64,000 nucleotides of DNA. Source: Bdellovibrionales bacterium (GTDB lineage: Bacteria; Bdellovibrionota; UBA1018). The stretch lies in NCBI GenBank assembly GCA_016786465.1, contig JAEUWC010000030.1, forward strand, positions 186,001-250,000. The letters run 5' to 3'. A program made the translations under genes and the position numbers. Position 1 is the first letter of the stretch; each line of letters opens with the position of its first letter. The notes beneath the pieces were generated by a model. It did no database searches. It was not told the DNA's origin and saw nothing but the letters and a program-made list of their open reading frames with translations. Below, in pieces: positions 1-64,000 of the stretch.

Positions 1-832
1 CGATTTCACAAAGGGCGGGTGCCGGTAATGCAAAGACCCAGTTCGCATCGCTAGAATTTGGGCCTAACCGCGTATTCAAAACCCCAGGATCCAATTCCTG
101 ACCCAGAAAAATTTCACAGCGTCCGGACGCGCGAAGTTTCGCTTCCAGCGCTCGCACCAAAGATTCCATCCCCAGCCTTGGGGCAACCATCTTGGATCGA
201 GCACGTCGATCCAACGCAGCAGGCACTTTCACGCGCCGAGTGATCTTTTCCCCAATCCAGCGACTGGCCAAGGAATGCCCCGGCAGGCCCACCAGGCGGG
301 GAAAAGTCATTTCTACGTTCAGGTCATCGGGTCGGGCTCCGTAAATTCCCCGCAAAAACGGCACTAAAAGCAAATCCGTCGCCCGCCGACCCAAATGCCG
401 ATCGCCCCAAGCGCGAAGATTCCCGGGCGCACGAAATCGCGCCAGCAAAACTCGAAACAAAAGACCCAAGAACCCAATCGGCCCAAGCAGACCAAAAATC
501 CCACCGGGCAGCGAACGCGCGCGCCCACGCCAAAGTACAAAACGCCCCTTGCATCCCGGACGGACTTGCACGCAGTCCACTGCCAGTTCTTCGCAAAACT
601 TCAAAACGTCGGGGCTTGCCAAAAATGAATGGGCCGCTGTTTCGGCCAGACGCATGGATGGAAGGCCAGCGTCCAAAACGCGCGTCTGAATCAGTCCACC
701 CAGGCGGTTCGATTTTTCATAGATCTGGACTGTTTGACCGGCCTGAACCAAACGATAGGCCGCGATCAAACCCGCGATTCCTCCGCCAATCACGATGGAC
801 TTCTTTCGGGTCGGATCCAGTTTGCCGATCAT
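1..832 (-). CDS. hemY: protoporphyrinogen oxidase (HemG/HemY type), 3' end missing
   Basis: FAD-dependent oxidase that would convert protoporphyrinogen IX to protoporphyrin IX. Read on the minus strand from the ATG at 832, it opens with a dinucleotide-binding motif (VIGGGIAGLIAAYRL, about residues 12-26) followed by a ribose-binding acid (YEKSNRLGG) and the GGLIQT stretch usual in this amine-oxidase-like family. The frame stays open to base 1, so about 277 residues are seen and the C-terminal FAD region lies outside the window. It begins 21 bases after the hemN stop and is the last visible gene of the haem operon. The family call is good; HemY versus another FAD oxidase of the same fold rests largely on context. 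Confidence 0.8.
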   Translation of the reverse strand, partial: MIGKLDPTRKKSIVIGGGIAGLIAAYRLVQAGQTVQIYEKSNRLGGLIQTRVLDAGLPSMRLAETAAHSFLASPDVLKFCEELAVDCVQVRPGCKGRFVLWRGRARSLPGGIFGLLGPIGFLGLLFRVLLARFRAPGNLRAWGDRHLGRRATDLLLVPFLRGIYGARPDDLNVEMTFPRLVGLPGHSLASRWIGEKITRRVKVPAALDRRARSKMVAPRLGMESLVRALEAKLRASGRCEIFLGQELDPGVLNTRLGPNSSDANWVFALPAPALCEI

Positions 833-853
833 CGGATTGAACCTATCGTTGCC

Positions 854-2227
854 CTAAATCGTTTGGCTAAATAGCTGAGTCGCCGGAGCCTGACGGGTTA
901 AACGCGCATCAAACGCCATGCAGACATTGCGCAAAAACGGCCGGCCTTTTTCGGTGACCTGACAATCGGATTCCCGAAATTCAATCAACCCGTCTTTGAC
1001 CAATTCCTGAAGACGCCCCGGAACCTGATCCAAGTACTGGTCCCAAGTGCCGCCGTCACGTGCCCAGGACGTTTTCATCTGGGTCATCAGATTCAAAATA
1101 TGCCGACGAAGAACCAAATCTTCAGCCGACAAGACGTGTCCGCGCAACAAAGGCAGTTCGCCCTTTTCGACTCGCGATTGATAGGTTTCCAGAAGTTTCT
1201 CGTTTTGGGCGAACGCTCTCCAAGAATCCCCAATGGACGAAACGCCCAGGCCGATCAAGGGCGCAACGTTTCGCGCCGTATAGCCCATGAAGTTGCGATG
1301 AAGCTGACCCTGTTTGGAAGATTTCCAAAGGCTATCGGTTTCCAGTGCAAAATGGTCCATCCCGATTTCGCGGTAACCCACGTCTTCCAGCATCTTGCGA
1401 CCCAGTTCGTAAAGTGCGCGCTTGTCATCGCCGCCCGGAAGATCGGCTTCGGTAAAGCGCCGCTGCGATGGCTTGATCCAGGGCACGTGCGCGTAAGCGT
1501 AAAAAGCGATGCGATCGGGGCGAAGACGGCGAACGGCATCGATCGTGTTTTCGATGCTTTTTTGCGTCTGAAACGGAAGCCCGTAGATCAGGTCAAAGTT
1601 GATGCTGGTATACCCCAGTTCGCGCGCTTGTTCGGTGGTCGCACGCGTCTGTTCTTCGCTTTGCACGCGGTGGACGACGTCCTGGACTTTGGGATCGAAA
1701 TCTTGAACCCCCAAGCTTAAGCGCTTGAAACCCAGTTTGGCCAAAACAGCCAAGTGGTCGCGCGTGGTGACCCGCGGGTCGGCTTCGGTTGAAAATTCGT
1801 GATCGCGCTGAACGTCTACGGTTTCTAAAACACGTGACAAAAGCGAATCCAATTCGTCAGGACTTAAAAAGGTCGGCGTCCCTCCGCCCAAGTGAAGTTC
1901 CGTCAGCGGCAAGCGTTTTCCCGATGCCGTGTGACCCAAGCGTTCTTGATAAAGCTTCCATTCTTTCAAAAGCGTTTGAATGTAAGGGCCACCGACTTCG
2001 CGGTTTCGAGTGATCCGGGTGTTGCAACCGCAGTAAGTGCAAAGCGACTGACAAAACGGAATATGAAGATAAAGCGCGGCACCGACCTTCTGCGCGGCCG
2101 CTTCCGAAAGCGCCTGATCGATTGACTGAACCCACTGGGCTTCGGTGGGATTGGTGTCCCAGTACGGAACTGTGGGGTAGCTGGTGTAGCGCGGACCCGG
2201 GACGTTGTACTTCTTCAAAAGATTCAT
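854..2227 (-). CDS. hemN: oxygen-independent coproporphyrinogen III dehydrogenase (HemN)
   Basis: Radical-SAM enzyme that decarboxylates two propionates of coproporphyrinogen III to give protoporphyrinogen IX without oxygen. The cluster-binding motif CxxxCxxC is in HIPFCQSLCTYCGCN (about residues 55-69), followed by the LHLGGGTPTFL glycine motif and a C-terminal HemN region; 457 residues is the usual length. I chose the ATG at 2227 rather than the longer frame to 2407: it has an AGGAG ribosome site, begins MNLLKKYNVPGPRYTSYP as the family does, and makes an ATGA overlap with the hemE stop. The extra upstream frame lies inside hemE. Pairing HemN with a downstream oxidase suggests the pathway runs at low oxygen at least to this step. 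Confidence 0.96.
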   Translation of the reverse strand: MNLLKKYNVPGPRYTSYPTVPYWDTNPTEAQWVQSIDQALSEAAAQKVGAALYLHIPFCQSLCTYCGCNTRITRNREVGGPYIQTLLKEWKLYQERLGHTASGKRLPLTELHLGGGTPTFLSPDELDSLLSRVLETVDVQRDHEFSTEADPRVTTRDHLAVLAKLGFKRLSLGVQDFDPKVQDVVHRVQSEEQTRATTEQARELGYTSINFDLIYGLPFQTQKSIENTIDAVRRLRPDRIAFYAYAHVPWIKPSQRRFTEADLPGGDDKRALYELGRKMLEDVGYREIGMDHFALETDSLWKSSKQGQLHRNFMGYTARNVAPLIGLGVSSIGDSWRAFAQNEKLLETYQSRVEKGELPLLRGHVLSAEDLVLRRHILNLMTQMKTSWARDGGTWDQYLDQVPGRLQELVKDGLIEFRESDCQVTEKGRPFLRNVCMAFDARLTRQAPATQLFSQTI

Positions 2228-3261
2228 GCGAAGATCTCCTTTTGAAGTTTCAGGAAAAGTCGAACGTTGTCTTCGGGTGTGCCTGGTAAAACGCCATGCC
2301 CCAGTCCGCAGATCCAACCTTGAAGCTGGGCCTTGGGCAGGGCTTTGACGGTGGCGAAAACTTCGCGAAGCCGGGCTTCCAAAGTTTTCGGTTCCAAGAA
2401 CAACCATTCGGGATCGACGTTGCCTTGGATCACGAAGCGATCCGACAATTGCGAAAGAACGCGGTCAATGGGCGTTCGCCAGTCAACCCCAAGCGCGGAT
2501 ACTGGAAGAGCATCAAAAAGCCCCCAATGTTCGAAAGAAGTACCCTTGGTGTACAGGGTCACAGGAAGTTTTGGAAAATACTGACTGAAGGAATTCAAGA
2601 TGCGCTTCAGGCTAGGGATCACGTAACGAGCATATTCAGATGCGGAAAGATCGCCAGCACAAGTGTCCATCATCGCTAGCGTGTCGATTCCGCACCGAGC
2701 TTGAATGCACATGTTTTCCACAATCAGTTCTTCGAACTGTTCTAAGAAGCCTTCCCAGCGTCCATCCGTCAGGCCGGCTTTTGAATCCTTCAATTCACCT
2801 TTGTGGGATCCGTCGACGGCGTAACAAAAAAGCGTCCATGGGCCGCCGACAAACCCAATCAGGCCTTTTTCAGGCGACAATTCGCGTTTGATCAAATGAA
2901 GCGCTTCGGCTTGAAAATCCATGTGCGAAGCGCGGGCCTTTCCTCCCTTCAGTTTCGAAAGATCACGCGCAGATTTCAGGTACCAATCCAAAGCCGGGCC
3001 CGGTTCGTATTTCAGCCCCATTCCCATGGCTTCTAAAGGAAACAAAAGATCCGAAAAAAGAATTGCGGCATCAAAACCAAAGTCACGGATCGGTCCCATC
3101 GTCACTTCGCAGGCGACTTCGGGGATCTTGCAAAGGTCGATGAATCCGTATTGCTTTCGAAGCCCTTGATAGTGGGTGTGGTAGCGGCCCGCTTGTCGCA
3201 TGAACCAGACTGGGGGTCTTTGTGTGTTTTGCTTAGCTAAAGTTTTTTGAAAAAGGTTCAT
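2224..3261 (-). CDS. hemE: uroporphyrinogen decarboxylase
   Basis: Cytosolic enzyme removing the four acetate carboxyls of uroporphyrinogen III to give coproporphyrinogen III. The 345-residue protein has the N-terminal substrate-binding signature PVWFMRQAGRY (about residues 17-27), the conserved ILFSDLLFPLEAMG stretch with the catalytic aspartate, and GFVGGPWTL further on. Length matches the family. Both ends overlap neighbours by four bases (ATGA with the response regulator before it and with hemN after it), so translation is probably coupled through the operon. Confidence 0.97.
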   Translation of the reverse strand: MNLFQKTLAKQNTQRPPVWFMRQAGRYHTHYQGLRKQYGFIDLCKIPEVACEVTMGPIRDFGFDAAILFSDLLFPLEAMGMGLKYEPGPALDWYLKSARDLSKLKGGKARASHMDFQAEALHLIKRELSPEKGLIGFVGGPWTLFCYAVDGSHKGELKDSKAGLTDGRWEGFLEQFEELIVENMCIQARCGIDTLAMMDTCAGDLSASEYARYVIPSLKRILNSFSQYFPKLPVTLYTKGTSFEHWGLFDALPVSALGVDWRTPIDRVLSQLSDRFVIQGNVDPEWLFLEPKTLEARLREVFATVKALPKAQLQGWICGLGHGVLPGTPEDNVRLFLKLQKEIFA

Positions 3262-3953
3262 TCTTCACCATCCATAAGTTGATATCCAACGCCGCGTACG
3301 CTTCGAATCGTTTTGGGATCGTCAGGCGCGACTTCGACCAAGCGACGAATCTTGACAATAAAGTTGTCCACCGTGCGGGGACTGGGGTCTTCGCCTTCGG
3401 ACCAGGCTTCGTTCAAGATGTCATCGCGCGAAACGACTTGGCCCTTTTTCTGGACCAAAAGCTTTAGGACCATGCATTCTTTGTGGGTCAACGGATGCGA
3501 AACGCCATCGACCAGGGCCTGGAATTTTTGGAAATCGACTTCGGCGCGCCCAATTCGAACCGTCGCCTGCGAGCCGATTTTTTCGGCGCGCTTTAAAGCG
3601 TTGCGGATGCGCAAAACCAATTCTTTAAAATGAAAGGGCTTCACGACGTAATCTTCTGCGCCCAGTTCCAAGCCCTTGATTCGGTCTTCGGGGTTTCCAA
3701 ACGCCGTCAGAAAAACAATGGCGCAGCTGGGGGTGCGCGCCCTTAGGGTTTTGGCAAAACTAAAACCATCGCCATCGGGAAGGCCCACGTCCAAAAGCGC
3801 TAAATCAAACCGGTGCTGACCCAAAAGGTCTTCGGCTGTTTTCACCAGGGGCGCCAGGTGAATTTCAAAACCCTCGCGAATCAACCTTTCCGTCAGCGTT
3901 GCTGCGACGTTCTTTTCGTCTTCAAGCACTAAAAGTTTTGGCTTAATTTCCAT
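3258..3953 (-). CDS. OmpR/PhoB-family response regulator inside the haem operon
   Basis: Two-component DNA-binding regulator. Residues 1-120 form a receiver domain: acidic pair in LVLEDEKN, phospho-accepting Asp in LALLDVGLPDGDGF, Thr in VFLTAFG and Lys in DYVVKPFHF. Residues about 130-231 form an OmpR-type winged helix ending in the wing TIRSVRGVGYQL. I start it at the ATG at 3953, which has GAGG upstream; a GTG at 3968 in frame is possible. It overlaps the kinase gene by 11 bases and hemE by four (ATGA). Being locked between hemL and hemE, it is expected to be made with the haem enzymes. Its targets are not visible. Confidence 0.93.
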   Translation of the reverse strand: MEIKPKLLVLEDEKNVAATLTERLIREGFEIHLAPLVKTAEDLLGQHRFDLALLDVGLPDGDGFSFAKTLRARTPSCAIVFLTAFGNPEDRIKGLELGAEDYVVKPFHFKELVLRIRNALKRAEKIGSQATVRIGRAEVDFQKFQALVDGVSHPLTHKECMVLKLLVQKKGQVVSRDDILNEAWSEGEDPSPRTVDNFIVKIRRLVEVAPDDPKTIRSVRGVGYQLMDGEE

Positions 3954-4953
3954 GGGAAGGTTCCTCACGTCTTAGCCAAATCTGAGTCTGAAAGCCACCA
4001 CTGGGATGGCCCCCAAAACTTGCTCGCCCGCCCATTTTTTCAGAAAGCGCGCGCACCAGGTATAAGCCCACACCAGCGCCTTGGGATTTTTCCCCGCGCT
4101 GAAAAATCTGACCCAATCGGCGTTCCAAGCCACCGGATGCGCCCTGGGTCCCTTGAATGCCTTTTCCACGATCGGAAACAGACAAGCGATACAGATTTCC
4201 GTCGGGCTTGCCTTCGACGGTGACGACCGTGGGGTTCGTTCCGCTGTAACGAACCGAATTTTCGACCAGATTTCTAAAAATCGTGCGCAAGGCGCCGGTG
4301 TCGGCCAAAACGATAGCGGGTTCCAGTTTCACCTGAAATTCAACCGAGTGGTCTTTGCGTCCTTCAAATTCAGCGCGCGCGCGAAGAATCCAATCCGCAA
4401 TGGATACCCCGTTGACGTTCAAAATTCCGCCGCCTTCCAGGCGCGCTAATTCTAAGGTGCGATCGACTTGGGTTTGTAGCCGGGTCGTGTCGTCCATCAG
4501 GCGATCGACCAAGGGGTGCAAGGCCGTGTCTCCTTTTTCAGCAACCGCATCGTGAATGGATTCGGCTTGAAGCCGGATACTGGTTAGCGGGGTTCGAAGT
4601 TCGTGGGTGACGGACGCAAAAAAAGCCTGCATGGATTTGGCGCGCAGTTTTTCACGGCGATAAAACCAAAAAACCAAGAACGTCGATGAAACCATCAAAA
4701 AGATGAACGCCGACGATTCGGCATAAATCATTCGCTGCGCCGACTGCAGTTCACGTGGTTCTTCGGTTAGCGTTTGCCCGCGTGCCGTGGCCAATTCCTT
4801 CTTTAAAGCGACGATCTTTTCGGATCGATCCAAAATCACGCTTCCCCACCAGACGGCCAAGACCGCGATGAAGCCGATCCAAAAAAGCTGGATCCCCAAA
4901 ACCCAACGAAGCCGTTGGATTGGGCGAATGGAAAGCTGGCCTTGTCCGGTCAC
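3943..4953 (-). CDS. sensor histidine kinase inside the haem operon
   Basis: Membrane histidine kinase, 336 residues, partner of the response regulator that follows it. Two membrane segments (about residues 15-38 and 73-95) enclose only about 35 periplasmic residues, so there is no recognisable input domain. The H-box is ASVTHELRTPLTS, the N-box FRNLVENSVRYSG, and the ATP lid has SVSDRGKGI and GAGVGLYLVRALSEKMGG. The start is the GTG at 4953, whose GTGA overlaps the hemL stop. With so little outside the membrane, sensing may occur in the membrane or at the periplasmic face. Haem, a porphyrin or a redox state would suit the neighbours, but that is inference only. Confidence 0.93.
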   Translation of the reverse strand: MTGQGQLSIRPIQRLRWVLGIQLFWIGFIAVLAVWWGSVILDRSEKIVALKKELATARGQTLTEEPRELQSAQRMIYAESSAFIFLMVSSTFLVFWFYRREKLRAKSMQAFFASVTHELRTPLTSIRLQAESIHDAVAEKGDTALHPLVDRLMDDTTRLQTQVDRTLELARLEGGGILNVNGVSIADWILRARAEFEGRKDHSVEFQVKLEPAIVLADTGALRTIFRNLVENSVRYSGTNPTVVTVEGKPDGNLYRLSVSDRGKGIQGTQGASGGLERRLGQIFQRGEKSQGAGVGLYLVRALSEKMGGRASFGGHPSGGFQTQIWLRREEPSHGN

Positions 4954-6248
4954 TGAAGTCCCTTCACAAAAGCCGAAACTAGACCGTCTAGGTCTTGTTC
5001 GGTGTGCGCGGTGGACATGAATGAAACTTCAAATCCGCTAGGCGCTAAATAATAGCCTTGCGAAAGCAGGGAATGAAATCCCTTGGCGTAGCGTTCCTTT
5101 TGGTTTTCCGGAATCTGGGTCTGAGCGCGCACAAATCCGTCCGCGCTTTTTGCCGAACCCAAGACACCCCAGAACAGGGAAGCGTAGTTCTGAAACTTGA
5201 TGTCTTTTACGCCAGCAGCTGCCGACGCTTTTTCAAGCTTACGGCAAAGTTCGTCGCAGTGTTTTTCCAAACGGGCATACGGATTTTCACGCTTCAATTT
5301 TTTCAGCATCGCAATCCCTGCTGTCATGGCCACGGGATTCGCTGACAAAGTTCCGGCCTGGTAAACCGGGCCACTGGGTGCGACCAGGTCCATTAAATCC
5401 CGGCGCCCACCATAAGCGCCGACAGGGAAGCCACCGCCGATGACTTTTCCGTACGTGAAAAGATCTGGGCGAAGCCCCGTGCGTTCTGCCATTCCGCCAA
5501 AGGCCACGCGAAAGCCCGTGATGACTTCGTCAAAGATCACTAGCGCGCCGTGCTTTTTTGCGATCGCGCACATTTCTTCCAGGAAGCCGTCTTTTGGAAG
5601 CAAAAGCCCGTTGTTGGCGGGAATGGGTTCCACGATCACGGCCGCGATGTCTTTGCCGTGGGCTTGAAACATGGTTTCAAGCGCGGGCAGGTCATCCAAA
5701 GGCACGACCAAAGTTTCGCCAGCGACATTCTTAGATACGCCAGCGCTATCGGGTGACGCCATTTCGGCAAGGCCCGAACCCGCGCGAACCAGCATCGAAT
5801 CCACGTGGCCGTGATAGCAGCCGTCAAATTTCACGATTTTGGATCGGCCCGTGGCACCACGTGCGACACGAAGTGCGGCCATCACGGCTTCGGTTCCTGA
5901 ATTCACGAAGCGAATTTTTTCGATCCAAGGAAGCTGCCCGGTGATGTATTCGGCCAGTTCCAAAGAATACGGTTCGGTGGTTCCGTAAGACCATCCGCGC
6001 GAAAGCGCGCCTTTGACGGCGTCCGCGATTTCCGGATCTTGGTGACCAAAAAGTAAAGGTCCCCAGGACATGCAGAAATCCACGTAAGAATTGCCGTCGA
6101 CGTCGTAAAGTCGGGACCCTTCGGCGGATTTGATGAAGCGGGGAACGCCGCCGACGCCGCGAAATGCGCGAACGGGTGAATGCACGCCACCGGGTGCGAC
6201 TTTTTTCGATCGTTCAAACAAGGCTTCTGATTCTTTAAATCCGCTCAT
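4950..6248 (-). CDS. hemL: glutamate-1-semialdehyde 2,1-aminomutase
   Basis: PLP enzyme converting glutamate-1-semialdehyde to 5-aminolevulinate, the second step of the C5 pathway. The 432-residue protein begins with the family's SGVHSPVRAF-like stretch (PGGVHSPVRAFRGVGG), carries the FVNSGTEAVMAALRVARG motif, the cofactor aspartate in IFDEVITGFR, and the Schiff-base lysine in TYGKVIGGGFPVGAYGG. Length is typical. Start and stop overlap hemB (ATGA) and the histidine kinase (GTGA). Confidence 0.97.
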   Translation of the reverse strand: MSGFKESEALFERSKKVAPGGVHSPVRAFRGVGGVPRFIKSAEGSRLYDVDGNSYVDFCMSWGPLLFGHQDPEIADAVKGALSRGWSYGTTEPYSLELAEYITGQLPWIEKIRFVNSGTEAVMAALRVARGATGRSKIVKFDGCYHGHVDSMLVRAGSGLAEMASPDSAGVSKNVAGETLVVPLDDLPALETMFQAHGKDIAAVIVEPIPANNGLLLPKDGFLEEMCAIAKKHGALVIFDEVITGFRVAFGGMAERTGLRPDLFTYGKVIGGGFPVGAYGGRRDLMDLVAPSGPVYQAGTLSANPVAMTAGIAMLKKLKRENPYARLEKHCDELCRKLEKASAAAGVKDIKFQNYASLFWGVLGSAKSADGFVRAQTQIPENQKERYAKGFHSLLSQGYYLAPSGFEVSFMSTAHTEQDLDGLVSAFVKGLQ

Positions 6249-7270
6249 GACTGCTGGTTCTCCTGAATGATTTTTCGGGCTTCACGCGCCCCGTAAGTGA
6301 TGATGATTTCTGCGCCTGCGCGAATGAACGCGGTCCATGCTTCCAGGTGCGCGGCGTTTCGTTGGATCAGGCCCTTTTCCGCCATCAGTTCAATTGCGGC
6401 GTATTCGCCGCTGACTTCGTAAACGGCCCAAGGAAGCGGAATTCTTTTTGACAAGTCGGCCAGTACGTCCAGGTAAGGCATTCCGGGTTTCACCATCAGA
6501 ATATCCGCGCCTTCTTCCTGGTCGCGAACGGATGAAAGGTACGCATCTGACGGGCGGCCTGGATCGATCTGATAAGTCGCGCGGTCTTTCAGGGGTTCAG
6601 ACATTCCGGCAATGGTTTTTGGAGCGGAATCGGCCGCCACACGAAACGGTCCATAGAACTTGGAATGAAATTTTGCGGAATAACTTAAGATCAACGTTTG
6701 CTTCAGCGAAGGGTGTTTGGCGGATTCTTCGTCAAGCGCGCGGCGAATGGCCCCAATTCGGCCATCCATCATATCGCTTGGAGCCACACAGTCCGCGCCC
6801 GCGCGCGCGTAAGCGACGGCGGCCTTGACCAGTTCTGAAACCGTTTCAGGATTCATGACGTGATCGCCGGAATCGCTCAAGACGCCGCACTGTCCGTGCG
6901 CGGTGGACGAACAAAGGCAGACGTCGACGGCCAGGAAAATCTTTTTTCCGAATCTTTTCTTCGCGGCTTGGATTTGCGAAGCCACGAAGCTGGGATCGAA
7001 GTTCGACAGGCCTTTGTTTTTCGGAACCCCAAAAAGAAGGAATTTCGTGACACCGACTTCTAGGTCTTTTTCGATTTGCTGAAGCAGGGTTTCCGGCGTT
7101 TCACGAAAAACACCCGTCAGCCCGGGGATTGATTCGCGTGCTGGGATTCCTTCGACGACAAAAAGGGGTTGAATCAGCTGTTCGACTGAAACGCGAACTT
7201 CGCGCGTCAGTTCGCGAACCCAAGGGTTGCCGCGATTGCGACGAAGCGTCAGACCTAGTTTTGAATCCAT
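6245..7270 (-). CDS. hemB: delta-aminolevulinate dehydratase (porphobilinogen synthase)
   Basis: Condenses two 5-aminolevulinates to porphobilinogen. The cysteine-rich metal site DVCLCSSTAHGQCG (about residues 117-130) indicates a zinc-dependent form. Two active-site lysines are in YSAKFHSKFYGPFR and ILMVKPGMPYLD. I use the ATG at 7270 (341 residues), eight bases after an AGGAG; a GTG three codons upstream is also in frame. The first 16 bases overlap the end of the hemC-hemD gene, and the stop overlaps the hemL start by four bases. Confidence 0.97.
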   Translation of the reverse strand: MDSKLGLTLRRNRGNPWVRELTREVRVSVEQLIQPLFVVEGIPARESIPGLTGVFRETPETLLQQIEKDLEVGVTKFLLFGVPKNKGLSNFDPSFVASQIQAAKKRFGKKIFLAVDVCLCSSTAHGQCGVLSDSGDHVMNPETVSELVKAAVAYARAGADCVAPSDMMDGRIGAIRRALDEESAKHPSLKQTLILSYSAKFHSKFYGPFRVAADSAPKTIAGMSEPLKDRATYQIDPGRPSDAYLSSVRDQEEGADILMVKPGMPYLDVLADLSKRIPLPWAVYEVSGEYAAIELMAEKGLIQRNAAHLEAWTAFIRAGAEIIITYGAREARKIIQENQQS

Positions 7271-8871
7271 TTTCTCCACTCCTCAATGCTGGGAAAAACT
7301 TGAAATGCGACCCCAGCGTCGCGCAGAACTTTTGCGGTCTTGCCGGCGCCGCACGCGTGGTGCGCGCCTGGTGGCACGTGACGGATGTGTTTTTGAAACT
7401 GGGTTCCGCTGCCCCAGAAAAAATGCGTGTAGCCGACCAGGTCCTGGCTGGCGTCGCGTTCGGATTCTTCGCTGATTCGGTAGGTTGCGACCTTGGTGCC
7501 TTCTTCGACCGAAGAATCTTCGTGGGTCAGGATCACCCAACCGTCCGGCTTCGACAGGCCCAAAATGGGTTCAGACAAGGTTTTACGAATGTGGTCCCAC
7601 CCAAATCCTTCAGCACAGCCTTCGACCCAAATGCCCTTTTCCGCTAGCTTCCACCAGCTTTGAACGCCTGCCGTCCAGACCCTTTGCCCTGGGCCACTGA
7701 TCGCGGCTGCGACTTCGGCGGTCGGGACCGCGCGGCTATGCGCGACGAAAACGCAGGAAGCCTGGCTAACCGGATCCAGCCTTGCATGGGTTGCTTCTTG
7801 AATCGCCGACTGGCCGCGCGTGGCTTTCTCGGCCCGGTGCAAGGACCCATCCCAAGCCCGAACGCCCCCGGCCGCGGCTGTACCACCGGCCGCGCCGGCT
7901 GCTGCGCCCCCGGCCGCGCCGCTTGCGCCAAGACCCGCGGGTTTCGCGGGTCGGTCCCACTGAATTTCGTTCATTTCAACGCCGGCCTGGTCGCGGCCGC
8001 GGATCACTAGAACTTTACCCACGCCATCCAAGGTCAGTGCCGACGCACCAAACTTTTGGTGGCAACCGCCGCCGCTTCGGCGAAGAATCGCGCGTTCGGC
8101 TGCGACTTCCGCGCGCGATGTTGCGTGGTCTAGCTTTTTCAGGACGCCTTGAACTGCGGAATCATTCGCGCGGCATTCAATCGCCAAAGCTCCTTGCCCG
8201 GGCGCGGTCGGGTTTTCCGTCAGCGGCAAAACCATCCAGTGGATTCCGCGCATCAGGGGCGCCATCTTTTCACGCGCTTCGGAGTCGGAATTCAGACGAA
8301 TCAGCCCGGCAAAAGCCAGAACGACGCCGTCTAGGTATTTTTCTGCGCCCACCGCTTCATGCACGCGTGAAAGTCGCGTGTTCACGTTTCCACGAATTTC
8401 AACAAACTGCGCGCGTGGGTGGCCTTTTTCCGTAAACGGAAGCGCGCGGTCTAAAAACCCGCGCAGGTTTTCTAGCCGCCTGGGCGATGACGTCCCGATT
8501 TTCAGGGCCTGGCCCGCGGCAAGGCGCGCTCGCGCGTGCGGCCCAAACAAAATCACGTCGCGCGAATTTTCACGCCGCGGGATCGCGGCCGATACGAATT
8601 CCGACGGACGATCCAGGCTTAAGTCCTTTAACGAATGAACGGTCAGGTCCACCGATCCTGCGCGAAGCGCTTGGTCGATTTCGGCGACGAAGAATTCTTT
8701 GCCTTCGACTTTCTGCAACGGGATGTCTTGGATGCGGTCGCCCTGGGTTTCAATTCCGACCAATTCGACGGCGATATCAGGGGATGTCTTTTCGATTTCG
8801 CGGGCGACCCACGAGCTTTGGGTCCAGGCCAGTAATGATCGGCGGGTGCCAAGCTTCAGGATTTTTTTCAC
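7255..8871 (-). CDS. hemC: porphobilinogen deaminase fused to a uroporphyrinogen-III synthase-like domain
   Basis: Residues 1 to about 300 are porphobilinogen deaminase (HemC): substrate-binding ILKLGTRRSLLAWTQSS, then VHSLKDLSLDRP, and the dipyrromethane cofactor cysteine in RSGGGCHQKFGAS. A linker of roughly 30 residues made almost only of Ala and Gly follows (GC-rich DNA near 7850-7935). The last 190 or so residues look like uroporphyrinogen-III synthase (HemD), for example VWTAGVQSWWKLAEKG and HACGAGKTAKVLRDAGV. One chain would thus make hydroxymethylbilane and close it to uroporphyrinogen III. The start is the GTG at 8871, overlapping the hemA stop as GTGA; a longer frame to 8964 would lie in hemA. 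The HemC half is certain, the HemD half weaker because that family diverges fast. Confidence 0.9.
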   Translation of the reverse strand: MKKILKLGTRRSLLAWTQSSWVAREIEKTSPDIAVELVGIETQGDRIQDIPLQKVEGKEFFVAEIDQALRAGSVDLTVHSLKDLSLDRPSEFVSAAIPRRENSRDVILFGPHARARLAAGQALKIGTSSPRRLENLRGFLDRALPFTEKGHPRAQFVEIRGNVNTRLSRVHEAVGAEKYLDGVVLAFAGLIRLNSDSEAREKMAPLMRGIHWMVLPLTENPTAPGQGALAIECRANDSAVQGVLKKLDHATSRAEVAAERAILRRSGGGCHQKFGASALTLDGVGKVLVIRGRDQAGVEMNEIQWDRPAKPAGLGASGAAGGAAAGAAGGTAAAGGVRAWDGSLHRAEKATRGQSAIQEATHARLDPVSQASCVFVAHSRAVPTAEVAAAISGPGQRVWTAGVQSWWKLAEKGIWVEGCAEGFGWDHIRKTLSEPILGLSKPDGWVILTHEDSSVEEGTKVATYRISEESERDASQDLVGYTHFFWGSGTQFQKHIRHVPPGAHHACGAGKTAKVLRDAGVAFQVFPSIEEWRKWIQN

Positions 8872-9908
8872 GCAAATAACGCTAGATCTTCCCAGCCATG
8901 GGGAAGGGTCGCAGATCCTCCGGCGGATCCGGGAATGCCGCGAAGGCGGGCGCGCTCTTCGCAAGCGCGCTCGGCCTGAACAAACAGAGATTCTCGGAAA
9001 GCATTTTGTTCTTTTTGAAATTTGAAAAGGTCATCCAACGTGAACGCATTCACGTTGTCGCGCAGGATTTCCGCAAACGCGGGAAGATCGGCACGGGATC
9101 CTCCTAAGTGAATCAACATGCGGGGGAAAGCTGCGCCTTCGCAACCCTTGCGCCATGTCAGGGCCAGTTCTGCGGCATCCGAAGTGGGTGGGACACAGAA
9201 AATCACGTGCGAAGTTTTCAAAAGCGCATCGTGAAGCGCGGTCAAAGTTTCAGGAAGTTCACGGATTTTTTCTGCGCCCTTTTGGCGAAGTTCAAAAGCA
9301 AGCGCGGCGCGGTTCGCGGGGGTTCGATTCCAAATCCAGATTTCATTGGGCAAAAGCCAAGGCGCGATCGACTGCGCGATTTTCCCGGCGCCCACCAAAA
9401 GAATCGGTTCTTCGGGACCGCGGGGCGCAGTGCGCTTCAAAAGTTTTCGAATCAAAGAACCGTAACCGTCGCTTCCGATGTTTTGTAGAAAACGCGCGCG
9501 GATGTCTTTGGTGTCTTCAAACAAGCGCTGCATCCAGGGTCCAAGTTCATGGGCCATGTCCAAACCCATCGTCAGGCCCGAACCCGTGGTCTGAAATTCT
9601 TTCCACGCATCTTTCAACTGGCCAAAGATGTCGGTTTCACCCTTGATCTGGGACGCTAGGCCCGTCGAAACTTGAAGCAAGAATTTGTAAGCTTCATCAC
9701 CGGTGCGAAATTCCAATCCGGGCGAAGCAAGAATCGGGTCTGAAAGTTCTGCGGAAGATCCCACCCAGATCTGGCGCTGACAGGTTTTCAGATGAAAGAA
9801 TCCGCGCAAGGCTTCGTGCGCGGAAGCGGCGGAATCCGTCGCGGGGACCGCCTGCGGGGCCGCCGAAAGTGCAGGAAGATGAATCACAAAAAGCTCGTCG
9901 AAGCGCAC
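8868..9908 (-). CDS. hemA: glutamyl-tRNA reductase, C-terminally short
   Basis: NADPH-dependent reduction of Glu-tRNA(Glu) to glutamate-1-semialdehyde, the entry to haem synthesis. The catalytic cysteine is in FHLKTCQRQIW (Cys43); STGLASQIKGETDIFGQLK matches the family's GLxSxVxGExQIxGQVK region; the NADPH site is LLVGAGKIAQSIAPWL and IWIWNRTPANRAAL. At 346 residues it is clearly shorter than the usual 400-plus: the chain stops soon after TLDDLFKFQKEQN, so most of the C-terminal dimerisation domain is missing. The start is a GTG at 9908 with no Shine-Dalgarno sequence but with an extended -10-like element just ahead. It is the first gene of the haem operon. Confidence 0.92.
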   Translation of the reverse strand: MRFDELFVIHLPALSAAPQAVPATDSAASAHEALRGFFHLKTCQRQIWVGSSAELSDPILASPGLEFRTGDEAYKFLLQVSTGLASQIKGETDIFGQLKDAWKEFQTTGSGLTMGLDMAHELGPWMQRLFEDTKDIRARFLQNIGSDGYGSLIRKLLKRTAPRGPEEPILLVGAGKIAQSIAPWLLPNEIWIWNRTPANRAALAFELRQKGAEKIRELPETLTALHDALLKTSHVIFCVPPTSDAAELALTWRKGCEGAAFPRMLIHLGGSRADLPAFAEILRDNVNAFTLDDLFKFQKEQNAFRESLFVQAERACEERARLRGIPGSAGGSATLPHGWEDLALFA

Positions 9909-9914
9909 GGATAG

Positions 9915-9923
9915 ATGTTACCA
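9915..9923 (-). promoter_or_regulatory. extended -10-like element directly upstream of hemA
   Basis: On the minus strand TGGTAACAT ends six bases before the hemA GTG. It fits an extended -10 (TGnTAnnnT) and would put the transcript start at or next to the start codon, so the hemA mRNA could be leaderless. No good -35 is seen at 17 bases. Weak, single-site evidence. Confidence 0.3.
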
Positions 9924-9955
9924 AGGGTTTAAAGGCGGATTGTCACCACACTGTC

Positions 9956-10723
9956 ATGACAAAAAAGAAAACCAAAGCGACACAGGGCGATATCTGGTCG
10001 GGGGCCGTCGTATTCTGTGACGGAGCGTCATCAGGCAATCCCGGTCCCGGGGGCTGGGGAACCATCGTCTACACGCCAGATGGAATGATCCGCGAATTGG
10101 GCGGGCGGGCGGCCGAAACCACGAACAATAAAATGGAACTTTTGGGTGCCATCGAAGGATTGCGCGAACTTCGCGACTTCGACGGGGACGTCACGATCGC
10201 AACCGATTCGACTTATGTGATTCGCGGAATCACGCAGTGGATATGGGCGTGGCGGTCACGCGATTGGAAGACTGCTGAAGGCGCCGATGTCGCGAATCGA
10301 GAATTCTGGGAAGAATTAAGCCGCCTGGTTTCGGCCAGGAAGAAAAAGGGTGGAACCCTGGAATGGCGCTATGTGCGCGGCCACCAGGGCACGCCAGGAA
10401 ACGAAAGGGTCGACGCAATCGCGGTGGCCTTTTCCAAGGGCAAGTGGGTGGATCTGTATGAAGGCCCGCTTTTAAAATACGAATACGCGATCACGGATTT
10501 GCCAGAAAACATGGAATTGCCCGAAATGCGGCCGCGCGAAGCGCCGGGCGACCCCAGCCAAAAGAAGCCCGTCTGGTACTTAAGCCTGGTGAACGATCAG
10601 CTTGAAAAACACACGGATTGGAAGTCTTGCGAAGCGCGGGTCAAAGGCCGCCCCGGCGCAAAATTTAAAAAAGTTTCCAGCCCGGAAGAAGAAGCGGCTG
10701 TGCTGAAAGGCTGGGGTGTCTGA
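9956..10723 (+). CDS. rnhA: ribonuclease HI with C-terminal hybrid-binding (viroplasmin-like) domain
   Basis: Degrades the RNA strand of RNA-DNA hybrids. Catalytic acids are visible in CDGASSGNPGPGGWG (Asp22), NNKMELLGA (Glu61), ATDSTYVI (Asp84) and GNERVDAIAV (Asp153), with the active-site loop histidine in RGHQGTPGN. After the catalytic domain (to about residue 165) comes a charged linker and, at about residues 205-255, WYLSLVNDQLEKHTDWKSC followed by ARVKGRPGAKFKKV. This resembles the viroplasmin/RNase H1 hybrid-binding domain, which in eukaryotic RNase H1 sits at the N-terminus. I use the ATG at 9956; the frame is open to 9869, but that extension overlaps hemA. No clear ribosome site is present. 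The last codons lie in the palindrome at 10716-10826. Confidence 0.93.
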   Translation: MTKKKTKATQGDIWSGAVVFCDGASSGNPGPGGWGTIVYTPDGMIRELGGRAAETTNNKMELLGAIEGLRELRDFDGDVTIATDSTYVIRGITQWIWAWRSRDWKTAEGADVANREFWEELSRLVSARKKKGGTLEWRYVRGHQGTPGNERVDAIAVAFSKGKWVDLYEGPLLKYEYAITDLPENMELPEMRPREAPGDPSQKKPVWYLSLVNDQLEKHTDWKSCEARVKGRPGAKFKKVSSPEEEAAVLKGWGV

Positions 10724-10826
10724 GCACCTTTTGATGCTCACCGCATAAAAAAGACCGAAACTCGGACGCACGCGTCCGAATTTCGGTCGAATATGCTGCA
10801 CCGAGCATCAAAAGGTGCTCAGACAC
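10716..10826. terminator. large nested palindrome between convergent genes, likely bidirectional terminator
   Basis: Perfect 24-base inverted arms at 10716-10739 and 10803-10826 (beginning GTGTCTGAGCACC, ending GATGCTC). Inside are GCATA/TATGC at 10743-10747 and 10793-10797, and an inner hairpin at 10753-10788 with 8+8 paired bases, one mismatch and a 2-base loop. The left arm contains the rnhA stop; the right arm abuts the stop of the opposite gene. An A-run before the inner hairpin supplies a U-run to the minus-strand transcript. The outer arm resembles REP-type palindromes. Confidence 0.7.
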
Positions 10827-11102
10827 CTAAGCGGCGCGCCTGGGCCGGATGACCGGACGCTCGGGCCTTTCAAACGCGATGACGTTTGAAAGCACGCCGG
10901 GCAGGCAGATCATCGTCAGTTCTTCAAATTCGTCGGGGGTCAGGCCGGCCTTTTTCGCAAAGTTCTTCAGCTTCCCAAGAATCCGGGTCAGCCGAACTTC
11001 GTCGATGGGCTTCCCAGGACCATGCGCGCACTCTAGGTACGCTTCGCGAATGTCTTCTAGGAACCGGCGACGAACAGCATCGAGGAAGGTTTCTTTAGTC
11101 AT
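10827..11102 (-). CDS. hypothetical small helical protein
   Basis: A 91-residue cytoplasmic protein of unknown function, starting MTKETFLDAVRRRFLEDIRE. It is rich in Arg, Leu and Glu with alternating helical segments, has the stretch KLKNFAKKAGLTPDEFEEL, and ends in a basic tail RPVIRPRRAA. No signal peptide or membrane segment. I take the ATG at 11102; an in-frame GTG at 11150 would add 16 residues. It is transcribed toward rnhA and ends at the big palindrome. I do not recognise a family. Confidence 0.6.
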   Translation of the reverse strand: MTKETFLDAVRRRFLEDIREAYLECAHGPGKPIDEVRLTRILGKLKNFAKKAGLTPDEFEELTMICLPGVLSNVIAFERPERPVIRPRRAA

Positions 11103-11257
11103 GAGTCTGAGTATCCGCCTATCAACGCGTCGCGTAAAGAATCTTAACACTTTTACTTTCTAAATAATATCAATAACTTAGTTTATATTGTTAATTGTCA
11201 GGAACTTATGACTGTTAAGATTCAAAGACCCATGAAGACCCGAATAGTGGATTATTC

Positions 11258-11286
11258 TTGTCAAGATTATCGGATCGCGATACAAC
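11258..11286 (+). promoter_or_regulatory. sigma-70-like promoter upstream of the coiled-coil lipoprotein gene
   Basis: TTGTCA (11258-11263), a 17-base spacer and TACAAC (11281-11286), about 55 bases before the start codon at 11341. The preceding 100 bases are markedly AT-rich. Matches are 5/6 and 4/6 to the consensus hexamers. Confidence 0.45.
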
Positions 11287-11340
11287 CGCGCCACTTAACG
11301 CGCCTGCGCCAAAAGGAGCAGGCACTTTTTGGAGAATCCT

Positions 11341-12414
11341 ATGTCGAAGCAGATTTCAATTTTCACGATGGCCGCAACCCTGGCCCTAACCACGTCGGCC
11401 TGCAAGATGGTCCGCAACATGGACGAAATGCACGACTCGACACAAAAGATGAGCGGCACGACGGAAAAAATGGCTCAGACCACAGAAACCATGTCCAAGA
11501 CCACCGACAAGCTCTTGGATGCGACCGAAGGAATGCTGGAAGACACCCGCCCAGCTTTCGCCAAAACGGCGCGCGAAGTGATCATCGAATCGATGATGAA
11601 GAAAGATTCAATGGAAGCGAAGCTTAGCGAAAGCGCCGCTCTCCAGTACGCGTTTGAATTTCAAAAGTGGAATCCAAGAATGGAAACCCAACAGGAACGC
11701 GAAATCCTTTTCGCAAAAGCGGTTCGCGAATACGTCCGCAACGCGCGCGAATACTTGAATATCCATATTTCGGATCTAGACGACGCAAAGGTGTCGGCAG
11801 CGAAAAAGGATGAAGAACATCGCAATCTGTACGCATACGTCGCGACGATGCACAAAATCGACGACACCCAATTGTTGAAAGCGCAGGAAGAAAAATTTCA
11901 GCCTGTTTCGCTTTTTGACATATTGGCCAACGGTCTTCGTGAAAATGCCGAAGTCGCTCATGGAATGCGCCATGAAAGCGAACTTTCGCTTTCAGCCCAA
12001 GCCGTCGGAAGCGTTTATCAGGACGTGATCTACTTGATGCAAGTTCGCATGAACTTTTTGGCCGCAATGCCCCTAAGCGCCGTTTCAAAAATTGCTTCTG
12101 AAAAGCTTTTGGGACTTTCCGGAAAACTGACCGGACTTCGGATGTTGGTCGCCCCTTGGGAAGCGCGCGTGGAAGACCTGACCGTTGTTCAATTCCGCGA
12201 CTATGCGACGATGATCAATAAAGCCCGTGAAACTCGCGATCTTTTGATGTCCATCGGCGTTGCACCGAAAGCGGACAAGAAAGTCGCAAAGATCTATTTG
12301 AATATGAAGCTGGATGCAAAATCGGCGAAAGCCGTCGGTCCTGCAAGCCAAGCCGCGGTCGAAGACTTCAAGCTATCGATTGAAGCGCTTTTGGGCCAAA
12401 AGCTTCGGCAGTAA
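11341..12414 (+). CDS. lipoprotein with N-terminal heptad-like repeats, unknown function
   Basis: 357-residue predicted lipoprotein. The signal peptide MSKQISIFTMAATLALTTSA is followed by Cys21 as the lipidation site. Immediately after come regularly spaced Met/Thr repeats (for example MSGTTEKMAQTTETMSKTTD), which predict a coiled coil or fibre-like stalk. The remainder is mostly helical and charged with no recognised domain. A GGAG lies six bases before the ATG at 11341; a longer frame has no support. The gene ends flush against the stop of the convergent gene at 12415. Localisation to the inner or outer membrane cannot be decided; residue 22 is Lys, not the Asp retention signal. Confidence 0.85.
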   Translation: MSKQISIFTMAATLALTTSACKMVRNMDEMHDSTQKMSGTTEKMAQTTETMSKTTDKLLDATEGMLEDTRPAFAKTAREVIIESMMKKDSMEAKLSESAALQYAFEFQKWNPRMETQQEREILFAKAVREYVRNAREYLNIHISDLDDAKVSAAKKDEEHRNLYAYVATMHKIDDTQLLKAQEEKFQPVSLFDILANGLRENAEVAHGMRHESELSLSAQAVGSVYQDVIYLMQVRMNFLAAMPLSAVSKIASEKLLGLSGKLTGLRMLVAPWEARVEDLTVVQFRDYATMINKARETRDLLMSIGVAPKADKKVAKIYLNMKLDAKSAKAVGPASQAAVEDFKLSIEALLGQKLRQ

Positions 12415-13149
12415 TTATTTCGAAAGCGTCGGGCAAGACGGGCTAGCTGCGATGGCGCGGTTGGCTTCCGCGGGCTTCCCGCCCGATTGCCAAGCCAACG
12501 CGATCGCGGCGTCCATTCCTTCGATGGCCTTTGGGGCGGCGACGTCTTGGATTCCGTAATGCGTGCAGTTTTGATCGCGCGCCGTCATGCGGGTGCGAAG
12601 GTACTGCGTATAAGTCGCCGTTTCAGAAACGAAGTCTTCAAGCGCTTCGTTCATCGGGCGCGCTTCGGACTTGGCCGACTTGAAACCGTAAACTTCGGTG
12701 ATCGGCGAAAAGATTTTTCCGTCTTTGAAAAATCCCTGGGCGGCTGAATCCAGCGTGTTGTTGCCAACCAGGAAAACCTGAACCGGCTTGGCCAAAACGC
12801 CTGGGCAATCTTCTTTGGTCGCACCCGTGAAAAGCTGTTTCAAAGGAAACTGGCGGTTCTTCTGTTTTCCGCCCATCAAAAGTTCGGTGTTCAAAACCAA
12901 AACGTCGCAAGAAACCTTGGTCTGGCAGGCGCGCTTTAGCCACATCGTTGGGGCCGATTGCGCAGGACCGATGTTTTGAAAGGTCACGGAATCGCCATCC
13001 GAAAAGTGGCGCTTGAAAACCTTCATGATTGGATCATCTGCACCGGTCAGCGAACAGAATTGGATCGAATCCGCATGCGCGGCTGCGGCCGAAAAGGCCA
13101 AAGCGGCTGCGAATCCAATGCTCAAAACGCGACTTGTGATAAATCCCAT
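12415..13149 (-). CDS. secreted protein of unknown function
   Basis: 244 residues with a clear Sec signal peptide (cleavage probably after AAAAHA, about residue 26). The mature part has about seven cysteines (FCSLTG, RACQTKVSCDV, KEDCPG, QNCTHYG, SPSCPTLSK), pointing to a disulphide-stabilised periplasmic or exported protein. No family recognised; the layout loosely recalls small periplasmic binding proteins, but I see no diagnostic motif. Its ribosome site GGGGA lies inside the inverted repeat at 13151-13178. Confidence 0.8.
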   Translation of the reverse strand: MGFITSRVLSIGFAAALAFSAAAAHADSIQFCSLTGADDPIMKVFKRHFSDGDSVTFQNIGPAQSAPTMWLKRACQTKVSCDVLVLNTELLMGGKQKNRQFPLKQLFTGATKEDCPGVLAKPVQVFLVGNNTLDSAAQGFFKDGKIFSPITEVYGFKSAKSEARPMNEALEDFVSETATYTQYLRTRMTARDQNCTHYGIQDVAAPKAIEGMDAAIALAWQSGGKPAEANRAIAASPSCPTLSK

Positions 13150-13150
13150 A

Positions 13151-13178
13151 GATCAGTATCCCCGCTGTATTACTGATC
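13151..13178. promoter_or_regulatory. 8-base inverted repeat enclosing a ribosome-binding site
   Basis: GATCAGTA (13151-13158) and TACTGATC (13171-13178) are perfect inverted arms with a 12-base spacer, ending one base before the start codon at 13149. On the minus strand the GGGGA ribosome site lies in the loop and stem edge. It could be an operator or an mRNA hairpin controlling translation. A second small hairpin, CCTAAA/TTTAGG, is at 13196-13213. Confidence 0.45.
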
Positions 13179-13285
13179 GGCAGTTTTCTGACTTTCCTAA
13201 AGCAAAATTTAGGAACCGGGGGCACCTGGACGAGCACTTGAAGCCCGTGTAACCCTTTAAAATCAAAGCGGTTTTCAGGTCGTAT

Positions 13286-14926
13286 TTAGCCCAAGAAGGG
13301 ATACCGGTAGTTCGTCGCCGAAACCAGGGTTTCCTTAATAGTTCGCGGTGAAAGCCAGCGGTAAAGGTTCAATTTACTGCCCGCTTTATCGTTGGTTCCG
13401 GAAGCGCGGGCTCCACCGAAGGGCTGCTGCCCGACGACTGCGCCCGTGGGCTTGTCGTTTAAGTAGAAATTCCCAGCCGCGTTTCGCAAACGTTCTGACA
13501 TGTGGACCAGGGCTTCGCGGTCTTGAGCGAAGATCGCCCCCGTCAAAGCGTAAGGCGATGTCGAATCGCAAAGATCCAGCGCTTCTTCCAAGCGCGCGTC
13601 GTCGTACACGTACGCGGTCAGCACCGGGGCGAAAAGTTCTTCCACCATCGTGCGCGATTTCGGGTCAGCGGTTTCAATCAAGGTCGGTTCAATGAAGTAA
13701 CCTTTTTCGCCATGGGTTTTCCCACCGGCCAGGAAACGTCCTTGTTTTGCGGCTTCCAAGCCCGACAAAACCGCAGATACGCGCTTGAAAGACCGTTCAT
13801 CAATCACGGCGTTCACGAAATTTGAAAAATCCCGCACGTCACCCATCTTCAGCGTCTTCATTTCAAAAACGACGCCTTCCAAAATCTGTTTTGAAAGCGA
13901 CTTGGGCAGATAAATTCGCGAAGCGGCCGAACACTTTTGCCCTTGGTATTCAAATGCCCCTCGAACGGCGTTTGCGACCACCGCTTCGGTGCTTGCCGAT
14001 GGGTGAACGAAAATGAAGTCCTTGCCGCCGGTTTCGCCCACCATTCGGGGATAGCTTCGGTAGCGGGTCAGGTTTTCGGAAACTTTTTTCCAAAGGGTCT
14101 GAAAGGTCGCCGTCGATCCCGTGAAATGCACGCCGCCCAGTTCCGGATGCGGAAGCAAAGTGTCGCCGGCCAAAGGACCATCCGCAGCCACGCGATTGAT
14201 CACTCCGGCGGGGATTCCGGCTTCTTCAAAAAGTTTTTGAATGTAATGCGCGGACAACATCTGCGTATCCGATGGTTTCCAAACGACCGTGTTTCCGCAA
14301 ATCGCAGGGGCAGCGCAAAGATTTCCGGCGATGGCCGTGAAATTGAACGGCGTAATTGCCAAAACAAAACCTTCAAGCGGACGCCAGTCCATTCGGTTCC
14401 AAACGCCAGGCGAAGAAATCGGCTGTTCGCGCAGGATTTCAGAATAAAAGCGCGCGTTGAAACGCAAGAAATCGATCAGTTCGCAAGCGGCGTCGATTTC
14501 AGCTTGGAAAACGTTTTTCGACTGACCCAGCATCGTGGCGGCGTTCAAGGTGTCGCGCCAAGGGCCCGCAAGCAGATCCGCGGCCTTTAGAAAAATCGCG
14601 GCCCTTTCATTCCAAGGCATCGCGGCCCAGGCTTTCTTGGCCTTGATCGCAGCATCAGCCGCCATCAAAAGTTCTTTTTCGGTGGCCAGATGAAATTCTG
14701 CCAGCACATGTCCGTGATCGTGGGGCATGACCACCGTTCGGGTTTTGCCGGTTCGGACTTCCTTGCCGCCGATGATCAGGGGAATTTCGATTTTTTCGCG
14801 CGACATCGAATCCAGCCGCGCCTTCAGACTTTGAATCTGCGCCTGACCCAAAGCGGTCTTCGGATCGTAGGAACGCACGGGTTCGTTCTTTTCGGAAAGT
14901 TCTAGGTCTGGAATATTTGGGATCAT
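13286..14926 (-). CDS. pruA: L-glutamate gamma-semialdehyde (delta-1-pyrroline-5-carboxylate) dehydrogenase
   Basis: NAD-dependent aldehyde dehydrogenase oxidising glutamate semialdehyde to glutamate, the last step of proline catabolism. 546 residues, the length of the stand-alone eukaryote-like/ALDH4 group. The general base Glu is in MVGETGGKD, the nucleophilic Cys in YQGQKCSAASR, and the cofactor region includes AITPFNFTAIAGNL and HFTGSTATFQTLW. No proline dehydrogenase is in the window. The start overlaps the stop of the upstream dehydrogenase gene (ATGA). Confidence 0.94.
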   Translation of the reverse strand: MIPNIPDLELSEKNEPVRSYDPKTALGQAQIQSLKARLDSMSREKIEIPLIIGGKEVRTGKTRTVVMPHDHGHVLAEFHLATEKELLMAADAAIKAKKAWAAMPWNERAAIFLKAADLLAGPWRDTLNAATMLGQSKNVFQAEIDAACELIDFLRFNARFYSEILREQPISSPGVWNRMDWRPLEGFVLAITPFNFTAIAGNLCAAPAICGNTVVWKPSDTQMLSAHYIQKLFEEAGIPAGVINRVAADGPLAGDTLLPHPELGGVHFTGSTATFQTLWKKVSENLTRYRSYPRMVGETGGKDFIFVHPSASTEAVVANAVRGAFEYQGQKCSAASRIYLPKSLSKQILEGVVFEMKTLKMGDVRDFSNFVNAVIDERSFKRVSAVLSGLEAAKQGRFLAGGKTHGEKGYFIEPTLIETADPKSRTMVEELFAPVLTAYVYDDARLEEALDLCDSTSPYALTGAIFAQDREALVHMSERLRNAAGNFYLNDKPTGAVVGQQPFGGARASGTNDKAGSKLNLYRWLSPRTIKETLVSATNYRYPFLG

Positions 14927-15768
14927 GACCTAGTCATAGCTCGAAAGCCTTTTTGGGTCAGGTCGAAAAGTAGCTGCGTGGGCAGCAGTTTTTTCAAAAA
15001 ACCCAAGAATTTGGCGTCCCAGCCGATCAGCAGGCGAACGGGGATCTTGGGCTGGTTGACCCAGTTGACCATGGTGCGCACCACCCAATCGGGGTCAGGT
15101 GCGCTTAGGCGCTTTCGCGTGACGAATCCTTCAAAGGCCTGGGTTCTAGCAAAATGCGGTGAAGAAGGATCGCGCGACCTTTTTCCAAGCCAAAAGTTTC
15201 GGCCCGCGAATTCGGTTCGAAAAGTACCGGGTTCAATCAATCCGACTTGGACCCCGCTTCCAGCCAGGTCATGGCGAAGGGCTTCCATATAAGATTCCAG
15301 TGCATACTTCGACGAACAGTAAGCCCCGTAAAAGGGAAAGGTCGCTATTCCGCAGATGCTTGAAACGCTGATGATGCGACCCCGGGATTTTCTAAGCGCC
15401 GGCAAGAAAATTTGGGTCAGCCGAACGGCTGAAAAGAAATTGATTTCAAACTGGCGGCGAAGTTCTTCGGGATCCTGATCTTCAGCCGTGCCCATCAGCC
15501 CGATTCCAGCGTTATTGATCAGAACATCCACGGTGGGATTTTCGGCCAAGATTTTTCGCGCGGCATCTTCAACGGTTTTCGCTTCAGCTAGGTCTGCGTC
15601 ATACGCCAGGGCCCGTCCGGTTGCTGACGCTTCGGGCCCCAAAAGTTCCATCCAGCGCGCCTTTCCGCCGCGCGCTATTCCAATCAGTTGGTGCCCTTGA
15701 GCCAAAAGTCTTCGGCTGGTTTCCAATCCAAATCCGCTGGTGCATCCTGTGATCACGATCGTCTTCAT
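14923..15768 (-). CDS. short-chain dehydrogenase/reductase
   Basis: 281-residue SDR-family oxidoreductase. The cofactor motif is VITGCTSGFGLETSRRL (TGxxxGxG), the structural motif LINNAGIG, the catalytic Ser in VSSICG and the YxxxK pair in YGAYCSSKYALE. The C-terminus (about 230-281) is more hydrophobic, as in classical SDRs acting on sterol- or retinol-like and other lipophilic substrates, so a membrane-associated substrate is possible. It is translationally coupled to pruA by an ATGA overlap, but a shared pathway is not obvious. Confidence 0.92.
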   Translation of the reverse strand: MKTIVITGCTSGFGLETSRRLLAQGHQLIGIARGGKARWMELLGPEASATGRALAYDADLAEAKTVEDAARKILAENPTVDVLINNAGIGLMGTAEDQDPEELRRQFEINFFSAVRLTQIFLPALRKSRGRIISVSSICGIATFPFYGAYCSSKYALESYMEALRHDLAGSGVQVGLIEPGTFRTEFAGRNFWLGKRSRDPSSPHFARTQAFEGFVTRKRLSAPDPDWVVRTMVNWVNQPKIPVRLLIGWDAKFLGFLKKLLPTQLLFDLTQKGFRAMTRS

Positions 15769-15808
15769 AGGGTCGTCAGTTTCACTGGGAAAGTGTTACG
15801 ATACAAGC

Positions 15809-16606
15809 ATGAAGAAATACGCCAGCCGATTTCTAAAATTCGTCGCGCTTTTGCACATGGCGACGCCGGTCGGCTACCTGATTTGGGTTCGGTTTCTTTT
15901 CGAAATTCCGCCACAGAAAATGGCAAGCCTTCTTCTTTCGCCTTTCTATTATTTGGTGGCGATCGCAGCCGCTGTTTCCGGATACGGTCTTTGGGAAATG
16001 CGCCGCTGGTCTTGGCACGTGTTCTTGGCGACTAGTTTTCTGATCTGCTACAGCAACGCCATCATCCTGACGAATTACGGATCCACCCAGCATTCCTGGG
16101 AAATGTTCGCCGTTTCGTGTTTCCTGGTTTTGTTCTTCACGCTTCGGGTGGCGCGTGAACTTCGCGTGCCTTATTTTCTTCCGAAAATCCGTTGGTGGGA
16201 AAGCAATCCTCGTTACCGAACCCACATCCCGGTTGAATTGGCCTTGGCTGATTCGCTTTCCGATCATTTTTACAAAGCCGAAATTGTCGATCTTTCGACC
16301 AAGGGCGCTTTTGTCAAAATTCGCGACGACTTCAAAGTGGGTGACGTTTTAGAACTGAAATTCACGGCCTTTGGCCTAAAGGCCGAAATCGCAGGGACCG
16401 TGGTTTGGTGCCCACAAAGTGCGGTCACGCACCCCAAGGGCGTGGGAATTAAATTTGGGACCATGACCCGCGTGAATCGAAAAGCGCTTCGGGCGATGGA
16501 TCGCCGCCTAAAACGGATTCGCGCCTTTTATCGAACCTACCGACTTTTGATGGCCGAAGAAGAATTTTCAAAACGAATGAACGATCTGCATGCGCCAGCC
16601 ACTTAA
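15809..16606 (+). CDS. membrane-anchored PilZ-domain protein
   Basis: 265 residues. The first 135 hold about four hydrophobic segments (for example FLKFVALLHMATPVGYLIW and LVAIAAAVSGYGLW). Residues about 150-245 form a PilZ-like domain with an arginine cluster NPRYRTHIPVE and the DxSxxG motif in IVDLSTKGAF, which in this family bind cyclic di-GMP. Start chosen at the ATG at 15809; the frame is open further upstream but overlaps the divergent SDR gene. The tadA start overlaps its last 17 bases. Probable role: a c-di-GMP receptor at the membrane. Confidence 0.88.
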   Translation: MKKYASRFLKFVALLHMATPVGYLIWVRFLFEIPPQKMASLLLSPFYYLVAIAAAVSGYGLWEMRRWSWHVFLATSFLICYSNAIILTNYGSTQHSWEMFAVSCFLVLFFTLRVARELRVPYFLPKIRWWESNPRYRTHIPVELALADSLSDHFYKAEIVDLSTKGAFVKIRDDFKVGDVLELKFTAFGLKAEIAGTVVWCPQSAVTHPKGVGIKFGTMTRVNRKALRAMDRRLKRIRAFYRTYRLLMAEEEFSKRMNDLHAPAT

Positions 16607-17072
16607 AGTTGAACCTGGGTTTTTGGATTTGGCGTTGGAAGAAGCTTCGCGCGCGCAGGCTCATGGGGACGTTCCTGTCGGAGCCATCATCGTCCACAAC
16701 GGGCAAGTCATTGCCCACGGCATGAATCGCCGGGAATTGGACCAGGATCCCACGGCGCACGCAGAAATCATCGCGATTCGTGCCGCATCCACGGCTTTGA
16801 AAACCTGGCGCCTAGAAGGCTGCGCACTTTATGTGACGTTGGAACCTTGTGCGATGTGCCTGGCTTCGGCGCAGGCGGCGCGTGTGGAACTGGTGGTGTA
16901 CGGTGCAACTGACCCGAAAGCGGGGGCCTTAAGCCTGGGCTATCGACTTCATGAAGACGAACGAACCAATCATCGTTTTGCAGTCACTCTTTCAGAAGAC
17001 CCGCGTTGCAGTCAGATCTTAAAGGATTTCTTTTCAAAACGACGGTCGGAAAAAAAGGGAAGTGCATCGTGA
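16590..17072 (+). CDS. tadA: tRNA-specific adenosine deaminase
   Basis: Zinc enzyme that converts A34 to inosine in tRNA-Arg(ACG). The 160-residue protein has the deaminase signature: AHAEIIAIR with zinc His and catalytic Glu, and PCAMCLASAQ with two zinc cysteines, plus GDVPVGAIIV at the N-terminus. Length is typical. The gene overlaps the PilZ gene by 17 bases and the next gene by four (GTGA), so the three are likely co-translated. Confidence 0.96.
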   Translation: MRQPLKVEPGFLDLALEEASRAQAHGDVPVGAIIVHNGQVIAHGMNRRELDQDPTAHAEIIAIRAASTALKTWRLEGCALYVTLEPCAMCLASAQAARVELVVYGATDPKAGALSLGYRLHEDERTNHRFAVTLSEDPRCSQILKDFFSKRRSEKKGSAS

Positions 17073-18799
17073 TTCGTTTTTTAGTTCCGGTCCTAAATGG
17101 ATTGTTCGCGCTTGTGTCTTTTCTACTTTTGACAGGCGGAACGATTCTGCATTTCGGTCGCGCAAAAATTGAATTCAGCACCTTGGATCTTTGGGCGCTG
17201 CTTTTTGTGGCCAGCGTCTGGGCGGTCCGTCGATGGAATCCCCGCGGTTTTGAAAAGTCTTGGCCGGCATTGGCTTGGAACTGGATCACCGATGCGAAGA
17301 ATTCGCAGACCTGGGCCTGGCGGGTATGCGTGTTCTTCTTTGCGATGATTTTTCTAGCCCACGGGGTTAAGCACCTGGGCTTTGAAACCCATCTTTGGGA
17401 CATGGTTCCGGTTCATCAGGGGCTTTTCAATCCCTGGCCCACGGCAAAGACCCGGGTATTCGCTTGTGATGCCTGCATCGGGTTATCCACCTTGGGTGAA
17501 CACCTGACGTTTAGCTTCTTTTTGCTAGCGCCTTTCACTTGGATTCTAAAATCCGATACGTTCATTTTTTTGGTTCAGGTTCTGATTCTGGGCTTTCCTT
17601 TATACTATGCGATTCGTACCCGGCTTGAACCCAAGCTTTGGCTAACAGTTCTTTTGATTTTTCTTTGCCAACGCACTTTGCGAAATGCGGGCATCTGGGA
17701 TTTTCGCGAAGACGACCTGGCGTACTTTGGCCTTTTCTTCATGATCCTGGGCTTTCATCGGCAAAACTGGTTGGTTTTCTTTTCGTCGCTGGTTTTGGCC
17801 TTGCTCAGTAAGGAAAACATTTTCGCGGTGACGCTGGTCTTTTCGGTGTCAATCCTGCTTTCGCGTGAATCGGGTGTGGATCGCAGGCGCCGCGTTCAGG
17901 TCGCGGCTGCAGTTGCCCTGATCAGTCTTTTCTATGCCTGGCTTTCGTTCAAGGTCTTGATCCCAAAGTTTGTGGGAATCGCAGGCGCGCAGCACCCGAT
18001 CAGCGCCAGGCTTTCGACCTTTGGAAAAACCCCCGGGGAAATCCTGCTTCGGGTTTTCACCGAACCCGGACGGCTTTTCGGTTTGATCTATCAGCTGATC
18101 GTTACGCCGGACGCGCTGAAGTACTTGGTTTTTCTTTTAGGGCCCGTGGCCTTCTTCTTTCGTTCGCGCGAAGCCTTCGTTTGGTTGATTCCCGCGACTG
18201 CGGGGATCGCGATGAATCTGATTTCTTCAGCATCCACCCAGCGCATGCTTCAGTTTCACTATGATTTGATCATCGTGCCTTTTCTGGTTTGGGCGGCGAT
18301 GCTGGGGATTCGCGATTTGATGAAATCACCGGCACGGGGAAAACCCGTTCTTGCGGTGGGGCTTTTGATTGCGCTTTGCTTTTCGGGTCGCTGGCCCGGG
18401 TTTACGATCACGCATTCTTGGCCGGAAACGGGCGAAGCCCGTGCGGCCCATGCGTTTTCAACGCTTCAGGGCGACGAACCGACTGCATCGAACGCATCGA
18501 TTGCTGCGCACCTGACCCATCTTCCGCGGTTGACAACGATGAATGCTCCGTTTGGTGATCCGGCAAAACCCTTTTGGACGAAGCTTTTAAACTTAAACCC
18601 AAAGACGGATCCCCGCGATCGGGGTCGTTCGCTTCGTGAAGCCAGCCGGGTGGTCTTGGACACCCACGAAGATTGGGAACGCGATTTTCTAAAGGAACTT
18701 TTATCCAAGAACGGAAAAGTAGAAATGGCGATCCCCGGTGACGCAAATGACCCGCGCTGGGTGGTCGTCCGGCTTCCCAAGCCAATTGGGCAGCTTTAG
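17069..18799 (+). CDS. polytopic membrane protein, DUF2079-like
   Basis: 576-residue integral membrane protein with about ten or more hydrophobic segments. Features recalling the DUF2079 family are the early acidic and histidine stretch (LWDMVPVHQGLFNPW, LGEHLTFSFFLLAPF), the central NAGIWDFREDDLAYFGLFF, and LALLSKENIFAVTLV. That family is related by fold to membrane glycosyltransferases, but its substrate is unknown. The C-terminal 110 residues are soluble. I take the GTG at 17069, which overlaps the tadA stop (GTGA) and follows an AAGGGAAG ribosome site. Confidence 0.78.
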   Translation: MIRFLVPVLNGLFALVSFLLLTGGTILHFGRAKIEFSTLDLWALLFVASVWAVRRWNPRGFEKSWPALAWNWITDAKNSQTWAWRVCVFFFAMIFLAHGVKHLGFETHLWDMVPVHQGLFNPWPTAKTRVFACDACIGLSTLGEHLTFSFFLLAPFTWILKSDTFIFLVQVLILGFPLYYAIRTRLEPKLWLTVLLIFLCQRTLRNAGIWDFREDDLAYFGLFFMILGFHRQNWLVFFSSLVLALLSKENIFAVTLVFSVSILLSRESGVDRRRRVQVAAAVALISLFYAWLSFKVLIPKFVGIAGAQHPISARLSTFGKTPGEILLRVFTEPGRLFGLIYQLIVTPDALKYLVFLLGPVAFFFRSREAFVWLIPATAGIAMNLISSASTQRMLQFHYDLIIVPFLVWAAMLGIRDLMKSPARGKPVLAVGLLIALCFSGRWPGFTITHSWPETGEARAAHAFSTLQGDEPTASNASIAAHLTHLPRLTTMNAPFGDPAKPFWTKLLNLNPKTDPRDRGRSLREASRVVLDTHEDWERDFLKELLSKNGKVEMAIPGDANDPRWVVVRLPKPIGQL

Positions 18800-18823
18800 G
18801 ATGAATATAGTAAAGTCGAAACT

Positions 18824-19246
18824 TTAAGCCGACTTACGCCCGCGCGAAATGTTTCGGCGGCGATCGAAGTGGGTCAGAAGCAAACCGATCAAAAGCGTGG
18901 CGGATCCCATGACCGCGATCTTTTCAGAAATTCCGGTGGGGACGGTTTTGCAAAGTTCACGGATTTCGGTCTGAAGCAGGGTCCAGGTGCTGCTGGTTTT
19001 GCCGCTTTTATCGATGGCAGCTGAAAAGGTTTCTAGCCAGTTCATGACGATCGCCGCTTTTTCGGTGAACGGTTTTCCCGCGGATTTGCTGAAATCTTCT
19101 TCAAATTTTAGGATCAAATTCGAAAGCGTTTCTAACGCATCGGCGTCCAATCCCGCCGCCCATTCTGCGATCTTGGGTTGCATAGAAGCGCTAAATTTCA
19201 GGATTTTTTCCATCGAACCTTGATGAGGCGCAATACCATTCGACAT
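18824..19246 (-). CDS. hypothetical protein with C-terminal membrane anchor
   Basis: 140 residues, helical, acidic in the N-terminal two thirds, with a single hydrophobic segment near the C-terminus (IAVMGSATLLIGLLLTHF, about residues 110-127) followed by a basic tail RRRNISRGRKSA. That is the layout of a tail-anchored membrane protein. Start taken at the ATG at 19246; an internal Met at residue 12 is possible. No family recognised. Confidence 0.65.
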   Translation of the reverse strand: MSNGIAPHQGSMEKILKFSASMQPKIAEWAAGLDADALETLSNLILKFEEDFSKSAGKPFTEKAAIVMNWLETFSAAIDKSGKTSSTWTLLQTEIRELCKTVPTGISEKIAVMGSATLLIGLLLTHFDRRRNISRGRKSA

Positions 19247-19314
19247 AGACCTACTTATCGGACAAACCCCTAAAAAGTTGAGTTGGAATGATTGGGGAAA
19301 ATTGAAGGATTCTG

Positions 19315-20280
19315 TCAGAACGCCTTTCCAAATCGAAGAACGACCCGCCCATGGTGTTGTTGGCTTCCTTCTGTTGTCGTGGCCCAGCCACCGCCAAAAA
19401 CAAAGTGATTTTTAAGTTCCACATGGAAAGAGAAGGATAAGACTGGATTCGCACCCGTACTAACGATCCTTCCTTCATTGTACCGAGTTGCCCACTGCGG
19501 CCCAACCCCCATGTAAATTCCCGCTCCGACATGACCCAGAAGGCGAAGTTTTCCCATCACAGCCCAACCGCTGGAACTTCCATCAAATCCAATGGGGATT
19601 TCCAATTGCAGAAAACGACTCTTAAAAAAGCTTCTCGTATAGCTCAAGCCATAGGACCCCGAAAAGATCGTTCCGTAAGTTAACTCAATGTGATTTTTCA
19701 ATGGGTCGGGGTAAGAAATCCAGTCGGCCTTTCCAATGGTAGTTGAGTCGCAATCCGAGCCGTTCCAGCGGATCTTGACGTGATCCATCCGGGTCATTTG
19801 ACATCCGCCTTTTGAAGAACGGCATGAACCATCATCGGATGTGATTTCGGCAGTCTTTGATGCCGAAGAGACAAATTCCGAAGTGTCCTTCTTCCATTCG
19901 TAAAGTTGGGGGTTCCGCGGCCTGAAATCAAGGCCCCAAACCTTGGAGCACTTCTCTCCTTCGGCGGCCAAAATGAAGTGAGGGGGTTCGGGTTGCTTCA
20001 TCCCTATATGCGCGTGAACAACAGTCCTGAACTGAAGCTTAAACTTTCCATCCTTATCAGTGATCGCGGCTTCGGTCAGGTCCTTTGCTCCGAACATCTC
20101 CGGAGATTCACCTGCGCCCAATCCCACTGAGCTTGGAAGAAGAAGCCTAACCTTCCTTCCCACTTGCGGATTCTTTCCTTCCTGATCCCAAAAGTCTCCA
20201 TCCAGCCTGTACTGCGCAAGCGTACTCATACAACCCGATAAAAAACTCAGCAGTACGATTGGAAAGTATAAATTCCTCAC
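19315..20280 (-). CDS. lipoprotein of unknown function
   Basis: 321 residues beginning with a short lipoprotein signal (RNLYFPIVLLSFLSG then Cys17). The middle (about 60-110) has a carboxypeptidase-regulatory-like look (AAITDKDGKFKLQFRTVV), followed by a Cys-rich stretch (DDGSCRSSKGGCQMTR). The C-terminal 130 residues are Gly/aromatic-rich and beta-like, ending GRVVLRFGKAF, as in outer-membrane barrel ends. I use the GTG at 20280, whose GTGA overlaps the ndh stop; an ATG at 20295 is an alternative. No family recognised. Confidence 0.72.
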   Translation of the reverse strand: MRNLYFPIVLLSFLSGCMSTLAQYRLDGDFWDQEGKNPQVGRKVRLLLPSSVGLGAGESPEMFGAKDLTEAAITDKDGKFKLQFRTVVHAHIGMKQPEPPHFILAAEGEKCSKVWGLDFRPRNPQLYEWKKDTSEFVSSASKTAEITSDDGSCRSSKGGCQMTRMDHVKIRWNGSDCDSTTIGKADWISYPDPLKNHIELTYGTIFSGSYGLSYTRSFFKSRFLQLEIPIGFDGSSSGWAVMGKLRLLGHVGAGIYMGVGPQWATRYNEGRIVSTGANPVLSFSFHVELKNHFVFGGGWATTTEGSQQHHGRVVLRFGKAF

Positions 20281-21527
20281 GAATGCGACTTCCATTCTTT
20301 ATGCACAATCAGCCGCGCGCCACGGCCGAAGCTGATGTAGTGCCACGACCATTGCAGGAACACGAAGATTCGGTTCTTAAAACCAATCAGATAATAGATG
20401 TGAACGAAAAGCCATCCCAGCCAGGCGATCAGCCCCGATAACCGAATCGCGCCGACTTGAAGAATCGCTTCCTTGCGACCGATCGTCGCCATGATGCCTT
20501 TGTCTAAGTAATGAAAGGGTTCGGGTTTGCGACCGCGCACAAGATTTTTCAGCGACTGCGCTACGTACTTTCCTTGCTGAATCGCAACTGGGCACAGGCC
20601 GGGCAGGGGTTCACCATTTTTTGATTTCGCATGCGCTTGATCGCCAATCACATAGACGTTTGGGTATTCGGCAGTGGTTAGGGTTTCACCTACGGATACT
20701 CGGCCTGCGCGATCTAAACTGACCCCAAGCGTTTTGTTCAGTGACGACGGCTGCACTCCCGCTGCCCAGACCACGGTCTTTGCGCGCAGGAATTCTGATC
20801 CCACGGCAACGCCTTCTTCGGTGATTTCAGTGACCCTGGAATTCGTCCAGACTTGTACGCCAAGCGATTCCAGGGACCTTGCCGCAGATTTTGAAAGTTT
20901 AGGGTCAAACGCGGCTAGGATCCGATCACCCGCTTCAATTAAAACGATTCGCGCAGATTCCGGCGTGATACGCCTAAAATCTTTTGAAAGCGTGTACCTT
21001 GAAATTTCCCCAATCGCGCCGGCAAGTTCGACTCCGGTTGGGCCCCCGCCGACGACGACAAAAGTCAGTCGTTCTTTTTTGATCACGGGATCTTTTTCCC
21101 GTTCGGCAAGTTCAAACGCCATCAGCACGCGTCTACGAATTTCTGTGGCTTGTTCAAGCGTCTTTAACCCCGGAGCAAACACTTCCCAGTTTTCGTGCCC
21201 AAAGTAAGAATGCGTTGCGCCGCAGGCTAGGACCAAGACGTCGTAAGAAAATTCACCGATGTCGGTTGCGACTTTGTTTTCTTTCGGGTGAACGGCTTGG
21301 ACATTGGCTAAAAGAACTTCGACGTTTTTAAATCGTGAAAGTTCGGCGCGGATGGGGACTGCGATTTCAGCAGGCGAAAGGCCTGCCATCGCGACTTGAT
21401 AAAGAAGCGGCTGAAACAGGTGGTAGTTTCTGCGGTCTAGGACCGTAACTTGAAAGCGTGAATCGCCGCCCAAAGATTTCGCGACATTCAAACCCCCGAA
21501 GCCTGCGCCGACGATCAGGACTTTCAT
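20277..21527 (-). CDS. ndh: type II NADH:quinone oxidoreductase
   Basis: Non-proton-pumping, single-subunit flavoprotein passing electrons from NADH to quinone at the inner membrane. The FAD site MKVLIVGAGFGGLNVAKSLG opens the chain; the NADH site is FVVVGGGPTGVELAGAIGE; a second flavin contact is VYVIGDQAHAKSKNG; QPLLYQVAMAGLSPAEIA is a family signature. The C-terminus has the hydrophobic and amphipathic segments (LSGLIAWLGWLFVHIYYLIG) that bind the membrane. 416 residues is normal. Confidence 0.95.
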   Translation of the reverse strand: MKVLIVGAGFGGLNVAKSLGGDSRFQVTVLDRRNYHLFQPLLYQVAMAGLSPAEIAVPIRAELSRFKNVEVLLANVQAVHPKENKVATDIGEFSYDVLVLACGATHSYFGHENWEVFAPGLKTLEQATEIRRRVLMAFELAEREKDPVIKKERLTFVVVGGGPTGVELAGAIGEISRYTLSKDFRRITPESARIVLIEAGDRILAAFDPKLSKSAARSLESLGVQVWTNSRVTEITEEGVAVGSEFLRAKTVVWAAGVQPSSLNKTLGVSLDRAGRVSVGETLTTAEYPNVYVIGDQAHAKSKNGEPLPGLCPVAIQQGKYVAQSLKNLVRGRKPEPFHYLDKGIMATIGRKEAILQVGAIRLSGLIAWLGWLFVHIYYLIGFKNRIFVFLQWSWHYISFGRGARLIVHKEWKSHS

Positions 21528-21539
21528 GACTGCAGGATA

Positions 21540-21905
21540 CTAGCGAAAGCGCTTTTCAGGAAGGGGTCCTAGTGTATCGTAGGCAGGAATCAATTCGGGT
21601 TGGCGTATGGCTACAGGTAGTTTTAGTAATATGATGAGTCCCCCGATCACAGTTAAAACGAAAATGCGCCGAGTTAGGGGTCTCCAATTCAAACTCCAGC
21701 GTCTCAAGTAGAAGGCTCCAAAAGCTGTGACTGGATATGCGATTATCGGTATCCAGAAGTATTCACGAAACGCGTGCATGAATGTATCCAGATTGGTTAC
21801 GAAACCAAAAAAGTAGATCTGTAGCGACCCCATGACGAATCCTGCCAGATAATGACACAGGGCTTTTGGGCGGGTCATTTTTTCAAAAAATTTTGTGGCC
21901 TGCAT
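21540..21905 (-). CDS. small integral membrane protein
   Basis: 121 residues with three or four hydrophobic segments (YLAGFVMGSLQIYFFGFV, FWIPIIAYPVTAFGAFYL, IFVLTVIGGLIILLKLPVA). No family recognised. The ATG at 21905 lies five bases past the stop of the preceding lipoprotein gene; an in-frame TTG at 21917 would overlap that stop. Neither has a strong ribosome site, so translation may depend on the upstream gene. Confidence 0.6.
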   Translation of the reverse strand: MQATKFFEKMTRPKALCHYLAGFVMGSLQIYFFGFVTNLDTFMHAFREYFWIPIIAYPVTAFGAFYLRRWSLNWRPLTRRIFVLTVIGGLIILLKLPVAIRQPELIPAYDTLGPLPEKRFR

Positions 21906-21909
21906 AGGT

Positions 21910-22335
21910 TCATTCAATCCAAAAAGTATGTGACTCGTTTTCTGTTCTTACGGCGCAGATCCCGGGTGCAAACCCGTCACATTCAATTGTCGTTCGATTA
22001 CTACCGGTCTTACTTACGTCAAAGTCATCCGTGAAGTGTTCCGATCTCAAACACTTCTTTGATTGATCCAGATTCTTCGAAGGGTCTGGCGTGTAGCTAT
22101 ACTCGATGTTGTAGCGCAGCTCGCCTAAGTTGCTAACCTGGATTTTTAGTCGATCAGGAGATCTGCCAAAGTTTTTTTGAGGTTTCGAGTTTTCTGAAAA
22201 GCATTTCTGAATCACATTCCTGGTAGGCGCGATGAACCACTGGATCATTAGGTCTTCACCCAGCTTGTGATTTGTCGCACAAGAAGAAGACATCCAGAAC
22301 AGACAGAAAGAACTTAGCAATAGTTTTCGATTCAA
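21910..22335 (-). CDS. small lipoprotein starting at a TTG codon
   Basis: 141 residues of unknown function. The start is decided by an unusually strong ribosome site, GGGGAGGT, just upstream of the TTG at 22335. From there the chain reads as a clean lipoprotein signal (NRKLLLSSFCLFWMSSS then Cys19). The upstream in-frame ATG at 22362 would put nine extra residues before the signal. The mature part has paired cysteines (VIQKCF, SKKCLR, ECDGFAPGICAV). Confidence 0.7.
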   Translation of the reverse strand: MNRKLLLSSFCLFWMSSSCATNHKLGEDLMIQWFIAPTRNVIQKCFSENSKPQKNFGRSPDRLKIQVSNLGELRYNIEYSYTPDPSKNLDQSKKCLRSEHFTDDFDVSKTGSNRTTIECDGFAPGICAVRTENESHTFWIE

Positions 22336-22380
22336 ACGACCTCCCCGAAGTAAATGTTTCATAGGTCAAAAATAGTTGAA

Positions 22381-22770
22381 CTAAGGACTAAGTATAACAT
22401 CTCGAGTAACGCTGTAGCTTCCGCATCGCTCTACCCCTGCTTCGGTTTCGCTAAACGATGTCGCTGACGTCGTGGTGTAGCCTGGTTTTTCAAAACGTGC
22501 CTGGGTATCTTTGAATCCACCCATATTACTTGTTGAAAATGAGTACTTTCCGTCTGCGCCTGTCGTAGTTTTTGGAGAAGTCTCGCCAGTCGTGCAACAG
22601 AACACGTTCGCGCCACTGACAGGTGAGGACGATCCGTCGGTCACCGTTCCCACTACCGTCATCGTTTTTTCACAGGCCTCGCCACAACCATTCACAAGAA
22701 CCGAGAGGTTGCAGGCCGCAAGAAGAATACTCGTACTGAAAGTCAGCATTCTCTTTTTTGATTTCCACAT
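22381..22770 (-). CDS. lipoprotein with carboxypeptidase-regulatory-like domain
   Basis: 129 residues. The lipobox SILLAAC gives Cys20 as the acylated residue. The mature protein is one beta-sandwich of the carboxypeptidase-D regulatory type: VVGTVTDGSSSPVSGANVFC and TTGADGKYSFST are the hallmark strands. Additional cysteines (NGCGEACEK, FCCTTG) probably form disulphides. Such domains serve as extracellular adhesive or structural modules. Confidence 0.72.
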   Translation of the reverse strand: MWKSKKRMLTFSTSILLAACNLSVLVNGCGEACEKTMTVVGTVTDGSSSPVSGANVFCCTTGETSPKTTTGADGKYSFSTSNMGGFKDTQARFEKPGYTTTSATSFSETEAGVERCGSYSVTRDVILSP

Positions 22771-22777
22771 TTGGTTT

Positions 22778-23311
22778 CTACTTCTCCATCAACGCCGCAA
22801 TCACGGTGTCAGAATCTGACCCCTTTAGATGAATTACCTTCAGTAGATCACCTTTAGCCTCTCTAGTTATGCTTAATACTTCGTCAACTGGAGCAACAAG
22901 CCCTGTGTCACATACAGAAAATATAGACCTGTATTTCTGATCATCCGGTGAACCTTTAAAGCAGAGCGAAACCGCTCCATCAGGATAAACTAGAACGCGA
23001 TCTAGGTTACTCCAGTCGTGTCTAAGAGAAAACTCGATCCTAAAACCAAAATCAAATATGCGCAGAATTCCATTCTGTGAAAATTCTGTTTTTAAATAGA
23101 GGTTTCGCACCAGACAGAAAAGAAACAACGCAATCATTAAAGATACCGTTGATCGAATAGGTCCACCGAGTTCTATTTGATCTCCATTTTCAGAGACTCG
23201 GATTAGCAAACCGAAGAGTCCGCCCAACAGGCCTATGATTAGCCAGCCTTTCCAAAGGTACTTTGCAATTCTTACGGATTGGAAGTTTCCGTATGGGACG
23301 ACAAGTTTCAT
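22778..23311 (-). CDS. membrane protein with two N-terminal helices
   Basis: 177 residues. Two hydrophobic segments (about 25-42 and 57-75) are followed by a soluble domain of about 100 residues with pairs of short strands, the shape of a bacterial PH-like domain; that is an impression, not a match. Its ATG overlaps the stop of the gene before it (ATGA). The final codons run through a REP-like sequence near 22804-22822. No family recognised. Confidence 0.6.
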   Translation of the reverse strand: MKLVVPYGNFQSVRIAKYLWKGWLIIGLLGGLFGLLIRVSENGDQIELGGPIRSTVSLMIALFLFCLVRNLYLKTEFSQNGILRIFDFGFRIEFSLRHDWSNLDRVLVYPDGAVSLCFKGSPDDQKYRSIFSVCDTGLVAPVDEVLSITREAKGDLLKVIHLKGSDSDTVIAALMEK

Positions 23312-23781
23312 GCCCTATCCCCCAGTAGCGACTTCAAGGTTTTTTCTCGATCAGGAGTAAGGAAGAAAATCGGTACGTAGCTGATCTCAGCGACCGGGGT
23401 CGCGAGAACTACTTTCGCACTTTTTCCGAAAGGCTTTAGAACTGTCACCTCTGTTTTTAGGCCACCCTCCAGCTCAATTTCTCCAAAGAGGACCTTACCG
23501 CCGATTCTTCGAAGACGTAGCCCAAGCCACTTTTTACCAGTGAAAAGATAGATAGGAAGTACCGCAATAAAGCTCATCAAGACACCCGTAGACACGAGCC
23601 TGAAGTTGAACACTCCTATAAAAATCTGAGGAAATAAGTCCCATCTGGCGTCCTTTAGAGGCACCATTAGTGCAATCGCCGGGAGACCCGCAAGACACGA
23701 TACGGTCCAACAAAACTGGAGATGGAGATACCTAAGTATAAATTGACGTTTGGGTAGTATTTCTATCTCGATGTCTTTCAT
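23308..23781 (-). CDS. membrane protein, partner of the following gene
   Basis: 157 residues with two or three hydrophobic segments (about 22-42, 62-86) and a C-terminal soluble part (LKTEVTVLKPFGKSAKVVL). It overlaps the next gene by ATGA. The two share layout (short cytoplasmic start, helical pair, beta-rich tail), suggesting related or partner proteins. The function is unknown. Confidence 0.6.
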   Translation of the reverse strand: MKDIEIEILPKRQFILRYLHLQFCWTVSCLAGLPAIALMVPLKDARWDLFPQIFIGVFNFRLVSTGVLMSFIAVLPIYLFTGKKWLGLRLRRIGGKVLFGEIELEGGLKTEVTVLKPFGKSAKVVLATPVAEISYVPIFFLTPDREKTLKSLLGDRA

Positions 23782-23800
23782 TGTCGGAGTCTATTTCATA

Positions 23801-26398
23801 CTAATTCTGCGTCATCACCCCAAACCCAGTCCCGCCGCTGGTCACTAGGAAGTCGGGCTTCCCGTCGCCGTTCAAGTCAGCGACTTGAACGATCATCGCA
23901 GACAGGCTTGAAGTAGAAAAGTATTCTGCGGGTTCAACCGTTGTGCCGTTCCCGTAAGATACGGCGACTTTGTTTCCCGATAATGCAACAATCACGTCAG
24001 GTTTGCCGTCGCCGTCGATGTCGCCAGCAGCAATCGAATACAACCAACTTTGTAGCGCATTCTGGGGGGTTGTGGTCGGAAACAAGCCCGAACCGTTGTT
24101 TAGCGTAACGGAAGTATTGTAAGCGCTGCTGGTGCAAAACCCTGCCACGTCCTTCTTTCCATCAGCGTTAAAATCGGCCAACGCGATTCCACCCGTTGGG
24201 TAGTCCAGATTGTACTCGGCCCGAGTCTGTAGTGTTCCGTCGCCATTTCCTTTGAAAATGTTCAACCCTTTGAAATTACTTCCGCCCACTGCGATATCCA
24301 TCTTTCCATCACCGTCCAGATCAGCGGCTTCAAGATTCATACGCCGATCTGACGCTGCGTAACTGACTGCGGATTGTAACGCGCCTGTCCCCAAACCTAA
24401 GAAAACATGAAGGTTGCTGGATTCATACGGGCCGCCCGTCATGACAACCAAATCCGCGTGCGCATCTGTGTCCAGGCTTGTCGCAATTAAGCGAATCGGT
24501 GGCGACGCGGTCGTTCCCACGTAAATGGTCTGATAAAAAGAAAAAGTCCCGTCGCCGTTTCCCAAAAGAATGGAAACAGTCTTGTCCGTTTTACTGACTA
24601 AAGCCAGATCCAGTTTCGTGTCTTCGTTTAGGTCGACCGCTGTAACATCGGTAGCACCCGGATAGTCCCCAAGCGAAGCAGGTGTCGCAAAAGTTCCGTC
24701 ACCGTTTCCACGATAAAGACGCAGTGGTGAATTTCCAGCTGCTCCACTCAAAGGCACAACAACGTCTTTTTTTCCATCGCCGTCGAAGTCAGCAATCGCT
24801 GGTTTTCCGGCCATAGAAGGGGTCGAGTACGTTTGAATCGCAGCAAAACTGAGCCTAGGTGCGACGGTGTAAGTGATTCCGGTCGATGTGCAAGTCGAAG
24901 CCAAGTAGCTCGATGAAGCTGGAATCTTCGAATAAATGGTGTGTGTTCCTGTTGATAGGCCGGAAACAATTGTGCTTGAAGAACTTCCGGTACCGTACGC
25001 CCATCCAGAACCGATCGTCGTCGTCGCGCAAGAACTGTCCGTAAAGTACTGGACGGACATCATCGTCGGAGTGCTGGTCGTCTTTAAAAGTAGTTGTGTC
25101 GAATGGTGCGAAGAAACGCTTGGATAGGCTTGAACGACAGCATCGACGGTCGGAGGATTCAAAGTGTAGGTCAATAAAAGTCCCGAACACGCAGATTGAA
25201 GACCGGCAACTTCCGATCTTGCGTAAAGAGAATTGGATCCCGCGGTCAAGCCCGAAAGGGAAACAAATGCGCTGGACGAATACGCGCTGTTTGAACCTGC
25301 AAGGACAGTGCAAGCAGGATCCTTAAACACTTTCACGACTAGACCGACAGCGACTCCATCGACGGTCGAACTTGGATTCGTAACGTACCCAGGATTAGTG
25401 GTGATCGTAATTCCTGATGGAACAAGCGGCGCATTTCGCGTGTAGGTCATCAGCGCCGCCGAGCAGGCCGAATCCACCGGCCCTGTAGAAGAAGTCCTTG
25501 CGTAAAGCGTCGTTGCTCCAACCGGCATTCCCGAAAGGGTCACACTTTGAGTCGTGCCATAAGAAGTACCAAAGCCCACCTGGGTCGTGCAGCTTGCGTC
25601 GCTAAAAACTTTCACCGTGACGCCGCTGACGATTCCGCTAACCTGCACTTGGGGTGCGTCCGTGTAACCCGGATTTGTGTAGCTTCCGTACATCGTCATT
25701 CCCGTCGGCACAGGCGGAGCATTCCTGACATAAGTCATTAAAAGCCCCGAACATGATGATTCGGTTGCGGACGAAGTCATGACCGACTTTGCGTACAAAG
25801 GGGTTCCCCCGACAGGAAGTCCAGACAACGAAACGGTCACACTTGTTCCGTACGCCGAAGCGGATCCAACCTGTGACGTACAGCTTCCGTCGCTGTAAAC
25901 TTTCACGGTCAAGCCACTTGCAACACCCGACACAGTGACTGTTGGATTCGCGATGTAGCCCGGGTTCGGATCGCTATACGCCATTGTCATGGATGAAGGT
26001 GTGGGCGGAGGAAGAACAGTGACGCCCACGCCGTTTGAACAAGAAGAGCCCCCGCTGGTGCTGTAGTTCATCGAAACGCTCAGAGTGCCCGTGCCTGGAC
26101 CTGCGACGATGACATAGAAAACGATGTAACTGGTGAATGCAGGAAACGCGATGCTACCCAAAGCGGTTCCGCAGTTTCCGTCCGAGTAGACGGTCATCGT
26201 TCCTGAAAAAGTATCCATGTTGTCGGCGCGGAAATAAATTTTGGTGTCGTAGCTCGGCATCGAAGTCTGCAATGCCAAAGTCGGTGTGGGCGCAGGGAAT
26301 GTGATTTCAGAACTGGTCGTGGTTGAAAAACAACCGCCCGCCGATGCAGCGACCAGCAATGCCAATAGGCCTTCTTTGAACGCGCGTAAGTTGATCAT
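23801..26398 (-). CDS. large surface lipoprotein with Ig-like repeats and FG-GAP propeller
   Basis: 865 residues. The signal peptide ends ASAGG with Cys23 lipidated. Residues about 35-510 contain roughly five repeats of 85-95 residues, each with a strand VKVFSDASCTTQVG-like and a closing SACSGLLMTY-like element, so each probably has one disulphide. Residues about 520-865 form an FG-GAP/VCBS beta-propeller with repeated calcium-loop motifs (FDGDGKKDVVV, NGDGTF, DLDGDGKMDIAVGG, DIDGDGKPDVIVA, LNGDGKPDFLV). This is the build of an adhesive or ligand-binding cell-surface protein. A strong promoter is at 26441-26469. Confidence 0.88.
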   Translation of the reverse strand: MINLRAFKEGLLALLVAASAGGCFSTTTSSEITFPAPTPTLALQTSMPSYDTKIYFRADNMDTFSGTMTVYSDGNCGTALGSIAFPAFTSYIVFYVIVAGPGTGTLSVSMNYSTSGGSSCSNGVGVTVLPPPTPSSMTMAYSDPNPGYIANPTVTVSGVASGLTVKVYSDGSCTSQVGSASAYGTSVTVSLSGLPVGGTPLYAKSVMTSSATESSCSGLLMTYVRNAPPVPTGMTMYGSYTNPGYTDAPQVQVSGIVSGVTVKVFSDASCTTQVGFGTSYGTTQSVTLSGMPVGATTLYARTSSTGPVDSACSAALMTYTRNAPLVPSGITITTNPGYVTNPSSTVDGVAVGLVVKVFKDPACTVLAGSNSAYSSSAFVSLSGLTAGSNSLYARSEVAGLQSACSGLLLTYTLNPPTVDAVVQAYPSVSSHHSTQLLLKTTSTPTMMSVQYFTDSSCATTTIGSGWAYGTGSSSSTIVSGLSTGTHTIYSKIPASSSYLASTCTSTGITYTVAPRLSFAAIQTYSTPSMAGKPAIADFDGDGKKDVVVPLSGAAGNSPLRLYRGNGDGTFATPASLGDYPGATDVTAVDLNEDTKLDLALVSKTDKTVSILLGNGDGTFSFYQTIYVGTTASPPIRLIATSLDTDAHADLVVMTGGPYESSNLHVFLGLGTGALQSAVSYAASDRRMNLEAADLDGDGKMDIAVGGSNFKGLNIFKGNGDGTLQTRAEYNLDYPTGGIALADFNADGKKDVAGFCTSSAYNTSVTLNNGSGLFPTTTPQNALQSWLYSIAAGDIDGDGKPDVIVALSGNKVAVSYGNGTTVEPAEYFSTSSLSAMIVQVADLNGDGKPDFLVTSGGTGFGVMTQN

Positions 26399-26440
26399 GA
26401 TCCCCCCGGACTCCAGAAATAAAGCTGATCAATTTACTCA

Positions 26441-26469
26441 ATTATAGCGTGGTTATAGAATATTTCCAA
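26441..26469 (-). promoter_or_regulatory. strong sigma-70-like promoter for the FG-GAP lipoprotein gene
   Basis: On the minus strand TTGGAA, a 17-base spacer and a perfect TATAAT, about 43 bases before the start codon. The gene also has a G-rich ribosome site (GGGGGGATC) before its ATG. This is the best consensus promoter of the window's surface-protein region. Confidence 0.65.
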
Positions 26470-26542
26470 GGGAAAGAATTGGAAAAATCCTTTTAGATTC
26501 ATAACTTATAAGGAAATGTTAGGGGTAATTCGCCTGTAAAAA

Positions 26543-27085
26543 CTAGAACTCGTACCCAATCAACATGACCAACGACAGGCCTGGATTTTCAGTCGGTCCG
26601 ATCGCGACGACTTTCGCGTCTAAGAAAACGTCGCCATTTTTTCCGGTTCTCCAGAAATCTTTTCCCTGAAAAACAAAGGCGACTGTCTGTCCGCCGCCTT
26701 TGACTTTCTGAACAACGGCAGCGCCTAGTCCCAAGTAATGGCGTGTGTTTGAGAGAGTGAAATGAAATCCACCCGTCGCGCTGGCAAGCCACCAGTTGCC
26801 TCGGTAGCCTGGAGAATCCAGGTTGATATTAGAAAAAGCCGCATCGATCTGAAGACCCATGATGTATTCCTGAAACCAACTGGTCGTTAGGCCTAGAGTC
26901 GGACCGATGCCGCTAGTTTGGGCCGTTGATGTGATGATCGGGAAAGTACCTGCCGTCGAAGTGTAGTATCCCGTCGTCCAGTTGATCCCAGCGCCTAGGC
27001 CAAACTGCACGATGCCGCGATCGTCAGCAGCGAAGGCTTGTGTGCTGAAAAGGGCCAGAAACCCAAGAACTTTTAGGATCTTCAT
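26543..27085 (-). CDS. probable outer-membrane beta-barrel protein
   Basis: 180 residues, signal peptide ending TQAFA (about residue 20). The mature part is rich in Gly and aromatics in alternating patterns (GIVQFGLGAGINWTTGYY, HYLGLGAAVVQKV) and ends LSLVMLIGYEF with the C-terminal Phe typical of BAM-assembled barrels. An eight-stranded barrel would fit the length. Start at the ATG at 27085; the upstream frame lacks a signal-compatible start. Exact function unknown. Confidence 0.72.
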   Translation of the reverse strand: MKILKVLGFLALFSTQAFAADDRGIVQFGLGAGINWTTGYYTSTAGTFPIITSTAQTSGIGPTLGLTTSWFQEYIMGLQIDAAFSNINLDSPGYRGNWWLASATGGFHFTLSNTRHYLGLGAAVVQKVKGGGQTVAFVFQGKDFWRTGKNGDVFLDAKVVAIGPTENPGLSLVMLIGYEF

Positions 27086-27162
27086 TCGGCTCTGATCGGA
27101 TAGAAGCAGCACATGCGTGAGTTAAGATTCTTTAGATTAAGGGGTGCCCGCTGAAGCAGTTG

Positions 27163-27747
27163 TTACTCATCCTTGGCAATTGTACCGAGGTTCAATTCGA
27201 TCCCGAGCGTCGCTCCAAAAAAATGCATGGGCCTTCCGCCTGCAAATGTAAGACTTGAATTTCCTTCAATCTGAAATGATACCGTAGGCCCCTTATGTAG
27301 GTATAGACCCAAGGCCGTATTTTGACCGATACCAGTTGACTTGAAGACGATATTTCCACTTCGGTCCTTCGTGGATCTAGGAGCAAGCCCAGCGCCAATG
27401 CGAAGATAGGAAATGTTGTTTAGGTTTCGTTGGTAGTCTAGTGAGTAGGTTCCAGTTGAAACTTGGGCCTTGGAAACCATATCCGCATCTGAAAATACCG
27501 TTATTCCGATCCCGATCGAGTTATTTTGAGAAAGCACATACCTAACGTTTATAGCACCAGCGATTTGAAGGTGGTTGCCTTGGAACTCTTGACCCGTTGT
27601 GCCTAGGTCTTCGGGCTTGTACAAAATCCTGCCAGTACCGCCCGAAAGTCGAACAGCCCAAGAAGACGGCTCTGCAATAGCAGAGCTCGAGACGAACAAC
27701 ATTACGGAGCCCGATAGAAACAGAATATTTTTCTTTATCACTTTCAA
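27163..27747 (-). CDS. secreted beta-rich protein coupled to the RHS gene
   Basis: 194 residues. The likely start is the TTG at 27747, which overlaps the stop of the giant RHS gene (TTGA) and follows GAGGT at a good distance; a GTG at 27741 is an alternative, and the longer frame lies inside the RHS gene. The signal peptide is KKNILFLSGSVMLFVSSSAI with cleavage near AIA. The rest resembles a small barrel-like protein (LRIGAGLAPRSTKDR, HFFGATLGIELNLG). Its tight coupling to the RHS gene suggests co-production, perhaps as a surface partner. Confidence 0.6.
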   Translation of the reverse strand: MKVIKKNILFLSGSVMLFVSSSAIAEPSSWAVRLSGGTGRILYKPEDLGTTGQEFQGNHLQIAGAINVRYVLSQNNSIGIGITVFSDADMVSKAQVSTGTYSLDYQRNLNNISYLRIGAGLAPRSTKDRSGNIVFKSTGIGQNTALGLYLHKGPTVSFQIEGNSSLTFAGGRPMHFFGATLGIELNLGTIAKDE

Positions 27748-30700
27748 TTGAACCTCGGAATCGGAACCCTTGTTCGTCCGACAAACGGGATATTTCGCTC
27801 TTCGTATGAAATCTGTACGCATCCAGCGCTCCAAGTCGACATTTTCGCCTCAAGTGAGTTCAATATGTAACCTTCAAAGACTGCATTCTCTAGCGAATCG
27901 GCACACTGCTGGGACCCGCCGAGCGAATCTAAATATATATCACTCGCAACTTGGGCAGCGAACCCTCCCTTGAATCCCTCGTTAAAGCCATAACCACCTA
28001 TTTTTCCAAACAAGCCACCGATCGCTCCCGCTTCAAGCGCCTTGGCTCCTTTGATTGCCTTTCGTCCTCCTGAAAATGCCAACTCAAACCCCCCACCAAA
28101 ACGGTAGAGACCAGCAAGACCTATGGCACTTCCTAGCTTTAGATAGTCCCAGTCCGTATTCTGCCCTAAAGAGAACGCAAACGAAAGAATCCCGTATGCG
28201 AGTCCACCCACCATCACAGCTAAGCCGACGATCATTTCTAAGAAAGATCCGGCGATGTTAAGTATTCCTTCGAAGAAATCTCCTATCCACGACTTTCCGG
28301 TAGGGTCCACAAGACCTGTTGGTAGATTCTTTACATAGCTGTAGTTATTCACGACCGATGCCGGAATCGTTGAAAGTCCCGGCTCCGGATCCTTCTGCAA
28401 AAACCTACCGATGTTCGGATCGTAATAACGTGCCCGGTAATAGTAGTTCCCAGTTTCTTCATCGTATTCGCGACCCGTGAATGCAAAATGCGTTTTAAGA
28501 ACGGGACTGCTGGTCACGTCATTCGCGTTTGCGTCGCGAATGCTTAGGATTTTTCCAAATGTGGCGTAGACCACGCGCTGAACCAAGTGTCCGCCCGAAT
28601 TCGTGACTTCAGTCACAGATCCAAGCCCGTCTTTAACGAAGTGATAGCTGCCGCTAGTCTGTGCAAGTCCTTTAGTTTGGCCGTAACTTGTCACATTCAC
28701 GGAAAGCACATCATCAACGACTTGATCGCTTGGGTTCAGTCTATGCGTGTAGCTGGCTAAGATTTGGTTTCCTTCATCCAGTTCGGTGATCAGGTCTTGT
28801 CCGTCGTAAACGTAGCGACGGGTTAGACTGTTGATCGCGTTTTGGTGATCAATGACCTGTTTTTCAACCCTGCGACCCATGGGGTCGTAGAAGTAATAGA
28901 TTTCTTTCACGGGAACGGCAGTGCCGATCACAAAGAACTGACTTTGCGGCGCACCAGGAGCAAACACTTTCACCGACTTCAGTTGGTTTTCACTGGTGTA
29001 GGCAAAGCTAGTGACTTCGCCGGTAAGTCCTTTGGCTTGTTTTGAAATCAAGTTTCCGTTTTCGTCATAAAAGTAGAAGTTTCTGTAGTCTTCCGTCAAC
29101 TGCTGGGATTTCAGATCGTAGGCGTAAGTGCCCCCGTGATCCTGTTTGCGATTGTGGATTTCGTCATAATCGTAAGATTCATTTGGAACCAAACCGGTGT
29201 TGCTTGAAGCAGATGATGTCAGTTGTTGGTTTTTGTCATAGCCCAACGTTAAGTTCGAAATCCCAGAACGGTTGACACCGGTTCTTAGACCGCTTAGGTC
29301 GCGGTCATAGCCCACCACCAGATTTAAGCTGCTGCCGCTCAAGCCCGTATGGGTAATCGTTTTCAGAAAGCTTCCGTCATCAAACGAAAGCACGGTCTGC
29401 GATCCAGGGCGGGTGCGCCTGCTTTCACGGCCCAAAAGATCGTATTCAAAAGTGAACGCTTCTGACTTTTCATTCGTGACCTTCTTGATTCGTGAATACG
29501 AATCGTATTCATAGTCGATGGTTCCTGAAGGCGTAGTCATCGATTTTCTACGATCAAATTCGTCATAACTGAATGCCAGGGTAACGTCTGGGTGCGACGA
29601 CTTTAGCCCTTGTCCGTGTGATTGAATGCTTTGAACCAAGCGGTTTTCAGAATCTAGGTTGATTTGAACCGAATAGTTCTGATTAGAAAGAAACTTCAGA
29701 TTTCCTTGGCCGTCATATGTAAAGTCATATTGATCGTCTGGAAGGATCTTGGATTCGATCTGGTTTCTGTTGTTGTAAGTGAACCGCTTGATGTTTCCAT
29801 TTGGATCCTTTTCATAATTCAGGTTTCCAGAATCGTCGTACTGGTAGGTATAAACTTTTCCCAGCTGGTCGACTTTTTCTTCAAGCTGATCCAAAGAATT
29901 ATAATTATACGTAATCAGATTTGCCTTAGCATCCTTCACTTGGGTCAATTTTCCCGTGAATGAATAGGTGTATTCAGTTCTTTCGTTTTCGGCACTGATC
30001 ACCGCGGTTAGGCGGTTCCAGTCGTCGTATTCATAGGTTGTCACATCGCCGTTTGGATTCTTTGCCGTTAGAATATTTCCGGCATCATCACGCGTGTAGA
30101 CGACCTTAGCTTTTCGACTTGAATCAATGGGTGTTTCCTGGGTTTCTAGGTTCCCCTTTTGGTCATAGGTGAAATCGGAAACCTTTCCGTGCGCGTCCGT
30201 TTTTCGGGTTGGAAGCTTCAGAGGGTGAGCATAGGTAACACTTCCCAGAATTCCGTTCACCGAATCTCGAGTTTCAGTTTCAAGCCCGGTGACGGGGTCA
30301 TAGACGTGGGTGACAGTAATGCCCGTGATTGATTTTTCAGTCAGGGTCTGTCCAAAGGAATTGTAGGTTCTTGTTTCGGTATGACCGGTTGCTGAATCTA
30401 CTTTAGACAGAAGGTCGCCTGTGACGCTGTCGTACGTAAACGTGACCTTGCTTTCGAAAGTATCGTCGCGGTCGTCTTCAGCAGTGCCGTTGTCTTTGAA
30501 ATCCTTGTAGATGACCAAAGGCTGACCCTTGGAATTGCGGTCGATTTTGGTCACGATCCCGTTCGGATCCTTGATGATTGAAATGTAGCCCTTCGCATCG
30601 GGTTTCATCGTTACTTTGATATTTCTAGGGTCGGTGACTTCGTTCTGAGTGCCTTCTTGTTTCTGTGGCTTGATCTGACCGGCATTGCCCGCCGTGTAGC

Positions 30701-33700
30701 CATTTGCAACCGTTCCGGAAGCGACGTCAAAAAGCGTGATCGCTTTTCCGTCCGGACGAATCACCTTCGATAAGCGCCCGACGTTATTGTACTGATACTG
30801 CGTCGTATATCCATTCGCGTTGGTTTCTGATTCAATACGACCGCTGCCATCGGTTGCATAACCAAAGGAACGCGTCGTTTGGTCTGGGAACTTGACCGAT
30901 TGCAGGTAGTTTCCTACATGGTTTAAGTAGGTGATTCTTCCTGCGGGATCTTCAATTTCCGAAAGTTTCCCGCCGGTATAACGATACTGGATCATCCTTC
31001 CGGTCGGGTCCGTTTGCGATTTCAAAAGGTGATTTGAATCATAGGCGTAGCTGACCGTACGGCCCGTGCGGGTAGTCACACTGGTTTCAAATCCATCTGC
31101 ATCAAAGTTTTGAACCGTTCCGTCGCGAAGGGTACGGGTGAAGCTTCCGGTGGTACGATCTCGAGCCATCAAAGTGTTGTCTTCAGCAGTCGGGGAATAG
31201 GTCAGCGGGGTCGATGTAGAACGGTTGAAAATAACTCGGCGAACTCTTTCATTTTTCGAATCGATGAAAAGCAGATTCTTGTCGGGATCCAGTGCCAAGG
31301 CCATGGGCGCATTCAATTGGGCGTCTAAGGCCGAGCGCTTGTCACCGTTAAACCCAGGTGTTCCGTTACCAGCAACCGCCCATGCCGTGTTGCCGCCAAA
31401 CGATACGTCAAACGCGACAATACGATGGTATCCGGTGTCAGAAACGTAAAGGGTTGCGTTTTCTTCGTCCAAGACGATCGACCTAGGTTCCTTAAGGGCA
31501 AAAGTCGAAGAAGGACCCTGGTTGCTGAAAATCGCATCAGGATCATTCCATGGCCGACCCGCGATCGTCGTAATGATTCCCCCGGTGTCAACCAGGCGAA
31601 TATAGCCTTCTTCTGTCAGAATGATCAGCCGGCCACCGGAATCATATTGAAGTGAAACAGGATTCACCAGTGATGACTGGGACGCGGGGACACCGTCTGT
31701 CTTGGCCACCGTTTGCTGGTTGCCAGCGATGACCAACGTCGCGCCGGTCGACAAGTCGATTTCGATGACCCGGTGGTTACCCGTGTCCGCAATAGCGACT
31801 ACTGACCGGAAGGGGTGTTGTGCCAAGCCACCAGGACGGTTTAACAGGAAATCCGATGCTAGCGATCCAGTGCTGCCATTTTTAAAGGCACCCGGAAGTG
31901 GGTAGTGACCTTCAGAACTTCTGTGTCCAGAAATTCGGCCGCTAAAGTTACAGGTAACTCCAAGTGCAGAATTGCAATAGGCGCTTTGAATGAAGTTCAA
32001 TGCGCCAGCGGGGTTTTCTTGCCCGCCAAAAGAAGTCGGCGGAACCGTCGTTCCTCCGGCAAGCAAACCAGAAAGATCACCCGGATTTGCAGATAAGTGG
32101 ACCGTATGAAATTTTGCGGAAGTCGTGATCAAACGTCCGTCCGGAAGCCCTAATGCATCGCTTGGAAGTCTGGGAGCAAAGTAACCCGTTTCGATATGTG
32201 CAGGTGTCCTTGAAGTACACAGAAAACCGCAGGATTGAACATGAGTCCAGTTGTGTCGAATAATTCCGTCGGTGTTTGGAAGTGTGGTTGCCAGATTTGA
32301 CACAGTTGAAGGGTTTGACAAATCCATTGAGCCAATCGCGTAACGACCGGAAACTAGGTTTCTGCGAAGACCAAGTAGGTTTGGCCACTGGATTCTTCCG
32401 AAATCCGTAACTGTCATGTCAGTTGAAGCAGTATTGACGACCGTCGAGATCGAATTTTCGATCGAATAGGTCGAAACCCTTCCGTCGCTTTCTTCAATCA
32501 TCAATTTGTTTTCAGTAGGGTTGACGATCCGCGCAGGGCCCTGAACCTTCCAGCCTTGGCCGATGGCGGAATTCATTTTGTTTTGAACAAAGATCTGACC
32601 CGAAAAGTCGCTTGGAGCATACTGCGTGAACGAATTATCAAAAACTTCTTTTCCGGAATTCACTAGTGGACCAAACAAAGAATACTTCTTTTTCCGTTTT
32701 TGAACGGTGACCAGGTTGATGTGACGAAGGTAAACGTCCCAATGCGAAATGTAGGGATAGACGCCGCTTTGAAGGTGACCCAGATCGAAATTAAACGAAA
32801 TTGCGGATTCGCGAGGAACACCGGTCACGGGCATCTTTTCTGAAAGAACGCCGGTGGTTTGAAAGGTGGCTTCGATTTTTTCTGGAACGATCTGGTAAAA
32901 GGTACTGACAGTGGGTGACGGGTCAAAAAAGAAAACCAATTTTTGCAAAATGGTTTGCCCTTGTACAACCTGCATTGAAGCTTGGACCGAAGGCAAGGTA
33001 ATCAGGTTTGTCGTTGTTACGGTCGGTGCCGCCCAGCGGCTGTTGTAAATCAGCCCAGGCGCCACATCGGCGCCCAGAACCTTGTAGCTTGGAAGATCGA
33101 CTTGAGCGGTTAAGCCGCCATCAAAAGTAGTCGTTCCAGGCTTATCCTGCGCACCCATCTGGCTCACCTGAATTCCGGGTGGCACTGCATAGATCTGCGA
33201 AAAGTGACTGATGCCCATTCCAGGTTTGGTCTTCACGCTTTGGCCATCAGGGGTGACGACCGCGACGCCGTCTGGTGCCCAAGATCCGGTCTTTGAATCA
33301 AATGAAAAGATCAAAAGATTTGCTCCGGCGGGTAGCTCGTTATCGTTTGGAAGAGTCACATCGATGCGTTTGCTAAAAACCATGCCTGAAGGTTCTAGGT
33401 TCAAGACTTGGTCTGGAACCGCGAATTCAGGAACTTCCGCGCTGGATTTTTTGGCATCAACAAAACCCATCGAAAATTCAATCGGCGTGTTTCCTGCACT
33501 AGTCATTGCATCGGCAGGAATTTCAAGTGAAACGCCAGGAGCATGTGGACTAGTGACGGTTCCACCTTGGGAAGGTGTGACTGCCACCGCAGTGCCGTCC
33601 TGAAGTACTGGCGGCAAATAGATCGGACGCTGAAGCGCATTGGTTTGATTCAGACCCACTGAAATCTTAAGGCTTGTGTTGGTGAACTTTCGTGAAGTGC

Positions 33701-36104
33701 AGGTGGTGCATGGATCTGTGACCTGCGATCCGTCAACCAGAAGGGTTTGATCACCCGTTACTTTTTGCGTGATGATGAAGATTCCAGCCGCATTGGTCAT
33801 GACCGGATTGATGTCGGCACGCCCTGAAATCGAGACCTTGGCGTTGGGTAGCGGACGATCTTCTGTATCGAGAACGACACCAGAAAGTAGAGTCGTTGAA
33901 TTGTAAGAAAGATCAATCGATTCGCTTCGGGGTTCGCTTGGACTAACAGCCGTCAAGCGTGCAGAAGTAAAATAGGGTGATTCGATCAAGAAGGTTCCGT
34001 CACTTGCGGCCGTGGCGGTGAACTGGCTAAAGAATCCTACACGTAGGGTCAGGCTAGATCCGGCATACGCCGCCCCTGGCATCCCTTGAACCATCAGCTT
34101 TGTTGGGTCATCTGGAAGCGGCTGAATAACGACCAAGGCCGCTTGAAGAATTGAAAGATTGATGCTGACTGGGACTGAAAACGAAGTCGCGTTTCCCGCA
34201 AGGTCCGTGATGATTCCGGCAAGAACATAAGGACCCTGGCCGATCGCCGTTTCAATTCCACTAAAGGATTTTCCGTCACCCGACAAAGACAGCTGCTTTG
34301 TATTCAGTACGGCCTGTGAAAGTACTTCGTTTACCGATCCATTAACTGGGAAGCTTAGGGTCGCGATACTTGCGCCAGAAGTCGGCGAAAATCCCGTCAA
34401 AACGGGCGCGACCGTATCCAAGGTCACCATCGCAAGATCTCGCGACGATGTCAGTCCGACCGCATCCGTTGATTCGATCTTGATTGCGTTCATGCCTTCG
34501 GCAAGCGTGGTGGACAACGTAAACGAAAGTGCCGAAGTTTCTTGAACGACTAGACCATTCAAAAAGACTTTCGTATTCACCGATGATTCATCCGTCACCG
34601 TGATCGGTGCGGTGAACTGAACCTGGTTGGTCAGTATCGGCGAATCCGGCCCACCTGCAATCACAGGCGCCGTCACATCGGGGCTTACGTCGACTTGGGT
34701 CGTAAGACGGCGGCGATTACCGGCCATGTCGGTTGCAATCCAAAGCAATGACTTCAATCCAGGAGCACCAAAATCCAAAGACCCTGAAAACGACAATCGG
34801 TCGTTTGACAAAGTCAGCGCCACGGGCGACAGACTTCCGACCGAAACTGAAATCGACGACAGCGCTTCATTCGCCGAACCCGAAACTGGACGAACCCCGC
34901 GCGAAATCATCCAAAAATCAGCGGGTTTCGTGGTCAGTACCGGTGGAACCGTATCCGCACCCGCCACACAATAAGTCACATCAATCGTCGAACTGGGAAG
35001 CCCGGGGCTAGCTAGCTTCACCGAAGCCATTGCACCCGCGCCTGGATCGGCAAGCGTGTAAGGCACTTCCGCGCCATCCAATGTTACAACCACGCTAGCA
35101 GCCGACAGGCCTGCGCGCGCCAGCGTGAAATCCGATTTCAGATTCATCCGAACCGCGGCGCGATTTCCAAGCGCTTCCATTCCGGTGCGGTAATTCGCAT
35201 CCGCCATGTCAATGGTGATCCCACCGGTCGCCTGAACAAATTCCAGGTACCCGTATCCCAGTTCGTTTTCGCCAGCCGACTTTCCGCGTGGGACGGTCGA
35301 AAGATTATTGTAAATGACGGCGGCCGTAACATATGGGCGATCACCCATGAACGAAGCAAGCTTCGAAGCCAAAGCTTCCTTCGTGACCCCCGCGCAGTCC
35401 TTGGCTAGCGCTTTCTTTTCAGCGCCCTGTGGATCAGGAACCGGCGTGACCCCGCTTGGATAAACTGCGCAAATGTCATTTTCATCTGACATGAAGACTG
35501 AAACCAACGCCGCGTCGGTACGGAAAAACCCCTGTGACCGCGCCAAAGCCACACGGTCGGTATCTAAAGCGCGAAGCAGGGAATAGATTCCCATTTCTCC
35601 GCCATCGGATTTCGAATCGTTTGGAATTTCAGATTGCTTCGTTAGCCGATCTTTTAGTTCCGACTGAATCGTCGCTAGCGACATCGATTCAGAATCCAAG
35701 ATCCAAGCTTCATTTTTGTTGCGGCGAAAAATCTTACCCGCCCACTGCGAATGCGGACCATGGGCAGGCATCACGGCGATTCGGTAATCCAAAGTGGACG
35801 GCAACGCGCGAACAAACGCATCCATCGCGTCGGCAAGCTTCCCGCGTTCAGCGTTCAGTGACCCCGACGTATCGACGACCAAAAGCAGGTCTAGTTTTTC
35901 AGTCACAACCGCTTGCGGCTGCGTGAAGCGTTCAACATGGCAGGCCGGAATCTGGGTCACTGGAATCGGCGGGGCAGGGGGCGCGGAAGTGACGCTTGGA
36001 TCAAACGAATCGGAAACGATCTGCCGATCGGTCGAAGTCAGTTCGCAACCGGTAGCAGCAAAAGCCAAGCCGACCCATAAAAGCGGTAAACGATTGAAAC
36101 TCAT
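27744..36104 (-). CDS. giant lipoprotein with vWA, Ig-like, NHL and RHS/YD repeats
   Basis: 2786 residues, the largest gene of the window. The signal MSFNRLPLLWVGLAFAATG is followed by Cys20. Next come a vWA domain with the MIDAS motif LLLVVDTSGSLN (about 73-84), several Ig-like modules (about 380-650), a carboxypeptidase-regulatory-like domain near 730, a ZU5-like segment near 830-970, NHL-type propeller repeats around 1440-1600, and long YD/RHS repeats (about 1640-2560; YEYDDWNRLTAVI, YTYQYDDSGNLNYEKDPNG). The RHS core motif is GREYDEETGNYYYRARYYDP then GRFLQKDP. After DPTG only about 183 residues follow, partly hydrophobic and with no toxin fold I recognise. Likely a lipid-anchored shell or adhesin at the cell surface. 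Confidence 0.92.
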   Translation of the reverse strand: MSFNRLPLLWVGLAFAATGCELTSTDRQIVSDSFDPSVTSAPPAPPIPVTQIPACHVERFTQPQAVVTEKLDLLLVVDTSGSLNAERGKLADAMDAFVRALPSTLDYRIAVMPAHGPHSQWAGKIFRRNKNEAWILDSESMSLATIQSELKDRLTKQSEIPNDSKSDGGEMGIYSLLRALDTDRVALARSQGFFRTDAALVSVFMSDENDICAVYPSGVTPVPDPQGAEKKALAKDCAGVTKEALASKLASFMGDRPYVTAAVIYNNLSTVPRGKSAGENELGYGYLEFVQATGGITIDMADANYRTGMEALGNRAAVRMNLKSDFTLARAGLSAASVVVTLDGAEVPYTLADPGAGAMASVKLASPGLPSSTIDVTYCVAGADTVPPVLTTKPADFWMISRGVRPVSGSANEALSSISVSVGSLSPVALTLSNDRLSFSGSLDFGAPGLKSLLWIATDMAGNRRRLTTQVDVSPDVTAPVIAGGPDSPILTNQVQFTAPITVTDESSVNTKVFLNGLVVQETSALSFTLSTTLAEGMNAIKIESTDAVGLTSSRDLAMVTLDTVAPVLTGFSPTSGASIATLSFPVNGSVNEVLSQAVLNTKQLSLSGDGKSFSGIETAIGQGPYVLAGIITDLAGNATSFSVPVSINLSILQAALVVIQPLPDDPTKLMVQGMPGAAYAGSSLTLRVGFFSQFTATAASDGTFLIESPYFTSARLTAVSPSEPRSESIDLSYNSTTLLSGVVLDTEDRPLPNAKVSISGRADINPVMTNAAGIFIITQKVTGDQTLLVDGSQVTDPCTTCTSRKFTNTSLKISVGLNQTNALQRPIYLPPVLQDGTAVAVTPSQGGTVTSPHAPGVSLEIPADAMTSAGNTPIEFSMGFVDAKKSSAEVPEFAVPDQVLNLEPSGMVFSKRIDVTLPNDNELPAGANLLIFSFDSKTGSWAPDGVAVVTPDGQSVKTKPGMGISHFSQIYAVPPGIQVSQMGAQDKPGTTTFDGGLTAQVDLPSYKVLGADVAPGLIYNSRWAAPTVTTTNLITLPSVQASMQVVQGQTILQKLVFFFDPSPTVSTFYQIVPEKIEATFQTTGVLSEKMPVTGVPRESAISFNFDLGHLQSGVYPYISHWDVYLRHINLVTVQKRKKKYSLFGPLVNSGKEVFDNSFTQYAPSDFSGQIFVQNKMNSAIGQGWKVQGPARIVNPTENKLMIEESDGRVSTYSIENSISTVVNTASTDMTVTDFGRIQWPNLLGLRRNLVSGRYAIGSMDLSNPSTVSNLATTLPNTDGIIRHNWTHVQSCGFLCTSRTPAHIETGYFAPRLPSDALGLPDGRLITTSAKFHTVHLSANPGDLSGLLAGGTTVPPTSFGGQENPAGALNFIQSAYCNSALGVTCNFSGRISGHRSSEGHYPLPGAFKNGSTGSLASDFLLNRPGGLAQHPFRSVVAIADTGNHRVIEIDLSTGATLVIAGNQQTVAKTDGVPASQSSLVNPVSLQYDSGGRLIILTEEGYIRLVDTGGIITTIAGRPWNDPDAIFSNQGPSSTFALKEPRSIVLDEENATLYVSDTGYHRIVAFDVSFGGNTAWAVAGNGTPGFNGDKRSALDAQLNAPMALALDPDKNLLFIDSKNERVRRVIFNRSTSTPLTYSPTAEDNTLMARDRTTGSFTRTLRDGTVQNFDADGFETSVTTRTGRTVSYAYDSNHLLKSQTDPTGRMIQYRYTGGKLSEIEDPAGRITYLNHVGNYLQSVKFPDQTTRSFGYATDGSGRIESETNANGYTTQYQYNNVGRLSKVIRPDGKAITLFDVASGTVANGYTAGNAGQIKPQKQEGTQNEVTDPRNIKVTMKPDAKGYISIIKDPNGIVTKIDRNSKGQPLVIYKDFKDNGTAEDDRDDTFESKVTFTYDSVTGDLLSKVDSATGHTETRTYNSFGQTLTEKSITGITVTHVYDPVTGLETETRDSVNGILGSVTYAHPLKLPTRKTDAHGKVSDFTYDQKGNLETQETPIDSSRKAKVVYTRDDAGNILTAKNPNGDVTTYEYDDWNRLTAVISAENERTEYTYSFTGKLTQVKDAKANLITYNYNSLDQLEEKVDQLGKVYTYQYDDSGNLNYEKDPNGNIKRFTYNNRNQIESKILPDDQYDFTYDGQGNLKFLSNQNYSVQINLDSENRLVQSIQSHGQGLKSSHPDVTLAFSYDEFDRRKSMTTPSGTIDYEYDSYSRIKKVTNEKSEAFTFEYDLLGRESRRTRPGSQTVLSFDDGSFLKTITHTGLSGSSLNLVVGYDRDLSGLRTGVNRSGISNLTLGYDKNQQLTSSASSNTGLVPNESYDYDEIHNRKQDHGGTYAYDLKSQQLTEDYRNFYFYDENGNLISKQAKGLTGEVTSFAYTSENQLKSVKVFAPGAPQSQFFVIGTAVPVKEIYYFYDPMGRRVEKQVIDHQNAINSLTRRYVYDGQDLITELDEGNQILASYTHRLNPSDQVVDDVLSVNVTSYGQTKGLAQTSGSYHFVKDGLGSVTEVTNSGGHLVQRVVYATFGKILSIRDANANDVTSSPVLKTHFAFTGREYDEETGNYYYRARYYDPNIGRFLQKDPEPGLSTIPASVVNNYSYVKNLPTGLVDPTGKSWIGDFFEGILNIAGSFLEMIVGLAVMVGGLAYGILSFAFSLGQNTDWDYLKLGSAIGLAGLYRFGGGFELAFSGGRKAIKGAKALEAGAIGGLFGKIGGYGFNEGFKGGFAAQVASDIYLDSLGGSQQCADSLENAVFEGYILNSLEAKMSTWSAGCVQISYEERNIPFVGRTRVPIPRFN

Positions 36105-36138
36105 TTTGCCCCCGAATCCCTACTGAAACTGTCCTTTT

Positions 36139-36167
36139 AGGTTAACGCCGCGGGTCGGGGGCAACAA
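36139..36167 (-). promoter_or_regulatory. possible promoter of the giant RHS gene
   Basis: On the minus strand TTGTTG, a 17-base spacer and TAACCT, about 35 bases ahead of the start codon at 36104. A G-rich ribosome site (GGGGGC) precedes the ATG. The spacer is GC-rich with repeated CCGCGG elements. Moderate match only. Confidence 0.35.
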
Positions 36168-36240
36168 CGGGCCGCGGGTAAGGAAAATTAAGTGGGGTAT
36201 AAACTGGGGTTTTGTTCAAATTTCATGAAGTTACGTCGCA

Positions 36241-36270
36241 TTTTCCGGACTTTTCTTGAAGTCCGGAAAA
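36241..36270. promoter_or_regulatory. perfect 12-base inverted repeat ahead of the Phd-like gene
   Basis: TTTTCCGGACTT (36241-36252), a 6-base loop and AAGTCCGGAAAA (36259-36270). It lies 24 bases before the proposed GTG start at 36295. Antitoxins of the Phd/YefM type repress their own promoter through inverted repeats, so an operator is the natural reading. It could also act as a terminator hairpin for leftward or rightward transcripts. Confidence 0.5.
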
Positions 36271-36294
36271 GCCAAAGCAACCCCTGGAAAACTT

Positions 36295-36528
36295 GTGAAA
36301 AAAGACCAAAAGTTAAGACCTTCGAAGAAAATTTTCCCCAATCAAAACCTGCGCATGGTCACGGCAACAGAAGCGTCCAAGAAGTTTGGCACCTTATTAG
36401 ATGATGTCGTCTTGGGGAAACAGGCGATCGGCCTGACTTTTCATGGTCGCGTCCGCGCGGTGGTTTTACGGCATGATCAGTTTCAAGCGCTGCTGAAATC
36501 GATGAATCCGGCCAAAGATTCGCCATAG
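36295..36528 (+). CDS. Phd/YefM-type antitoxin-like protein
   Basis: 77 residues from the GTG at 36295 (GGAAAA upstream); an internal ATG at 36355 or the TTG at 36256 are alternatives. The region MVTATEASKKFGTLLDDVV, then LTFHGRVRAVVLRHDQFQALL, has the Phd/YefM fold signature: an N-terminal DNA-binding part, a strand, and an H-x-R-x-A-V strand. The tail is short, and no RelE, Doc or PIN toxin gene follows. Instead an AAA ATPase gene follows after 61 bases on the same strand. Confidence 0.72.
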   Translation: MKKDQKLRPSKKIFPNQNLRMVTATEASKKFGTLLDDVVLGKQAIGLTFHGRVRAVVLRHDQFQALLKSMNPAKDSP

Positions 36529-36530
36529 GG

Positions 36531-36586
36531 TTTTTTTGCTACCTAGCAAAAAAATGTGTTACTATTTTAACTAGGTAGCAAAAAAA
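36531..36586. promoter_or_regulatory. paired palindromic operator-like sites overlapping the ATPase promoter
   Basis: A perfect 16-base inverted repeat at 36531-36546 and 36571-36586 (arms TTTTTTTGCTACCTAG and its complement). The left arm also forms its own 11-2-11 palindrome at 36531-36554. The two CTAG-centred sites are 31 bases apart, about three helical turns. They cover a candidate promoter (TTGCTA at 36536, 18 bases, TACTAT at 36560) and the leader up to the start codon at 36590. Confidence 0.6.
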
Positions 36587-36589
36587 CTA

Positions 36590-37708
36590 ATGAAGCCGAA
36601 ATCGCGATATCTCAATGCACAAATTCAGGACGACCTGAAGCGCAAAATGGTTTTTCTGGGGGGACCTAGGCAGGTCGGAAAGACCACGCTGGCACAAAGT
36701 TTGGCTCGGGACCTAAAGGGCTATTTGAACTGGGACATCCCTGGTCACCGCATGCAGATCTTGAAACGCGAACTTCCCAACACGGAACTTTGGATTTTTG
36801 ACGAAATTCACAAGCACCGTCCTTGGCGAAATTACTTAAAGGGGCTTTTTGATGAATTCAAAGGAACCCGGGAAATCTTAGTCACCGGCAGTGCCCGCTT
36901 GGATCTTTATCGACGAGGCGGTGATTCTCTTCAAGGCCGCTATCACTTTCTTCGGCTTCACCCGCTTTCGCTGGCAGAAATCGCAGGCAGGACGGAAAGC
37001 GATCTTCTGACATTGATGAAACTAGGTGGTTTTCCAGAACCTTTTTTTTCCCAGTCCGAAACCCAGGCAAAACGTTGGTCCAAAGAATATCAGACCCGTG
37101 TGGTGCAGGAAGATATTCGTGACTTAGAACGGGTTCAAGATCTAGGAAATCTGGAACTTCTTTTGCACCGACTTCCCGAACACGTAGGATCCCCGCTTTC
37201 TTTGAATTCTCTTCGCGAAGACTTGCATGTCAGTCATCGAGCCGTCAGCCAGTGGATGGAAATTTTTGATCGGACCTACTGCATCTTTCGGTTGGCGCCA
37301 TTTGGTTCGCCCAAGATTCGGGCCGTAAAGAAAGAACGCAAACACTATCATTTCGATTGGACCCTGATATCCGACGAAGCGCTTCGGTTTGAAAATCTAG
37401 TCGCCGTTCATCTTCAAAAGTGGATTCATTTCCAAGAAGACGTCTACGGGAAAACAATGGAACTTCGCTACTTTCGCGACACGGATCGACGCGAAGTGGA
37501 TTTCGTTGTTCTTGAAAATGGAAAGCCCGTCCAGTTTATCGAATGCAAACTTTCCGACGGGGAAGTGTCGTCAGGCCTAAGGTACCTGAAAGCCAAGTTT
37601 CCTAAAGTCGAATCCATTCAGATTGCCCTGAAGGGCCAAAAAGACGTCGTAACTTCAGACGGGATCAGTCTGATGCCCGCGCATCGCTTTTTGGCGCAGT
37701 TGGTTTAG
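36590..37708 (+). CDS. AAA_14 ATPase with DUF4143 and nuclease-like C-terminus
   Basis: 372 residues. Walker A is FLGGPRQVGKTTLAQSLA (about residues 21-38), Walker B LWIFDEIHKHRPW, followed by the sensor VTGSARLDLYRRGGDSL and RYHFLRLHPLSLAE, all typical of the AAA_14 group. A winged-helix stretch (LSLNSLREDLHVSHRAVSQW) leads into DUF4143, which ends in REVDFVVLENGKPVQFIECK; the D and ExK residues fit a PD-(D/E)xK-like nuclease core. The family is widespread and mobile, with no settled function. Its neighbours are a Phd-like protein and the paired operator-like repeat. Confidence 0.9.
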   Translation: MKPKSRYLNAQIQDDLKRKMVFLGGPRQVGKTTLAQSLARDLKGYLNWDIPGHRMQILKRELPNTELWIFDEIHKHRPWRNYLKGLFDEFKGTREILVTGSARLDLYRRGGDSLQGRYHFLRLHPLSLAEIAGRTESDLLTLMKLGGFPEPFFSQSETQAKRWSKEYQTRVVQEDIRDLERVQDLGNLELLLHRLPEHVGSPLSLNSLREDLHVSHRAVSQWMEIFDRTYCIFRLAPFGSPKIRAVKKERKHYHFDWTLISDEALRFENLVAVHLQKWIHFQEDVYGKTMELRYFRDTDRREVDFVVLENGKPVQFIECKLSDGEVSSGLRYLKAKFPKVESIQIALKGQKDVVTSDGISLMPAHRFLAQLV

Positions 37709-37781
37709 GTTCGACAAATTTGGCTCCTTAAAGATTCGATCTGGCAATTCCCTAAAACCTTTGCCAAATTCCTAGGTTCCT

Positions 37782-38255
37782 ATGAGCCTACGCCTTCACT
37801 TTGCGTCCCTATCCCTAGGCGCGTCCGTGGATCAACAGACCGGCGCACTTTCCGTTTTCGATGTGCTGGAAGAAATCCGCACCCCGCAGCTTCCGATTCA
37901 GATGCAGTCGCTGGTCCTGGCGCTAAGCCTGGAAAAAACCACGCGTTTTGGATTCAACGGCAAGATGGTCATTCACATCCTGACCCCAGACGGAAATTCG
38001 CAAACGGTTGGAAACGGCGACCTAAACGTCGCTGCCGAACAAAAGCGCATGAAGGCCGTTTTTCGCTTCGGTGGCTTTCCGGTCACGCAAGCCGGCCCGC
38101 ACCGATTTGTCGTCGCGTGGCTAGATGGCGCGGGCAACAAGCAAGGCGAAGCGATTTTGGATTTTGATGTCTTTGTCGTGAACGAAGCAGGTCAGCCTGG
38201 CGGCGCACCGGTTGGCCCTGCAGGCGGCGGCGAAAGGCCACCGACTTCGCACTGA
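37782..38255 (+). CDS. DUF6941-like conserved hypothetical protein
   Basis: 157 residues, cytoplasmic. The opening LRLHFASLSLGASVDQQTG then ALSVFDVLEEI resembles the DUF6941 family, a single beta-sandwich of unknown role. The strands VLALSLEKTTRFGFNGKMVI and PHRFVVAWLDGAG support an immunoglobulin-like fold. The last 25 residues are a low-complexity Gly/Pro tail. It has an AGGTTCCT ribosome site and stands alone between the ATPase and a convergent gene. Confidence 0.65.
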   Translation: MSLRLHFASLSLGASVDQQTGALSVFDVLEEIRTPQLPIQMQSLVLALSLEKTTRFGFNGKMVIHILTPDGNSQTVGNGDLNVAAEQKRMKAVFRFGGFPVTQAGPHRFVVAWLDGAGNKQGEAILDFDVFVVNEAGQPGGAPVGPAGGGERPPTSH

Positions 38256-38275
38256 TTTTCGCGCCCAATTGGCCG

Positions 38276-38818
38276 CTAATTCGTCACCGGCTGCCCCGGA
38301 CCATCCATCGGATCGGGGTCCGTCAGCTTGACTTCTTTCTTATAAAGCTTTTCGGCCTTGGCGAAATCCTTCGTACCCTTACCGCGAATTTCAAGATTGC
38401 GATGGAACGTCCAGCTGGACGTGGTCACGATCAGATTGGTGTGGCCCGTCTTGGGCACGCCCGTCAGCGTGAACTTGCAAGGACGCGTCGCCTTGCCCGG
38501 AACTTCAGCCGGTTCCTTCACTTTCACGACTTCTTCGTCGGCCACGACGATGAACTTCATATTGCCTTCGCAAGTGATCGTCGTTTCTTTTCCCTGAATC
38601 AGAACCAAGGTTTTCTTGTCGATCAGCCAATCTTTTCTGGGCGGAACCAGTGAAAGCTTAGAAAGCCCAATTGAAACTTCGACCGGAACGTCGGCTTTCG
38701 CAGCTTCCGTTTCGGCAGCCGTTGGCGGCGGAAGTGACGGGGCAGGGGTCGATTCCGCGGCCCAGGCCGAAGTCGTTAAAAATATCGTCGTGATCACCAG
38801 ATGAAAGGCGTTTCGCAT
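38276..38818 (-). CDS. secreted protein, pilus-assembly RHIN-like domain possible
   Basis: 180 residues from the ATG at 38818 (GGAAAG upstream). The signal peptide ends TSAWA (about residue 20) and a Pro/Ala linker follows. The core VLIQGKETTITCEGNMKFIV, VADEEVVKVKEP and then LTGVPKTGHTNLIVTTSS resembles the N-terminal domain of pilus/secretin proteins (CpaC-type). The resemblance is of pattern only. The C-terminal part is charged. Probably the last gene of the ampG-tldD run, 92 bases after the TldE-like gene. Confidence 0.6.
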   Translation of the reverse strand: MRNAFHLVITTIFLTTSAWAAESTPAPSLPPPTAAETEAAKADVPVEVSIGLSKLSLVPPRKDWLIDKKTLVLIQGKETTITCEGNMKFIVVADEEVVKVKEPAEVPGKATRPCKFTLTGVPKTGHTNLIVTTSSWTFHRNLEIRGKGTKDFAKAEKLYKKEVKLTDPDPMDGPGQPVTN

Positions 38819-38910
38819 GCGTCTTTCCATTCTGGGGCCCCAGCCTAGGGCGGTAAATGAAATTCTTTTGACCCTGGCTACGTCGCACCTAGCCAACGCA
38901 GACCGGACGC

Positions 38911-40275
38911 CTAGCCCACAATAGAAACGTCATTCATCAGCGCATATTTCGGCCCAAAGTACCCATGTCCGGGGCCTAGGTCGGCAGAAAAGTGCGCATG
39001 CTTCACGCGTTCTTTCGATAGCCTGACGTTTTTAAAGTTTTCAAAAAGCGACCCCGAAAGGGATCCGCCCTTTAAGTACTTGGACGTCTTGGTTTTGCGA
39101 TCGTAAAGCCGCGCCAATCGGATTTCACTGCTGAAGGTTCCCGACTGAGCATCCGCAAACAATCCCGAAAACTGCAGAATTTCGATCACCTGGGGGGCCT
39201 GTTGGGTCAATTCTTCATGACTGAATTGACCGGCCCCGATTTCCACTGCGCCTGCGGTCGTCGTCGCAGGCATCGAAAGGTAAGTCGCGTGCTGAAGATC
39301 GGCCGCCGTGGCCACGATCTTGTTCTGATCCACCAACTGCAGGCGCTTTTGCGCAATCCCCTGGGAAGAAACCGCCGAAGTGTCTGCGCCATAATCCAAA
39401 GACGGATCTAGCCAAATTGAAATCAGATCACCGGTCGCGCCTTCGATCAAAGGCGTTCCAGGCTTTTGAAACGGAAGCTGGTTATACGCATTGGCCGCCG
39501 AAAAATGCGAAATCTGGTTGTTCCAAAGTGTGCTTAAAACTTCCGCGTTCACGATCACCGGATACTTTCCGGTGGCGGGTTTTTCAGTCGCCAGTGATGC
39601 GGCGGCCAGTTCGGCGGTTTCGTCAAAAAGCGCCGCGATGTTCACGTCGTCCTGACTGACGGCCCAGTGCGAATTCAGGTATTCGTCCGCGTGGTTCTGA
39701 CCATTGGGAAGCTTGATGGATTTTGAATACGCCGCTTCGACGTAAATCCGGCTTTGGGACGAACGGTGGGTCAGCCCGTTGCTTAAATGAAATTCGCGGT
39801 GGTGCATGGACAAGAAAAGTTCAGCCGAATTAAAAGCGCTTTCGCGCTTCTTTTCCACAGCCGCGCGAATCTGCGCGGTCAACTGATCCATGGAACCATC
39901 CATGTCTTCGGCGATCCGCGGATCGCTGGTTTTCAGCTGCGGCAACTTTTCAGGAAGCGAAGTCGGAAGCGCCCATGCTTGGTGGTCGGTCAGCTTTGCG
40001 GCCTGAATGGCCGCATCGATCTGCGGCTTCAAAGCCAGGCTTGGAAAAAGCTTCACGGAAATTTCGCCTTGGCGCCCTTGAACGCCGCGGTTCACAAAAA
40101 CGCGCATTTGAATCGACTGCAAGCGCGTGTCGCGATCCTGGTCGATCCCTAATTTCTGCGCGTCGTTCAAGAAATAACGTTCCTTGCGATGAATGTGTTC
40201 CTGGCTGACGATCCAGCCCAGGACATCGGGAAAGTTTTTCAATTCGGATTTCAGCTGGTCAATTTTCCAATCCAT
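38911..40275 (-). CDS. TldE/PmbA-like partner of TldD
   Basis: 454 residues of the TldD/PmbA family, without the HExxxH zinc motif, so it should be the non-catalytic subunit. The C-terminus (SGSLFENFKNVRLSKERV, then YALMNDVSIVG) shows the conserved end of the family. It follows tldD by 18 bases on the same strand. TldD and TldE form a heterodimeric metalloprotease that cleaves unfolded peptides, known from microcin B17 maturation and CcdA degradation. No RiPP precursor is obvious nearby. Confidence 0.85.
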   Translation of the reverse strand: MDWKIDQLKSELKNFPDVLGWIVSQEHIHRKERYFLNDAQKLGIDQDRDTRLQSIQMRVFVNRGVQGRQGEISVKLFPSLALKPQIDAAIQAAKLTDHQAWALPTSLPEKLPQLKTSDPRIAEDMDGSMDQLTAQIRAAVEKKRESAFNSAELFLSMHHREFHLSNGLTHRSSQSRIYVEAAYSKSIKLPNGQNHADEYLNSHWAVSQDDVNIAALFDETAELAAASLATEKPATGKYPVIVNAEVLSTLWNNQISHFSAANAYNQLPFQKPGTPLIEGATGDLISIWLDPSLDYGADTSAVSSQGIAQKRLQLVDQNKIVATAADLQHATYLSMPATTTAGAVEIGAGQFSHEELTQQAPQVIEILQFSGLFADAQSGTFSSEIRLARLYDRKTKTSKYLKGGSLSGSLFENFKNVRLSKERVKHAHFSADLGPGHGYFGPKYALMNDVSIVG

Positions 40276-40293
40276 AATTTTTCCTGTGCCCGC

Positions 40294-41880
40294 TTAACCT
40301 AGAATCACGTCTTTCATCAAAAGATACGGCCCGCCGCAACCGGCGTTGACGAATTCCTTATGGTACTTGCCGCAACCGCCGACGTCGTTGACGGGGTGTT
40401 TGGCGCGGTCCTTTTCGGATTTCAAAAATTCGATCTTCGTTTTTCCCACAATCGAATTCAAAACGTCTGGCGTGTAACCCGTCAGCTGGATGTCTCCGCC
40501 GGCTGGGCCTTTGAAGTATTTTCCAGTTAGCTTTCCGCCGCGAACTTCCTTCAGAAACTGAATGCCGACTTGGATTCCCATTCCTTTGGGGTCTTCCATT
40601 CCTCCGGCCGCTTCGGTTGCGATGAAACCATCACCCAATTCCGCGATCAGCTGATCCAGCGTGGATTTTCCGGCGCTGAAATAAGTGTTCGTCTGGCGCG
40701 TGTACACGCCGTGCGCGAAGCTTTCGCGTTTTCCGTTCGCCGTGCGCGGAATGTTCAAGCGAATCGCCGAAGTCAGATTCGTCATGGGGGCTTTCAACGT
40801 CCCGCGGTCCAAAAGGACCTGTTCTTTGGCCAGCCATCCTTCTTCATCAAAGAAATAACTTCCCCAAGCGGCATAGGCGTCAGGTCCGTTATCGAAAATC
40901 GCGGGATTGTTCAAAATCGTCGCGTGTTCGTTACCCACCGAAGTTCCGTCCAAGTGCAGATCCCACGCCTTGCTTCGTCCGCGGGCACAGGTGTCGGCTT
41001 CTTGCGAATGTCCAAACGCTTCGTGCGCCAAAACACCCGACAACGACGGACTAAAGATCACGCGGTACCGTCCCGGCGTCATCCGTTGCGCTTCCTTGAT
41101 GCCCTTTAAATCCGCCAGCATTTCCGTGATTTCTGAATCCGGAATTTCAATCGCTTCTTCGCCGCCCAGTCCCCCGATGCGACGCGTGCTTCGATCCGCG
41201 CCTGACATCGCGGCTAGCCCCAGCATGACCCGATACAAAGTTTGCGAAAGGTTCGACTGACGATCGACGAAAATCGATTCTTCAACCGCCGTCGTCTGGC
41301 GCGACATCAAGTAATGAAGATCGGATTCCTTCAGCCCAACCGTCTTGGCCAATTCCATTTGACGGCTGACCAGGCCCTTCAGTTTTGCAAAGACCACGTC
41401 GGGCGTCGCTTTCAACGGGTCTTTTTCAAAACGAATTCCAAAGTGCACCGGCGTTTTCGCGTCGACGTCCTTTGGAATCTGCGACGTGATTTCGGTTTCT
41501 AGATTTTCTTTCAGGCGTTCGGCCCAAGTCGGTGGGGTGTAAGGTCGTTTTGGAAGTCCTTGTGCAGCGGCCGCTTGAAAAAGTTTTTCTACGCGCGCGG
41601 CGAATTCGCGAGCCAAGCGTTTCAGCGCATCGACTTCCAGGTCGTCGGTCGCTTGTTCGTGCAAAGTGTAGCCGTCGTAAATTCGAAGCACGACGCCTTG
41701 GGTCCGATCTTCCTTGAGATTGGTCTGGCGAAGGTTGGCGTTAAAAAGCTGGGACGATTTTTTTTCAAAATAAGCGGATCCGTACCATTCAGGTTTTGCT
41801 TCCAAGATCGGAATCAGTTCCAGAAGGGTTTGACGCAATGGGTTAAGTTTGGGATCAAAAGGCGCGCGTTGGAAGGGCAT
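40294..41880 (-). CDS. tldD: TldD metalloprotease subunit
   Basis: 528 residues. The zinc motif is in GVLAHEAFGHSQEAD (HExxxH), with the further ligand region (CGKYHKEFVNAGCGGPYLL) near the C-terminus. GATGDLI-type and TNLTSAIRL segments mark the C-terminal beta domain. Forms the catalytic half of the TldD/TldE protease in the cytosol. It starts 24 bases after ampG and is followed by the TldE-like gene. Confidence 0.92.
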   Translation of the reverse strand: MPFQRAPFDPKLNPLRQTLLELIPILEAKPEWYGSAYFEKKSSQLFNANLRQTNLKEDRTQGVVLRIYDGYTLHEQATDDLEVDALKRLAREFAARVEKLFQAAAAQGLPKRPYTPPTWAERLKENLETEITSQIPKDVDAKTPVHFGIRFEKDPLKATPDVVFAKLKGLVSRQMELAKTVGLKESDLHYLMSRQTTAVEESIFVDRQSNLSQTLYRVMLGLAAMSGADRSTRRIGGLGGEEAIEIPDSEITEMLADLKGIKEAQRMTPGRYRVIFSPSLSGVLAHEAFGHSQEADTCARGRSKAWDLHLDGTSVGNEHATILNNPAIFDNGPDAYAAWGSYFFDEEGWLAKEQVLLDRGTLKAPMTNLTSAIRLNIPRTANGKRESFAHGVYTRQTNTYFSAGKSTLDQLIAELGDGFIATEAAGGMEDPKGMGIQVGIQFLKEVRGGKLTGKYFKGPAGGDIQLTGYTPDVLNSIVGKTKIEFLKSEKDRAKHPVNDVGGCGKYHKEFVNAGCGGPYLLMKDVILG

Positions 41881-41903
41881 AGTCCCGCCCTTCTATCCCA
41901 AAT

Positions 41904-43331
41904 TCAGGTGCGGCGTAAAGCCTTGGCGCCCCAACCCAATAAGGATGTTCCTAGCCCCGCTGCGCCCACCCAAAGCCCGATGTCAGGAAGCCCGATTTTT
42001 GGCCAAACAAAGTCGGTTGAAATCACGATCAACGAAAGCAGGAAACTGGCCATGACAAAAAGGTCCAGTTTCGAAAGTTTCGCAGCCCCGCTGCTGGCCG
42101 GCATGGGTTTTGTCCATTCCTTGAACCGCAAAAGAAGCAATAACCCAGGTGCGGCCAACGTGATCGAAAATACGAAAAACCCGGACCAACCCATCGCTTT
42201 CGCAAGGGCCCCTGCCGGAGCAATCAAGATCACCCGCGTGAACGCCGTCAAACTTGAAAGCAGCGCGAATTGGGTTCCCGTGAATTGCTTTGAACAAACC
42301 GACATCATGAAACCGACGATCGCCGCCGTTCCCATTCCCAGTAAAAAGTTGTCAGCGATCACGACGGATGTCATCGCGACGTAATTTTTTCCCAGTTGAG
42401 CCAGCACGATGAAAAGCCCGCCACCCAAGGCTTGAAGAACCCCGAAAATCCAAAGTGCGCTTCGAAGTCCGGTCTTGACCATCAAAGCGCCACCCGCCAA
42501 CGTGCCCACGATCGTTGCGACCAGACCCGCGAACTTGGCGACCGCTGCGATTTCAGTTCGATCAAATCCCAGATCCAAAAGAAAAACCGTGGTCAGTGCC
42601 GTCGCCATCAGGGTCGGCAATTTATAAAGCATCACAAACGCCAGGATTTCCATGGCGCTGGGGCGTTTGAAAAATTCAGCAAAAGGATCCAAGACGCGGT
42701 CTTTGAAGCTGACGTACTTTTTGGGCGCTGTCTTGGGTTCCGCGGTCCAAAAGACCATCGCAATCCCAATCGTCTGAATCGCGGCCATCGCCAGGTAAAT
42801 GATCTGCCAAGAAAAGACTTTTGAAGCAGCTAGCGCCACAGCGCCCGAAACCAGCATCGCGGCCCGATATCCCGTGGTGTACAAGCTTCCGCCTGGGCCC
42901 ACTTCGTCGTCGTGAATGATTTCTGTTCTTAACGCATCCAGAACGATGTCCTGGCTTGCGCTAAAGAACGCAACCGCCACGGCGACTGCCGTGAATGCGA
43001 CCAGGCCCGTCGCCGGATTCGTCATCGAAAGCGCCGCAAGCGACGCAATCAAACAAAGCTGCGACAAAAAAGCCCAGCCGCGGCGACGCCCGAATTTCGC
43101 AAACCCCGGTGCAGCGAAAGAATCCAAAAATGGCGCCCATAAAAACTTCAGCGCATAGGGCAGTCCGACTAACGAAAATCTTCCGATCGTCGCCAGGTCC
43201 ACGTTGCCGTCCTTCAACCAGGCCTGCATGGTGCTTCCACCCCCGGTCAACATCAGGGGCAGTCCCGACGAAAAACCCAAAATGAAAACGGTGAACATTC
43301 GCCGGTTCGCGAAGACTTTCAGTAAGTGCAT
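41904..43331 (-). CDS. ampG: AmpG-type muropeptide permease (MFS)
   Basis: 475 residues, about twelve membrane helices. The N-terminal GFSSGLPLMLTGGGSTMQAW and LVGLPYALKFLWAPFLDSF, followed by a basic loop FGRRRGWAFL, are characteristic of AmpG, which imports GlcNAc-anhydroMurNAc (muropeptides) from the periplasm for cell-wall recycling. Other AmpG features include QDIVLDALRTEI and YTTGYRAAMLVSGAVAL. Peptidoglycan degradation genes elsewhere in the window (namZ, DUF1460) fit the role. Confidence 0.93.
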   Translation of the reverse strand: MHLLKVFANRRMFTVFILGFSSGLPLMLTGGGSTMQAWLKDGNVDLATIGRFSLVGLPYALKFLWAPFLDSFAAPGFAKFGRRRGWAFLSQLCLIASLAALSMTNPATGLVAFTAVAVAVAFFSASQDIVLDALRTEIIHDDEVGPGGSLYTTGYRAAMLVSGAVALAASKVFSWQIIYLAMAAIQTIGIAMVFWTAEPKTAPKKYVSFKDRVLDPFAEFFKRPSAMEILAFVMLYKLPTLMATALTTVFLLDLGFDRTEIAAVAKFAGLVATIVGTLAGGALMVKTGLRSALWIFGVLQALGGGLFIVLAQLGKNYVAMTSVVIADNFLLGMGTAAIVGFMMSVCSKQFTGTQFALLSSLTAFTRVILIAPAGALAKAMGWSGFFVFSITLAAPGLLLLLRFKEWTKPMPASSGAAKLSKLDLFVMASFLLSLIVISTDFVWPKIGLPDIGLWVGAAGLGTSLLGWGAKALRRT

Positions 43332-43371
43332 GTTTAAAAGTTTAGCAAAGCCGGGCAGAAGCTAAAAGCGT

Positions 43372-44037
43372 TCAAAACGGCGAATCCGGAATGCCTTGAA
43401 CCGAAATCGCGCGATCAAATTGACGGAAGTTCTTGTGCGAATCGTCCAAAACGCGGCGGCCCGGGCAAAGCATGGGTTCGTTCGGAAATTCTTCTTCGCT
43501 TCCTGGCGCGGTCGCCAGGTTTTCAGGTCGACACTTTTCGCGGATTTCCGCCAGAACCTTGTCGAATTTCTTTTGGTCGTCTTCGGAAGTCAGTTCCAGT
43601 TCGGCGATTCCTTCGGGTTGGTAACGATAAAATCGTGGAACTTCGCGCGACCAAAGCAGCGGGGCCGCGTACTGGGGTTTCCAATCCGGATTTTGGTGCG
43701 ACCTTTTGCGAACTGAAACGAAGGTGTTCAGATCGACGACTTCGCCAAACTGGGTTGCGACCCAAAAGTGAAACGATTCGCCCCAACACCCGGTCCAGAT
43801 CACGCCGCTGTTTTCTAGAACTTCAAGCCAGGCCGCCGGACCATACATGACCCGCGATTCGATGCCGTGACCCTTTAGGCCTTCAACGACCGCCGCGGCG
43901 ACCATCAAGGGAACTTCGTTTCGATCGCCGCTGATTCGGTCGACGACCTTGGTGACCACGCGGCTGACGTTGGCGATCACCGCCATCGGCGTGTGTTCAA
44001 AAGTTTCGCTGGGTTTTTGGGTCTTGGTTTCGTTCAT
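43372..44037 (-). CDS. hypothetical protein, transglutaminase-like without cysteine
   Basis: 221 residues from the ATG at 44037 (ATGA overlap with the DUF423 stop). The stretch GLKGHGIESRVMYG, then WGESFHFWVATQFGEVVDLN, has the spacing of the transglutaminase/NAT fold with its active His and Asp, but the expected nucleophilic Cys before the GIxxR helix is not seen. That reading is inference. The rest is charged and cytosolic, with an acidic tail. No firm family. Confidence 0.62.
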   Translation of the reverse strand: MNETKTQKPSETFEHTPMAVIANVSRVVTKVVDRISGDRNEVPLMVAAAVVEGLKGHGIESRVMYGPAAWLEVLENSGVIWTGCWGESFHFWVATQFGEVVDLNTFVSVRKRSHQNPDWKPQYAAPLLWSREVPRFYRYQPEGIAELELTSEDDQKKFDKVLAEIREKCRPENLATAPGSEEEFPNEPMLCPGRRVLDDSHKNFRQFDRAISVQGIPDSPF

Positions 44038-44444
44038 GATTTTCTGACCGCCGACTGAATCAAGATGGCCGCCCACCCAAACCACGCGACCAAAAAAGAC
44101 ACGCCACCGATGGGGGTGATGGCACCCAGCCAACGCGTGCCCGAAAGGGAAAGCGCGTAAAGACTTCCTGAAAAAAGCAAAATCCCGGCCAGAAAAAACC
44201 AGCCGATCCAGCGCGGATCTTGTCCGCTGGAAGCTGAAAAACCAGGCACCCAGATTCCGAACGCCAAAAGCGCAAGCCCATGAAGCATCTGGTAATGAAC
44301 GCCCGTTTGAAAAACTTCAAGCAACCGGGGTTCCAGTTTTTCACGAAGCGCATGCGCGCCGAAAGCGCCCAGCGCGACGGCCAATCCGCAGGCCAAAGCC
44401 CCGATCCACATCCAATGACCGCTATCCAGTTTTGAAGGCGCCAT
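44034..44444 (-). CDS. DUF423 family membrane protein
   Basis: 136 residues with four hydrophobic segments. The N-terminal GALACGLAVALGAFGAHALR and VFQTGVHYQMLHGLALLAFG are hallmarks of the DUF423 (YgdD) family; the role is unknown. Its ATG directly abuts the phhA stop, and its own stop overlaps the next gene by four bases, so it belongs to the phhA operon. Confidence 0.85.
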   Translation of the reverse strand: MAPSKLDSGHWMWIGALACGLAVALGAFGAHALREKLEPRLLEVFQTGVHYQMLHGLALLAFGIWVPGFSASSGQDPRWIGWFFLAGILLFSGSLYALSLSGTRWLGAITPIGGVSFLVAWFGWAAILIQSAVRKS

Positions 44445-46208
44445 TTATTTTTCCATCCCTAACAGCTTCAGGCCGCGGTCAATCAATTCGCCTCGGTCCT
44501 TTCGCGTCTTTGCGATTTCGGCCAGCCGCGCGCGCAGGCGCGATTCCAATTTCAAACCCAGTTCGCTTTGCGCTTCCAAGATTTCCATCCTTAAAAGCCA
44601 GTCTTCGGGAAAATTTTGGTCCAGTTGATCGACGATGGCGGCGACTTCGGGAGCATTCCGTTGCGCGCGTGCTTTCGCGAATTTTTCGTAAAGCGCATTC
44701 AGCGGTCGGTTTTCATCCGTCAGGTTCGACTTGTGCTTTTTCGCCGAATAATCGGTGGTCTTCGTGGCGCGCATGTAAGCGGCGCGATCGGCGGCGCCGC
44801 CAAAGACGGACGGAATCGTGCCCCCGCAAGCCAAGTCCATTCTTCCCCACGCGGGTTGGTACAAAACTTCGGAACCTTTTTTGATTTCGCACGGGTCGAA
44901 AGTCAAAATCAGGGTTTTGTCTTTTTTCCTAAACGACTGGGCCAAACGTCCGGTCAGTTCGATCCCGGATGCGAAAACAATCTTGCCCGACTTGCCGGCG
45001 GTAAATCCCATTTCAGAAAGCTGCGAATCGGTGACATCCGAAAGGTCCTTCAAAACTTTTCCACCCGGCAGGCGAACCGCACCCAAGGGCGTAGAAAATC
45101 CGTGACCATGAACCGTCGGACCTTGGTCTTCGATTTCGCGATCTTCGAAGGCCAGCTGAACGGGGCCCTTCCATCGAATGAAGGATACGTCTTCGCTGCC
45201 ACTGGAAGACCCTTCAACGTCGAATTTTTCAATCACGCCGCTGATCTGAAGCCCGGAATTCAAGACGGTGGTTGAAACAGTTGCCGATCGCAACGCTTTC
45301 GCAAGCGCCTTTGCGCCGCCGATTCGAAACGCCATGGTTCGCGCAAATTCTTCAAGCACTTGGGTCAATTCACCAAAGTTCTTGGTGACAAAAAGCTGCG
45401 GCTGCGGCCGTGTGATGTCGTAAGGCGTTTCAATGCAGGCCAAAGTGAACGGGATCTTTTTCACTTCCGACGACAGGCAGTGGTAGCTTTCGCCCACCGA
45501 AGACAAAAGTCCCGCACCATAAATCTTCGGGTTTTTTTCATCACCGACCAGACCGTATTCAACGGTCCACCAATTCATCCGCGCCAGGTAAGTGGATTCC
45601 GTCAGGTAATCCACCGATTCAATCGCACGGTCCAAAGCCTTTTGGGCGGCATCGATGTCCGCGGCTGTCGAACTTGGGTCTTCTTTAACGACGCTTAAGC
45701 GGGCGATGGCTTCGTAAACTTCCATGTCCTTTCGGCTTGAAAGCGCCTTTCGCGAAACTTCGCCATAGTTCTTTAAGTACGCGGCGTATTCCGGGTCAGC
45801 GATGATCGGCGCGTGGCCCGCAGCTTCGTGAACGATGTCCGGGGCAGGGGTATAGGCCAGGTGATCCAGGGTGCGCATTTCGCAAGCAATGGGCAGGATC
45901 CCCAACGACTGAAATTCCATGAATGCTGCCGGAGGAATAAAGCCATTCACGGCGACGGCTCTCCAGCCATGGGCCTTCAGACATTCATCCATTTCTTCGA
46001 TTCGGGGAATTCGATCCGTCGAAATGCCGGTTTCTTTTAGCCCGTCCAGGTACTTCTGGTGTGCGTTTCCGGAAAAAAAGGCCTTGGAAATCTTCAGAAT
46101 GAAACGCCAGGCGGCATGGTCCATTGCCGTATATAAGGAAGCGTCCTGATGGGCGACATAGGGCTTCAGATGTTCCGGAATCAATTCCGTAAAAGATCGA
46201 TGAGGCAT
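44445..46208 (-). CDS. phhA: phenylalanine 4-hydroxylase-like aromatic amino acid hydroxylase with long C-terminal extension
   Basis: 587 residues, about twice a minimal bacterial PhhA. Residues 1 to about 320 are the iron-pterin hydroxylase: the iron ligands are in DIVHEAAGHAPII (two His) and WWTVEYGLVG (Glu), and FMEFQSLGILPIA is also conserved. The remaining 260 residues carry beta-rich stretches (VHGHGFSTPLGAVRLPGG, LTLTFDP-like strands) and a helical end, unlike the ACT domain of animal enzymes. Likely reaction: phenylalanine to tyrosine with tetrahydropterin and oxygen. The gene heads a probable six- or seven-gene operon reaching tldE. Confidence 0.88.
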   Translation of the reverse strand: MPHRSFTELIPEHLKPYVAHQDASLYTAMDHAAWRFILKISKAFFSGNAHQKYLDGLKETGISTDRIPRIEEMDECLKAHGWRAVAVNGFIPPAAFMEFQSLGILPIACEMRTLDHLAYTPAPDIVHEAAGHAPIIADPEYAAYLKNYGEVSRKALSSRKDMEVYEAIARLSVVKEDPSSTAADIDAAQKALDRAIESVDYLTESTYLARMNWWTVEYGLVGDEKNPKIYGAGLLSSVGESYHCLSSEVKKIPFTLACIETPYDITRPQPQLFVTKNFGELTQVLEEFARTMAFRIGGAKALAKALRSATVSTTVLNSGLQISGVIEKFDVEGSSSGSEDVSFIRWKGPVQLAFEDREIEDQGPTVHGHGFSTPLGAVRLPGGKVLKDLSDVTDSQLSEMGFTAGKSGKIVFASGIELTGRLAQSFRKKDKTLILTFDPCEIKKGSEVLYQPAWGRMDLACGGTIPSVFGGAADRAAYMRATKTTDYSAKKHKSNLTDENRPLNALYEKFAKARAQRNAPEVAAIVDQLDQNFPEDWLLRMEILEAQSELGLKLESRLRARLAEIAKTRKDRGELIDRGLKLLGMEK

Positions 46209-46280
46209 AGTGCGATATCGAAATCCTTTATCGAATCGGACTTGGCTTCGCTACTTTTTGTGCGGTATTGGGTAGGGAAT

Positions 46281-46421
46281 ATGTCCCATGAACCTGAATT
46301 TCGCGGCCCAGCCTGGAAACACCCTTATTTTCTGTACATCGTGCTGACGTTGGTGATTTTCGGCGTGATGATGATCATGGGTTACCTGGCCTTGGACCGG
46401 GGTTGGGTGGTTCGAAAGTAA
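46281..46421 (+). CDS. 46-residue single-pass membrane protein
   Basis: MSHEPEFRGPAWKHPY followed by one hydrophobic helix (FLYIVLTLVIFGVMMIMGYLA in two parts, about residues 17-37) and a short positive tail DRGWVVRK. AGGGAA lies at good distance before the ATG at 46281. The composition looks like a genuine small bitopic protein rather than a chance frame. It is divergent from phhA and upstream of tRNA-Asn. Confidence 0.65.
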   Translation: MSHEPEFRGPAWKHPYFLYIVLTLVIFGVMMIMGYLALDRGWVVRK

Positions 46422-46450
46422 AACTTTTTTGGTCAGGATTAGACTTTAAA

Positions 46451-46478
46451 TAGACAATCCGGCCTGGGATCGTTTAAG
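46451..46478 (+). promoter_or_regulatory. possible tRNA-Asn promoter
   Basis: TAGACA, a 16-base spacer and TTTAAG, 28 bases before the tRNA. The -35 is 4/6 and the -10 weak, so this is a placement rather than a strong match. Confidence 0.3.
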
Positions 46479-46505
46479 TCTTAGATTCCGACACAGATTT
46501 GATGG

Positions 46506-46581
46506 TGGCCAGTAGCTCAGTCGGTAGAGCAATCGGCTGTTAACCGATTGGTCGTAGGTTCGAGTCCTACCTGGCCAGCCA
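46506..46581 (+). tRNA. tRNA-Asn (anticodon GTT)
   Basis: 76 bases forming a full cloverleaf. Acceptor arms TGGCCAG and CTGGCCA pair, the anticodon stem ATCGG/CCGAT holds the loop CTGTTAA (GTT), and the T arm is GTAGG-TTCGAGT-CCTAC. The 3' CCA is encoded. A terminator follows at once. Confidence 0.97.
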
Positions 46582-46585
46582 CTAG

Positions 46586-46619
46586 AAAGGCCGCGAAGAG
46601 AAATCTTTGCGGCCTTTTT
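46586..46619 (+). terminator. intrinsic terminator after tRNA-Asn
   Basis: A 14-base-pair stem (AAAGGCCGCGAAGA with TCTTTGCGGCCTTT, one G-U pair) closed by a GAAA tetraloop and followed by T residues. The A-rich start would also give a U-run to a leftward transcript. Confidence 0.9.
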
Positions 46620-46648
46620 AATTCCGACGGCTTTCGAGGGCAAAGATC

Positions 46649-47260
46649 ATGGCCACCGTATACGACATCGACACCTATATTGAACAAGAAGCCCCGCTGG
46701 CCAAGCGCTACTTGAAAGCTGTGCGCACATTGATCCGAAAAACGGTTCCAAAGGCCACCGAAAAAATCGCGTGGGGCATGCCGACTTTCTACCTTGAAGG
46801 GAATCTGATTCATTTCGCCGCTTTCAAAAACCACATCAGCCTTTTTCCGGGGTCCGATGCGGTGGCCAAGTTCAAAAAGGAATGGGCCAAGCATGGCGAT
46901 ATTTCCAAAGGAACGATGCAGCTTCCTTATCAAAATGCGTTGCCGCAAGCGCTGGTCCGGAAAATCGTAAAATTCTGTGTCAGCCGAAATCTTTCGAAAA
47001 AGGACCGATCCCGCAAGGTCGTCCAAAGACCCAAGCGCGCGCGCCATCCGATGCCTGCGTTCGTTCGATCCGCGCTATTGCGAATGGATTTGATGGAAGC
47101 CTATCACGCGCGTCCGCCGTACCAACAAAACGACTATGTCGGCTGGATCGGCCAGGCTGCGCGTGAAGAAACGAAGCAAAAGCGTTTATCCCAGATGCTT
47201 CGCGAACTTCGGGCCGGCAATCTTTACATGAACATGCCGTATCGAAAATCAGTTCGATAA
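46649..47260 (+). CDS. DUF1801 plus YdeI/OmpD-associated domain protein
   Basis: 203 residues with two parts. The N-terminal 110 residues match the DUF1801 pattern (VRTLIRKTVPKATEKIAWGM, then PTFYLEGNLIHFAAFKNHIS and LPYQNALPQALVRKIV), a frataxin-like fold. The C-terminal 75 residues resemble the YdeI/OmpD-associated domain (AYHARPPYQQNDYVGWIGQA, then AAREETKQKR), linked in enteric bacteria with antimicrobial peptide resistance. Cytosolic. The 3' end overlaps the convergent gene by 12 bases. Confidence 0.82.
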   Translation: MATVYDIDTYIEQEAPLAKRYLKAVRTLIRKTVPKATEKIAWGMPTFYLEGNLIHFAAFKNHISLFPGSDAVAKFKKEWAKHGDISKGTMQLPYQNALPQALVRKIVKFCVSRNLSKKDRSRKVVQRPKRARHPMPAFVRSALLRMDLMEAYHARPPYQQNDYVGWIGQAAREETKQKRLSQMLRELRAGNLYMNMPYRKSVR

Positions 47261-48148
47261 GTTGTCGCGGCAAGAAAGCCCGGTCAGTTTGTCGTGAAGG
47301 TCCACAAACCGTGCGCGATGTTGTTGGGTCAAGAACTGGGATCGGACGACGCTTTCTTCAATCAAATAGGTCCGGGTCGCCATATAGTTCGTGCTTTTCA
47401 TCAGTGCACGGTAGGGAAACGTGTCTTTGATCGGTTCCGCAAAAATCTTTTTCAGAATCCCGTGAGAATTCCAAAGCACGGTCCTGGAAAAGTCCTGCCT
47501 GAACCCCGGGTGAAATGCGTTTTCGATGGTCGTGGGTAGCATCAATGCATTCAGAAGCTGATCGACCGGGATGAACGCACTTTTCTTGCCCGTGGATCCA
47601 TAAAGCTGATCGTAGCGTTGTTCATATCGGGCAATCATTCTCTGGATCTTAAGCATTGCCTGTTCAAGTGCGTCGCCGGTCAAGGTCGAAAGGGCGGCTA
47701 AACGGCGACGGTAGTAATTCAGGTCGTCTTTGGATTCCGTTTCCCCGGTATAGTTCAACCCAAACGCGTCGCCGCGTTCGCTGGATGAAGTTACATACCG
47801 TATGTTCGCTTCCTGTGCGGTGTATTTCCGGTAAACGGCGTCGTAAATTTTTTCGATTTCAGCGTTCAGATCCGATTCAAAGCTTTTCAGATATTCCTGA
47901 ACCGAAACTTCTTGGGCACCGTTAAACTTTTCAGCGTTCTGTTGCCAGCCGGCTTCGGTACAAGCAATCAGCGAATACGAAGTGCCTGGGTGAATTCCCA
48001 ACGCGTTAAATACGCTGATGCAGTCCAATCGTAAGCTTCCAAATTCTGCACCGATACTTGGGCCTTGATAAAGCTTGTAGGTGCGGTCTTCAGCGTGGGC
48101 CAAAGTGCTTGCGGTGAAAAAAAGGATCGGAAAAAGTGCGTTCTTCAT
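47249..48148 (-). CDS. secreted protein of unknown function
   Basis: 299 residues with a signal peptide ending STLAHA (about residue 19). The mature part is helical and charged with three Cys early (LDCISVF, LIACTEAG) and one late (LSCRDN). No family recognised. A promoter candidate lies at 48171-48199. It is divergent from the PEBP gene, and the stop lies inside the end of the DUF1801 gene. Confidence 0.75.
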   Translation of the reverse strand: MKNALFPILFFTASTLAHAEDRTYKLYQGPSIGAEFGSLRLDCISVFNALGIHPGTSYSLIACTEAGWQQNAEKFNGAQEVSVQEYLKSFESDLNAEIEKIYDAVYRKYTAQEANIRYVTSSSERGDAFGLNYTGETESKDDLNYYRRRLAALSTLTGDALEQAMLKIQRMIARYEQRYDQLYGSTGKKSAFIPVDQLLNALMLPTTIENAFHPGFRQDFSRTVLWNSHGILKKIFAEPIKDTFPYRALMKSTNYMATRTYLIEESVVRSQFLTQQHRARFVDLHDKLTGLSCRDNLSN

Positions 48149-48170
48149 AGTCTGGGTTCCTGACCCCTTG

Positions 48171-48199
48171 ATTATGCAGAACGCCTTTGGGTCCGTCGA
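48171..48199 (-). promoter_or_regulatory. promoter candidate for the secreted protein gene
   Basis: On the minus strand TCGACG, a 17-base spacer and CATAAT, 22 bases before the ATG at 48148. Matches are 4/6 and 5/6. Confidence 0.45.
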
Positions 48200-48221
48200 T
48201 TGCCATTAATCTGACGGGTGA

Positions 48222-48250
48222 TTGTTTCCTTCCGTAAACGGAAATAGACT
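48222..48250 (+). promoter_or_regulatory. promoter candidate with an operator-like palindrome in its spacer
   Basis: TTGTTT (48222-48227), a 17-base spacer and TAGACT (48245-48250) upstream of the PEBP gene. The spacer holds the perfect palindrome TTCCGTAAACGGAA (6-2-6) at 48230-48243, where a bound repressor would block the polymerase. Confidence 0.5.
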
Positions 48251-48284
48251 TTCAGTTCATTCCAGAAAAACAAAAGAGGTCACT

Positions 48285-48830
48285 ATGAGAATCACAGTTT
48301 TGTCTTTATTTGCATTTGCAGCGATTTCGGCACAGGCAGGCGGAAAATTTTCGGTCACCAGCGCGGAAATCAAGGCAGGAAGTATGATCGCCATGGATCA
48401 GGTCTTTGACGGTTTTGGCTGCACGGGAAAAAACGTTTCGCCTTCGCTGAAGTTTTCAAATATTCCAGCCGGTACGAAAGCGTTAGCCGTGACGATGTAC
48501 GATCCGGATGCGCCAACGGGCAGCGGTTGGTGGCACTGGATGGTTTACAACATTCCGGCTGACACCACGGAACTGGCCGCCGGCGCTGGAACCGAAGACG
48601 GTTCGAAACTTCCGAAGGGTTCGGTTCAGGTGAAAACGGATTTTGGCAAACCTGGATACGGCGGACCTTGTCCTCCTCCGGGCGCTCCGCACCGTTACAT
48701 TTTCAAAGTCTTCGCGCAGAAGGAACTTTTGAATTTGGACGCGGGTGCCAGCCCCGCCATGGTCGGATTCAACTTGAATGCGAACCTGGGCGTGGCTGAA
48801 TTGAAAGCCAAGTTCGGACGGAAAAAGTAA
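48285..48830 (+). CDS. periplasmic YbhB/YbcL (PEBP) family protein
   Basis: 181 residues, signal peptide ending ISAQA (about residue 18). The phosphatidylethanolamine-binding-protein fold is shown by VTMYDPDAPTGSGWWHWMVY and then NIP, with the GKPGYGGPCPPPGAPHRYIF ligand-pocket loop. Bacterial members are small periplasmic or cytosolic proteins of unsettled role. GAGGT lies five bases before the ATG at 48285; a longer frame to 48222 contains the promoter. Two bases separate it from the next gene. Confidence 0.9.
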   Translation: MRITVLSLFAFAAISAQAGGKFSVTSAEIKAGSMIAMDQVFDGFGCTGKNVSPSLKFSNIPAGTKALAVTMYDPDAPTGSGWWHWMVYNIPADTTELAAGAGTEDGSKLPKGSVQVKTDFGKPGYGGPCPPPGAPHRYIFKVFAQKELLNLDAGASPAMVGFNLNANLGVAELKAKFGRKK

Positions 48831-48832
48831 AG

Positions 48833-49825
48833 ATGAAAGCCGCCGTCTATACCCAGTACGGACCACCTGAAGTCGTCCATTGGGTTGAAGTTCCCGATCC
48901 CCGCGTAAAACCCGATCAGGTTCTGGTTCGGGTTCACGCGACTACGGTGAACCGAAACGACTGCGGATTCAGAAAACCGGAATACCCTTGGATCATTCGA
49001 CCGATCCAAGGGTTGTTCCGTCCAAAGCGCCAGATCCTAGGAACCGAATTTTCCGGGACCATCCTAGCGGTTGGCGCAAAGGTCACCCAGTTTAAAGCGG
49101 GTGATGAAGTCTTTGGATTGACCGGAAACGATTTTGGAACCCACGCCGAAAAGCTGGTCATTCGCGCCGATTCCGCAATTGCGCTGAAGCCTAAGAACTT
49201 AACCCACGAAAAAGCTGTCGCCATCTGCGACGGACCCTGGTTGGCTTACAATCTTTATAAAAAGCTAGAAGCCAAAAGCATTCCTGGTTCGGACAAGAAA
49301 ATCGTCATCAACGGCGCGTCTGGATCCATCGGAAGTTCCTTTCTTCAGTTGGCCAAAAATGGCGGCTGGCACGTCACAGCCGTGGCCAGTACCCGAAGCC
49401 TAGACATCATCCGTTCGTTGGGCGCGGACTTGGTGATGGATTACGCAAAACAAGACTTTCACCAGCTTGAAGGAAAGTACGACGCCGTGGTCGATGCGGT
49501 AGGAAAAAGTTCGTTTCACCGCTGCAAACATCTAATCCGGGATCAGGGATTTTATTTTTCAACGGAACTGGGCGACTGGTTCTTGCAGAATCCACTTTTG
49601 GCGCTTTGGACGCCGATACGCGGGGGTGTTCAGGTTCGTTTTCCGATCCCCGTTTTGAACCAATCCGAAATGAAGTACTTCGCCGAGTTGGCCGAAGCCG
49701 GAAAATTAAAGCCCGTGATTGATCGCACGTATTCAGCCGACCAGATCGTCGAAGCTTATCGGTTCGTTGAAACCGAACAAAAGATCGGTAGCGTCGTCGT
49801 TCAGATTACTGAAGGACTTGGTTGA
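48833..49825 (+). CDS. zinc-free medium-chain NAD(P)H-dependent oxidoreductase
   Basis: 330 residues of the quinone-oxidoreductase/MDR family. The N-terminal GroES-like part reads VLVRVHATTVNRNDCGFRKP and ILGTEFSGTILAVGAKVTQF, and the cofactor site is VINGASGSIGSSFLQLAKN. No structural-zinc cysteine cluster is present. FSTELGDWFLQNPLLAL and the C-terminal GSVVVQI fit the family. The substrate (quinones or enones) is not predictable. Its 3' end overlaps the convergent DUF1460 gene by 20 bases. Confidence 0.9.
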   Translation: MKAAVYTQYGPPEVVHWVEVPDPRVKPDQVLVRVHATTVNRNDCGFRKPEYPWIIRPIQGLFRPKRQILGTEFSGTILAVGAKVTQFKAGDEVFGLTGNDFGTHAEKLVIRADSAIALKPKNLTHEKAVAICDGPWLAYNLYKKLEAKSIPGSDKKIVINGASGSIGSSFLQLAKNGGWHVTAVASTRSLDIIRSLGADLVMDYAKQDFHQLEGKYDAVVDAVGKSSFHRCKHLIRDQGFYFSTELGDWFLQNPLLALWTPIRGGVQVRFPIPVLNQSEMKYFAELAEAGKLKPVIDRTYSADQIVEAYRFVETEQKIGSVVVQITEGLG

Positions 49826-50858
49826 AGTTCAAACCGACCATTGGCCACGACTTCGGGCTGTGTTCGGTGACTGACTTCATGTATTCCGCAAGGCGATTGG
49901 TTTTGATTTCGCCCTGTGGGGTCGAGTGACGGAAGTAAGTCACGCCGTCTTTCCCTTGGAACACAAATCCCTGGTGGCTGATGACCACCGGAAACTTGGG
50001 CTTGGATGCGCGAACCAGGTTCGCGACCGTGCCGTCTGGAATCTGCTTGTAATGGTTCTGCAGTTTGGCCGTCGGCAAATAGGGCAGTTCAACTTGAACG
50101 GGTTCACGCCAAACCGATTCGACTGCTGAAGCGATTTTGCGGTTCACTTGGCCTTGGGCCACTTTGCCGTCAAACCACTTGCCGCGATCGATGACTTTCG
50201 TCTGGGTTTCGGCGGCTGCTTGCACGCTTAGGCCCGTGATTCGGGTGACATCGCGAAGAATTCCGGCACTTGAATTGTTTGGGATCCAGTCAGCTTCCGG
50301 AAAGTGATTGCGTCCGAAGAAATCGGTCTTTCCACCGTTGTAACGGATCTTCACCAAGTTGGGGTAAAAGTCGGCTGGCGTTTTGCTTTTGGCTAGCGCG
50401 ACGACCGTTTCAACATAGGTCGTGCAGTTGAATTTCGCGGGAATCAACGGCGCATTGTCCGCAATCGCCGGAGCCTGAGTTTTCGCCTGGGTTTCGAAAT
50501 CCTTCATCCAAGTCGGCTTGTCCTGAATCTTTTGGCTCCAATAATCCAGGCGCTTTTCTAAAGGCATGTTCCAAACATGCCCGAATTCCTTTTCAATCGG
50601 AGTCTGGTTGATCCCGGCTGGCGCGCGCAGGATGTGGAACTGATCCCAGTTGATCTGGTAAACCCAGAAGGCAAAAAGGATCGCAACCCCCGCCGATGCG
50701 ACACCCTTTACCATCCAAGCCCATTTTTTCAGGCTTTTTGGCGCAAACCGGTCCCATCCTTTTTTCGCTAGTTTCAGTACGGCGATTCGTTTGGCACCCC
50801 GGGCAGCTGACTTCCGGGTCTTCGCGCGAACAGGTTTTTTCTTTTTAGCTACTGGCAT
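49806..50858 (-). CDS. membrane-anchored DUF1460 (amidase-like, NlpC/P60-fold) protein
   Basis: 350 residues from the ATG at 50858 (AGGAAA upstream). A Lys/Arg-rich cytosolic start (KKKKPVRAKTRKSAARGAKR) precedes one membrane helix (about 58-77), placing the rest outside. The DUF1460 signature is NCTTYVETVVALAK (catalytic Cys) and RYNGGKTDFFGRNHFPEADW (His), with FPVVISHQGFVFQGKDG further on. The family's studied members are cysteine amidases of peptidoglycan or related amide bonds. Likely a periplasmic wall enzyme. Confidence 0.85.
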   Translation of the reverse strand: MPVAKKKKPVRAKTRKSAARGAKRIAVLKLAKKGWDRFAPKSLKKWAWMVKGVASAGVAILFAFWVYQINWDQFHILRAPAGINQTPIEKEFGHVWNMPLEKRLDYWSQKIQDKPTWMKDFETQAKTQAPAIADNAPLIPAKFNCTTYVETVVALAKSKTPADFYPNLVKIRYNGGKTDFFGRNHFPEADWIPNNSSAGILRDVTRITGLSVQAAAETQTKVIDRGKWFDGKVAQGQVNRKIASAVESVWREPVQVELPYLPTAKLQNHYKQIPDGTVANLVRASKPKFPVVISHQGFVFQGKDGVTYFRHSTPQGEIKTNRLAEYMKSVTEHSPKSWPMVGLNFNQVLQ

Positions 50859-50969
50859 AAGGGTTTCCTCGTGCTGCTTATCGTCCAAGCCGAAAAAGAT
50901 CTTTATAGACAATTATTTGACGATTCCGACAGTGGTAAATCGAAAAGAATAGGGCACAATAAGTGGACG

Positions 50970-51989
50970 ATGCCGGGTCAACCCATATTCGATGAAAAAT
51001 TCATCACGCCTTTTGTGACGGGACTTTCCGTCACGCTGAAGGATTTCTGCGAATTGGAAACCAAAATGGAAAAATTTGGTCCCGTTGGCACAACCGGCGC
51101 ACCCAAGATTGCGATCGCCGGCGTGATTGGCGTGACGGGCAAGAAGTTCAGCGGCGCATTCACCCTGGGATTTCCGCGTGAAACCTTTGTTCGCGTGATG
51201 AACAAGATTTTGAAGTCCAATCACATCGACATCACTTCCGAAATCGAAGACGGCGCCGGTGAACTGAGCAACGTCGTTTTTGGGTTGGCCAAGCACATGC
51301 TGAACGAAAAGGGCTATGAAGTGAAATTGGCCCTGCCCACCGTTTTGCGATCGGACGACCTTTCGGCCATGAGCCAAGGCCTAGGCGCCGCCACGGAAGT
51401 CTTACTTTCTACGCAGCTTGGCCCAATTGTCATTGAATTGGCTGGAAACGTGATCGCACCTGCAGCCGTTGATCCCGCGCTTCAAACCAAGTTCGAAGTT
51501 CCGAAGCTGGACACCGATGTTTTGGTTTCTTTCGTTCGCGCGATTCGAACGACTTTTGACACTCAGTGCAGAACGATTCCTGAAGCCGGGACGCCTTTTG
51601 CGAAATCCAACAAGGCAGATTCCAAGGGTTACGATATTGGCGGAATTGTGTCGGTCACGGCGGCTTCCTTTACAGGGACCTTTGCGATCTTCTTTGAAGA
51701 AGATGTTTTTCTGCAACTGGTCGAGCACATGACCGGCGAAAGACCGCAAAAGATCACGGCCGAAATTCAGGACGCCGCAGCAGAATTGGTGAATATTTCG
51801 TTCGGCGTGGCGAAACGGATTTTGAATGCAGAAGGCCATATGCTGCAGACCTCCATTCCAACTGTCGTACGCGGATCAAAAATCCAGTCTTCGTATCCGT
51901 CCAGCCGTCCACCCGTGGTCGTTCCGTTCAGTATCTTGGGTGGGCAAATGTGGACGGAATTTGCCTTCGATCCTCCGATCGATATTTGA
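50970..51989 (+). CDS. tandem CheX-domain phosphatase
   Basis: 339 residues made of two CheX-like domains. The phosphatase motif ExxN is in EIEDGAGELSNVVFGLAK (first copy) and EIQDAAAELVNISFGVAK (second copy). CheC/CheX/FliY proteins dephosphorylate response regulators, CheY above all. Both active sites look intact, so both halves may work. Start at the ATG at 50970; the frame is open to 50871, but that part overlaps the divergent promoter region. No other chemotaxis gene is in the window. Confidence 0.88.
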   Translation: MPGQPIFDEKFITPFVTGLSVTLKDFCELETKMEKFGPVGTTGAPKIAIAGVIGVTGKKFSGAFTLGFPRETFVRVMNKILKSNHIDITSEIEDGAGELSNVVFGLAKHMLNEKGYEVKLALPTVLRSDDLSAMSQGLGAATEVLLSTQLGPIVIELAGNVIAPAAVDPALQTKFEVPKLDTDVLVSFVRAIRTTFDTQCRTIPEAGTPFAKSNKADSKGYDIGGIVSVTAASFTGTFAIFFEEDVFLQLVEHMTGERPQKITAEIQDAAAELVNISFGVAKRILNAEGHMLQTSIPTVVRGSKIQSSYPSSRPPVVVPFSILGGQMWTEFAFDPPIDI

Positions 51990-52021
51990 ATCAGTAAAAT
52001 TCCCGGTTAAACTAGGCTTCT

Positions 52022-53989
52022 ATGCAATTTCTCGGGAAAATTCTTCTACCGGTCGCGATCATCGTTTCTACATCTTCTTCCGTATTCGCGGGAGACCTGA
52101 TGTGCGGGCAAGTGCCTGACCTTTTTCAGTACTACTTCGAGTATCACTATTCGAATCGCGAAATGACGGACGATATCCGCAACAAAACCGTCGACCAATA
52201 CATCAAGTTTCTGGATCCTTCGAAGTCGCTTTTCATTGAATCCGACGTTTCGGGACTGAAGGCTTCTTTAAAGGGGATCTTCAAGTCGATGGAAACGGGA
52301 AATTGTTCGGCGTTGAACGACGCCCAAGTCCTGACCGTCAAGCGCGCGGAAGAAGACGAAGCGTACGTGAAGTCGGTTTTGAACAATAAGGATTACAAAG
52401 TGGACGATTCCGTTGAACTGGTATCGGATCCCGAAAAGCGCGGCTTCCCAAAGAACCTAGACGAAAAAAAGGCCCTGGTCCTGAAGCTGATCCACTTTCA
52501 GATGTCGCAGTATCTTTTGACGGAATCCAAGCTGGCCGAAGCCAAAAAGAAACTGATCCACAAGTACGAACTTCTGACCAAGCGCTTGAAAGAACCCAAA
52601 GCGTTGACCGAACTTCCCGGCAACTTGACCTTGGCTTTCGCTTCGGCATTGGACCCCCATTCCAGCTATCTTTCTTCCGACGCATTTGATGATTTCCAAA
52701 TTCAAATGGGTCTTTCGTTAGAAGGCATCGGCGCATCGCTCAGTTCTCAGGACGGATTCACGGTGATCGAAGAATTGATTCCTGGCGGTGGTGCGGAAAA
52801 AACCAAACTTCTAAAAGCCAAAGACAAAATCATCGCCGTCGCACAAGAAGGCAAGAAAGCTGAAAACGTCGTCGATATGGATTTGAAAGACGTCGTGAAA
52901 AAGATTCGCGGCAAAAAGGGCACAAAGGTGACCCTGACCATTCTTCGCCAAGCCGAAAAAACGGAAACCTTTGACGTCAAGATCACGCGCGACAAGGTGG
53001 ACGTGAAAGACCAAGCCGCAAAGGTCACTTACGAAACGAAGAAAGTGGGCAATCAAAGCTACAAGATCGCCGTCATCGATCTTCCTTCGTTCTACGGAAG
53101 CAATAAGGAAGGTTCCGCGAACTGCTACGTCGACATGAAGCGGATCGTGAAAGAAGTGAAGGACGCTAAAGCCCACGGCATCGTTTTGAATCTAAGCAAA
53201 AACGGTGGCGGACTTTTGGAAGATGCGGTCCGGATTTCCGGTCTTTTCATTCAAAAGGGCGGGATTGTCGCGACTAAGGACACAAAAAAGAAAGTCCAGA
53301 TTCTGCCGGATGAAGATCCCGAAGTTCAGTGGAACGGACCGTTGGTCGTCTTGATCAGCCGCATGTCGGCTTCTGCTTCTGAAATTTTGGCCGGTGCGAT
53401 GAAGGATTACCGCCGCGCCGTGATTTTGGGATCAGACCACACGTTTGGAAAAGGCACGGTTCAGATTCTTTCGCCGCTTCCGTTGGGTCTAGGTGCCATG
53501 AAGGTCACCACCGGAATGTTCTTTATTCCTGGCGGGGCTTCGACCCAACACGTGGGCGTCGCTTCGGACATCCAAATTCCGACCCCATGGGCGGGTGACG
53601 ATATTGGCGAAAAGACCTTGGATTATTCGCTGCCGACCCAGACGATTCCTGCGTTCTTGGGTAAGGAAGCGAATTCGACCGACCCAGCCAAGCAGTGGAA
53701 GGAAGTTTCAAGCGACCTGACCAAGAAGCTGGCCGAAAAGTCGAAGTCCCGTGTGGCTTCCGACAAGCGCTTTGCCGAAATGATCAAGGAACAAGAAGAA
53801 GTCAAAAAGAACAAAGGCGTGATCAAGCTGGCTGACCTTCGCAAAAAAGCGAAGAAGCCTGCTGAAAATAAAGCCGAACGCGAAAAGAAGCAGAAGGACA
53901 TCGAAGCGCCGTTTGTCGACGAAGGCGTAGCTGTGATGGTGGATCTGTTGCAGGAACAGCCACCAACGGCATTGACCGCCCGCAAGTAA
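52022..53989 (+). CDS. prc: periplasmic tail-specific protease (S41, Prc/CtpA type)
   Basis: 655 residues. The signal peptide ends SSSVFA (about residue 24). An N-terminal helical region precedes a PDZ domain (about residues 230-320) and the S41 protease core: LNLSKNGGGLLEDAV, catalytic Ser in SRMSASASEILAGAM, catalytic Lys in HTFGKGTVQ. The C-terminal 100 residues are lysine-rich helices as in Prc. It would trim C-termini of periplasmic and lipoprotein substrates, including wall hydrolases. A stem-loop terminator follows. Confidence 0.93.
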   Translation: MQFLGKILLPVAIIVSTSSSVFAGDLMCGQVPDLFQYYFEYHYSNREMTDDIRNKTVDQYIKFLDPSKSLFIESDVSGLKASLKGIFKSMETGNCSALNDAQVLTVKRAEEDEAYVKSVLNNKDYKVDDSVELVSDPEKRGFPKNLDEKKALVLKLIHFQMSQYLLTESKLAEAKKKLIHKYELLTKRLKEPKALTELPGNLTLAFASALDPHSSYLSSDAFDDFQIQMGLSLEGIGASLSSQDGFTVIEELIPGGGAEKTKLLKAKDKIIAVAQEGKKAENVVDMDLKDVVKKIRGKKGTKVTLTILRQAEKTETFDVKITRDKVDVKDQAAKVTYETKKVGNQSYKIAVIDLPSFYGSNKEGSANCYVDMKRIVKEVKDAKAHGIVLNLSKNGGGLLEDAVRISGLFIQKGGIVATKDTKKKVQILPDEDPEVQWNGPLVVLISRMSASASEILAGAMKDYRRAVILGSDHTFGKGTVQILSPLPLGLGAMKVTTGMFFIPGGASTQHVGVASDIQIPTPWAGDDIGEKTLDYSLPTQTIPAFLGKEANSTDPAKQWKEVSSDLTKKLAEKSKSRVASDKRFAEMIKEQEEVKKNKGVIKLADLRKKAKKPAENKAEREKKQKDIEAPFVDEGVAVMVDLLQEQPPTALTARK

Positions 53990-54001
53990 GCAGAAGAAAC
54001 A

Positions 54002-54068
54002 CTTAGGCCCACCCCTAGTTCCGAACCCCTATCAACAAATAGGAACTACAGGTGGGCCCAAGTTTTTT
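54002..54068 (+). terminator. stem-loop terminator after the protease gene
   Basis: 21-base arms at 54002-54022 and 54042-54062, 18 of 21 paired, with a 19-base loop and then GTTTTTT. It stands between the protease gene and the convergent S14 gene. A T-run lies on the plus side only. Confidence 0.8.
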
Positions 54069-54087
54069 GAGAGACTTTAAGACCGAA

Positions 54088-54393
54088 TTACCAGCTGGAC
54101 TTCGTCACGCCTGGGATCATTCCGGTCAAAGCCAATTCACGAAATTTCATACGTGAAAGCTTGAATTTGCTCAGAACGCCGCGTGGACGGCCGGTCAGCG
54201 CACAACGATTGCGAACGCGGACTTCAGCCGAATTGCGTGGAAGCTTCTGAAGCTTCTTTTGTGCTGCGAATCTTTCTTCATCCGACAGCTTCAAGTTTTT
54301 CACTTTGTCGCGAAGTTCTTTGCGAAGAGCGCGATAGCGTTCAGACATTTCGATTCGTTTATTGTTGTGATTGATCTTGGACAACGTAGCCAT
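54088..54393 (-). CDS. rpsN: 30S ribosomal protein S14, zinc-free form
   Basis: 101 residues, the long S14 type without the two CxxC zinc pairs. [20 protein letters not shown] and then [20 protein letters not shown] is the conserved C-terminal signature of S14. GAGGAT precedes the ATG at 54393. It follows the CobW-like gene on the same strand rather than lying in a spc operon; whether it is the only S14 or a second copy is not known from this window. Confidence 0.96.
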
Positions 54394-54415
54394 TCTAATT
54401 ACATCCTCAAAATTT

Positions 54416-55537
54416 TTAGGCTTCTGACATCATTTCTTTCAAGAAAGGCTCGAACGGGTTCCTGAACCGGGACCAGTCCATCCGCATTTCTAGATCTGTA
54501 AGTAAGCAGGCGTCTAATATCCTCTCTAGCGCCTGAAACTCAAGGTTTTTTCCGACAAATGCCAGATTTGTCGGGGTGATTTCGGGCTCCTGGCTCGGAG
54601 CAATAATGATGGGATTTGGGCCTAATTGGCTTAATTGAAAGTTTTCGTGGCCCTTCATTCCGACCCACGCAGTGCCCCGAGTTCTTAGTACCTGAGCAGG
54701 CCAGTCTTCCACGATCTGGTAAAGCCTTTCGGGGTGGAAGGGGCGATTTCGCTGATACACGAAAGTCGATGCTTCGATCTGGGCGTCCAGTTCACGGCCT
54801 TGAAGGGCCTGAAATGCGGTCCCGCCGTCTAGGGTCAGCTTCCAATTAAAGTGTCCGCTGGGCTGCAGGGGGTGAATTGAACGGTCTTCCAAAGGCCATT
54901 CAAAGACTTCGGCCCTAGGATTCAAAAGGGTCAGGGCTTCGCGGATTCGGGTGCGGCCCCATTCCGAAATCTGCGTCAGACCCATCACGACGATTCGGTC
55001 AGCCGATTCAATCGAAACGGTCCAAGCTTCTTGTTCATCTGAAGGCGGGTACGCACGGCGTCCGGGTTCAATCCAGCGCTTCAAAAGCGTCGGTCCATCC
55101 AACACGGAAACCAAAGTGTCCAAGCGGTACGGAAGCTCGGTGCGTTCTTCCAGTTCTTCGTTCAAAAACACGGATTCAGCGACAAAAACGGGGTCGCTGT
55201 CCAGACCCACTTCAAAAAGGATTTGCTGGCACTTGGGATTTTCGATCGCGCGGTCCAGGTCCTTTCGCAGAATCTGGCCGACTTCTTCGTAAACTTCCGG
55301 GGCCAGCGGACCTTGCGCCATTTCTTCAGCGGCGTTTTTTCCGGGAGCGAATTTTTCCATCACGTCATCCATGATGGATTCCATATTCGGGGAACCCAGG
55401 CGCGAAAGCACATCGGACGGCTGAGTGGCCATCCAGTGGGACACGACGTCCGAAATGAGGTCCGGCGTAGGGCTAGTGACCAGGGTTACGGGAACCCGAT
55501 ACCTTGCGGCCTTACGCAGGGAAAGAACTTCAGTCAT
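54416..55537 (-). CDS. CobW/COG0523-like protein lacking GTPase motifs
   Basis: 373 residues. The C-terminal domain is clearly CobW_C-like ([34 protein letters not shown]), and the middle [17 protein letters not shown] and [19 protein letters not shown] follow the COG0523 layout. Yet where the P-loop is expected the chain reads [20 protein letters not shown], without GxxxxGKT; the CxCC metal motif is absent, and the NKxD position reads VMGLTQIS. So it should not bind GTP in the usual way. It starts three bases after rpmB, between L28 and S14 genes, the classic company of zinc-response COG0523 genes. Confidence 0.78.
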
Positions 55538-55540
55538 CGC

Positions 55541-55852
55541 TTACTTCGCGGATGCCGATTTCTTGGTTGCTGCTTTGTATTTTTTGCTGACTTGGTTGCG
55601 GATTTTCAGAAGTTGTTCTGAAAGACCTTCTTCTTTTGCCCAGAAAAGTGCTGGAACAATTCCGCCTAATTTGTCGATCGTCTTGATCGCGGTCGTCGAA
55701 AGGCGAACGGTGACGGTCTGGGAAAGTTCAGGAATGGTGTATTGCTTGCGCTTCAAATTCGGCAACCAGCGAGTGCGGGTCTTGATGTTCGAGTGACTGA
55801 CCAAGTTTCCAGTTGCTGGGCCTTTTCCGGTAAGTTCGCATTTGCGTGACAT
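55541..55852 (-). CDS. rpmB: 50S ribosomal protein L28
   Basis: 103 residues. RKCELTGKGPATGNLVSHS and NIKTRTRWLPNLKRKQY form the L28 signature, and VTVRLSTTAIKTIDKLGG closes the fold. Only one Cys is present, so this is the zinc-free form. A C-terminal tail of about 25 residues (YKAATKKSASAK at its end) is basic. CGAGGTT precedes the ATG at 55852. It lies between L24 and the CobW-like gene. Confidence 0.95.
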   Translation of the reverse strand: MSRKCELTGKGPATGNLVSHSNIKTRTRWLPNLKRKQYTIPELSQTVTVRLSTTAIKTIDKLGGIVPALFWAKEEGLSEQLLKIRNQVSKKYKAATKKSASAK

Positions 55853-55877
55853 AAAATAACCTCGGGGGTGAAATTTC

Positions 55878-56183
55878 TTAGTTCAGAACCGTGCCGCTTT
55901 TCTTGGCGACGCGAACCCATTTGCCGTTCACTTGTTTTTTGCCAAGGCGAGTTGGTTTGTTGGTTTTCGGATCCAGCATCATCACGTTCGATGCGTCGAT
56001 CGGAAGTTCTTTGCGGACCGTTCCACCTTGCGGATTTTTCTGGGTCGGCTTGGTGTGGCGGGTAGCAACGTTCACGTCTTTCACGGTGACTTTGCCGGTT
56101 TTGGTCAATACTTGCGTGATGACTCCGGTCTTCCCTTTGTCTTTTCCAGCAATGACGATGACGTTGTCGTTCTTCTTCAACAT
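55878..56183 (-). CDS. rplX: 50S ribosomal protein L24
   Basis: 101 residues from the ATG at 56183 (CGAGGT upstream); the 19 additional codons upstream have no ribosome site. The KOW motif is NDNVIVIAGKDKGKTGVITQ, then VKDVNVATRHTKPTQKNPQG and the C-terminal RLGKKQVNGKWVRVAKKSG. Outside a spc-like cluster, it heads a set rplX-rpmB-cobW-like-rpsN. Confidence 0.96.
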   Translation of the reverse strand: MLKKNDNVIVIAGKDKGKTGVITQVLTKTGKVTVKDVNVATRHTKPTQKNPQGGTVRKELPIDASNVMMLDPKTNKPTRLGKKQVNGKWVRVAKKSGTVLN

Positions 56184-56205
56184 AAAATACCTCGAAAACC
56201 TAACT

Positions 56206-56217
56206 ACAAAATTTTGT
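56206..56217. promoter_or_regulatory. 12-base palindrome upstream of rplX
   Basis: ACAAAATTTTGT lies 23 bases before the rplX start codon. It is a perfect palindrome and a possible operator, but it does not match the Zur consensus I know (TGTTATAnnATAACA-like). Short AT palindromes also arise by chance. Confidence 0.3.
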
Positions 56218-56297
56218 TTGTGGACTGCCTTCTTTGCCAAAAAAGGGCCGTCTTAGAAAGGACAAAATCAGGTTTTTTTTAAGGGGGTTATTGGGGT

Positions 56298-56846
56298 TTA
56301 TATTTTAGTGGGCGAGCGCATTTCTGCTCGCCCTAGCCCCATGATCTTGATCAGAACGCGTTTGGACCGCCGCCCATCAAATTCAGCATAGAAAATCTGC
56401 TGCCATGTCCCGAAATCCAATCGCCCCTGGGTGATCGGGGTCGTGACAGAATGGTTCGTCAGGTAGCTTTTTAGGTGGGCGTCGCCGTTGTCTTCGCCCG
56501 TTTGGTGGTGCGCATAATCCTTCCCAAACGGCGCTAAGTGCTCGATCCAGCTGGAAATATCGGACAAAAGCCCGGATTCAGCGTCGTTAATATAGATCCC
56601 AGCTGTGATGTGCATGGCGCTGACCAGGCATAACCCATCGACCACGCCAGATCGGGTGATCGCGGCTTCGACATGATCCTGAATATTGACCAGGGCGTAG
56701 CGTTTTGGAATCTTAATCCAGAGCGTTTCAGTATGGTTTATGTGGGGCCCGGCTTCCATTCGGGCGGTGACTTCCGAGCGCTCAAAGCCCGGGCATCCTC
56801 CTGGATCTAAAAGCCAGTCTTTTGCGGTCAATCCCGACGGGCTCAT
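56298..56846 (-). CDS. YjbQ (UPF0047) family protein
   Basis: 182 residues from the ATG at 56846, overlapping the previous stop (ATGA). The family core AMHITAGIYINDAESGLLSD, YAHHQTGEDNGDAHLKSYL and GRLDFGTWQQIFYAEFDGRR carries the conserved metal-site histidines. Members have weak thiamine-phosphate synthase activity; the true role is unclear. About 45 extra residues precede the usual start. Its end contains a perfect 8-base hairpin (56310-56333). Confidence 0.9.
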   Translation of the reverse strand: MSPSGLTAKDWLLDPGGCPGFERSEVTARMEAGPHINHTETLWIKIPKRYALVNIQDHVEAAITRSGVVDGLCLVSAMHITAGIYINDAESGLLSDISSWIEHLAPFGKDYAHHQTGEDNGDAHLKSYLTNHSVTTPITQGRLDFGTWQQIFYAEFDGRRSKRVLIKIMGLGRAEMRSPTKI

Positions 56847-58090
56847 TGGTCCACCATCTGAACGAAAAGCGGATTGGGTGGGGTCCAGTTTGGCGGATTC
56901 GAAAGACACTGGGTCGGATCCCCCAAAATCACTTTCGCCCAGGACATCTTCGGGCCGTGATCATAGCGAAGATCGCCGGCTAACGGTGGCTGGGCGTTTA
57001 GGTCCCAAAACGGAATCCGTGCAAAGTGAAGAAGCTGCCTGAAGGCGCAGTCTTTTTTCGCTAGCGCTTCAGCTTCGCTAAGAAGCCCGCGGTATTCGCC
57101 CAAGATCGCAAGGTCCGTTCGGCTTTGTGCTTCGGTCAGCTTTCCGTTTTTGATTTCAAGTTCGGGGCGTCGGACCGGTGCGGCCCAGGAATCGGTGGTT
57201 TGCGTATGGCAGGTCGCGGCCGCCTGAAACTGGGGTGTCCACGACCAGTTCCCATAGCGAGCAATCATTTCTTTTTTTGCATTTACACTGACCCACCAAG
57301 CGTTCCAGCAAGCAGGATTCCCGGGCGAAACCGTCAGAACCAAATCGACAAGTTTTTCGGATGCTTCCGATCGAATTCCGTTTTCAAATTCGTGGGTCAA
57401 TTTCGCATGGGTCTTGTGGTGAATCGCGCTGAAACTGCTGATTACGCCGATCAACCCAACCCATGCAGGCATCGGGGTCTTCGAACGATACTGCCAGACC
57501 AGCCAAAAAATCCCGAATGCAGACAAGCCCAATTGAAAGGTCAGATCAAAGAAAGGCCCTAGCCAAATCATTCCCCAAACGACTGCGTAAGCGCCCAAAA
57601 AAATCATGCGCCCGATGAAATTTCGAAGCTGCAAAAAAGCAAGCGGCAGAAGCGAAAACCAAAGCAAGGGTTCAACGATGAAAAGGGTGTCACCATAAAA
57701 CCAGTTTTTGTTGAAAGGGAAGAAGGGGTGCACCCCATAGTTGTTCAGAAAATCGGCCGCCATGTGCAGGCATAAAGAAATGAAGGCCAGCGGAACCATC
57801 GATTTCCAGTTCTTGGAATCACGCCCCAGAAATGAACCGATCCAAGCAATCAGGGGCGTCGCGATTGCCGCGAAAACCAGGGTGTGAGAATAGCCGCGAT
57901 GATGAAGCAAGTAGGACATCGTGCCTTCGGACAAAAAGCGGCCGTTTAAGCCACTTTGCAAGAAGTCCAGGTCAGGAAAGTTATTGCCAATGACCGCTGT
58001 CCAGATCGCTGCGCGCGAACGCGCTGCCGAAGTACTGCGCATCGATCGGCCCAAAGTTACGCCAATTAAAGAATGGGTCAGGTTGTCCAT
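56843..58090 (-). CDS. YdjM-type membrane-bound metal-dependent hydrolase
   Basis: 415 residues. MDNLTHSLIGVTLGRSM, GNNFPDLDFL, HHRGYSHTLVFA and HMAADFLNNYGVHPF are the histidine/aspartate motifs of the YdjM (DUF457-like) family of membrane metal-dependent hydrolases. Six or so hydrophobic segments occupy residues 70-215, and the rest is a soluble C-terminal domain. The natural substrate is unknown. The gene diverges from dedA. Confidence 0.88.
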   Translation of the reverse strand: MDNLTHSLIGVTLGRSMRSTSAARSRAAIWTAVIGNNFPDLDFLQSGLNGRFLSEGTMSYLLHHRGYSHTLVFAAIATPLIAWIGSFLGRDSKNWKSMVPLAFISLCLHMAADFLNNYGVHPFFPFNKNWFYGDTLFIVEPLLWFSLLPLAFLQLRNFIGRMIFLGAYAVVWGMIWLGPFFDLTFQLGLSAFGIFWLVWQYRSKTPMPAWVGLIGVISSFSAIHHKTHAKLTHEFENGIRSEASEKLVDLVLTVSPGNPACWNAWWVSVNAKKEMIARYGNWSWTPQFQAAATCHTQTTDSWAAPVRRPELEIKNGKLTEAQSRTDLAILGEYRGLLSEAEALAKKDCAFRQLLHFARIPFWDLNAQPPLAGDLRYDHGPKMSWAKVILGDPTQCLSNPPNWTPPNPLFVQMVDQ

Positions 58091-58131
58091 ACAAGTTGCA
58101 AAGAGGTTACTTCCAGGTAGCTTCTAAATAT

Positions 58132-58740
58132 ATGGGCAATGTCGATCTTTGGCTACAAAAGCTGCACGCGCTTCAGGGACTTCCAGGGTATTCGCTTCTG
58201 TTTGTTTTGCTGGTCGGGTGCGGAATCGGATTGCCGATGAACGAAGACATCCTGATTTTGGCAGCGGCTTCGCTGACGCTATCGGGAATCTTTGATCCGG
58301 TGACCTTGATCGTCGTCGCGGGCGTGGGTGTCGTGGTCGGTGATTTTCTGATCTTTCATTGGGGTCGGAAATACGGAACCCGACTTCTTTCGACGCGTTT
58401 TGGATCCAAGATCGTCGACCCTAAAAAATTCGGTGATTTCCAAAAGAAGATGAAGGCCGCGGGACCGGCCTATCTTTTTACCACGCGATTTCTACCCTTC
58501 ATTCGAACGCCCCTGTTTTTCGCCGCTGGGACCCTGAATTACCCATACCGAAGTCTTTGGATTTACGATTCAATTGCCGCTGCAATCGAAGTCCCCTTAA
58601 TGGTCTATGCAGTGCGCGCGGTCGGTGGTAACTGGGAAAAAGTTGTTACCACCATTCGTGAATTTCAAAGCGGGGTTCTGCTTGTTGCAGCGGTCGTTTT
58701 TCTGTTTTTTGTTTGGCGTCAGTTTCGCCGCAGTCGCTAG
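58132..58740 (+). CDS. DedA-family membrane protein
   Basis: 202 residues. GCGIGLPMNEDILILAAASL, GDFLIFHWGRKYG, TTRFLPFIRTPLFFAAGTLN and about four or five hydrophobic stretches identify DedA/SNARE-associated (VTT) proteins, several of which are lipid-carrier (undecaprenyl-phosphate or PE) flippases. Start at the ATG at 58132; the frame is open to a TTG at 58096. Its 3' end overlaps the namZ start region. Confidence 0.9.
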   Translation: MGNVDLWLQKLHALQGLPGYSLLFVLLVGCGIGLPMNEDILILAAASLTLSGIFDPVTLIVVAGVGVVVGDFLIFHWGRKYGTRLLSTRFGSKIVDPKKFGDFQKKMKAAGPAYLFTTRFLPFIRTPLFFAAGTLNYPYRSLWIYDSIAAAIEVPLMVYAVRAVGGNWEKVVTTIREFQSGVLLVAAVVFLFFVWRQFRRSR

Positions 58741-59986
58741 CGCTGCCGGAGCCACCGCTGCGACCAGCGTTCAGGTCGGCCTGGATCGCCTAGACGAAGC
58801 CACTTTTCTAAGCACCCTGCAGGGCAAGCGCCTGGGCTTGGTCAGCCACAGCGTCAGCCAAACGTCTTCGCGTTCATCGAAACCCAACACCCACGCCGTT
58901 GATTGGATCAGCCAGGAACTGAAACTGGATCTGAAACTTCTTTTTGCCCCGGAACACGGGCTTCGATCGGTCGATGATTCCGACGGTGAAGATGGGATCG
59001 ACCCCAAGTCCGGGCTTCCGGTCATCAGTCTTTATAAAGTTTCCAAACGCGCGTTGGATGCTGCCGATTGGGCGCAAATCGATGTTTTGCTGGTGGATCT
59101 TCAAGACGTGGGCGTTCGTTACTACACGTATCCCAGCACAGTCGCGCTTTTGATCGATTCATTGCAAACCGCGCGCGCGGCAACGCCGGTCGGCCAGCCT
59201 GAAAAAGAAATCTGGATTCTGGATCGTCCGAATCCATTGGGTGGCGAAAAAGTCGAAGGCTCGCGTTTGGAATCTTCGTTGGCGCGTCACTTCATTTCGT
59301 TTTTTGAAATTCCCACCCGTCACGGAATGACGATGGGTGAAATCGCTAGGATGTATGTCGAAAAAATGGGTTATGAAAAACCCGGTACGTCGTCCGGACT
59401 TCGCGTGGTGAAGATGGTCGACTGGGATCGGTCTTTTTACTTCAGTGATACGGGGTTGAACTGGGTTGCTCCGTCACCGGCCCTTGTGACTGCCGATCAA
59501 GCTAAGCTGTATTCTGTTTTTGGGCCGCTGGAAGCGTTTGATCTTTCGGTGGGGCGTGGGTTGCAAAACGACCAAGCGTTTCGGCGCTTCGGTGCCCCTT
59601 GGATCACGACGAACGATGCCGCGATTTTGGCCGCGAATCTGAATGCGGCAGTCACCACGAAAGAACTTCGCTTTTCCCCGATCGGCTGGAAAGTCACGCG
59701 CGCAGCGCATGACGGCCAATGGGTGGAAGGCGTTGAAGTCACGATGGGAGATTTCAGTCAGGTGCAGACGCGTGAAGCCGCGATGCAAGTGGCGTCTGTT
59801 TTTGCGGATTTTTTTGGCGCGAAGTTAGCGCCAAATATCTGGGCGCCTAGGTATTGGGGAAGCCAAGGGCTTTTGGATTCAATTTTTAAGGTAACTGGAT
59901 CGAAGTCGATTTCGGATTCAGCGCTGCAGATCGAAAAAGAAGAAGCCGCCTTTTTGGTCGAAAGACGGCCTTTCTTGATTTACTGA
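58682..59986 (+). CDS. namZ: exo-beta-N-acetylmuramidase NamZ-like (DUF1343, GH171)
   Basis: 434 residues if started at the TTG at 58682, which gives a good signal peptide (LLQRSFFCFLFGVSFAAVAS). A longer frame begins at 58607 inside dedA. DUF1343 features: GKRLGLVSHSVSQT, FAPEHGLRSVDDSDGEDG, VDLQDVGVRYYTYPSTVALL, WILDRPNPLGGEKVEG and EIPTRHGMTMGEIARMYVE. The family removes terminal MurNAc from glycan ends in peptidoglycan recycling. It overlaps dedA by about 59 bases. The start codon is the uncertain part. Confidence 0.85.
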   Translation: MLQRSFFCFLFGVSFAAVASAAGATAATSVQVGLDRLDEATFLSTLQGKRLGLVSHSVSQTSSRSSKPNTHAVDWISQELKLDLKLLFAPEHGLRSVDDSDGEDGIDPKSGLPVISLYKVSKRALDAADWAQIDVLLVDLQDVGVRYYTYPSTVALLIDSLQTARAATPVGQPEKEIWILDRPNPLGGEKVEGSRLESSLARHFISFFEIPTRHGMTMGEIARMYVEKMGYEKPGTSSGLRVVKMVDWDRSFYFSDTGLNWVAPSPALVTADQAKLYSVFGPLEAFDLSVGRGLQNDQAFRRFGAPWITTNDAAILAANLNAAVTTKELRFSPIGWKVTRAAHDGQWVEGVEVTMGDFSQVQTREAAMQVASVFADFFGAKLAPNIWAPRYWGSQGLLDSIFKVTGSKSISDSALQIEKEEAAFLVERRPFLIY

Positions 59987-59992
59987 CGTTCG

Positions 59993-60349
59993 TTACTTGC
60001 GTTCTAATTTTTTGTATTCGGTCACACGATTAAGTTCGGGTTTGAATTCAAGGTTTTGCTGATCCAAGTATCCGTAAATCGATAGACGGGTCACCCGGTC
60101 ATTTGAAGAAAATGAATCAATTCTGCTTAAGCAGGTGATATCTAGAAAAAATCCACAGCTGTCGATCGAGCACATCCAATGTATTTGTTTCTCTTTCGGA
60201 GACATGCAGTCGACGTTTCTATCCGCTTCAAATTTTGAAACGGTTTCAACAACCGTTTGGGATTTCAAAATTTTTTCTGTTCCCGGGTCGGCTGCAAAAC
60301 TGCTGCTGATTCCAATCAGGGCTGCTGTTACGACGATCAATCTTTTCAT
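59993..60349 (-). CDS. small secreted protein
   Basis: 118 residues with a signal peptide (MKRLIVVTAALIGISSSFA). The mature part is about 98 residues with four Cys (VDCMSPKE, MCSIDSCGF, ITCLSR), probably two disulphides. No family recognised. Follows the next lipoprotein gene on the same strand by 18 bases. Confidence 0.7.
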   Translation of the reverse strand: MKRLIVVTAALIGISSSFAADPGTEKILKSQTVVETVSKFEADRNVDCMSPKEKQIHWMCSIDSCGFFLDITCLSRIDSFSSNDRVTRLSIYGYLDQQNLEFKPELNRVTEYKKLERK

Positions 60350-60367
60350 AACTTCATTTCTTTCCCT

Positions 60368-61087
60368 TTACGGGCAAGGATAAGTCGTTCCACTTGCTTC
60401 TTGGCAGTGATGAACCACGAACTGCATGTTCGACAGTGCCGTACAGGAATACGATACCGATGCGTCGTAGTTGAAACCGATCCGAAGAGCGCCTTCGTTT
60501 TCGATCACGATCTGTGATCCCGAATGCATCGGATAAGCTTTTGTTCCGTCCGAAGCGTACAAGCCGTGTGGGGTTGCGTTCAGACTGGTTTTCTTACAGT
60601 CGGTGAATACGAAGTTGCTGTTGGTCGCGGTGTAACCGCCCGAAGCAGAAAACACGACCTTGTCGCCAGGGCGAACATAAGAAGACGTCATCAAAGCGTT
60701 ACGGACTTGGCCGTAACCGCCGTAGTACTGACCTTGAGGGCTGTCAGGCGACAACCATGGAGCTGGGTTCTGTCCGATGCCGCTGTAACCTGCTAGTGGG
60801 TAGCAAATGTATTTCTGAAGGTCGCGCCCAGCGCTGTCTTTCACCATCGAAACCATTTGGCAGGAACTTAAAGGCCCGCCCGAACCTGGGCAGCCTGGCG
60901 AAAACGGATTCGCGAAGCAGGACTGGTTATTGTACCAAGACATTTGACCGTTGGTTGTTCCAACCGGAGCGGTGATCGGTGCTTTCGATCCGCATGCAGC
61001 CAGCGTTGCTGCGATTCCAAATGCAGCAAGCACGGCGCCCAAGCTTGAACGGTTCCACTTCAGATTCTTTCTTAGAAAAGTCTTCAT
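60368..61087 (-). CDS. lipoprotein of unknown function
   Basis: 239 residues. The N-terminus MKTFLRKNLKWNRSS and the lipobox ATLAAC (Cys32) mark a lipoprotein with a longish charged N-region. The mature protein is Gly/Ser/aromatic-rich with eight or so Cys (QSCFANPFSPGCPGSGG, VHHCQEASGTTYPCP) and a beta-rich middle (RPGDKVVFSASGGYTATNSN). It might be a small carbohydrate-binding sandwich, but I see no diagnostic motif. Confidence 0.75.
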   Translation of the reverse strand: MKTFLRKNLKWNRSSLGAVLAAFGIAATLAACGSKAPITAPVGTTNGQMSWYNNQSCFANPFSPGCPGSGGPLSSCQMVSMVKDSAGRDLQKYICYPLAGYSGIGQNPAPWLSPDSPQGQYYGGYGQVRNALMTSSYVRPGDKVVFSASGGYTATNSNFVFTDCKKTSLNATPHGLYASDGTKAYPMHSGSQIVIENEGALRIGFNYDASVSYSCTALSNMQFVVHHCQEASGTTYPCP

Positions 61088-61218
61088 ACCCGGTGGTAAT
61101 ACATGGACCGTGCCAGCTTAAGCTTTGGGGCCGTCCAGAAAAAGACATGAATATCAAATAGTTGTACGGATCACAGAAGGACGCTGACCAGAAAGAAAAC
61201 ACCGCTTTGTCTAAGCTT

Positions 61219-61247
61219 TTGACAGACGTCTAGGCGTTCGGTAGTGC
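61219..61247 (+). promoter_or_regulatory. tRNA-Leu promoter
   Basis: A perfect TTGACA (61219-61224), 17-base spacer and TAGTGC (61242-61247), 26 bases before the tRNA. The -35 is consensus, the -10 poor. Confidence 0.55.
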
Positions 61248-61272
61248 TAGCCCTTCCTGAAAATTTCTATGT

Positions 61273-61356
61273 GCCCAGGTGGTGGAATTGGTAGACACAC
61301 TCGTTTCAGGGGCGAGCGCCAAAAGCATGAAGGTTCGAGTCCTTTCCTGGGCACCA
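61273..61356 (+). tRNA. tRNA-Leu (anticodon CAG)
   Basis: 84 bases. Acceptor arms GCCCAGG and CCTGGGC pair, the anticodon stem CTCGT/GCGAG (one T-G) holds loop TTCAGGG (CAG), a class II variable arm follows, and the T arm is GAAGG-TTCGAGT-CCTTT. The 3' CCA is encoded. It reads CUG codons. The convergent lipoprotein gene stops ten bases past its end. Confidence 0.95.
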
Positions 61357-61365
61357 TTTCAAAAT

Positions 61366-62205
61366 CTACTGCTTGTCGCAAAAGCTCGTGCTGGTGGGGT
61401 CTCGAGACAGATAGCTATACGCGAAAGTCGAGCCCGTGGTCCGGACCAAATAGACATCCGAACCATCGCCCAATACGACGTGAACTTCAGATGAGCTTGC
61501 CGATACGACGTTAAATCCGCGCGAAAGTCCGGCACCACCCCAATCGATCAAGGCCCCTTTGTACGGGTCATAAAGAACCACTTTTCCCCACGGGCAAACA
61601 AAGACCATGTGCGCCCACGAATAAGTGCCACCTGATGGGCTGGGTACCGGAGTCGGGCTAGGTACGACAGCCGGGCTTGGCGTTGGGATCGGTATGGGAG
61701 ATTGCCCTGGGTAGGGCCCGCTTCCCATGGATATCAGTTCGCAGGGTCCTTGGGTTCCGCGACGCCACTGTCCGTAACTGAAAAAATTTCCCGTCGTGTG
61801 AGTCAGGTAGATCGGAGATTTGTCAGAATCATTCAAAAAAACTTCGATGTCATTCGGACGAATGTTCGTAACCAAAAGAGGCCGATTGTTGCCTGCCAGT
61901 GGACCCCAGTCGACCAACGCGCCGACATAGGGATCATAAAGTTCGACCTGGCCCCAAGGGCATTTGAATGAAAGCGGAGTATAAAGTGGAATGGTGCCGA
62001 CCGCCCCGCTGACGGGAACTGCAGTCGGGAGGACAAGTGGGGTTGTTGGGGTTGCAGGAGAAGCGCTCGATCCAGGAGTCGGGGCTGAAGATCTCTGGGT
62101 CTCGGGCCTAAGTCTTGAAGAAGTGATGGGTGACTTGGGTGGCTCTCCGCCACAAGCTGCCAAAACCAAACCTAGACCCAACAGTGGACTGATTTTTTGA
62201 ACCAT
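61366..62205 (-). CDS. lipoprotein with a duplicated CPWG domain
   Basis: 279 residues from the ATG at 62205; a longer frame lacks a signal start. The lipobox is LGLVLAAC. A Ser/Pro/Thr linker leads into two copies of a domain of about 75-80 residues: FKCPWGQVELYDPYVGALVD and FVCPWGKVVLYDPYKGALID, each followed by strands ending in a second Cys (GPCELI, SFCDKQ). A second Pro-rich linker (PIPTPSPAVVPSPTP) joins them. The domain is unknown to me. A surface binding role is plausible. Confidence 0.78.
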   Translation of the reverse strand: MVQKISPLLGLGLVLAACGGEPPKSPITSSRLRPETQRSSAPTPGSSASPATPTTPLVLPTAVPVSGAVGTIPLYTPLSFKCPWGQVELYDPYVGALVDWGPLAGNNRPLLVTNIRPNDIEVFLNDSDKSPIYLTHTTGNFFSYGQWRRGTQGPCELISMGSGPYPGQSPIPIPTPSPAVVPSPTPVPSPSGGTYSWAHMVFVCPWGKVVLYDPYKGALIDWGGAGLSRGFNVVSASSSEVHVVLGDGSDVYLVRTTGSTFAYSYLSRDPTSTSFCDKQ

Positions 62206-62271
62206 AGCTGACGCAGCGGGTAACACAAGCAATGCTTAGGCTCAAGCCTTGAGTATGCTAGGTTTTCTGCA

Positions 62272-64000
62272 ATGGCAGATAAGCATCGGGGCGGGTTTTC
62301 ATTCAAGGATCGTAGCGGCAAAGTGCATTCTATTGGAGCTCGCGGCGGCGGAGCAGCTGCCGAGGGCGCCGATAAAACGGCACCTAGCAAGGAATCCAAA
62401 GGCCGAAAGGAATCCCGCGACTGGGATCGTAAAGGCCGAAAAGCGAAGGGGACCGTCGGATCACGCAGGCCCGATCGATCGGATCGTGCCGAGCGGGGCG
62501 AACGGGCAGATAAGCCCAGCCGCGCAGAACGCAAAGAAAGAAACGAGCGCTTAAGTTTCGGAGACCGGCCAGTCAAGCGCGGTCGCGAAGAACGCAAAGA
62601 ACGCCCCAGCTTCGGCGGGGATCGCCCGCACCGTGGGGAACGGCCGCATCGCGGGGAACGCCCACACAACGGCGAAAAAAGATTCGGAAAAAAGTTCGGC
62701 GGCGAACGTGATCGTGCTCACGGCCACGGCCGTGACGATAAGAAAGCCAAGTCACCTTGGGGACCGGCACCCTGGGGAACCGAAAAGAAAGATCGTCCGG
62801 AACGTCATGGGCGCCCGGATCGAAAAGAGAAATCCCATCCCTGGCACGATAAGCGCGGACAACGTCGGCGCGATCGACATGAACCATCGGAAGTCACCGC
62901 CCAGACGGTCAAGGGAACGATCGACAAGAATCGAAAAGGTTTTGCTTTCCTGTGTTTTGATTCCGATCAGCTGGAAGACGCGTTCATTGCTCCACGCGAC
63001 GCCGACCGTTTTTTTCACGGCGACCGTGTTGAAGTTCGTATCGGAGAATCCGGAGACGTCATCGACATCACTGTATTGGAACATCGCTTTCGTGCTTTGG
63101 TGGGGCGTTACTTGCCTTTGCCTGCAGGCCGCGGAAAAGGTGGGTACGTCGTTTACGAAAGAAAGCGCGCGCAAGAGCGCCTTTACTGTCCCGAAGGATC
63201 CGCCACTGCTTCACAAGGCGACTGGGTTTTGGCCGAAGTCGAATTCGGCGACCAAGGGCCACTGGGAAAAGTGGTCGAAGTTTATGGGCGCGAATTACCC
63301 CCTAAAGCCGACATCGGAATGGTCGCCGGCGAATACAATCTGATCGAAATGCATTCTGACGAAGCTGATCGTGAAGCGCGTTCGTACAGCCTGGACGAAG
63401 AAGACATGAAAAGCCGGGGTCGCCAGGATTTTCGTCACATTCCTTTCATCACGATTGACGGCGAAACTGCGCGCGACTTTGACGACGCAGTTTACGTCGA
63501 ACGCGATCGAAGCGGGTATCAGCTTTGGGTCGCCATTGCCGACGTCAGTCACTATGTGAAGCCAGGTACTGCATTGGATGACGAAGCCCGGTCGCGCGGA
63601 ACTAGCGTGTACTTTCCTGAACGTGCGTTTCACATGCTTCCGCGCGCGTTGTCTGAAAACCTTTGCAGCCTTCGACCGAAAGAACCGCGATTGACGATGG
63701 TCGCGAAGATTGAAATCGATCGACACGGGCGCAAAGTGAAAACCGAAGTTTACGAAGGCCTGATCGAAAGCCGAAGGCGCGCGACTTACACTGAAATTGC
63801 GGCCGAAATGAAGCAGCACGGATCCGATACCCAGTGGGAATTCGCCCCACAGTTTGAATTGTACAAAATCTTGCGAAAGGCCCGAAACGAACGCGGGTCG
63901 ATTGATTTTGATTTGCCCGAAGCCGAAATGCGCGTGACCCCGGAAGGGGAAGTGGAATCGATCAAGATTCGAGAACGAAACGATGCTCACCGCTTGATCG
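62272..64000 (+). CDS. rnr: ribonuclease R, 3' end missing
   Basis: About 576 residues are seen before the window ends. From roughly residue 212 the RNase R body starts: cold-shock OB fold TVKGTIDKNRKGFAFL, then the RNB domain with catalytic acids in FITIDGETARDFDDAVYVE and AIADVSHYVKPGTALDDEAR, and YFPERAFHMLPRALSENLCS. Before it lies an unusually long Arg/Lys/Asp/Glu-rich N-terminus of some 210 residues with the tandem RPHRGERPHRGERPHNGE. The S1 domain is outside. 3'-5' exoribonuclease for structured RNA. The ATG at 62272 follows AGG at ten bases. Confidence 0.92.
   Translation, partial: MADKHRGGFSFKDRSGKVHSIGARGGGAAAEGADKTAPSKESKGRKESRDWDRKGRKAKGTVGSRRPDRSDRAERGERADKPSRAERKERNERLSFGDRPVKRGREERKERPSFGGDRPHRGERPHRGERPHNGEKRFGKKFGGERDRAHGHGRDDKKAKSPWGPAPWGTEKKDRPERHGRPDRKEKSHPWHDKRGQRRRDRHEPSEVTAQTVKGTIDKNRKGFAFLCFDSDQLEDAFIAPRDADRFFHGDRVEVRIGESGDVIDITVLEHRFRALVGRYLPLPAGRGKGGYVVYERKRAQERLYCPEGSATASQGDWVLAEVEFGDQGPLGKVVEVYGRELPPKADIGMVAGEYNLIEMHSDEADREARSYSLDEEDMKSRGRQDFRHIPFITIDGETARDFDDAVYVERDRSGYQLWVAIADVSHYVKPGTALDDEARSRGTSVYFPERAFHMLPRALSENLCSLRPKEPRLTMVAKIEIDRHGRKVKTEVYEGLIESRRRATYTEIAAEMKQHGSDTQWEFAPQFELYKILRKARNERGSIDFDLPEAEMRVTPEGEVESIKIRERNDAHRLI

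Follow-up and report, generated by a model that had tools for sequence, protein, structure and literature searches.

The locus considered here raises the question of what the inverted repeats ahead of two adjacent genes are for, and of whether the two genes, a small Phd/YefM-like ORF and an AAA_14-DUF4143 ATPase, act as a pair. The stretch of DNA analyzed (hereafter the window, 64 kb, G000:C3:186001-250000) is part of a 3.63-Mb draft genome of 30 contigs. Both genes exist where the initial annotation had placed them: the Phd/YefM-like ORF (36295–36528, + strand) encodes 77 aa when counted from a GTG, its start being uncertain between TTG 36256, GTG 36295, and ATG 36356, and the ATPase (36590–37708, + strand; 372 aa), assigned to PDC-S01 by PADLOC, follows on the same strand after 61 bp. 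They are flanked by a reverse-strand YD-repeat gene (27744–36104) and a DUF6941 gene (37782), and since three same-family relatives have the downstream DUF6941-TldD block with neither the Phd-like gene nor the ATPase nearby, the two genes are an accessory insertion. The gene at 27744–36104, directly upstream of the pair and divergent from it, encodes a predicted lipoprotein-like protein of 2,786 aa that has a start resembling VWA and contains repeats of the YD/RHS type, for which a surface or contact-dependent role may be read from its sequence.

When the whole window was scanned for perfect inverted repeats with arms of 11 and a loop of up to 12, only three places were detected, two of which are the repeats preceding the Phd-like gene and the ATPase, in line with the perfect inverted repeat that had been claimed ahead of each gene. 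The further proposal that these repeats are matched did not hold: the pre-Phd repeat (36241–36270; perfect 12-bp arms around a 6-nt center, TTTTCCGGACTT-TTCTTG-AAGTCCGGAAAA) differs in both sequence and geometry from the pre-ATPase repeat (36531–36554; TTTTTTTGCTA-CC-TAGCAAAAAAA) and has no evident partner 32 bp away; it is probably the own operator of the Phd-like gene and is not of the ATPase-operator type. A kinship between the pre-Phd repeat and the operator of one relative (L050), both of which contain TCCGGACTTTTCTTGA, was also considered, but no such 32-bp partner is evident and the two were treated as unrelated. The pre-ATPase repeat is followed, 32 bp further, by a second, imperfect dyad (CTAGGTAG, centered at 36574.5) that was absent from the initial annotation. 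Across the 3.6 Mb of the genome, the pre-ATPase palindrome occurs in perfect form nowhere but at its own gene.

Taken together, the two dyads (centers 36542.5 and 36574.5) in the sequence ahead of the ATPase, GGTTTTTTTGCTACCTAGCAAAAAAATGTGTTACTATTTTAACTAGGTAGCAAAAAAACTAATG, delineate a putative 64-bp operator (36527–36590) made of four 15-bp half-sites in alternating orientation. The left half-site of the first dyad (AGGGTTTTTTTGCTA; 36527–36541, +), as read from the sequence, contains a −35-like TTGCTA (36536–36541), and its right counterpart lies at 36544–36558 (−); the left half-site of the second dyad (36559–36573, +) contains a −10-like TACTAT (36560–36565), and the right one (36576–36590, −) ends on the first letter, A, of the ATPase start codon. 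The length of the half-site follows from the agreement of the four arms, which extends over positions −16 to −2 from the dyad center and falls to background outside, so that four half-sites tile 64 bp. The operator thus overlaps the predicted promoter of the ATPase, the two hexamers of the window having been picked by eye and not listed by the consensus scan. In relatives, the best −35-like hexamers take one of three registers relative to the center of the second dyad (−32, −16, about −4), all of them tied to the lattice of half-sites; these promoter hexamers come from consensus matching and are guesses, supportive only.

To see how far this architecture extends, we drew on 53 GTDB contigs, 55 genomes sampled at order level, 369 sampled at phylum level, and some viral contigs, which together supplied 260 non-redundant relatives. 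The GTDB contigs carrying the closest relatives of the ATPase belong to Bdellovibrionales and Oligoflexia MAGs and to many other phyla, and viral contigs and phage records held distant relatives only (22–32% identity). With the spacing between dyads left free from 25 to 41 bp and the best agreement of the four arms scored, 208 of 251 relatives, spread over many phyla, had their best spacing at exactly 32 bp, as did 86 of the 92 relatives with at least 50% identity. Control regions reached this spacing in about 4–7% of cases (7/130 downstream, 5/134 inside the gene, 23/325 upstream of neighbor genes), and a four-arm score of at least 40 was obtained for 198 of 251 ATPase upstream regions versus 7 of 325 upstream regions of neighbor genes. 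In about 17% of relatives no 32-bp lattice is clear, and all 12 relatives at 20–30% identity lack one. The signal emerged once all four arms were scored jointly: scoring pairs of any palindromes 24–45 bp apart, irrespective of half-site agreement, had given little above shuffled sequences. In one gene present in two of the collections (L009/L058), a single in-frame TAA is found downstream of an operator that is still recognizable.

The spacing of the lattice is shared and its sequence is not, for 190 distinct half-sites are found among 193. The same holds within genomes rich in paralogs, where the mean half-site identity is mostly 0.3–0.6 and where most ATPase matches differ in half-site (genomes G049, G040, G024, and G051), a single pair in G049 being identical over its readable positions. 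Each of these four genomes has 33–40 ATPase matches listed, some of which are fragments of one gene.

If each operator is private, the question becomes which residues read it. Mutual information was computed between half-site bases and protein columns; a first run on 117 sequences was dominated by the nearly invariant base −7, and the analysis was rerun on 193 sequences against a phylogenetic null in which operator positions evolve on the protein tree. Five residue/base pairs exceed the family-wise 95% null maximum (Z = 7.8), namely 218/−4 (Z = 13.8), 298/−13 (12.9), 217/−5 (10.5), 221/−2 (8.7), and 217/−6 (8.0), and since the largest Z in 200 simulated null sets was 10.8, the last three are less secure than 218/−4 and 298/−13. 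Independent contrasts agree with these pairings: C at −13 accompanies K/R298 (12:0), C/G at −4 accompanies A/S218 (15:0), G at −5 accompanies K217 (8:0), and A at −2 accompanies K221 (6:0). A sister test that scored only change versus no change gave nothing beyond Bonferroni. The window itself agrees with this code at R217/G−5, A218/C−4, and T298/G−13, its residue at 221 being Q221.

All five pairs fall in just two places of the protein. In the AlphaFold model (pLDDT 91.5), residues 216–228 form the third helix of a winged helix, that is, the classical recognition helix (encoded, with the preceding turn, by codons 215–228 at 37232–37273, +), and residues 217, 218, and 221, which covary with −6, −5, −4, and −2, sit in its N-terminal half, their order along the helix paralleling the order of the bases in the half-site. 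Residue 298 (codon at 37481–37483, +), which covaries with −13, is at the tip of a beta hairpin in the nuclease domain that leads into the nuclease strand carrying D304. Because every pair maps to the winged helix or to the PD-(D/E)xK loop of the ATPase, it is presumably the ATPase that reads its private operator, and these covariations constitute strong sequence-based evidence that it binds this operator itself with participation of its nuclease domain.

The description of the gene as an AAA_14/DUF4143 ATPase with a PD-(D/E)xK-like end was supported, both Pfam domains scoring above their cut-offs (AAA_14: E = 3e-22, 79.4 bits versus 27; DUF4143: E = 8e-22, 78.2 bits versus 28.1) and the nuclease residues being intact. 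An AAA+ core (about 18–134) is followed by a helical region (135–184), the winged helix (about 185–258), and the PD-(D/E)xK domain (about 259–372), in which the model displays the helix-hairpin-strand-helix order expected of such nucleases. The Walker and nuclease residues K31, D71, D304, E318, and K320 are intact in 190 of the 193 sequences, and the predicted PD-(D/E)xK residues are conserved at 100% (E268) or 99% (D304, E318, and K320). In the second ATPase paralog of the genome (L307:1099-2478, G000:C8), which has a dyad-like element upstream, EVHF and ETT stand in the positions of EVDF and ECK, and the nuclease motif is thereby lost. A PDB sequence search with the ATPase found nothing, and VIA-align of the model retrieved 2qen (PABY2304, Z = 14.3) and 2fna (SSO1545, Z = 13.9), followed by plant NLRs and CED-4 (Z = 11–13). 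The 2qen and 2fna alignments have an rmsd of 3.3–3.5 over 234–241 residues, cover residues 1–262 only, and show 13–15% sequence identity; by these structural matches, the AAA+ core and the winged helix that follows it in the window's ATPase have a STAND-like arrangement. As for the suspected link to defense, the match to the PADLOC PDC-S01 profiles stands (PDLC04790, best E = 3.1e-49; PDLC04787 covering residues 4–369 of 372) and suggests that the ATPase may belong to defense, this role resting on a candidate list.

On this basis, we consider it likely that the locus encodes a single-gene, self-regulating ATPase-nuclease with a private operator over its own promoter. The private operator and its reading by the winged helix and one loop of the nuclease domain are what the sequence statistics show; that the ATPase represses itself through this operator is the most likely mode of regulation, as the overlap with the predicted promoter fits repression, activation being also compatible with it. 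Two dimers or a tetramer would occupy the 64 bp and so obstruct RNA polymerase, and an ATPase potentially active in DNA cutting would thereby be held at a low level. In the least certain steps of this scheme, a signal such as phage or foreign DNA could shift the nucleotide state of the STAND-like module and release the protein from its operator, upon which, speculatively, the gene would be derepressed and the nuclease would act. Private operators would further keep the many paralogs of one genome from silencing each other.

Other readings of these observations deserve consideration. An unlikely one is that the operator serves as a self-tag that locks the ATPase-nuclease off on its own gene. 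If the promoter were then lost, damaged, or taken over, as a phage or a competing element might do, the nuclease would be armed directly; if true, a single gene would act as the guard, with its promoter in the part of the antitoxin. Slightly less plausible still is that the protein mainly regulates transcription, as STAND-type activators or repressors such as MalT and IniR do, and that its nuclease fold only binds DNA. The involvement of a nuclease-domain residue in base specification would agree with this, as would the structural match to ATPases like SSO1545, whose fold has been reported for IniR, but the nuclease triad is almost invariant and, with a perfect site only at its own gene, no regulon is seen. 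It is also rather improbable that the dyads serve a selfish element for cleavage or homing, its PD-(D/E)xK domain cutting any DNA with the recognition site and its gene spreading together with that site. Such an element would account for the outer base −13 being specified by a residue of the nuclease domain, for a patchy distribution with about 60% identity across phyla, and for up to 40 matches listed in one genome; yet the sites lie over the promoter and upstream only, downstream regions being devoid of the spacing signal, no terminal repeats are seen, and the home site would be cut unless protected.

The pairing proposed by the initial annotation, in which the Phd-like protein would neutralize or repress the ATPase as its toxin-antitoxin partner, seems very unlikely. 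It draws on the adjacency of the two genes, 61 bp apart on one strand, and on the genome having just two Phd-like genes, the other of which (L307:7360-7587, − strand) is solitary, below the cut-off, and about 5 kb from the second ATPase. The Phd-like protein of the window is itself a weak Phd/YefM match (PF02604: E = 2.6e-6, 27.5–27.8 bits, under the 29.8-bit cut-off), and the neighborhood check that had been suggested, run on 102 proteins (the neighbor ORFs of about 50 GTDB relatives and the Phd of the window), speaks against a conserved pair: PF02604 is found in three of them, from the window, one further locus, and L029, in which the Phd is followed by its own ParE toxin. Outside the window, a Phd thus adjoins the ATPase at no more than 2 of about 50 loci, no other Phd directly precedes the ATPase among the upstream small ORFs of 109 loci inspected by eye, over 100 loci have the ATPase without a Phd, and the operator between the two genes appears to be read by the ATPase's own residues. 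The ATPase is kept alone with its own operator, and the Phd-like gene is better regarded as a mere neighbor. The other neighbors of ATPase relatives are mixed (transporters, integrase, Fic, PIN, HEPN; in distant plasmid relatives, qatA, hipA-like, VapC, and PIN genes), as expected for accessory or defense genes. Finally, a role of the palindromes in RNA, as hairpins, attenuators, or terminators, which perfect inverted repeats with T/A runs beside a start codon might suggest, is hardly credible when many relatives have the dyads upstream of or over the predicted −35/−10, when the spacing is fixed at 32 bp, three helical turns, and when the bases covary with the recognition helix.

Returning to the self-regulating ATPase-nuclease that we favor, distant relatives hint at other operator geometries. 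A chlamydial plasmid relative (38% identical) retains the 32-bp lattice, and alphaproteobacterial plasmid relatives (~26–28% identity) have three direct repeats spaced by exactly 22 bp, for example ACTTTCAATTGGTC, with 40 (L287), 35 (L290), 32 (L292), 40 (L294), and 29 (L296) matches of 42 possible and shuffled maxima of 24–28. By eye, a single inverted repeat is seen next to or across the start codon in a Thermus (L286) and a Sphingobium (L293) relative. In this small sample, a private operator may be a trait of the whole superfamily, with a clade-specific geometry.

Like the protein studied here, PDC-S01, a PADLOC candidate whose product is an AAA_14-DUF4143 "ATP-binding protein," is a single gene in which an ATPase is fused to a PD-(D/E)xK domain. 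The best structural likeness, limited to residues 1–262, is to SSO1545, PABY2304, STAND/NLR proteins, and CED-4, and we know of no DNA target for the archaeal SSO1545 and PABY2304. Defense genes of the PDC-S01 type were reported as the fourth most common across prokaryotes, validation being pending for most such candidates (PMC12988326), and an Argonaute/plasmid study (PMC4406477) lists a Thermus thermophilus member among the genes whose expression changed. The searchable literature, which does not extend to the source preprint, makes no mention of a private operator or a self-reading winged helix for PDC-S01. IniR, a STAND regulator whose ATPase domain was modeled on SSO1545 (PMC5760070), and Rx1, a DNA-binding NLR (PMC4599002), are AAA+/NB-ARC ATPases that bind DNA, as the window protein does by prediction; IniR has a separate C-terminal DNA-binding domain, whereas here the winged helix beside the ATPase is predicted to read the operator and a nuclease follows. 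AbiEi/Rv2827c antitoxins autoregulate through inverted repeats in their own promoter, Rv2827c with two sets of them (PMC7319586), but there it is the antitoxin that binds, whereas here it would be the effector, with no conserved antitoxin gene. The comparison with Phd/YefM type II antitoxins is confined to an upstream ORF that weakly matches the profile and is not conserved with the ATPase.

AAA_14/DUF4143 genes (PDC-S01) are among the commonest reported candidate defense genes of prokaryotes and have had no mechanism so far. Our observations would give each of these proteins a predicted DNA ligand, deducible directly from the sequence upstream of its gene, and the four-residue recognition code, together with a large natural set of protein–operator pairs, makes this function directly testable in vitro. 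They would also bring together a nuclease and a winged helix that reads DNA within a STAND/NLR-like scaffold, in which the effector itself, and not a separate antitoxin, would control the gene.
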